Source: Desulfamplus sp. (GTDB lineage Bacteria; Desulfobacterota; Desulfobacteria; Desulfobacterales; Desulfobacteraceae). From it: a DNA stretch of 36,432 bases. A model generated the notes under the pieces. The model searched no databases, was not told the DNA's origin, and saw only the letters and a program-made list of their open reading frames with translations. Where the stretch lies: contig JADGBO010000005.1 of the NCBI GenBank assembly GCA_015231465.1, forward strand, positions 1 to 36,432, read 5' to 3'. The number at the start of each line of letters is the position of its first letter. Position 1 is the first letter of the stretch. Positions 1 to 36,432 of the stretch are shown here, piece after piece. The position numbers and the translations under genes were made by a program.

Positions 1-18
1 ATGGCTTCGATTATGGCT

Positions 19-98
19 GTACTATCCTATGACGGTACTATCTTATGAAGTCACTATTTTATGAAGTCACTATTTTATGAAGTCACTATTTTATGAAA
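19..98. repeat. 16-bp tandem repeat (~5 units, outer ones degenerate) spanning the tyrS stop codon
   Basis: gtactatcctatgacg / gtactatcttatgaag / tcactattttatgaag / tcactattttatgaag / tcactattttatgaaa read directly. Confidence 0.95.
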
Positions 99-1403
99 CT
101 TTTTTTTGCCGGCACGTAAAATCAGCTCTCCGTTTTTTATATGAGACAAAGTTATCTCCTGATCGAATGCGGCAATACGCTCACCATTGATATATCCACC
201 TCCCTGGGAAATGAGCCGCCTTGCCTCTCCTTTAGAGGCTGCAAGACCGGAGGTCACAAAGAGATCAACGGCTTGGACCCCCTTTTCCAGCATATCCCCT
301 GGAAACATTGAGGAGGGGATATCCTTTTCCCGGTTTCCCAAACCGATCCCACCATCGTTTCCGGCTCCTTCATCAGGCCTGGCATCAGGCCTGGGAACAT
401 TGCTGGATGGCAGAATGGATACCGGAATATCCGGAGTCCCAAAAACAGAAGCCGCGGCATCATAGGCCTTCAGGGCATCATCCCTTCCGTGGGCGATCAG
501 TGTTGCCTCAAAGGCAAGCACAGCTTTTGCTCCATTGATTTGGGCCCCCTGGAGTTTCTGAACAGCTCTTATCTCCTCCATGGGGATGAATGTAAACAGG
601 GAGAGAAATCTTACCACATCGGCATCATCCGTATTGATCCAGAACTGGTAATATTCATAGGGGGATGTCCTTTCGGGGTCCAGCCATACCGCACCTTTAT
701 GGGTTTTCCCCATTTTGATACCGCTGCTTGTGGTTATAAGGGGAAAGGTGATGCCGAAAACGGTCTTTTGCAAGGTTCTCCTCACAAGATCTATGCCGGC
801 AACGATATTGCCCCACTGATCACTCCCGCCCATCTGGAGCATACATCCGTATCTTCTGGAAAGCTCCATGAAATCATAGGCCTGGAGCAGCATATAGTTA
901 AACTCTATAAAGCTGAGTCCATCATCGGAGTCGATGCGCATTTTATAACTTTCGGCTTTAATCATGCGGTTGACACTGAAGTGGCGGCCGATGTCCCTTA
1001 AAAAGGGAATATATTCAAGGCCAGTGAGCCAATCTCCATTATCAAGAAGCAAGGCCTTCTCCTGGGAAAAATCAATGAAATTTGAGAGCTGCCGCTTTAT
1101 AGCTCTTCTATTGATATCTATCTCCTCCTCGGTAATGACCTTTCTCATTTCAGTTTTGCCGCTGGGATCCCCTATGAGTCCTGTCCCTCCCCCCACAAGA
1201 GCTATGGGGCGGTGCCCCATGCGTTGCATGTGGGCAAGGGCCATTATACAGACGAGGCTTCCCACATGAAGGCTCGGGGCGGTGGGATCAAACCCGATGT
1301 AGCAGGTAACTTCATTGCCGCCAAGATAGGTGGAAAGTTCATCTTCATGGGTTACGGCATCAACGAACCCCCTCTCTTTAAGTACATCAAGAACCGTGTT
1401 CAC
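75..1403 (-). CDS. tyrS: Tyrosyl-tRNA synthetase
   Basis: Class I aaRS features: YIGFDPTAPSLHVGSL (HIGH-like), GGSDQWGNI, KMGKT (KMSKS-like), C-terminal S4-like domain (VDLFVTSGLAASKGEARRLISQGGGYINGERI). Confidence 0.97.
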   Translation of the reverse strand: MNTVLDVLKERGFVDAVTHEDELSTYLGGNEVTCYIGFDPTAPSLHVGSLVCIMALAHMQRMGHRPIALVGGGTGLIGDPSGKTEMRKVITEEEIDINRRAIKRQLSNFIDFSQEKALLLDNGDWLTGLEYIPFLRDIGRHFSVNRMIKAESYKMRIDSDDGLSFIEFNYMLLQAYDFMELSRRYGCMLQMGGSDQWGNIVAGIDLVRRTLQKTVFGITFPLITTSSGIKMGKTHKGAVWLDPERTSPYEYYQFWINTDDADVVRFLSLFTFIPMEEIRAVQKLQGAQINGAKAVLAFEATLIAHGRDDALKAYDAAASVFGTPDIPVSILPSSNVPRPDARPDEGAGNDGGIGLGNREKDIPSSMFPGDMLEKGVQAVDLFVTSGLAASKGEARRLISQGGGYINGERIAAFDQEITLSHIKNGELILRAGKKKFHKIVTS

Positions 1404-1436
1404 AGCATCATCTCCTTTTTATAAAGGTGGCGTAAA

Positions 1437-1462
1437 ACCCCTATCCCTCGTAGGGTAGGGGT
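1437..1462 (-). terminator. Probable rho-independent terminator after rny
   Basis: Hairpin acccctatccc-tcgta-gggtaggggt; on the minus strand the stem is followed by TTTTA, just past the rny stop codon. Confidence 0.6.
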
Positions 1463-1465
1463 AGT

Positions 1466-3046
1466 TCACTTATTTGTATATTCCACTGCCCGGGTTTCAC
1501 GTATTACAACAACTTTAATCTGCCCCGGAAAGGTTAGGGTTGACTCGATTTTCCGGGCAATATCCCTGCTTAAAAGCAGTGCGTCGGAATCCGAAATCCT
1601 TTCACTCTCGACAATGACCCGTACTTCCCTTCCAGCCTGGATGGCGTAGGTATTGGAAACGCCGTCAAAGGAGTTGGCAACATTTTCAAGCTCTTCAAGG
1701 CGTTTAATATAATTTTCAAGGGTCTCCTTACGGGCTCCGGGTCTAGCTCCGGATAGGGCATCCGCTGCCTGGACAATAAAATCATAGACACTTTCAGGCA
1801 TTCTGTCTTCATGATGAGATGCAATGGCATTTACCACATTTTCCGCTTCGCCATGTTTTTTGGCAAGTTTGGCACCTATCAGGGCATGGGGGCCGTCCAC
1901 CTCGTGATCCACGGCTTTTCCAATGTCATGTAAAAGTCCCATACGCTTGGCAAGCTTCACATCAAGGCCCAGTTCGGCCGCCATGATTCCTGCAAGAAAA
2001 GCGACTTCCACAGAGTGCTGAAGAACATTCTGGGCGTAACTGGTCCTGAATTTAAGTTGCCCAACTGTCTTTATAAGTTCAATATTGATCCCGTGGACAC
2101 CAAGATCAAAGGCAGCCTGCTCACCGGCCTCCTTGATTGTAAGTTCCACCTCTTCGGTGACCCTTGCAACTACGTCTTCGATTCTTGCAGGGTGTATCCT
2201 TCCGTCGGATATAAGCCGGGTCAGGGAGATACGAGCAATCTCCCGACGTACAGGATTGAAACCAGAGAGAATGACAGCCTCCGGAGTATCATCAATAATC
2301 AGATCAATACCGGTGGCTGCTTCCAGGGCCCTTATATTTCTTCCCTCTCTGCCTATGATGCGGCCCTTCATCTCATCTCCAGGCAGTTGAACCACAGAGA
2401 CCGTTCTCTCTGCGACAAAATCTCCGGCATATCGCTGGATGGCGGTGGAGATTATCTTCTTGGCCTCTTTGTCGGCACTCTCCCTGGCTTCACTTGTAAT
2501 TTTTTTTACCAGGTTGGCTCCCTCATGCCTTGCCTCATTCTCCATGGATTTCAGAAGAATCTCCTTGGCCTGCTCCGAGGTAAGACTTGAAACTTTTTCC
2601 AGCTCTTTTTTGGTCTCTTCAATAAGCACACCATAGGTACGTTTTTCTTCAATTAAACTCTCCAGGGAACTATTCAGCTCTTTCTCCCTGGACTGGATAT
2701 CCAGTTCTCTTTTTTGGAACTGCTCATGCCTCTTATCCATGCTTTCAATGCGCTGGAGGAGACGGCGTTCCTCTTTTTTAAGCTCTGCCCGGGCATCTCC
2801 TGTTTCAGCGTCAAAAATACTTTTCATCTCCAGGAGACGGCTTTTAGCTTCAAGCTGGGCCTCTTTAATCAGAGTGTCGGCCTGTTTTTCGGCATCCAGA
2901 ATGATCCGCCGCTCCTCTTTTTGAGCCTCATCAAATTTATGCTTTAACTTTTTTAAAGTGAGCCAGTATGCAGTGCCGAATCCCATGGCCATACCGCATA
3001 ACGACCCAGCTACAACGATGTATTCCATTAAATCTAATCTCCCCAA
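1466..3046 (-). CDS. rny: Ribonuclease Y
   Basis: N-terminal TM, long coiled coil, KH domain ([29 protein letters not shown]), HD domain ([20 protein letters not shown]). Confidence 0.97.
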
Positions 3047-3113
3047 TATAACAAATCTATTTTATTCGAAAAGTCGATACTTACAATGCCGTAAGTTTTG
3101 TCAATATTATCCA

Positions 3114-3190
3114 AATCAGGATGGTCAGGATTGAAATGATTTACAAATATAAAAATCCTGATCATCCTGTAAATCCTGACTATCCTGATT
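3114..3190. repeat. Intergenic inverted repeat with 'ATCCTG' motifs
   Basis: Arms aatcaggatggtcaggatt (3114-3132) and aatcctgactatcctgatt (3172-3190), 18/19 complementary, plus an internal aatcctgatcatcctgtaaatcctg. Confidence 0.9.
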
Positions 3191-3658
3191 CAGACAAATA
3201 GCATTATGCTCTGGGACAGCAAACAAACTGTTGATTTTGAGTTTATTACCCGAACAAAAAATTAAACATTGATCAAGCAACGGCCATCAAGGGTTTTCAT
3301 ATACCCCCCATGCCCTGGCGGGCACAACGAACAATTAAAGTAGGGGGGGAATGAGTACAAAATAACATTCCGATTTACAAAATTAGAATAGGCCGCCATG
3401 AACGTCGACCTGTACGGGAATGGGTAAGTTATTTTATACCTGTTCCGGGGGATTCATGAATCGTCCCTACGGACGGCTTTCATTTAAAAAGAGTATTGGT
3501 ATGTTGGAAGGGGGAAGGAAATCAAGGAAAGTATTTTCAATGGAGCTGTTTAATGGCAATAGAGAAGAGTTTCAGAAGATGTTTCCAGGAGAAAAACAAA
3601 TCCGTAGGGCACATGGTTTTTTACAAAAATTACACATATCCCGGACTTTTTTACCTGC

Positions 3659-3774
3659 ACAAATTGATAGGCATTTACCCGAACTAATAAAGATAGATCG
3701 TGTGAGGCATTAGCCGAACCACGATCGTATCAAATTGATAGGTATTTACCGCACAAATTGATAGGCAGGCGGTA
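3659..3774. repeat. Three copies of 'caaattgataggYatttacc'-type motif plus an inverted repeat
   Basis: acaaattgataggcatttaccc (3659-), tcaaattgataggtatttaccg (3730-), cacaaattgataggcaggcgg (3752-); between them gatagatcgtg...cacgatcgtatc. Confidence 0.8.
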
Positions 3775-3847
3775 TCATACTCCAAAAGAAAAATAAGAGA
3801 TTTACCAGGCAAGGCTAAACCACAGTATCATATCTCAGTATTCTGTT

Positions 3848-4034
3848 AAACCCCCACATAATGCCGTGTTGTAAATGTCTTTGAACCGAGGTCCAATAGG
3901 TGGGTCTCCAAATAACACCTTAAGGCTTTTCCATTAAAGCATCAGGAACATGCACACCGGCATCAGCGTGGAAACCCTTTTTTATAGCGTTAGGCAAAGG
4001 ACATGGAACAATCACAAACATCGCAGGGGTTTTT
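3848..4034 (-). ncRNA. ssrS: Probable 6S RNA (ssrS) between zapA and rny
   Basis: Minus strand: AAAAACCCCTGCGATGTTTGTGATTGTTCCATGTCCTTTGCCTAACGC...GGTGTGCATGTTCCTGATG...GAAAAGCCTTAAGGTGTTATTTGGAGACCCACC...GGTTCAAAG...ACAACACGGCATTATGTGGGGGTTT. Closing stem AAACCCC/GGGGGTTT and conserved-looking GCATGnTC, AAGCCTTAA and GGCAT segments resemble 6S RNA; directly downstream of zapA. Confidence 0.82.
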
Positions 4035-4071
4035 CACTCTCAAATCAACGTCAAGTTCATTTCATAACATC

Positions 4072-4440
4072 TTATACAGAATGTTCACTGTATAAACCTT
4101 TCAAGCTTCTATTGCTTTCGATCTTTTCCAGAAGAGAAGATGTCCGTTTCATTACGTGTTCCTGCAACTTGATGTGTTCCAGTTTTATCTCTCGTAAATC
4201 ATTGGACATATTCATAGATGCCAGAAGAAGAATGGCCAGCTTGTTTTTATCGGATGCAGTGAACCTGATATGTTTTTCTGCATTTTGAACATAATGATTC
4301 AACTCTTCTATTATCTGCTCTGGATGATCAACATCGTTGTCAGGTTTGAACTTAAATTTCGTGCCGAAAAGGTCAATGGTTATAACCCCATCTGTTGACC
4401 TCTCCATGGCAATGGAACCTTTGGCTTCCATGTCGGACAT
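4072..4440 (-). CDS. zapA: Cell division protein ZapA
   Basis: ZapA-type N-terminal fold (VITIDLFGTKFKFKPDNDVDHPEQIIEELNHYV) and C-terminal coiled coil; next to a zapB-like gene and the 6S RNA candidate. Confidence 0.85.
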   Translation of the reverse strand: MSDMEAKGSIAMERSTDGVITIDLFGTKFKFKPDNDVDHPEQIIEELNHYVQNAEKHIRFTASDKNKLAILLLASMNMSNDLREIKLEHIKLQEHVMKRTSSLLEKIESNRSLKGLYSEHSV

Positions 4441-4446
4441 CTTGGG

Positions 4447-4701
4447 TTAAATTGTTTCTGAAAAGTTATCAAGTTTGGAGAGAAGCCCGTCAATCTTTGC
4501 CTGAATGGCAGAGTGCTGCTCACTGTACTTGGACTCTTTTTCATTTTTATCTTTCAGCTCAGATTCAAGTAGGGCCAACCGAGATGTCAACTCAGCATTT
4601 TCAGCTTGTAAAGTCTGACACAGCTCTATTATAAAATCGACTTTTTCGTCAATATCATTAAACTTCTTATCTATCACTTCTTTTTCCACTTCTTTTTCCA
4701 C
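4447..4701 (-). CDS. ZapB-like coiled-coil protein
   Basis: Short coiled coil immediately upstream of zapA; GTG start lies inside a 12-bp repeat (GTGGAAAAAGAA x2), so the start is uncertain. Confidence 0.7.
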   Translation of the reverse strand: MEKEVEKEVIDKKFNDIDEKVDFIIELCQTLQAENAELTSRLALLESELKDKNEKESKYSEQHSAIQAKIDGLLSKLDNFSETI

Positions 4702-4765
4702 TTCCGCTACCTCGCAAAACTTTTGGATAACTATAATTCATACCATTTCACAAAGTCAAGAAAAT

Positions 4766-5521
4766 TTAAAATGCACCCGACCTGAGAATCTGTTCAGCCG
4801 TTTTCAACTCATCCTGGGTATTGATCCCCATCACCTCTTTTGGATTATCTCCCATAAAATATCCGGCAGATGCCCCAGTCTCACATGATATTGCCACAAT
4901 ATCTGTAAGATAATATTCACTCTGGCGGTTATCCACACCTATCCGTTCTATGGCATGGATAAGAAAATCTTTACGGATAGAGTAAATACCGGCGTTAATT
5001 GTTTTGATTCCCCTCTCCTCTTCAGTGGCATCACCCTCTTCACGTATGGCTATAAATCGGTCTTCGGCATCCACAATAATTCTCCCGTAACCCCGGGGAC
5101 GTTCCAGATTAACTGCAAAAACCGAAATATCATTACCACTGCCCATGTGATACATGAAAAAAGACTCCAGGGTCCCCCTTCGGATCAAGGGCACATCTCC
5201 ACACAAAACAAGGACATGGTGAATATGATGGAGAAGATAGGGAATAGCACATCTCACTGCATCCCCGGTGCCGAGGAGTCTTTCTTGCATGGCATAGGTC
5301 ACCCTGCCTTCATACCCGGCATCAATCTCCTCTTGGACCATCTCCCATTCATGTCCAACCACAACAACGATATTTTGACAACGCAGGGAAACCGCTGTTC
5401 CCACAACGTGCCTTATCATGCTTTTACCGTTGACGTGATGGAGAACCTTGGGAATATCAGACCTCATCCGTCTCCCTTTTCCGGCAGCAAGAACGATAAC
5501 TGCCACAGATTCCCACAGCAT
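4766..5521 (-). CDS. GlmU-like N-acetylglucosamine-1-phosphate uridylyltransferase, single domain
   Basis: VIVLAAGKGRRMRSDIPKVLH, LVLCGDVPLI, INAGIYSI; ends at ~250 aa with no left-handed beta-helix domain. Start placed at MLWESVAV, preceded by GAGGGAGAT. Confidence 0.9.
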   Translation of the reverse strand: MLWESVAVIVLAAGKGRRMRSDIPKVLHHVNGKSMIRHVVGTAVSLRCQNIVVVVGHEWEMVQEEIDAGYEGRVTYAMQERLLGTGDAVRCAIPYLLHHIHHVLVLCGDVPLIRRGTLESFFMYHMGSGNDISVFAVNLERPRGYGRIIVDAEDRFIAIREEGDATEEERGIKTINAGIYSIRKDFLIHAIERIGVDNRQSEYYLTDIVAISCETGASAGYFMGDNPKEVMGINTQDELKTAEQILRSGAF

Positions 5522-5556
5522 GGTTATCTCCCTCATGGGGGTATTATAGTTCTTCT

Positions 5557-5608
5557 CAGATGAATTGATACCACATAATAATAAGGTATGAGAGTATCAA
5601 TTCATCTG
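5557..5608. promoter_or_regulatory. Perfect 15-bp inverted repeat just upstream of the glmU-like gene
   Basis: cagatgaattgatac (5557-5571) / gtatcaattcatctg (5594-5608). Confidence 0.75.
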
Positions 5609-5631
5609 CATATATCTATAACAAAATCTAA

Positions 5632-5670
5632 GGAGGAATGCCCCAAAAAACCAGGGTAAGACATTCCTCC
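5632..5670 (-). terminator. Hairpin after atpC, possible terminator of the atp operon
   Basis: ggaggaatg (5632-5640) / cattcctcc (5662-5670); weak T-rich tail on the minus strand. Confidence 0.4.
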
Positions 5671-5750
5671 ATAAAAATAAGGCAGCCGTGACAAATAAAT
5701 TTGCTTAGACAAACCGGCAAAGGCCAACGGGTCATCCTCCGGCACTAACT

Positions 5751-6152
5751 TCAACCGACAAGGGAAATCCTTTGAATGGCACGACGCAAAGATGCTTCGG
5801 CCCTTACGAAATCAACATTTTCCCCCTTAGCTGCAAGACGCTGTTCCGCCCTTTCCTTTGCCTTTTTGGCCCGGGCAAGATCAATATCCTCTTTTTTTTC
5901 AGCCGACTCAGCCAAGAGAGTCACCTTGCCGGGAAGAACCTCGGCAAATCCGCCATTTATGAAGATAAGTTTTTCCTGTCCTGCTGGATCCTTATATCTT
6001 AGAGTTCCTGTATTCAAAGATGTCAGAAAGGTTGTATGTCCTCTCAATACGCCGAACTCACCATTGGAGCCTGGAGCCACGACAATCTGTGCCTCTTCGC
6101 TTATAACGACCTTTGAAGGGGTGACCACTTCCAGAAATATATTCTCAGCCAT
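5751..6152 (-). CDS. atpC: ATP synthase F1 epsilon subunit
   Basis: EVVTPSKVVISEEAQIVVAPGSNGEFGVLRGHTTFLTSLNTGTL; downstream of atpD. Confidence 0.95.
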   Translation of the reverse strand: MAENIFLEVVTPSKVVISEEAQIVVAPGSNGEFGVLRGHTTFLTSLNTGTLRYKDPAGQEKLIFINGGFAEVLPGKVTLLAESAEKKEDIDLARAKKAKERAEQRLAAKGENVDFVRAEASLRRAIQRISLVG

Positions 6153-6165
6153 TTTTTCCCCCTGA

Positions 6166-7584
<1,419 letters not shown>

Positions 7585-7624
7585 TTATTCCTCCTATTAA
7601 AAAGCCTGACATCAGGCATTGCTA

Positions 7625-8527
7625 TTATCCATTGAGGGCCTCGGCACCGCCGACTATATCCATGAGATCCGCTGTAATGCCTGCCTGCCTGGTTTTATTA
7701 AAAATTGTCTGCAACTCGCCGATCATATCCTCACATGCCTTGGTGGCGTTTTCCATGGCCCTCATTCGTGCCGCATGCTCGCTGGTGGATGTCTGAAGCA
7801 GGGCATCATATATCTGAATATAGATATTTCGCGGCAGCATCTCTCCGAGCAGGGCATCCGAAGATGGTTCACAGATATGCTCGGCAATATAGGGAGCATC
7901 CTTGGCAGGCTGCTCCGCCGCTTCCTGGGAGATGATCTCATCAAGGGAGGGGATGGGCAGAATTTGTTTCATCATAGCTTCCTGCCTGGCCATGGTTTTG
8001 AACTCGGAATATACGAGATACACTTCATCAACAGCTTCTTCAAGAAAATCGGATATAAGTTTCCGACCGGAATCCGAGGCCACACTGAAATCAAATTTAG
8101 AACCCACAACACCAAGATATTCATCCTTTATGGTAATACCCGAATTGCGAGCCCAGTCACGACCTTTCTTTCCAAAACAGGTCAAAACGACATCTTTATC
8201 CTGAAGATTATTTTTAATAAATTTATCGGCTTTCTCAATCAGATTCACATTGAAACCGCCGCAAAGTCCCCTATCCGATGTGCAAAGAAGTAGATTGACC
8301 TTTTTGACATCTTCCTTTGGAACAAGAAGGGGACTTGCATCTTCTCCTGCCTTGCCCGCAATACTTGACAGCACCTCGGAAAACTTGGATGCATAGGGCT
8401 TGAAAGACTCCATGCTCTCCTGGGCACCGCGCAGTCTCGAAGTGGCAACCATCTTCATGGCAGAGGTTATCTGCCTGGTCTTCTTTACACTGCTTATCTT
8501 TGTCTGTACTTCTTTTAATGTTGCCAT
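7625..8527 (-). CDS. atpG: ATP synthase F1 gamma subunit
   Basis: MATLKEVQTKISSVKKTRQITSAMKMVATSRLRGAQ; SDRGLCGGFNVNL; ARMRAMENATKAC. Confidence 0.97.
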   Translation of the reverse strand: MATLKEVQTKISSVKKTRQITSAMKMVATSRLRGAQESMESFKPYASKFSEVLSSIAGKAGEDASPLLVPKEDVKKVNLLLCTSDRGLCGGFNVNLIEKADKFIKNNLQDKDVVLTCFGKKGRDWARNSGITIKDEYLGVVGSKFDFSVASDSGRKLISDFLEEAVDEVYLVYSEFKTMARQEAMMKQILPIPSLDEIISQEAAEQPAKDAPYIAEHICEPSSDALLGEMLPRNIYIQIYDALLQTSTSEHAARMRAMENATKACEDMIGELQTIFNKTRQAGITADLMDIVGGAEALNG

Positions 8528-8713
8528 ATATTTACCTTTTTAAGCCTTTATATTAATGATCTTCTGATTAAGATCGGGTACAAATAAAATCCCCCTTTAC
8601 AAACCTATAACACACCGCTAAAAAAAGGCGGCCTGTCCTAAAAAGGGGAACAAGCTATTTGATACCTAATTACTTAATAAGTTTTTTGACATATGAAGTT
8701 CATCAACTTTTTG

Positions 8714-10228
8714 CTATACAGTGGCTTTAAACTCCTCATCATAGGCTTCAAGGGCTTTTCTCAACTTGGTTTCTATATCCGAAGTGATCTCTTTCTTTTC
8801 CAAAAGACCGGTAAATATATCAGGAAATCTGTTTTCAATGAAAGGATAGAGTCCCTCTTCATATTTTGTGACGGCTTCTTTAGGATATTTATCAAGATAG
8901 CCCTTGGTGCCTGCAAAAAGAGCCACAACCTGCCTCTCCATGGTAAGGGGCTTGTACTGGGGCTGCTTCAAAAGCTCCACAAGTCTCTCACCCCTGGTCA
9001 ACTGTCTCTGGGTGGCTGCATCAAGATCGCTTCCAAAGGCGGCAAAGGCTTCAAGTTCCCGGTACTGGGCAAGGTCCAGGCGCAGGGTTCCGGCCACCTG
9101 TTTCATGGCCTTGACCTGGGCCGCACCACCCACCCTGGATACAGAAAGACCAACGTCAATGGCAGGTCTCACGCCTGAAAAAAAGAGGCCCTTGTCAAGA
9201 TATATCTGACCATCGGTAATGGAGATTACGTTGGTGGGAATGAATGCCGAGACATCACCCTCCTGGGTCTCTATTATGGGGAGTGCCGTGAGTGAACCTG
9301 CTCCGAGTTCATCGGAAAGTTTTGCGGAACGCTCCAGAAGGCGGGAATGGTTGTAAAAAATATCCCCGGGAAAGGCTTCGCGACCCGGGGGCCGCCGGAG
9401 AAGAAGGGAAACCTGTCGATAGGCCGCGGCCTGTTTGGAGAGGTCGTCGTATATAATCAGTGCATGTTCACCTTTGTCACGGAAATACTCGCCCATGGCA
9501 CAGCCGGCATAGGGAGCAAGATACTGCATGGCCGCCGATTCACTGGCACTGGCAATGACCACTGTGGTGTATTCCATGGCTCCATGCTCTTCCAGGGCGG
9601 CCACAACCTGGGCAACCGTGGATTTTTTCTGGCCACAGGCCACGTATATACACTTCATGTCGGTACTTTTCTGGGCAATGATGGCATCAACGGCAATGGC
9701 GGTCTTTCCAATCTGACGGTCGCCGATTATAAGCTCACGCTGCCCCCGTCCCACCGGGGTCATGCCATCAACGGCCTTGGAACCTGTGTAGCAGGGTTCA
9801 TGGACGGACTTTCGTGCAATAACACCGGGAGCCACGAGTTCCATGTTCATGGTAAGGCTTGTATCTATGGGACCTTTACCGTCCACCGGTTCCCCTGTGG
9901 TGGTAACCACACGTCCAAGCACGGCTTCGCCAACGGGAACCGATGCTATGCGATCGGTTCTCTTTACAATATCGCCCTCTTTGATCTTTTTGTCCTCACC
10001 GAGGATCGCGATACCCACGTTATCCTCCTCAAGGTTGAGGGCAAGGCCAAGCACGCCGCCGGGGAACTCAACAAGCTCCATTGCCTTAACTTTTTCAAGG
10101 CCATATACCCGGGCTATACCATCACCAACGGAGAGTACCACACCGGTTTCGCTGAGTTCAACCTCTTTGTCAAAATCCTTGATTTGCTCTTTTATTATCT
10201 GGCTTATCTCTTCAGCTCTTATTTCCAT
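8714..10228 (-). CDS. atpA: ATP synthase F1 alpha subunit
   Basis: [16 protein letters not shown]-loop; [42 protein letters not shown]. Confidence 0.98.
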
Positions 10229-10779
10229 TAGACAATCTCACCTCTTTTTAAAGATTCTCTCATATTCAACAGTTGAGTTTTCACGCTGCCGTCCAGCACA
10301 AGGTCTCCAATCCTGGCAACAATTCCACCGATCAAAGAGCTGTCCTCTTTCACATCCAGGACAACATCCTTACCTGTTCTCTCGGCCAATCCCGCCCTTA
10401 TTTTTTCGGAGGCTTCGGCAGATAGCCGGACCGCCGACACCAAAGTTGCATGGACAATCCCCTTCTGCTCATCGGCAAGCTGCTTGTAAAATATGCAAAT
10501 TTCCCGGACAAACCCTATGCGGCCCTTATCAAAAAGAAGCATGACAAAGGATTTCACAATCCGGGATAGTTCCATCTTGTCCAGAACAGCCGCCAATAGC
10601 CTCCGGCGGTCATTTTTATCAAACAGGGGATTGCTAACTGCTGTCTCAAATTCCCGGGAAGCATCGAACAGACCGATCACCCCATCCAGCTCATTACTGT
10701 ATTGATCCGTCTGGCCGTACTCCTTACCTATGAGTATCAATGCTTTGGCATAACGCCTTGAAACCGACAAATTCTTCAT
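10228..10779 (-). CDS. atpH: ATP synthase F1 delta subunit
   Basis: [17 protein letters not shown]-terminal [27 protein letters not shown]; overlaps atpA and atpF. Confidence 0.95.
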
Positions 10780-11378
10780 GATGCCACCACCTTCCTTAGA
10801 TACTCGTCCACCAGGTGATCCTGATCCTGAACAGATATGGACTCTCTTACCAATATTTCAGCCTGTTCCAGGGCTTTTTCGACTATCTCCCTCTGCAGTC
10901 CGCTCTTTGCAGCTTTGAACTCATATTCAATATTGCGCTTGGCACTTTCTTGAAGTTTTTCAGCCTGGGCTTCAGCTTCGGCAAGAATTCTCTTTTTGGA
11001 CTCTTCACCCTGCCTGATATACTCCTGCACCATCTCTTCGGACTCGGCAGCCAGCTTTGCAAGCTTTGACTCATATTCAGCAAGACTCTGCCGGGCAGCC
11101 TCTTTTTTCTGCTCCAAATCGGCAAGTTCATCCTTTATCCCTTTTATACGGGATGAGAAAAAGGCAGCAACAGGCTTTCTCGCAATGTAGAAAAGCACTC
11201 CGGCGAGAACCGCAAAATTAAGCACCTTATAGGTGTCTGTGACAACCCACCCCTTAGGGCCATCATGGCCGCCGGAGGCTGCAAAGGCCGCACAGGCAAA
11301 GCCCAGGGAGATGAGCAGTATAGCCGGAAGTGTCACCATAAAACTCTTTTTAAAGCTTTGGATAATCTTCATCAGCAT
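10776..11378 (-). CDS. atpF: ATP synthase F0 subunit b
   Basis: One N-terminal TM plus long charged helix; operon position. Confidence 0.92.
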   Translation of the reverse strand: MLMKIIQSFKKSFMVTLPAILLISLGFACAAFAASGGHDGPKGWVVTDTYKVLNFAVLAGVLFYIARKPVAAFFSSRIKGIKDELADLEQKKEAARQSLAEYESKLAKLAAESEEMVQEYIRQGEESKKRILAEAEAQAEKLQESAKRNIEYEFKAAKSGLQREIVEKALEQAEILVRESISVQDQDHLVDEYLRKVVAS

Positions 11379-11797
11379 ACCCTCCCCAGTATTTTTTCAC
11401 CAATCGCCCTGGCAAAAATATCCACCTCGTTTTCCAGGGCACTCCGAGCCTTCCGGCTCTCCTCGGCAATCTGGGAGCGAACCCGCACAAGGTCTGCCTG
11501 GGCGTTCGCAGCGATCTTTTCAAGAATGGCCTTCTCTTCCAGGGATGCCTGTTCCACGATCTCCTCTTTTTTCCTGAGGCCCTCGGCTATGGCACATTTT
11601 ATGCCGTCTTTGTAAGCCGCATCCTTTTCTTCCCTCCTTGAGGCAAGTCTTTCGACTCCCTTTTCAAGGCTGTAAATCTTCTCTTTACGTTCAATGAGAA
11701 TCCGCCGAACCGGCTTGAACAGAAGCAGATTCAGCACATACAGGAGAAAAAGGAAGTTGATGATCTGAATAAACAGGGACCCATCGACACTAACCAT
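11372..11797 (-). CDS. ATP synthase F0 subunit b' (second b-type subunit)
   Basis: IQIINFLFLLYVLNLLLFKPVRRILIERKEKI; long helix; overlaps atpF. Confidence 0.9.
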   Translation of the reverse strand: MVSVDGSLFIQIINFLFLLYVLNLLLFKPVRRILIERKEKIYSLEKGVERLASRREEKDAAYKDGIKCAIAEGLRKKEEIVEQASLEEKAILEKIAANAQADLVRVRSQIAEESRKARSALENEVDIFARAIGEKILGRVC

Positions 11798-11830
11798 AAA
11801 TTTCCCTCCGCCAGTTAAAAGTTAAAATCA

Positions 11831-11862
11831 AGATGATACAATACTATGATGATACAATACTA
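11831..11862. repeat. 16-bp tandem duplication
   Basis: agatgatacaatacta / tgatgatacaatacta. Confidence 0.85.
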
Positions 11863-11895
11863 CATTCAAGATACCCCGCCTGTTTAAATAACCAA

Positions 11896-12055
11896 CATGG
11901 CACCTTAGCGCCACAATCAAAGCATGAAAGCATGAAAGTCTTTGGAACCTTGCACAGTAAGGACTTTCATATAAACGGCCATGGCGGCATCACCGCCACA
12001 ATCGAAGCATGAAAGTCCAGGGAACCTTAAAATATGGGGACTTTCATATAAAAAG
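11896..12055. repeat. Two tandem ~80-bp units, each with an ATGAAAGTC...GGACTTTCAT inverted repeat
   Basis: Unit 1 catggcaccttagcgccacaatcaaagcatgaaag...ggactttcatataaacgg; unit 2 catggcggcatcaccgccacaatcgaagcatgaaagtcc...ggggactttcatataaaaag. Confidence 0.85.
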
Positions 12056-12129
12056 TCCCCGCAGTTCAAGGGCTTTCATTGTTCATGGTACTCGCCAAGA
12101 CATGGCTGTTATATCCAGGATGGGGATTA

Positions 12130-12175
12130 AATACAATAAAAGTCGCAGTTTGAATACAATAAAAATCGCAGTTTG
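12130..12175. repeat. 23-bp tandem duplication
   Basis: aatacaataaaagtcgcagtttg / aatacaataaaaatcgcagtttg. Confidence 0.95.
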
Positions 12176-12230
12176 AGTACCATCATGACGGCGGTTTGTC
12201 AACATTCAAATGCTCTTTGAAAAAATCATC

Positions 12231-13352
12231 TCATGGGAGAGATGAACCCCGAATGCTTACATTGAGAAGAATACCGATACCTATCATGTTGGTGATAATG
12301 GATGACCCTCCGTAGCTTATCAAAGGCAGGGGCACCCCTACAACCGGCATAAGCCCCATAACCATTGAGATATTTATGAAAATCTGCCAGAAGATCATCA
12401 CTGTAACGCCAAAGGCAAGGATGGAGCCGAACATGTCCCGGCAGCAATAGGATATATTCAATCCCCATAAAATCAGCATAAAATAGAGAAACAAAAGAAA
12501 AGCAGAGCCAGAGAGTCCCCACTCCTCTGCAAAAACAGACAGGATAAAATCGGTATGATGTTCGGGAAGAAAGGCAAGGGCATTCTGGGTACCCTGCAAA
12601 TATCCCTTTCCCCAGAGCATTCCCGATCCAATGGCAATTTTGGACTGAATGATATGGTAGCCTGCACCGAGGGGATCGCTGCTTGGATCAAGGAATGTCA
12701 AAACTCTGCTCTTTTGATAATCCTTAAGAATAAAATTCCATGCCAGGGGTATCACCGCAAGGCCGATGGCAAAAAAAGTGAAAAAAACTTCTTTTTTCAC
12801 CTTAACAAAAAGCGTCATGGAGGCTGCTATGAAAACCAGAAGAAGTGATGTTCCCAGATCCGGCTGTACAAGAATAAGGACAAAGGGAAGAAGGAGGATT
12901 AATCCTGGTTTAATAAGATCCCTAAATGAGAGACCCATCTCATTTATCATGCCGGAAAAAACCGAAGAGAGGGCTATTATCAATGAGAGCTTCATCATTT
13001 CCGAGGGCTGAACAGTAAAAGGACCAATGGCAAGCCACCTCTGGGCACCTCCGGCATGTTTGCCAAGGAAAAGTACCGCCACAAGAAGAAAGACAGATGC
13101 AAAATATATAAAAAGACTCCCCTTATCAAGGGTTTTCAGGGGAATAAAAACAATTAGCCCCATCATAAGAAAACCGCCGGAAAGCCATATGATCTGTTTT
13201 TTAAATAAAATATCCAGCTCATCCGATGAAGTGCCTGCCGTGACGGCACTGTACAGCACAACAAGTCCCAGGGCAATGGTAAAGATCGTTATAACAAGCA
13301 GGCCCCAATCAAAACTGTCTATGAAACGTCTGTCAAACATATATAAACACAC
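12231..13352 (-). CDS. rodA: Rod shape-determining protein RodA (SEDS glycosyltransferase)
   Basis: Multi-TM SEDS protein: HHTDFILSVFAEEWGLSGS, PLISYGGSSIITNMIGIGILLNV; downstream of mrdA. Likely start is the internal MFDRRFIDSFDW. Confidence 0.95.
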   Translation of the reverse strand: MCLYMFDRRFIDSFDWGLLVITIFTIALGLVVLYSAVTAGTSSDELDILFKKQIIWLSGGFLMMGLIVFIPLKTLDKGSLFIYFASVFLLVAVLFLGKHAGGAQRWLAIGPFTVQPSEMMKLSLIIALSSVFSGMINEMGLSFRDLIKPGLILLLPFVLILVQPDLGTSLLLVFIAASMTLFVKVKKEVFFTFFAIGLAVIPLAWNFILKDYQKSRVLTFLDPSSDPLGAGYHIIQSKIAIGSGMLWGKGYLQGTQNALAFLPEHHTDFILSVFAEEWGLSGSAFLLFLYFMLILWGLNISYCCRDMFGSILAFGVTVMIFWQIFINISMVMGLMPVVGVPLPLISYGGSSIITNMIGIGILLNVSIRGSSLP

Positions 13353-13452
13353 CTTGATTCCACTTTATCAACTTCACACGTTGTTGACTTTAAAAATTCT
13401 TCAAACGGGATAACTTTGCAGATAGTAAGGGAGGTGGGCAAATTTGCATGAG

Positions 13453-13558
13453 ATATAGCTTTCCAGATAATTAAATTGGTTATGGTACTGTAGGGGCAGC
13501 CCCATGTGGCTGCCCTCAAACATGGATTTGCTAAAATATTTTTCTGGAAGTCTATATA
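13453..13558 (-). repeat. MITE-like ~106-bp imperfect palindrome, copy A
   Basis: Reverse complement tatatagacttccagaaaaatattttagcaaat...gagggcagccacatggggctgcccctacag...aattatctggaaagctata; abuts the mrdA stop codon. Confidence 0.88.
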
Positions 13559-15397
13559 CTAGGGTACAGAGACACTGGGCATCATGCCCTCAATCTCCAG
13601 CCATGCCCTTACCACCGCCCCTGCCACAGGAGCGGCAGCGGTGGAGCCATGCTCACCATGCTCTATAATTACGGAAACGGCAATCACAGGGTTGTCTGCC
13701 GGTGCATAGCAGACAAACCATGCATGATCCCTTAAATGAGGTGGCAGGGGAAGATTACTCTCCCTGTGGGCTTTAGTAAGGCTGAAAACCTGGGCAGTTC
13801 CGGTTTTACCCGCCATTGGCACACCATTTATCCTGATGCCCCGGGCGGTACCCCGGTCGGATTCCACAACATTGACCATTCCCTGTCTTATCAGGTTCAA
13901 GGTCTCCCTGCCTGCCGGAAGTCCCCCGGATATTTCCGGGGCAACATATTCCATCCCCTCCTTTTCCAAAACATTTCGGACTGACTTGAGTATCCTGGGG
14001 CGATAAATTGTGCCGCCGTTTCCTATGGCCGCCGTAAAAACCGCCATCTGCAAAGGAGTTGCAAGATTAAACCCTTGACCGATGGCAATGGAGAGGGTCT
14101 CCCCACCCTGCCAGGGTTTGCCGAACCGCCTTTTTTTCCAGGACGATGTGGGAATCAGGCCGGGCCGTTCATTATCAAGGTCTATCATGGTGGGTTTGCC
14201 CAGCCCGCAGCCCCTGGCATACTGGGCAATGGCATCCACGCCGAGATCTTCCCCTGCTCTGTAAAAAAAGACATCACACGACTTCTCCAGGGCATCAAGT
14301 ACATCCACTTTGCCATGGCCCCACTTTTTCCAGCACCTGTAAACCCTGTTGCCGTATTTATAATGCCCGGGACAAAACCGGGTTGTGCTGCGGTCAGCCA
14401 CCCCCTCTTCAAGGGCGGCAATGGCGGTCACCATCTTGTATGTGGAAGCCGGCGGATACTCACCCTGGATAGCTTTGTTGGACATTGGATTGTCAGGATT
14501 TGCCATCAATAAATTCCATTTGTCAATGGAAATCCCACCGATAAAATCATTGGGATCAAAAGCCGGGGTGCTGACCATGGCAAGTATCTCCCCGGAAAAA
14601 GGCTCCATGGCCACAAGGGCTCCGGCCTTGCCTTCCATAAGTTCTTCAGCCCTCTGCTGAAGTAGTGCATGTATGGTAAGATGAATATCCTTTCCGGGTA
14701 TGGGGTCAACGGTATCAATCACCCTGACAAGCCTGCCCCTTGCATCCACCTCTACCTGGGAGCCGCCCCTTTTTCCCCTCAAAAGCTCTTCATAGGATTT
14801 TTCGGCCCCGTATCTCCCGATGGAATCCCCTGATCTAACATCAGGATAACGTCCGCTACGGATCTCCTTCTCGTTGATCTCTCCAAGATAACCTATCGCA
14901 TGGGCAGCACTGTTTTTATATATGTAATTACGCCTTGGTTCCACATCCACAAAGACCCCGGGAATATCAAATCCCCGGGCCTCCACCACGGCAAGCTGAT
15001 CCCTTGTAATATTTTTTTTCAAAATCAGGGGTTTATAAACAGAGCCCTTGGGAGCAGACTCTATTTTATCAAGGAACTCCTCCATGGGAATTGCAGTTAA
15101 ACGGGAAAGATTTTCAAGGGTTCTATCCATGGGTCGTGCATCTTTCAAGACTATCTTGAGATCAAATGATGGACGATTGTCAACGAGAAGGATGCCGGAC
15201 CTATCATATATCATTCCCCTGGATGCAGGGATACTCTGAAGCCGAATGCAGTTATTTTGGGAAAGCCTTCTGTACTCATCACCCTCTATAATCTGAAGAT
15301 AGACAAAACGAATCATGAGAGTAGAGAATGCAACCATCATGATAAGAGCAGATCCTCCCAGTCTCTTTTTAAGCCACTCACGATCCGGACTTTTCAT
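13559..15397 (-). CDS. mrdA: Penicillin-binding protein 2
   Basis: PASTYKMVTAIAALEEG (SxxK), GKTGTAQ (KTG), N-terminal TM and dimerisation region; mre/rodA context. Confidence 0.97.
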   Translation of the reverse strand: MKSPDREWLKKRLGGSALIMMVAFSTLMIRFVYLQIIEGDEYRRLSQNNCIRLQSIPASRGMIYDRSGILLVDNRPSFDLKIVLKDARPMDRTLENLSRLTAIPMEEFLDKIESAPKGSVYKPLILKKNITRDQLAVVEARGFDIPGVFVDVEPRRNYIYKNSAAHAIGYLGEINEKEIRSGRYPDVRSGDSIGRYGAEKSYEELLRGKRGGSQVEVDARGRLVRVIDTVDPIPGKDIHLTIHALLQQRAEELMEGKAGALVAMEPFSGEILAMVSTPAFDPNDFIGGISIDKWNLLMANPDNPMSNKAIQGEYPPASTYKMVTAIAALEEGVADRSTTRFCPGHYKYGNRVYRCWKKWGHGKVDVLDALEKSCDVFFYRAGEDLGVDAIAQYARGCGLGKPTMIDLDNERPGLIPTSSWKKRRFGKPWQGGETLSIAIGQGFNLATPLQMAVFTAAIGNGGTIYRPRILKSVRNVLEKEGMEYVAPEISGGLPAGRETLNLIRQGMVNVVESDRGTARGIRINGVPMAGKTGTAQVFSLTKAHRESNLPLPPHLRDHAWFVCYAPADNPVIAVSVIIEHGEHGSTAAAPVAGAVVRAWLEIEGMMPSVSVP

Positions 15398-15903
15398 AAT
15401 TTTTTGGCATCCAGCTCTTCACATTTAAGATGAATGATTTCAATAATGACAAGAAAAATGGGTATCAGAAAAAAACCCCACAGCATCTGCCGTCCGGCAA
15501 GAGAAATATCGGAAGCTGATATAGAAGCGTATCCATGCCTGACAAAAAAAAGAAAAAAGATAAAAAGATTTTCAAGGAGAATCCCAAAGGCACTTATAAG
15601 AGGCAAAAAAATAAAATTTCCAGGATGCACAAATCTCTTTAAAAAAATCACTGCAATATAAATCCATAAGTAGGCAGCTGTATAGAGACCCATTGGGGCA
15701 CCTGACATGCTGTCCATACACCATCCCATTAAAAACGCAACAAGAAAAAGGATTGAATTTTTAAAGTTTAAAGAGAAGAATAGTATTTCGGCAATAAGAA
15801 GATCAAACATTGATTCACAGCAGGAGATGCGGGGAAGAATTGAGGTCTGCAATACAATGAGAGAGAGTATAAGGCAAAAATGAAATATAAACCTGGCCAT
15901 CAC
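15394..15903 (-). CDS. mreD: Rod shape-determining protein MreD
   Basis: Small multi-TM protein between mreC and mrdA with overlapping ends. Confidence 0.88.
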   Translation of the reverse strand: MMARFIFHFCLILSLIVLQTSILPRISCCESMFDLLIAEILFFSLNFKNSILFLVAFLMGWCMDSMSGAPMGLYTAAYLWIYIAVIFLKRFVHPGNFIFLPLISAFGILLENLFIFFLFFVRHGYASISASDISLAGRQMLWGFFLIPIFLVIIEIIHLKCEELDAKKL

Positions 15904-16808
15904 TCACCGTCCGGTAACTTTTCTCCATGAAAATAAGGAAGGCCCCTATCTGATGGAATATCAGGATCAAACTCCGAATTTTCTCCATGAACAGAAAAAA
16001 AAGGCTCCCTTGGAACAATAACCTCCTCAAGTTTATCAAAATCCACAAATGTCTTAAGATAAATGGCCTGAAAAAGATCGGAACTATCTTTTTTAACATC
16101 AACAACAGCTCCGATCCTCAGACCCTTGGGAAAAACCTGATCCAAACCGGATGAGACAATGACATCTCCCGGAACGACACTCTCTTTTCTAAGGGCATAC
16201 TTAAAAATACAGATATCGCTGTTATCACCCTGAACTATACCCCGGGCCCTTGAACTCTGCACAAGGGCATCCACGGCACTTGTGCGATCAATGATCAAAA
16301 GAACCCTGGAATAAGCATCAAAGGCATTTACAACCTGCCCCACAATGCCTTCTGATACAACCACGGGCAAGCCTTTGGAAATGCCGTCTTTCATCCCTTT
16401 ATTTATCATTATGGTTTTTGACCACAATGATGGATCCCTGCCTATAACCCTTGCTGCAACAAATGGTCTCTCGGAGGAGTGACTGAACTCCATGAAACGC
16501 CTCAAACGTTCATTCTCAAGCTCTATCTCCCGACACCTGTTCTGTGCAGCCATGGCAAGGGCCAGCTCCTTTTTCAACTCGTCCATACCGGCGGCTTTGG
16601 AGACGGAAGTGAAATATATCTGCCAGAAATCAAGAGAACGAAAATAGAAACCTGAAACCAGGGATTGAAATGGAGCGACAATATATACGGCAAGCCTTTG
16701 AAAACCATTGCCGGAGAGAAGATCGCGACTACTGATGGTTAAACCTACAAAAGTCACTGTGATAAAGAGTACCACCCCCAACATAAGTGCTGTAGCTCTG
16801 TTAAACAT
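15900..16808 (-). CDS. mreC: Rod shape-determining protein MreC
   Basis: N-terminal TM, coiled coil, VIGRDPSLWSKTIMINKGMKDGISKGLPVV core. Confidence 0.95.
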   Translation of the reverse strand: MFNRATALMLGVVLFITVTFVGLTISSRDLLSGNGFQRLAVYIVAPFQSLVSGFYFRSLDFWQIYFTSVSKAAGMDELKKELALAMAAQNRCREIELENERLRRFMEFSHSSERPFVAARVIGRDPSLWSKTIMINKGMKDGISKGLPVVVSEGIVGQVVNAFDAYSRVLLIIDRTSAVDALVQSSRARGIVQGDNSDICIFKYALRKESVVPGDVIVSSGLDQVFPKGLRIGAVVDVKKDSSDLFQAIYLKTFVDFDKLEEVIVPREPFFSVHGENSEFDPDIPSDRGLPYFHGEKLPDGE

Positions 16809-16812
16809 TAAA

Positions 16813-17865
<1,053 letters not shown>

Positions 17866-17883
17866 CTACCCCTTCCCATGAAA

Positions 17884-17990
17884 TATATAGACTTCCAGAA
17901 AAATTATTTAGCAAATCTTTTTTTGAGGGCAGCCACAGGGGGCTGCCCTCTACAATATGGTTGTCAATTGCATTATCTGGAAAACTATAG
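17884..17990 (+). repeat. MITE-like ~106-bp imperfect palindrome, copy B
   Basis: tatatagacttccagaaaaattatttagcaaatctttttttgagggcagccacagggggctgccctctacaatatggttgtcaattgcattatctggaaaactatag. Confidence 0.9.
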
Positions 17991-18090
17991 ATTTCCAAAA
18001 AATATTTTCGGCACCTAAACTTTAGAAACGATAGCCACACAGGGATTTCCTAAAGTACAATTGCCAATTCAATCGCATTATCCCGTATAG
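17985..18090 (+). repeat. MITE-like element, copy D (diverged, tandem with B)
   Basis: ctatagatttccaaaaaatattttcggcacctaaactttagaaacgatagccacacagggatttcctaaagtacaattgccaattcaatcgcattatcccgtatag aligns end to end with B and C. Confidence 0.7.
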
Positions 18091-18260
18091 TGTTACACAG
18101 CAGTTGAATATCTTAATGGTTAAGACTGCCCCTTAAACGTATTAAATTTTACAAAAAATTTATCAGAGGATAGTTGCTAACAGAAAAGCAATCTTTTTAC
18201 AAGAACAAATTTAATATAACGACCATGCCCTGACGGACGTAGCGGACAATGAAAGTAAGG

Positions 18261-19391
18261 TCAGACAATTGTACTCTCTGCAATCAAATCATGAATAAAG
18301 GGACGAAAATGTTTTATTTTCACATTATCTCTGCCGAGATGAACCCGATTGGTCATAAGTATGGCAATCAGATCATTTTCGGGGTCAAGCCAGAAAGAAG
18401 TGCCGGTAAACCCAAGGTGGCCGATACTTGAGGATGACAAGTAGCGGCCCGATGACGATCCGGAAGGAGATGGAGTGTCAAATCCGGCAACCATCCCACC
18501 ACTCTCCCCTTTGGTAACAAAGTCCAGAAGTGTCCTTTTACTTATTGGAAAAGAGAAGTCATACCTGTCGGACATGACAGAGAGCAGGATATTGAGAATT
18601 TTCCATACACCACAGGCTGTGCCGAAAAGACCTGCATGTCCCTCCACTCCCCCTGCTACCCATGCGTTATCGTCATGAACCTCTCCACATAATATTTTTT
18701 TTCTCCATGGGCATATTTCCGTGGCAACAAAACTTTTTTTCCCGGCTCCGTTGCCTGCTGCAAAAAAGTGTTCATCCCGGTCCGGGACAATTCCAGAGTC
18801 ATTGAGATCGACAAAAAACAGATCCTGAATATTTAAAGGAAGATATAATGCTTTATATAGATTGATATCAAGTCTATTTTTTGTAACATCCTCAATAACC
18901 CAGCAGAGAAGAATATATCCAAGATCACTGTAAATCTCATCGGAACCAGGCATGGATAGCAAAGGCTCTTCAATGACCAACTTTCTTAGAAGTCTTCTGT
19001 TTTCCCGGGAAGGAACAGGAGATAAGCCTTGATAAAAAGGACGATGGGCAGGAAGTCCCGATCTGTGACGGAGAAGCTGATCAATGGTAATGGAAGATTT
19101 ATACCTGCACCGTACATCATGTAAAATATCTCCAAGCCTCGTATCAAGGGAGAGAATACCCCTCTCGACCAGAACCATAACTATCAAAGCCGTTGCCAGT
19201 GGTTTAGTCAAAGATGCCAGATCAAAAATAGAGTCTGTAGAAACTTTATTTCCGCTAAAAATATCTGAAACACCAAAAGGCAGGTGGAACACAATTTCAC
19301 CCCTGTGAGCAACGAGAAGAACAGCTCCCGGAAACACACCGTTCAGCACTGCACCATTCATGGCATCTATGATAGAAGACTCATTTTTCAA
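18261..19391 (-). CDS. Serine hydrolase, beta-lactamase (class C/PBP-like) family
   Basis: SLTKPLATALIVMVLVERG (SxxK), YSDLGYILLCWVIEDVT (YxN-like), HLGFTGTSFWLDPEN; TTG start inferred. Confidence 0.9.
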   Translation of the reverse strand: MKNESSIIDAMNGAVLNGVFPGAVLLVAHRGEIVFHLPFGVSDIFSGNKVSTDSIFDLASLTKPLATALIVMVLVERGILSLDTRLGDILHDVRCRYKSSITIDQLLRHRSGLPAHRPFYQGLSPVPSRENRRLLRKLVIEEPLLSMPGSDEIYSDLGYILLCWVIEDVTKNRLDINLYKALYLPLNIQDLFFVDLNDSGIVPDRDEHFFAAGNGAGKKSFVATEICPWRKKILCGEVHDDNAWVAGGVEGHAGLFGTACGVWKILNILLSVMSDRYDFSFPISKRTLLDFVTKGESGGMVAGFDTPSPSGSSSGRYLSSSSIGHLGFTGTSFWLDPENDLIAILMTNRVHLGRDNVKIKHFRPFIHDLIAESTIV

Positions 19392-19478
19392 AATGCTACC
19401 CCATCCGCTTATCGTTCATCACTGCACCATTAATGGCATCTATGATAGATGACTCATTTTTCAAAATGCTGCCCCATC
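19341..19478. repeat. Tandem duplication (period 73 bp, two 65-bp copies, ~61/65 identical) over a gene junction
   Basis: gttcagcactgcaccattcatggcatctatgatagaagactcatttttcaaaatgctaccccatc (19341-19405) / gttcatcactgcaccattaatggcatctatgatagatgactcatttttcaaaatgctgccccatc (19414-19478). Confidence 0.95.
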
Positions 19479-20464
19479 GGGTCATATTCCCGGGGGAGCC
19501 ATGTCAGTTTTTTTTCTTCTGTATCCATTAAAACAACAGCACCTAAACGCATTGTGTGATTTACCGGACCATGTCCTGCCGGAAAACCTGTCATAACTGG
19601 AATATGGGGAAATTCAAAAATATCGAGAAGTATTTCATGTATAAGATACTCATTGCCGCAATTTTCAAAGGAACCGGCGACAACACCCGAAATCCCATCG
19701 AGAACACCGGCAAGTTTCATATGGGAGAGCATTCTGTCGATTTTATAGGGAGGCTCTCCCACATCTTCAATAAAGAGAATCGAATTTCTAAAATCGGGCT
19801 GAAAGGCCGTTCCCGTCAAATGGCATAGTGTTGCAAGATTACCCCCTGCCAGAAATCCAACGGCCTTCCCCGGCCTCAAAACCGTCCCCGACGGGGCGGT
19901 AATTTCATGGCACTGGAAAAAACAAGTTTCAGTCTCACAGCAGGAAGCAGCCATGGGAATTGATGTCAACTGCCCATACATTGAATGCAGGGTCTCAGCC
20001 GAAGCACGGGCAAGGGATGTTACAACAGGACCATGAAAAACCTGAAGAGAAGATCGTGCAGACATGGCACAAAGAAGTGCGGTTATGTCACTGAATCCCA
20101 CAAAGGGCTTGGGATTGAGTGCGATGAGATCGTAATCAAGCAGACCCAGCAACCTCAATGAACCAAAGCCCCCCCTGGCACAAAGGATTCCCTTGACCGA
20201 AGGATTGTCGAAAAGAGTATGGATAATTTGGGCCCTCAAGATATCATTGCCGGCAAGGTATCTTTTTTTTTCATATATTTCAGGGGGAATGAGCAACTTG
20301 AAGCCCATATCTTCAAGGCAATTGGCTCCCTGAATGAAAATATCCCTGTCAAAGGCTCCGGACGGGGCACAAATTCCAAGGGTATCACCTTTTTTCAGGG
20401 GTTGATGTTCCCTATATTTTTTAAATCTCTTCATAAAATCATACAACCTGCTTGACATACACAA
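19454..20464 (-). CDS. LD-carboxypeptidase (peptidase S66 family)
   Basis: LGICAPSGAFDRDIF; GILCARGGFGSLRLL; FVGFSDITALLCAM; GHGPVNHTMRLGA. Start may be the internal MKRFKKYREH. Confidence 0.9.
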   Translation of the reverse strand: MCMSSRLYDFMKRFKKYREHQPLKKGDTLGICAPSGAFDRDIFIQGANCLEDMGFKLLIPPEIYEKKRYLAGNDILRAQIIHTLFDNPSVKGILCARGGFGSLRLLGLLDYDLIALNPKPFVGFSDITALLCAMSARSSLQVFHGPVVTSLARASAETLHSMYGQLTSIPMAASCCETETCFFQCHEITAPSGTVLRPGKAVGFLAGGNLATLCHLTGTAFQPDFRNSILFIEDVGEPPYKIDRMLSHMKLAGVLDGISGVVAGSFENCGNEYLIHEILLDIFEFPHIPVMTGFPAGHGPVNHTMRLGAVVLMDTEEKKLTWLPREYDPMGQHFEK

Positions 20465-20497
20465 TAGTGTCTGCTAAATAGAGAATCATTAAATTAA

Positions 20498-20574
20498 CGG
20501 GGCGTGGCGCAGTCTGGTAGCGCACTTGTCTGGGGGACAAGTGGTCGCTGGTTCAAATCCAGTCGCTCCGACCA
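20498..20574 (+). tRNA. tRNA-Pro, anticodon GGG
   Basis: CGGGGCG...CGCTCCG acceptor stem with ACCA; anticodon arm CTTGT-CTGGGGG-ACAAG; T arm GTTCAAATC. Confidence 0.97.
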
Positions 20575-20580
20575 ATAGAC

Positions 20581-20620
20581 AAGGGTTTACAGCGGTTTAC
20601 TGTAAACCCTTTTTTCTTTT
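20581..20620 (+). terminator. Rho-independent terminator after tRNA-Pro
   Basis: aagggtttacag-cggttta-ctgtaaaccctt followed by ttttctttt. Confidence 0.93.
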
Positions 20621-20687
20621 AGTGCAGATATATTGCACAAAAACCGATGGCATACCGATAAACCAAGATTTAAAAAACCGGAAGTAT

Positions 20688-21461
20688 CTAAAATAGCTTA
20701 ACCGCACCTATGACCACAGCTGCCAAAGTCAAAGACAACCCAAAACTCCATTTCATAAAAAGATCGAGTCTCCTGTTGATCTCCTCGAAACGCTTATCAA
20801 CTTGCTCAAATTTTTTATCAATCTGACCAAACCGTTTGTCAACCTGCTCGAACCTCAAATGCATCTCTTCACGCTGGGATACAAACTGCTTGTCAAACTG
20901 TTCACGCTGGGATGACAACTGTTTGTCAACCTTCTCGAACCTCTGATGCATCTCTTCACGCTGGGATGACAACTGCTTGTCAACCTGCTCGAACCTCTGA
21001 TGCATCTCTTCACGCTGGGATACAAACTGCTTGTCAACCTGCTCGAACCTCTGATGCATCTCTTCACGCTGGGATGACAACTGCTTGTCAACCTGCTCGA
21101 ACCTCTGATGCATCTCTTCACGCTGGGATGCAAACTGTCTGTCAACCTGGTCACGCTGGGATAACAACTGCTTATCAAACTGTTCACGCTGGGATGACAA
21201 CTGCTTGTCAAACTGTTCACGCTGGGATACAAACTGCTTGTCAACCTGGTCGAAACGCCTGTCCATCTGCTTTAAAAACTGATGAAGAAGTTCACGCTGA
21301 TGTTTAAGCTCCTCCTCCACCCGGATGCTCCGCTCCCTAAGTTCTATCTCATAAACAACCGGAGGGCGGCCAAGGCTCATGTCAGTCAACCAGTGGATGA
21401 GATTCTCTTTTATAAAACTCGATATCTGATCAAAATCTTCCTGACACAATGAACTGCTCAT
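20688..21461 (-). CDS. Repeat-rich coiled-coil protein with C-terminal TM
   Basis: Repeats of REEMHQRFEQVDKQLSSQ (18 aa) and REQFDKQLSSQ (11 aa); C-terminal WSFGLSLTLAAVVIGAVKLF. Confidence 0.85.
   Translation of the reverse strand: MSSSLCQEDFDQISSFIKENLIHWLTDMSLGRPPVVYEIELRERSIRVEEELKHQRELLHQFLKQMDRRFDQVDKQFVSQREQFDKQLSSQREQFDKQLLSQRDQVDRQFASQREEMHQRFEQVDKQLSSQREEMHQRFEQVDKQFVSQREEMHQRFEQVDKQLSSQREEMHQRFEKVDKQLSSQREQFDKQFVSQREEMHLRFEQVDKRFGQIDKKFEQVDKRFEEINRRLDLFMKWSFGLSLTLAAVVIGAVKLF
20862..21235. repeat. Coding minisatellite, 54-bp and 33-bp units
   Basis: tgatgcatctcttcacgctgggatgacaactgcttgtcaacctgctcgaacctc repeated with a 54-bp period (starts 20944, 20998, 21052, 21106). Confidence 0.95.
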
Positions 21462-21506
21462 AATAAATTCACCTCATATTTTGAAATAGGAGTAGATTGA
21501 GATGGT

Positions 21507-23744
21507 TCAATTTTTTACCGCCGGTTTGAGTTTGCTGATAAGAAGCTTATTGGCATGATCCAGACGGTTGGCAAGCACACCGAACAGATGGGTGCCCACA
21601 TCCGGATAGTTCTCTATCACCTCAAGCAGTTTATCCCCGGGGAATCTTTTTACCTTGCAGTTGCCTTTGGATACAATGGATGCAGAACGGGACTCTCCTG
21701 TTATGGCCGCCATTTCACCAAAATACTCTCCCGGTTCTGTAATTTCAGCTATCTTCTTACCTCCTTTGACCACATAAAGCCCACCGCTGACAAGCTTGAA
21801 AAAATCCTTGTCATTGTTGCCTTCACGAATAATGACATCCTTATCCTGATAGTCTTCAACATCGGGATTTACAAGATATGCAGGAAGTGCCTCCTTGGTG
21901 ATTGTTGTTTTTTTAAGCACCTCATCCAGGGATGTAATCCCATCTCTGATCTTTTGAAGACCCGCATCCCTGAGGGTGACCATACCTTCCTGTACCGCTA
22001 TCTTTCTCAAATGATCCTCGGGAACATTTGCATTTATGGCTTTTCCAACCTCATCCGTCACCTCCATAAGCTCATAAAAACCCACCCTGCCCTTGTAACC
22101 GGTTCCATTACATTCGGCACACCCTTTAGGCCCCATTATCTTTAAATTTGGTATCTCATTTTTATCAAAACCATACATTTCAAGTTCGTTGGGATCATAA
22201 CCGCTCACCTCCTGTTTGCACAATGGACAAAGCCTTCGTCCGAGACGCTGGGAGAGTACCATGGTCACCGCCGATGCCAGCATATATGACGGAATGCCTA
22301 TGTCAATGAGCCTTCCTATGGTGGATGGGCAGTCGTTTGTATGGAGTGTGCTGAAGACAAGATGGCCGGTCATGGCGGCCTTTATGGCAATCTCCGCAGT
22401 TGTAATGTCCCGGATCTCGCCCACCATTATAATATCCGGATCCTGACGGAGAAAAGCTTTCAGGGCAGCGGAAAAGGTCATGCCCACTTTCTCGTTGACA
22501 GGCACCTGGTTGATGCCCCTGAAGTTGAACTCAATGGGATCCTCCGCCGTCAGGATTTTTGTATCGTCATTATTAAGTCGATTCAAAAGAGAGTAAAGGG
22601 TGGTGGTCTTACCGCTTCCGGTGGGGCCGGTTACGAGAAGCAGGCCATAGGGACGGTGAATACAGCGTTTTATTGACGCAAAGGTTTTTTGCTCAAATCC
22701 AAGCTTGGCCAAATCCACGTTCAGGGCACTCTGGTCAAGAATACGCATGACAATTCCTTCCCCCCAAAGGGTGGGAAGGCTTGATACACGAAAATCCACT
22801 GTTTTTCTCTTGCCGAGCCTTAACTTTATCCTGCCGTCCTGGGGAATCCTTCGTTCTGCAATATCAAGTTCCGCAAGAATTTTAAGCCTTGATATGACTG
22901 CATTTTTAATGGAGAGGGGGAGGTTCATGGCCTTAAAAAGGGAGCCGTCAAGACGATAACGCACCTGAAGGGATTTTTCAAAGGGCTCAATGTGAATATC
23001 GCTGATGCCATCGTTGATCGCCTTTGTCAAAATACCGTTTACAAGCTTTATGATGGGAGCATCCGATGCCATGAACCCTCCATCAAGATCCTTGACATCA
23101 CGGGTGTCCTGAACCTCAAGTTCATCGGCAGCTTCGGAGACAAGGGAACCGAAATCCTCAACCGAAGTTACGGGCTGTTCATCTTCGGCTTCTTCAAAAT
23201 GTAAAAAAGCCTTATATTCTTCATCGCTTAGTTTATAAAAATCCCTGTATGAATCTATAATATCCTTTTCCGTGGAGACGCATACCTTGAGGGACCTATC
23301 TGTCTTCAAAAGGGCTCTGACCTTATCCTGGAACTCGTCCACCGCATCGGTATCCGTAGGTTCGATCATTGTTACAACGATCTCATTATCCTTGATACCC
23401 AGGGGAAAGGCCATATACTCCTTGGCAGTGTCAAAGGGGATGGCTTTTATGAGCGACGAAACAGGTTTTATATCACCAATCTTGATAACCTCGTATCCAT
23501 AAAGCCTTCCCAGCACATTTACAATGGTTTCAGGATCAATATGTCCCATCTGCAGGAGAATGCTGCTGAGGCGGCCCCCGGATTTTTTCATCTGGTTCTG
23601 GGCTGCCTGAAGCTGAACACTCGTGATCTGCCCCTCCTTTGAGAGTATCTCACCTATTCTCAATTTACCCGCACCCGACTGATCCTTGATTGTAGCTTTT
23701 AAGGTACCCCCACGTTTAACCGGTTTGCCTGGAGCCGCCACCAT
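21507..23744 (-). CDS. GspE/PilB-type secretion ATPase with N-terminal MshEN-like and C-terminal cyclic nucleotide-binding domains
   Basis: GPTGSGKTTTLYSLLNRLN (Walker A), DPDIIMVGEIRD (Walker B), CPLC...CAEC, N-terminal LRIGEILSKEGQIT..., C-terminal KLVSGGLYVVKGGKKIAEITEPGEYFGEMAAITGESRSASIVS. Confidence 0.95.
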   Translation of the reverse strand: MVAAPGKPVKRGGTLKATIKDQSGAGKLRIGEILSKEGQITSVQLQAAQNQMKKSGGRLSSILLQMGHIDPETIVNVLGRLYGYEVIKIGDIKPVSSLIKAIPFDTAKEYMAFPLGIKDNEIVVTMIEPTDTDAVDEFQDKVRALLKTDRSLKVCVSTEKDIIDSYRDFYKLSDEEYKAFLHFEEAEDEQPVTSVEDFGSLVSEAADELEVQDTRDVKDLDGGFMASDAPIIKLVNGILTKAINDGISDIHIEPFEKSLQVRYRLDGSLFKAMNLPLSIKNAVISRLKILAELDIAERRIPQDGRIKLRLGKRKTVDFRVSSLPTLWGEGIVMRILDQSALNVDLAKLGFEQKTFASIKRCIHRPYGLLLVTGPTGSGKTTTLYSLLNRLNNDDTKILTAEDPIEFNFRGINQVPVNEKVGMTFSAALKAFLRQDPDIIMVGEIRDITTAEIAIKAAMTGHLVFSTLHTNDCPSTIGRLIDIGIPSYMLASAVTMVLSQRLGRRLCPLCKQEVSGYDPNELEMYGFDKNEIPNLKIMGPKGCAECNGTGYKGRVGFYELMEVTDEVGKAINANVPEDHLRKIAVQEGMVTLRDAGLQKIRDGITSLDEVLKKTTITKEALPAYLVNPDVEDYQDKDVIIREGNNDKDFFKLVSGGLYVVKGGKKIAEITEPGEYFGEMAAITGESRSASIVSKGNCKVKRFPGDKLLEVIENYPDVGTHLFGVLANRLDHANKLLISKLKPAVKN

Positions 23745-23933
23745 CTGTACCTCCGAATTTTCTAAACAATGTTTTAAATTAATGAAAATTTACTGCTGCA
23801 TATAACGACATGGCAGAGTAATCCGCCCCAACGAAAGCATTAAAAGGAAGGGCAAACCGATGTAGTTGCCCTCCTAAAGGGCAGACACACAGGCTTGCCC
23901 CTACAGTTTTAAATAAAATATTTTCAAAACTGC

Positions 23934-24146
23934 TCATTTCCAAATATTGTCAAACAATTTCTTTCCGCCTCCAAATACCAGCATAAAACCGAGAAGATAA
24001 AAACAGAATTTTATTATACCGGTAGCATCTGAAAAGGCATCTATCCCCGCAATCCTGGGCATCACCTGGGGAATCCTGTAAAACACGCCCAAACCTGCCA
24101 TGACAAGTGCAGTACCCCATACAATTTGTAACTTTTTTTTATCCAT
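23934..24146 (-). CDS. Small membrane protein of unknown function
   Basis: 70 aa, two hydrophobic segments, in-line with neighbours. Confidence 0.65.
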   Translation of the reverse strand: MDKKKLQIVWGTALVMAGLGVFYRIPQVMPRIAGIDAFSDATGIIKFCFYLLGFMLVFGGGKKLFDNIWK

Positions 24147-24201
24147 AACACAATAATGTCCAATTTAGAGACAGTCCGACCTGAAATGAAAAAAATTAGT
24201 C

Positions 24202-24338
24202 TGAGCTGTTCATTAAGTTAAGTTAAGTTAAGTTAAGTTAAGTTAAGTTAAGTTAAGTTAAGTTAATTGCTTTAATTTCTTTGTCACAGTGATTAGGCCG
24301 AGCTGTTCATTAAGTTAATTGCTTTAATTTCTTTGTCA
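24202..24338. repeat. Duplicated 3' end of the ABC-F gene; downstream copy carries a (TTAAG)10 microsatellite
   Basis: Copy 1 tgagctgttca(TTAAG)10 ttaattgctttaatttctttgtca (24202-24286); copy 2 cgagctgttca(TTAAG)1 ttaattgctttaatttctttgtca (24299-24338). Confidence 0.96.
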
Positions 24339-26461
24339 AAAGGGATTGATTTTTCTTCGAGTTCAGCCATGTGTTCTTCAAGGGAATCGAATCGCTGATC
24401 AATGAGATATTGACATTGGACAATCTTTTTCCCCAATTCGGCAATCTTCCCTCCATCCATCCTTTCAGATGCCTCCTGCATGGCCTGATTCAAAAATTCG
24501 AGTTCGGCTTCGGCGGTCTCTATGGCAGCCTCATCGTTTTTTATAGCCCTTTCTATGGGTCCAAGAACCTTTGAACGCTCTTTTACTATCCCGGACCTGA
24601 GCCTGCGTGCCTCCTTTGCAGATATTTTCATCACACCTCTGTCAAATGACGAAGGAACCGATCCCCGGGAAAAACTGTCCTCGCCTTTTTTAGAGGACCG
24701 GGCCTTTACAGCAGACTCGGCTTTTTTACCAGCCTCGACTTTTTTATGAGCATCTTCTTTTCCACAGACCTCGGCTTTTTTATGAGCATCTTCTTTTCCA
24801 CAGGCCTCGGCTTTTTTATGAGCATCTTCTTTTCCATAGGCATCGGCTTTTTTATGAACATCTTCTTTTCCACAGGCATCGGCTTTTTTATGAACATCTT
24901 CTTTTCCACAGGCATCGGCTTTTTCAGCAGCAGCATCTTTTTTTCTAGCGACCTCGGCTTTTTTAGAAAAAGAATCCTCTTCCCATCCCCCTTTGTCAAG
25001 AAATTCCTGATACGTTCCTTCAAAAAGGAAAACCAAGTCATTTTTAAAAACAACAAGACGATTGGCCAGGGAGTGGAGAAGCATCTCGTTATGGGTAACC
25101 AACAACACGGCTCCACTGAAATTGTCCAGGGCCAAAAGAAGTGAATCGCAGGACTCCATGTCAAGATGGTTGGTAGGCTCATCCAGCATAAGGAGATTCA
25201 GGGGACGGGCAAGAAGTTTTGCAAGCATGACCCGGCTCTTCTCGCCGCCGGAGAGAACCGAAATAAGCTTCAGGGCATTGTTTCCTTCAAACATCATGGC
25301 ACCACAAATATTTCGTGCCCTTTGTCTGTCCATGTCGGGATGGGAATAGAGAATCTCCTCCTCAACGGTGGCGTTGGAATTGAGGGAGCTGATATTGGTC
25401 TGCTCAAAATATCCCCTGACAACTCCAGGATTGTACCTTACCTCACCGGAATCGGGGTCAATTTTGCCTGCAAGTATTTTGAGCAGTGTGGTTTTTCCCT
25501 TGCCGTTTTTACCTATAACCGCGATACGATCCCCGGGAGCAACGGTGATGCTGAAATCATGGATAAGAGGGGGGCCATTTTTTTCATGGGAAAAAACCAC
25601 GGACTCGCTATCCATGATCTTCTTACCGGAAAAAAGTTTCTCCCTAAAGGAAAATTCAAGGTTTTCAATCTTTACCAGGCCATCCTTTTTATCCATTTTA
25701 TTTAAAGTCTTGATCCTTGACTGAACAAGACCCGCCAGCCTTGCCTTGGCCCTGAAACGGGTTATGAAAAGCTCCATCTCCCGGCGGCGCTTCTCTTCGT
25801 TAAGTCGTGTTTTTTCGTAAATCTCCTCATCCTGGGCAATCTGTTCATAATATTTTTGTGTCCCACCGGCAATCTTTCTTATGACACACCGATGTATCCC
25901 GGCAATATGGGTTACAACACTGTCCATGAAGTTTCTGTCATGGGTCACAAGGAGTATCTCCCGGGGCCAGGCCCTTAAAAAACCTGAAATCCACCTTATG
26001 GAGACAATGTCAAGGTAGTTGGTGGGCTCGTCCAGAATAAGAAGATCGGGATCCGAAACAAGCACCTTGGCCAGGGTGAGGCGTACCTGATACCCCCCGG
26101 AAAAATCCCCGGGGGAACGCTGCATGTCATGGTCCGAAAAACCGAGCCCGGCAAGTATCTTTTCAGCCTTCCAGGAGTGATCCGATTCATGTTCCGGAAG
26201 ACCCAGCATACACTCCCCAAGAACAGTATCCTTTGTAAAATAGATGTGCTGGGTCAGGTAACCCATGCGGCAATCCCCTGGGATACGGATATGTCCGTCA
26301 TCCGGCTCCTCTTGACCGGTGATCATTCTAAGAAGGGTTGTCTTACCGTGACCGTTTCTGCCCACAAGACCGATCTTCTCACCAGGATTGATCTGGAGGG
26401 ATGCCCCGTCAAGCAGTACCTGACCGCCGTAACTTTTTGAAATGGAATCAATATTGATCAT
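24293..26461 (-). CDS. ABC-F family ATPase with repeat-containing Lys-rich linker
   Basis: Two ABC cassettes: GLVGRNGHGKTTLLRM, FSGGYQVRLTLAKVLVSDPDLLILDEPTNYLD; VIGKNGKGKTTLLKI, LSGGEKSRVMLAKLLARPLNLLMLDEPTNHLD; C-terminal coiled coil. Confidence 0.95.
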   Translation of the reverse strand: MINIDSISKSYGGQVLLDGASLQINPGEKIGLVGRNGHGKTTLLRMITGQEEPDDGHIRIPGDCRMGYLTQHIYFTKDTVLGECMLGLPEHESDHSWKAEKILAGLGFSDHDMQRSPGDFSGGYQVRLTLAKVLVSDPDLLILDEPTNYLDIVSIRWISGFLRAWPREILLVTHDRNFMDSVVTHIAGIHRCVIRKIAGGTQKYYEQIAQDEEIYEKTRLNEEKRRREMELFITRFRAKARLAGLVQSRIKTLNKMDKKDGLVKIENLEFSFREKLFSGKKIMDSESVVFSHEKNGPPLIHDFSITVAPGDRIAVIGKNGKGKTTLLKILAGKIDPDSGEVRYNPGVVRGYFEQTNISSLNSNATVEEEILYSHPDMDRQRARNICGAMMFEGNNALKLISVLSGGEKSRVMLAKLLARPLNLLMLDEPTNHLDMESCDSLLLALDNFSGAVLLVTHNEMLLHSLANRLVVFKNDLVFLFEGTYQEFLDKGGWEEDSFSKKAEVARKKDAAAEKADACGKEDVHKKADACGKEDVHKKADAYGKEDAHKKAEACGKEDAHKKAEVCGKEDAHKKVEAGKKAESAVKARSSKKGEDSFSRGSVPSSFDRGVMKISAKEARRLRSGIVKERSKVLGPIERAIKNDEAAIETAEAELEFLNQAMQEASERMDGGKIAELGKKIVQCQYLIDQRFDSLEEHMAELEEKSIPFDKEIKAINLMNSSA
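24739..24918. repeat. 36-bp coding tandem repeat, 5 units, in the ABC-F linker
   Basis: cttttttatgagcatcttcttttccacagRcctcgg with exact 36-bp period; encodes K(A/V)(D/E)(A/V)(C/Y)GKED(V/A)HK. Confidence 0.96.
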
Positions 26462-26472
26462 AATAACCTAAA

Positions 26473-26595
26473 TTGGGGTGTTTAAAAACCAATTTGATGC
26501 CCAAATCGTGATGATGTAGAGAGGCAATGCATTGCGTCTCTACCGTTGATGGTCAAAAAATGGGCAATGGAAAATGTCAGATTTTGACACCCCAA
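26473..26595. repeat. Nested intergenic palindrome (~123 bp)
   Basis: Outer TTGGGGTGT/ACACCCCAA, middle TGCCCA/TGGGCA, inner gtagagaggcaatgcattgcgtctctac (26516-26543). Confidence 0.85.
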
Positions 26596-26597
26596 AC

Positions 26598-29500
26598 CTA
26601 AATAAGTGTCGATATAAAGCAGCCTCCCCCTCCTCCATCATCTCCTCCGGAAGCCGGGGGTTCTCCGGGCTCTTCCGGAGGGGGAAGGGGTGTTGACGGT
26701 GGAGTGCCGATGGTCAGGGGGTCGGTAATGATTCCATCGGCCATGCCGTCATCATCGCCTGGACCCCCGTCCCTCAATACAATATAGGCCCGGGTTCTGT
26801 CTGCGGAAAAAGTCACATAATTGAAATACTCGTACCATCCATGGACAGGGCTGTATTTATATATACCGTAGCCCTCTTCCAGGGGCCTGGGCAGATATAA
26901 AATCATGTGGGCCCCGGCACCTTCATCCACCTTTATCCCAATATCCACAAGCCCGTAAATCATATTTTCGGGCCTGCCCCTCCCATCGGTTACAAACTGC
27001 TCATAGCCCGGAACAATGGCGACAAAATCACCTTCCCCGGCAAGGGCAAGGCCCAGGGGCTCCACCCCGTCCACTGTCATAAACGATACAACACCATGGG
27101 GATAACCCTCAATGCCATTGGGCAGGACGGTTATGACGGCATCATCCGAGCTTACATTGCCGGTGTTGTCCGTGATCGTGAGTCTGAAGGTGAACCAGGA
27201 CTCTTCACTTACCCCGGGGGCCACAAAGGTGACCCTGGGAGTGTCTGTATCCGACAAAACCACCCTGGCAGAGTTATCCTCATTGAGCTGTTTCCACTGC
27301 CAGGAGGCTATGCCGTGGATTCCCGGCTCGGACTCCCTTCCATCCAGGATGACGGTGGTACCCGAGGTAACGCTCCCATCGGGTCCGGCATGGGCAAAGG
27401 GGAAGTTCTCCATGCTATCCATAACCGTGACACCGAGGGTGAGGGTGGTGTTTTGGCGATCAACAATCTTGAAGGTGGTCTCCCCAAGGCTCTCGGGTCG
27501 CAGAATGATCTCATCGCCATATATATCCATGGAAGCAATGTGGGGATATTCCCTGTAATAACGATACGGCGGATGCCCGCCGGACACGGCAAGGGAAGCA
27601 TCCTGTCCCAGGAAGAGTGAGATGCGGGAGTTTTCCAGGGTCATGGGCCGGCTCTGGGAGGTGGCATTGATGGTTACGGTTACGGAGACCGAGGATTCAT
27701 CGCCATGACGATCCCTGGCTATGAGGGTGACAGTATGTTCCCCGGGGGAGAGAGTTATGCCGGCCTCCCTTCCACTGCCGAGATATCCATCAATATCCGA
27801 TACCCAGGAGAGGGAACTGCTTGTCAGCTCCCCATCCTCTGGATCCGATGCCCCGCCTTTGAATCTTATTTCATCGGTGTCCTCAAACACGGAACCGGTT
27901 ATTGGAAAAGATATCCAGGGTTCAGGAAGGGAGTTGGCAACGGTTATCAGAATGAAATCCCTCACCGAACCGCCCAGATTATCCGTGGCAGTCAAGGTCA
28001 CAAGATGTTTTCCCGCTGTCAGGGTGTTTATCCTGAAAAGCTCTCCCTGCCCCAGGGGATCGTCCTCAATATTCGATGTCCACACAAGTGTACCATCATA
28101 AAGCCCTCCATCCTCATCGGCTGTCACTTCACCCTGGAACTCAATATAATCATTGAGAAAAAAAGTATCGCCATCCTGGGGCTTCAAAATGGAGACTCCG
28201 GCAATTCCGGCTGGCTCCTTTTCATTTATGGCTATGGTGAGGGTGGAGGATGCCTCGGCACCAAAACTGTCCGTGGCCGTGACGGTCACCACATGGGTTC
28301 CCAATGACAAGGTGCTTATGGTAAACGATGAGTCATATCCCAGGAATCCGTCCTGGTCCGACATCCAAATAACATTTTTGCCACCCAGCGGGCCGTCCTC
28401 ACGGTCATTGATATCCGCTGAAAAGGAGACCTCCTCACCATAATCGAAACTGCTTCCCAGGGGGGGATGGGTGATCACAATCACCGGGGATTCATTACCC
28501 ACGGCAACCGTTATGGAGCTGCTGCTATCTAAACCGTCACTGTCCTTGGCCGTCACCGTTATAACATGGGTTCCCACGGACAGAGCGTTTATGGAAAAGG
28601 ATGTGCCGAATCCAAAGAATCCATCCCTGTCCGACACCCACCTGACAGACTCTCCGCTAAGGTTTCCATCCTCACGATCCGTAACGTTTGCCACAAACAA
28701 AATCATCTCCCCCTGGGAAAAACTGCTGTTGTCCGCAGGCAGTCTTATGAGAATCTCCGGAGATGCATTGCCCACGGTTACCGTTATGGAGCTGCTGCCC
28801 TCAAGACCGGTACTGTCTCTGACAGTGACAGTGACCACATGGGTACCCAGGGAGAGCCTGTCAGTGGTTACCGATGTACCGTACCCCAGAAAACCGTCAC
28901 GGTCCGACTTCCATACCACGGACTGTCCGGTAAGGACACCATCTTCCGGATCCGTGGCACTGGCAAGGAAAACCAGGGTTAATCCCTTTGGATGGCTGCT
29001 GTTGTCCGCCGGTGACGTTATGAGAACCTTGGGTGATGCATTGCCTATAATAACTGTTATGGAGTCACTGCCTGTCTTGCCGAAACCGTCTGTGGCGGTG
29101 GCGGTTATCACATGTGTTCCCACGGTAAGATTGCTTTTGGTAAAGGAGATGCCATAACCCAGGAAACCGTCACGGTCCGATTCCCATATAACCGACTGCC
29201 CGGTGAGTACTCCCTCTTCCGGATCTTTGGCATTGGCCAGAAAGGTGATGATGGCCCCCTGGGGTCTTGTGCTGTTGTCCTGGGGGGAAGTAATCAGCAC
29301 CTCCGGGGCCTCATTGCTGACAGTGACGGTTATGGAGGCACTGGTCTCTTCGCCGTCACTGTCCCGGGCCGTGGCAGTAACAGTATGGGTGCCCACCGAG
29401 AGTCTGCTGTTGGTGAAGGAGATACCATAGCCGAGGAAACCGTCATTGTTCGAGAGCCAGATAATGGACTGTCCCGTCAATATACCGTCTTCCTGGTCAT

Positions 29501-29663
29501 TGGCATCGGCAAGAAAGACAATGGTGGATCTGTAGGAGACGGTGCTGTTGTCGGCAGGAGACCGGATGACAAGGGTCGGAGGTGCGGCAAAGAGGGATGT
29601 AGCCGTCAGGCAGAAAAAGAGCATTGAAAATATAATCAGCTTTTTATTGACAAGATAGAACAT
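26598..29663 (-). CDS. Secreted multi-domain Ig/cadherin-like repeat protein with choice-of-anchor U-like domain and terminal CFI-box-like motif
   Basis: Signal peptide MFYLVNKKLIIFSMLFFCLTATSLFAA; ~7 domains with DREDG..L.G..V.W.SDRDGFLGYG...LS.GTHVVTVTATDS; C-terminal GGGGGCFISTLI. Start refined from the track (CAAAGGAG upstream). Confidence 0.88.
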   Translation of the reverse strand: MFYLVNKKLIIFSMLFFCLTATSLFAAPPTLVIRSPADNSTVSYRSTIVFLADANDQEDGILTGQSIIWLSNNDGFLGYGISFTNSRLSVGTHTVTATARDSDGEETSASITVTVSNEAPEVLITSPQDNSTRPQGAIITFLANAKDPEEGVLTGQSVIWESDRDGFLGYGISFTKSNLTVGTHVITATATDGFGKTGSDSITVIIGNASPKVLITSPADNSSHPKGLTLVFLASATDPEDGVLTGQSVVWKSDRDGFLGYGTSVTTDRLSLGTHVVTVTVRDSTGLEGSSSITVTVGNASPEILIRLPADNSSFSQGEMILFVANVTDREDGNLSGESVRWVSDRDGFFGFGTSFSINALSVGTHVITVTAKDSDGLDSSSSITVAVGNESPVIVITHPPLGSSFDYGEEVSFSADINDREDGPLGGKNVIWMSDQDGFLGYDSSFTISTLSLGTHVVTVTATDSFGAEASSTLTIAINEKEPAGIAGVSILKPQDGDTFFLNDYIEFQGEVTADEDGGLYDGTLVWTSNIEDDPLGQGELFRINTLTAGKHLVTLTATDNLGGSVRDFILITVANSLPEPWISFPITGSVFEDTDEIRFKGGASDPEDGELTSSSLSWVSDIDGYLGSGREAGITLSPGEHTVTLIARDRHGDESSVSVTVTINATSQSRPMTLENSRISLFLGQDASLAVSGGHPPYRYYREYPHIASMDIYGDEIILRPESLGETTFKIVDRQNTTLTLGVTVMDSMENFPFAHAGPDGSVTSGTTVILDGRESEPGIHGIASWQWKQLNEDNSARVVLSDTDTPRVTFVAPGVSEESWFTFRLTITDNTGNVSSDDAVITVLPNGIEGYPHGVVSFMTVDGVEPLGLALAGEGDFVAIVPGYEQFVTDGRGRPENMIYGLVDIGIKVDEGAGAHMILYLPRPLEEGYGIYKYSPVHGWYEYFNYVTFSADRTRAYIVLRDGGPGDDDGMADGIITDPLTIGTPPSTPLPPPEEPGEPPASGGDDGGGGGCFISTLI

Positions 29664-29703
29664 AAAAAAAGACTCCTTTGGAAGAGTAAAGCAGATACCG
29701 TTA

Positions 29704-29809
29704 TATATAGACTTCAATAATAATATTTCAGCAAATATTTTTTTAAGGGCAGCCACAAGGGAGTGCCCCTAAAGTACGATTGCCAATCTCATTATCTGCA
29801 AAACTATAG
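29704..29809 (+). repeat. MITE-like ~106-bp imperfect palindrome, copy C
   Basis: tatatagacttcaataataatatttcagcaaatatttttttaagggcagccacaagggagtgcccctaaagtacgattgccaatctcattatctgcaaaactatag. Confidence 0.87.
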
Positions 29810-29821
29810 AACTATAGCTTG

Positions 29822-31621
29822 CTAAGGCACTGTAATGTTTCTTGATGTGACACCTTTACTCCCCATACTGTCCGTGGCCACAAGGGTAATGGTGTGGGTG
29901 CCGGTTTCAAAGGTTGAAACATCAAAACGAACCGAAGAGGTCATGATGGCGGCACCAGGAGACTCTTCCGGGGTGATCCTGCCCTGGCGGTCGCTTCTGT
30001 ACCACTCCATGTCGTCACTGGTGAGGGAGCCGTCCTCCACATCCCTGGCCTCTCCGTAAAAGGTTACAAATCCCGTTGATGTGGGACTGGTATAGTCTGC
30101 GGCAGGATATGTTATGGAGGGCACCGGCGGGGTGTTGGTGCCGATGTTTATCACCACGGAATCAATGCCCGATGCACCCCATCGATCCTTTGCCTCCAGG
30201 GTGATTATATGCTCGCCGTTGCTCATGGGACGATTGCCCAGGGCCTGGACATTGTCGGTCTTGACATTGAGGCTGGTGCCGGTGCCCAGGAATCCATCAA
30301 TGTGGGAGGTCCATTCCAGGCTCTCTCCAAAGAGAGAACCGTCTTCCGTATCTGCTGCTGTTCCCTGGAAATTGATCCACTCTCCCGGAGCAAAAACACG
30401 GCACAGGGTGTTGTTTTCGGGGCAGGTCTCAGGAGGATTGGATATTTCCGCGACGGGGCTTGTGTTTTTAAGATTTACGATGATGCTGGCCTGACCTGTT
30501 CCTGCGGATCCCGTGGCCCTGAGATAGATGGTGTGTTCCCCCTCTTTCAATGGCTCATAGTTCAGGGCCTGGACACTTCTTGTGTAAAGTTCATGGGTAC
30601 TTCCGGTGAAAAGCAGGCCATCCTTGGAAGATATCCACTGGAGGTTCTCTCCTGTTATGGGGGTTCCGTCGAAATCCGTGGCTTTTCCCACAAAATTTAT
30701 GGTATCCCCGGCACTGGCATCGTAGGTGGCTCCCTGGGCCGAGCTGTCTGCAGGGCTTGTAATCTGAACCCTGGGGGCGGAAGCATCGGCTCCCACTGTA
30801 ATTATTATAAAGGCGTTGGTGGAGCTGCCCTTACTGTCCGTCACCGTGAGGGTTATGGTGTGTTCGCCGGATGCAAGCACATTGGTGGATACCGTGCCTC
30901 CGGTTCCAATGGCTCCGTTCAAGCTGGAGTGCCATACAAGGTAAGAGTCGGTCAGATCCCCATCCTCGGCATCGGTTCCGGTTCCCTGGAATGTTATGGT
31001 CTCTCCCACGTTAAAGGAGACATTTGCTGCCGGGGCTGTTATGGCCGCCACCGGAGCGGTGTTCTTTGCCTGGGGGTCTTCATCTCCCACAGTGATGGTA
31101 ACCGAGTCCGAATCCACAGTATTACCGGCGGCATCAAGAAGGGTAAGAGTTATCACATGGGAGCCTGCCGTCAGGGTATTGAGATTGAGGTTGGCTGCCG
31201 TGCCAATCTCACCGTCCCTGCTGGATGTCCAGGAGTATGTGTAGGCCTCGTCTTTATCAGGATCCACAATCCTGCTGACAAATGAGACAAAATCCCCCTC
31301 AAGATAGACCTGCTTGTTGGTGGGAACTACGATGGAGACACCGGCAGGATTAATCTTCTCTTCCACCGGTTTGGTGCTGTCCCCGGAATCTCCGCTGGTG
31401 GCGACAATGGTGGCAATGCCAAACAAAAATACCATAAGCATCATGGTTCTCCTTGCAAAGCCTGATATAATGCCGGAATTCAGAGTGCCTGGAGCATCTT
31501 TGAGCGGTTCAATTTCCAATCTTTCTATATTATCCAATCTCTCTATAGTATCCAATCCCTTTGTCATGTCCAATCCTTTTTTCATGTCCCTTTTTTGCAT
31601 GTCCCTCTTTTTCATGTCCAA
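29822..31621 (-). CDS. Ig/cadherin-like repeat surface protein, paralogous to its neighbour
   Basis: Repeated VSITVGD...ITAPAANVSFNVGETITFQGTGTDAEDGDLTDSYLVWHSSLNGAIGTG... modules; hydrophobic segment RRTMMLMVFLFGIATIVATSG after a ~55-aa N-terminal extension. Confidence 0.85.
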   Translation of the reverse strand: MDMKKRDMQKRDMKKGLDMTKGLDTIERLDNIERLEIEPLKDAPGTLNSGIISGFARRTMMLMVFLFGIATIVATSGDSGDSTKPVEEKINPAGVSIVVPTNKQVYLEGDFVSFVSRIVDPDKDEAYTYSWTSSRDGEIGTAANLNLNTLTAGSHVITLTLLDAAGNTVDSDSVTITVGDEDPQAKNTAPVAAITAPAANVSFNVGETITFQGTGTDAEDGDLTDSYLVWHSSLNGAIGTGGTVSTNVLASGEHTITLTVTDSKGSSTNAFIIITVGADASAPRVQITSPADSSAQGATYDASAGDTINFVGKATDFDGTPITGENLQWISSKDGLLFTGSTHELYTRSVQALNYEPLKEGEHTIYLRATGSAGTGQASIIVNLKNTSPVAEISNPPETCPENNTLCRVFAPGEWINFQGTAADTEDGSLFGESLEWTSHIDGFLGTGTSLNVKTDNVQALGNRPMSNGEHIITLEAKDRWGASGIDSVVINIGTNTPPVPSITYPAADYTSPTSTGFVTFYGEARDVEDGSLTSDDMEWYRSDRQGRITPEESPGAAIMTSSVRFDVSTFETGTHTITLVATDSMGSKGVTSRNITVP

Positions 31622-31665
31622 TATTTTTCTCCATATCTATTTCTGATTACTCAACCTTTACCCGG

Positions 31666-31725
31666 TATCTATATTGTTATCACCCTCATCTATATTATCA
31701 TCACAGGCATCTATATTATCACCCG
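31666..31725. repeat. 20-bp tandem repeat x3 covering the fliK-like stop codon
   Basis: tatctatattgttatcaccc / tcatctatattatcatcaca / ggcatctatattatcacccg. Confidence 0.88.
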
Positions 31726-33219
31726 AAGCCCGTCATCTTCCTGCCGGCAAATATCATTTATGAAAACATCCTCCCTCAAAACATCACTATCTGCAACCTG
31801 ACAGGTTATAGTACGAACCATGTATTCATGTTTCTGCAATCTTTGGGTTAAATCCGGCAGCATTTTTGTCACAAAATCTGCTGTATCCCTGTCTTCCACC
31901 ATAAAAACACCGGATATATGATTTTTAAGTACTGAAAAATCAGCCCTTAACGGACCGAGAGCAGACATGGTTAAAAACAGGGAAACCTTAAGAATACGGT
32001 TCTCCGAATCAGATTTTTTTTCATCCCTGGAGCCGAGGTCAAAAAAGAGTTGACCAAATGAGAAGCTGCCGTTGTAAAAAAGCGGAAAAGGCAGAAGATA
32101 CTTTCCTGTATCGGATAGATGGGAGTTAAGAACTTGAAGCTTTTCAAGGTTTTGGGCAAACTTTCCAAGGGCATCCATTTCACCCTCCCGGGCATCATCC
32201 CCCGGGGAGAGGGCCTGAAGTACAGCGGCCTTCATATCTTCTTTCATGGTCTGTCTGAAAATATCTTCTTTCATGGTCTGTCTGAAAGGCTGTGAGAATA
32301 TCTTTTCATCCCGAATTTGCACCCCGGATTCATTGGGCATCTGTTTGACGGAAGATTGTTCTGCATGGGATTTATAACTATTAATCTCACCCCCTACTTT
32401 TTCAATAAAGGCCGACATCTTTTTTTCAAGAAGGAGCCCCCCATTCTCAAGCAATCTATGCAGAAGAAGGGGATCAAGTTTTTCAGACTTCAGTGCAACA
32501 TTATACAACAAGTCCCTCAAAGAGTTCATGATTGTTTTTTCAGCCCCAGGTCTCTCTCCAGACTCAACATCTCCAGGATCAACAGGCAAATTTTTTGAGA
32601 TGACAGGATTTGACAACATATCTGCCAATTGCCTGAATCCTTGTAAGGGAGAACTCCTAAGGAGATAGTTCAATGCCGAACCCATGGATATGTTTTCCGC
32701 TTTCAATGGCGTGTCCATAGTTACGGTTTCCCCTTTCAATGCCCTGCTCATGGGTACTTCCCTTTTCAATGGTGTGCCCATAGATGCGTTTTCAGCTTTC
32801 AATGCCGATCCCATGGATACTGTATCTGTTTTTAACCTCCCAGGCACATCTGTATTGGATGGTAAAGGACTATCCAATGGCACAGGGGAGGCACCGCTAC
32901 GGGGGTTATGGGAGAGAATGGTCAGTTTCCCCTGGTCAGTCTGCTTCAAGCTTATTATGTCACCTTTTTTAATATCGACATCAGGATTGATATCTGCAAG
33001 AACCTTACGCCCCTGGATAAGAAGAAGTGCCGATGAAGATGAATCAATGCCATGCTTTGGTAAAATATCTCCCGCCTTCAAAACCCCTTGTGCCGGAGAA
33101 AAAAGCTTCAGCACTTTGGCCTGGAGAACCCGCCCCTCCCCCGAAGACTGTATTCCTGATGCCCCAGGGGATTTTTGAGACTTTAAAATATCAGACAAAA
33201 TGGGTACCAACCCTTTCAT
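31711..33219 (-). CDS. FliK-like flagellar hook-length control protein (C-terminal Flg_hook-like domain)
   Basis: FPLFYNGSFSFGQLFFDL...ILKVSLFLTMSALGPLRADFSVLKNHISGVFMVEDRDTADFVTKMLPDLTQRLQKHEYMVRTITCQV; low-complexity N-terminal half; operon context. Confidence 0.65.
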   Translation of the reverse strand: MKGLVPILSDILKSQKSPGASGIQSSGEGRVLQAKVLKLFSPAQGVLKAGDILPKHGIDSSSSALLLIQGRKVLADINPDVDIKKGDIISLKQTDQGKLTILSHNPRSGASPVPLDSPLPSNTDVPGRLKTDTVSMGSALKAENASMGTPLKREVPMSRALKGETVTMDTPLKAENISMGSALNYLLRSSPLQGFRQLADMLSNPVISKNLPVDPGDVESGERPGAEKTIMNSLRDLLYNVALKSEKLDPLLLHRLLENGGLLLEKKMSAFIEKVGGEINSYKSHAEQSSVKQMPNESGVQIRDEKIFSQPFRQTMKEDIFRQTMKEDMKAAVLQALSPGDDAREGEMDALGKFAQNLEKLQVLNSHLSDTGKYLLPFPLFYNGSFSFGQLFFDLGSRDEKKSDSENRILKVSLFLTMSALGPLRADFSVLKNHISGVFMVEDRDTADFVTKMLPDLTQRLQKHEYMVRTITCQVADSDVLREDVFINDICRQEDDGLRVII

Positions 33220-33971
33220 CAGAACTGATTCTCCATCTTTATGAACTTCTCTTTAAGGTTGATTACCAGTTGAACCTCTCCCTGGGGCATAGATAATTTC
33301 GATGCAATCTCCCCGGCATCCATTCCCCGCTGGTAAAGCTCCACTATTTTCCTTTGCTGATCAAAAACATCATCCTCAAATGGATTTCCCATTGAAGTCT
33401 GACGCATCGCGAAATCACGCTCCTTTAAGCCGGATATGCTTTGAACTCCTGAAAAACCAATATTTCCCGATGACGGCAGCTTAGATGATACCCCATCTGA
33501 CGGCAAGTTTGACGATGCTCCATCTGACCGAGGGTATCTAAATCGTTCCTGGCCATTCAGAAGAACCTCTGCCCTGGAGAGAAGAAGGTTTATGCTGATA
33601 ATACGGGAATCAAGGGATTCGTTCAACTCATGTATAAGACGTTTTTTCTCTTTAATCTGGGAATCAAATGATGATGCTGCGGATTCAGCCCCTTTCACGA
33701 GAGGATCCAAAAGTTCTATTATGTCCTGGGCTGCCCGGTCAACCATCTGAACCGCTGATTTATCTGCGAGAGCATCGGTTTCATGTTCCAGCTTTGACAA
33801 TGTTTCGTCATATATCGAAGCAGCCATATCATTGAAAAATCCCTTTTTCCAGGCAGGGTGGGAATATGTTTTCTTCAACTTCCTCACAAGGGCCCAGACA
33901 ATAACAACAAGAATAAGTTCAATGAAAAGATGCAGCACAATCCAGAATTCAATGGAGAAAAGTCTCATCAT
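33219..33971 (-). CDS. DUF2802-like membrane-anchored protein
   Basis: N-terminal TM; C-terminal QQRKIVELYQRGMDAGEIASKLSMPQGEVQLVINL (DUF2802/HTH-like); TGATG and ATGA overlaps with neighbours. Confidence 0.7.
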   Translation of the reverse strand: MMRLFSIEFWIVLHLFIELILVVIVWALVRKLKKTYSHPAWKKGFFNDMAASIYDETLSKLEHETDALADKSAVQMVDRAAQDIIELLDPLVKGAESAASSFDSQIKEKKRLIHELNESLDSRIISINLLLSRAEVLLNGQERFRYPRSDGASSNLPSDGVSSKLPSSGNIGFSGVQSISGLKERDFAMRQTSMGNPFEDDVFDQQRKIVELYQRGMDAGEIASKLSMPQGEVQLVINLKEKFIKMENQF

Positions 33972-34285
33972 GCAACAGTATCAAGAAGATTGCCGGGCAG
34001 ATCAGGAGAATTGGATCTGGATTTTGACTCTTTGGTATTCAACTCTTTTCTCTTTTTTCTTCGGGCTGCCCTCCTCTCCCTTTCCCGCCTGTCCGGATTC
34101 ACGTCATTTTTAAGGGCTCCCTGATTCTCCGAGGACTGAACTGTGGTCTGCTCAACAGCGGCTCTGGTGGTCTGCTGCTGCTGGAGATGCTCCTGGTCCG
34201 GCTGAACCGGCTTAAGGTGATGGGTTGCATCATGGGCCCTTCCCGACTGCTGGATAACAATATTGTGACCTGGTATTGTCGTCAT
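33968..34285 (-). CDS. Small Arg/Lys-rich protein of the flagellar-type cluster
   Basis: MTTIPGHNIVIQQSGRAHDATHHLKP...RRERERRAARRKKRKE; start placed at the ATG following the G11 tract. Confidence 0.65.
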   Translation of the reverse strand: MTTIPGHNIVIQQSGRAHDATHHLKPVQPDQEHLQQQQTTRAAVEQTTVQSSENQGALKNDVNPDRRERERRAARRKKRKELNTKESKSRSNSPDLPGNLLDTVA

Positions 34286-34287
34286 TT

Positions 34288-34298
34288 CCCCCCCCCCC
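34288..34298 (-). repeat. Poly-G(11) tract (poly-C on + strand) 2 nt upstream of an ATG
   Basis: gtcatttcccccccccccttagc read on + strand (11 C). Confidence 0.85.
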
Positions 34299-34368
34299 TT
34301 AGCAATGAACACAAAACAGATAATCTCTATTCTGTTCACAAATGGTTATAAAAAAATAAAAAATAACC

Positions 34369-36375
34369 TTATCCAGTTATAAAAACCACGAAGGTCACCT
34401 TATCGACTTTCTTTCCAGGCAGGGCCATATCCAGCTCCTTTTTTACAGCCTTCACAATATCATCACCGGTAAGGCGTACCCCGACATCTTCCCTGAGTAC
34501 ATTTTTAATGGCTTCATAAATTATATGCCTGTAGAAAGGGGTACGGGCGGTTATCTCATCCCCGACACTCTTGTAGGAATAGTCTATGGCAATGTCTGCC
34601 GCGACATAGGTGGTAACTTCGTCCTGTTCCGGAGTGAAAACCACAAAATCTTCCAGAACTATTTTACCGGGCTGAAAAATATCCTCTTCCTCAATTTGCA
34701 CGTCAACCTTTTCCTCATGGATATCTTCCTCATCCTTAACCGTTGGCTGAAGAAGTGAGGTATCATAGGAGGGGGGCTCATCAGCCAGCCTGTCCTTCAA
34801 CAGAAAAAAATAGATTCCTGCTGTAGCACCGCCCACGGCAATCATGAAGAGAATTACCAGAATAACGATCCTGACAATGGGACTTTTTACCCTCTCTTTT
34901 TGCTCTCTAAGGTTCTGGTCGCCAAGCTGGGCAATCTCATCCCCTGGAGCGTCTCCGGCCTCCAACGAGTCGTCCGGTTCAAGGAGAACCGGCCCGGAGT
35001 CATCTTCTTCACCCCCAGGGTCAATGTCATCGGTGGAGAAATCGGAAGATATATCCAGATCCTCATCCTGTTCCATATCGGCCAGCAGATCTTCATCTTC
35101 CTCATCGGTTCCGGCCAGAAGAGCATCAATGTCATCCTGGGAAATGAGATCACGGCCGCCGCCTCCGGCACCATCATCAACGGGACCGGGCTCCGAATCT
35201 AAGGGCTGGGCATCGTCTTCACTTAAAAACTCATCAATATCGTCACTGGAGAAGCTCTCCAGATCATCATCGCCGTCTTCGGCATCCCCGAGCAGGGCAT
35301 CAAGATCGGCCTGGGAGAGGTCTTCGGCATCATCAAGTGCGAATTCATCATCGCCCTCCCCATCGGTCAAGTCAACGAGAAATTCATCTTCATCCTGGCC
35401 GTCCATCTTTCTTCGGGGGTCATCCCTGGTTCCTGCATCATCAGAAAGGTCAGTACCAGGGGAATCTCCATCATCGGGCCCGGATGCAAAAAGATCATCC
35501 AGGTCATCATCGGATTCAACGGACAGATCATCGTCATTATCCGATGAGAGAAGCTCATCAATGTCATCCTGGGTGACAAGGCAATTTTCAATATCCCAGG
35601 CCTGGGATTCATCTATAGGCTGATCATCATCGTCGTCGTCGTCGTCATCCCGGGATGCACCGGAAAAGTCCCCGGGTCCATCTTCGTCAACCAGGGGGTC
35701 TTCTTCCAAATCGACCTCCAGATTATCAAGATCATCCATGGACTCGGTGGACATGAGCTTGTCAATATCATCCTGGGAAACAAGATCAAAATCATCCTGT
35801 TCCCCATCGAAATCATCGGCATCTCCGTCCGGGAGATCATCTTCCGGGATTTCGGGGTCATCCTCTGGGATTTCGGGGTCATCCTCTTCAAATGAGGATG
35901 CATTGAGAAGTCTGTCTATGTCATCCTGGGAGAGTTCACCAAGGTCATCATCGGCTCCCGAAAGAGCATCATCAACATCTTCATCGGCTCCTGAAAAAGC
36001 ATCTTCATCATCGTCATCGGCTCCTGAAAAAGCATCTTCATCATCTTGGGTGGAGGATGCATTCAAAAGATTGTCTATGTCATCCTGGGAGAGTTCACCA
36101 AGGTCATCATCGGCTCCTGCAAGAGCATCATCAACATCGTCATCGGCTCCTGAAAAAACATCTTCATCATCGTCATCGGCTCCTGAAAAAGCATCTTCAT
36201 CATCTTGGGTGGAGGATGCATTCAAAAGATTGTCTATGTCATCCTGGGAGAGTTCACCAAGGTCATCATCGGCTCCTGAAAGAGCCTCTTCAGCCTCTTC
36301 AATGGAACCTGCACTTAAAAGCTTGTCAACGTCATCCTGGGATATGAGAGTGTCGTCATTTGTGGTGTCCGGCAT
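34369..36375 (-). CDS. FliL-like protein with long acidic N-terminus carrying nine SQDDIDxLL motifs
   Basis: TM IVILVILFMIAVGGATAGIYFFLL; C-terminal FliL-like domain (GKIVLEDFVVFTPEQDEVTTYVAADIAIDYS...REDVGVRLTGDDIVKAVKKELDMALPGKKVDKVTFVVF); repeated LSQDDIDNLLNASS motifs. Confidence 0.88.
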   Translation of the reverse strand: MPDTTNDDTLISQDDVDKLLSAGSIEEAEEALSGADDDLGELSQDDIDNLLNASSTQDDEDAFSGADDDDEDVFSGADDDVDDALAGADDDLGELSQDDIDNLLNASSTQDDEDAFSGADDDDEDAFSGADEDVDDALSGADDDLGELSQDDIDRLLNASSFEEDDPEIPEDDPEIPEDDLPDGDADDFDGEQDDFDLVSQDDIDKLMSTESMDDLDNLEVDLEEDPLVDEDGPGDFSGASRDDDDDDDDDQPIDESQAWDIENCLVTQDDIDELLSSDNDDDLSVESDDDLDDLFASGPDDGDSPGTDLSDDAGTRDDPRRKMDGQDEDEFLVDLTDGEGDDEFALDDAEDLSQADLDALLGDAEDGDDDLESFSSDDIDEFLSEDDAQPLDSEPGPVDDGAGGGGRDLISQDDIDALLAGTDEEDEDLLADMEQDEDLDISSDFSTDDIDPGGEEDDSGPVLLEPDDSLEAGDAPGDEIAQLGDQNLREQKERVKSPIVRIVILVILFMIAVGGATAGIYFFLLKDRLADEPPSYDTSLLQPTVKDEEDIHEEKVDVQIEEEDIFQPGKIVLEDFVVFTPEQDEVTTYVAADIAIDYSYKSVGDEITARTPFYRHIIYEAIKNVLREDVGVRLTGDDIVKAVKKELDMALPGKKVDKVTFVVFITG

Positions 36376-36377
36376 TT

Positions 36378-36424
36378 ATACCCCTCTTTCTCCCCTGTCC
36401 ATACCCCTCTTTTGCACCCTGTCC
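36378..36424. repeat. 23/24-bp tandem duplication in the fliL-like 5'UTR, duplicating the Shine-Dalgarno
   Basis: atacccctctttctcccctgtcc (36378-36400) / atacccctcttttgcaccctgtcc (36401-36424). Confidence 0.9.
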
Positions 36425-36432
36425 GTGCCCTT

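Follow-up and report, generated by a model that had tools for sequence, protein, structure and literature searches.

Phosphorylated CheY (CheY-P) is generally thought to act on the flagellar motor via a single motif per FliM, and we know of no settled role for the cytoplasmic side of FliL. The EIDAL motif of FliM binds CheY-P (PMC6946799, PMC9126983), and the C-terminus of CheZ, which in chain 1kmi_Z reads SQDQVDDLL, uses a CheY face shared with FliM (PMC3774744). Canonical FliL proteins, for their part, have cytoplasmic tails of 2-28 residues (PMC10127578). The window analyzed in this work (the whole stretch of 36,432 nucleotides) ends in a gene whose product combines a FliL-type domain with nine FliM-type motifs. 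Domain and motif are each known, and it is their combination as an array that is new; a search of the PMC literature, which leaves most subscription papers outside its scope, retrieved no report of a FliL with such an array.

The array protein and its FliL domain

The gene that closes the window (34369-36375, minus strand, as are all coding features below unless indicated) encodes an array-bearing FliL paralogue, here FliL2, of 668 aa counted from ATG. A Pfam search of this protein returned no family, the gathering score of PF03748 not being reached; the same family gave a weak match in three of 14 homologues (best E 6e-4), and NCBIfam produced a FliL match below threshold only (E 7.8e-5). A profile built from 14 relatives nonetheless recovered FliL among solved chains (9hmf, E 3.7e-4; 7sgn, E 0.056), and AlphaFold (23 relatives) predicts a transmembrane helix and a beta-beta-alpha-alpha-alpha-beta domain. 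The eleven best Foldseek matches of this model (E <= 0.001) are all FliL, with TMt of 0.60-0.83; 7sgn, 9hmf, 6ahp and 6ahq are the best matches in the PDB, and stomatin SPFH domains rank next. Profile matches and predicted fold together lead us to regard the window protein as a FliL-domain protein, the second FliL of its genome. The FliL-type C-terminal domain put forward in the original prediction is thus borne out, though Pfam misses it.

The model places a single transmembrane helix at residues 498-531 (34783-34884), with KERVK just before it (N-in), and the FliL (SPFH-like) periplasmic domain at residues 563-668 (34372-34689). Residues 1-490 (34906-36375) form an acidic cytoplasmic tail, predicted to be disordered and made up of Asp and Glu to 41%, which carries the array. 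The original coordinates, 34990-36375, hold good for the N-terminal ~460 codons and leave out the transmembrane helix and the FliL domain, both of which lie at 34372-34905. The protein shares with FliL the single N-in transmembrane helix, the periplasmic domain and a flagellar operon, and differs from it in being a paralogue below Pfam detection, encoded after fliA, whose tail spans ~490 residues, far beyond the 2-28 of the canonical protein (PMC10127578), as had been anticipated; because of this tail, we class it as a FliL-domain paralogue. Its identity as canonical FliL is ruled out, as the place next to fliM is held by another FliL: a canonical, short-tailed one (PF03748, E 1.2e-11) adjoins fliM in relatives. 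In the host genome itself, another FliL-like frame is found on C19. Frames antisense to the acidic tail (e.g. 34844-35623, plus strand) were discarded as genes, being mirror images of Asp codons.

The nine motifs start at residues 12, 43, 96, 149, 200, 268, 354, 376 and 412, and follow the pattern hydrophobic-[ST]-[QS]-x-[DE]-[ILV]-D-x-[LF]-[LM]. Motif 1 (ISQDDVDKLL, 36316-36345; predicted helix 13-21) is followed by two copies of LSQDDIDNLL, motif 2 (36223-36252; helix 44-52) and motif 3 (36064-36093; helix 97-106), by motif 4 (LSQDDIDRLL, 35905-35934; helix 150-159) and by motif 5 (VSQDDIDKLM, 35752-35781; helix 201-209). Motif 6 (VTQDDIDELL, 35548-35577; helix 269-281) is a central variant within a family-conserved segment, DES(Q/E)A..DCLITQ(D/E)..D. 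The remainder comprises motif 7 (LSQADLDALL, 35290-35319; helix 356-363), motif 8 (FSSDDIDEFL, 35224-35253; helix 377-385), which is degenerate here and reads SQDDIDGFL in congeners, and motif 9 (ISQDDIDALL, 35116-35145; helix 413-423), next to a conserved DEEDEDLL. Seven of the nine fit a strict version of the pattern, of which residues 1-490, shuffled 20,000 times with composition preserved, yielded no instance. AlphaFold, run on the full-length protein, leaves the tail disordered (pLDDT between motifs mostly 31-50) apart from short helices, nearly all of which lie on motifs; all nine motifs are covered, and none of 20,000 random placements did equally well. The predicted array therefore stands at nine; the degenerate FSTDDID (446-452), also proposed at the outset, does not extend it to ten, since aligned orthologues lack it.

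Motifs 2-4 lie within a 159-bp tandem DNA repeat (35894-36301; 2.6 copies, 94% match), so this part of the array is, on the evidence of the DNA, a recent duplication. The alignment identifies the first, central and last motifs (1, 6 and 9) as positional orthologues throughout the family. Orthologues also share another short conserved stretch, D(Q/R)V(V/I)LE, past the array and ahead of the transmembrane helix; its counterpart in the window is GPVLLE.

Conservation and gene neighbourhood

The host belongs to the genus Desulfamplus, is a magnetic sulfate reducer, and counts D. magnetovallimortis, Desulfobacter, Desulfobacula and Desulfospira among its relatives. The protein is present in 57 of 86 genomes of the family (Desulfobacteraceae), and its place is fixed, both there and in many of the order's other families: flhF-flhG-fliA-[array FliL]-~100 aa-DUF6115-fliK. 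Orthologues carry from 1 to 16 motifs. Across 300 motif instances from 42 proteins, in which Q was a scored position and is treated as fixed, the D/E, I/L, D/E/N and L positions are nearly fixed (array consensus SQDDIDxL(L/M)), whereas the composition of the spacers differs by family, Asp+Glu ranging from 21 to 41% and Ala+Pro+Gly from 9 to 37%. Synonymous codons vary freely among 457 motif instances while the motif residues hold, which argues that selection acts on the peptide. What homologues retain is the SQ-x-[DE]-[IL]-D-x-L-[LM] core, not mere acidity, and the spacers are free to diverge; together with the FliL domain recognised by profile and fold, though not by Pfam, this passes two of the refutation tests set by the original prediction. 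At the DNA level, a motif scan of four closed genomes returned, apart from the arrays and FliM, only IS66-type transposases and matches that are probably spurious; the reversed pattern gave almost no matches in the same scan. A phylum-wide search with a broader profile yielded, among its better matches, mostly short frames of FliL length and a few long ones (about 420-450 aa), so that arrays may occur beyond the order.

Downstream of the array gene, the window encodes a ~105-aa basic protein (MTTIPGHNIVIQQSG..., 33968-34285), a usual neighbour of the array FliL with no significant Pfam match, followed by another usual neighbour, a DUF6115/DUF2802 membrane protein (33219-33971; DUF6115, E 4.2e-8), and by a FliK-like protein (31711-33219; Flg_hook, E 3.1e-7). 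The ~100-aa protein begins MTT(I/V)xxxN, and is found between the array FliL and DUF6115 genes in most clusters read. Some lineages have a motif-free FliL2 at the equivalent place (L157, L158, L162, L310, L311). In one order relative (G227:C14, L310:5305-6156), the motif-free FliL2 has instead an N-terminal tandem repeat, F-[ST/A]-G-N-E-L-D-E-[TV]-x-S-D-E, and the FliL2 of G147 (L311:12402-13232) has another repeat, rich in Gly, Trp and Asp.

Repeats are also encoded elsewhere in the window. Beside the flagellar genes, two large neighbouring ORFs (26598-31621) consist of ~90-aa units (PADNSS...ITVGN), and similar large ORFs occupy the matching position in G006 (L072). A 257-aa protein (20688-21461) combines a tandem coiled-coil-like repeat (FEQVDKQxSSQREEMHQR) with a C-terminal hydrophobic segment, and an ABC-F-like ATPase (24293-26461) bears a KKADACGKEDVH repeat insert close to its C-terminus.

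Candidate partners of the array

The motifs have both the sequence core and the predicted helix of the FliM-type (EIDAL) motif, and the class to which they had been assigned is one with documented CheY binding, in FliM (PMC6946799, PMC9126983) and, as the SQDQVDDLL of CheZ, which fits the array pattern, in a CheY ligand outside the C-ring (PMC3774744). With the N-terminal motif of FliM, which binds CheY-P and FlhG, the array shares a hydrophobic-S/T-Q-x-D/E-I/V-D-x-L-L core and a predicted short helix; it differs in its copy number (up to 16, nine here) and in its location on a membrane protein, FliM being a C-ring protein. The FliM N-terminus of the same clade (MSEILSQDEVDSLL) has SQDEVDSLL where the array has SQDDIDxL(L/M), with E in FliM and D in the array at position 4, so that affinity or partner may differ from those of FliM. 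CheZ, in turn, is a soluble phosphatase bearing the motif once; the array protein lacks a phosphatase domain, and the local CheY gene is accompanied by CheX.

The host genome encodes a CheY 56% identical to that of E. coli, and its closest solved chain is CheY3 of Vibrio cholerae, which binds FliM (PMC3774744). A CheY 51-59% identical to the E. coli protein is found in 52 of the 57 family genomes with the array protein, and beyond the family nearly all array carriers have one too; the equivalents of T87, Y106 and K109 are kept in all four genomes examined. In relatives, cheY lies in an operon PilZ-cheX-cheY-sigma54 activator gene (e.g. L276, G002). Among most array-bearing genomes of the order, CheY identity is 76-100%, falling to 72% in a few.

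Given a motif core shared with FliM and CheZ and the presence of CheY in 52 of 57 carriers, we favour, if by a modest measure, the reading of the array FliL as a stator-tethered, multivalent docking array for CheY-P. The FliL domain would hold this second FliL in the membrane, presumably at the stator, and the flexible acidic tail would display its nine FliM-type motifs in the cytoplasm. Each motif, folding as a short helix, would dock one CheY-P at the face used by FliM, and the array would thereby keep a membrane-tethered pool of CheY-P near the C-ring. This pool might either buffer or raise local CheY-P at FliM, the sign of the effect being the least certain step; we lean towards a role as local buffer or antenna.

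Four genomes (G122, G120, G227 and G147) speak against CheY docking, for they have CheY and yet a FliL2 without motifs. The five family genomes that have the protein and lack CheY include two with decaying flagellar clusters (G048, G020) and two fragmented assemblies (G017, G075), and these four were discarded as natural CheY knock-outs. In G001 (80% complete) flhF, flhG, flhA and flhB are intact, CheY was not found and the array is reduced to two motifs; outside the family, G157 has one motif, and CheY was not found there at E 1e-25. These two genomes are too small a number to settle the partner. Arrays do have fewer motifs where CheY is absent (Mann-Whitney P = 0.017 over 30 related, hand-entered genomes, not corrected for kinship), a trend that is weak since, of the five CheY-less family genomes, two have decaying flagellar clusters and two are fragmented.

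A competing reading, absent from the original prediction and in our judgement unlikely, though the best placed of the alternatives, is that the array docks the MinD-like ATPase FlhG, and not, or not mainly, CheY. By retaining FlhG at nascent or finished basal bodies, the array would limit its free amount or govern the timing of C-ring assembly and the flagellar number. In the intact clusters examined, flhG, fliA and the array gene are adjacent, with flhG two genes upstream, but the order flhF-flhG-fliA is common in flagellar clusters and such adjacency is hence a weak argument. In monotrichous bacteria, FlhG acts on the FliM N-terminus (PMC12826062); in Bacillus and Geobacillus, residues 1-36 of FliY are all that it needs (PMC12327844). 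The FliM motif is, moreover, retained in genomes without CheA; it is therefore not diagnostic of CheY, and does not separate CheY from FlhG. Against FlhG as the partner, intact flhG genes sit beside motif-free FliL2 (L157, L158, L310), from which it follows that FlhG does not depend on the array, and the array of G001 is down to two motifs despite intact flhF and flhG. Residues R207 and F215 of GtFlhG had no safe placement onto the local FlhG.

Two further readings are less likely than docking of either CheY or FlhG. The array might act as a decoy or brake, its motifs, whether occupied or free, touching another part of rotor or stator (FliG, FliN, MotA) and tuning torque through the FliL N-terminus independently of CheY. 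FliL N-terminal regions are able to inhibit motor output, and interactions of FliL with MotA, MotB, FliG and FliF have been reported (PMC10127578), but the inhibitory canonical tails are of 2-28 residues and without the motif, and EIDAL-type motifs have no known partner of this kind; we hold this reading to be improbable. Neutral repeat growth of an acidic low-complexity tail with functionless motifs, which the 159-bp repeat and the spread in copy number might suggest, is highly improbable, given motif residues fixed between families while codons and spacers vary, predicted helices that coincide with motifs, and conserved positional motifs 1, 6 and 9.

Possible consequences for the flagellar switch

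Were CheY-P docking to hold, a motor-bound protein with up to 16 motifs would alter noise, gain and the effective CheY-P concentration at the switch, and would provide a physical route from stator number to CheY-P binding. Work in E. coli has reported, by other means, an effect of stator number on CheY-P binding (PMC8440544). More tentatively, and with somewhat less confidence than we place in docking itself, the array proteins might constitute an order-wide class of stator-tethered, multivalent CheY-P antennae, in which motif number, from 1 to 16, would tune an added layer between the chemotaxis pathway and the switch, and local CheY-P would be coupled to stator occupancy. The natural spread in motif number makes such a dose effect directly testable.
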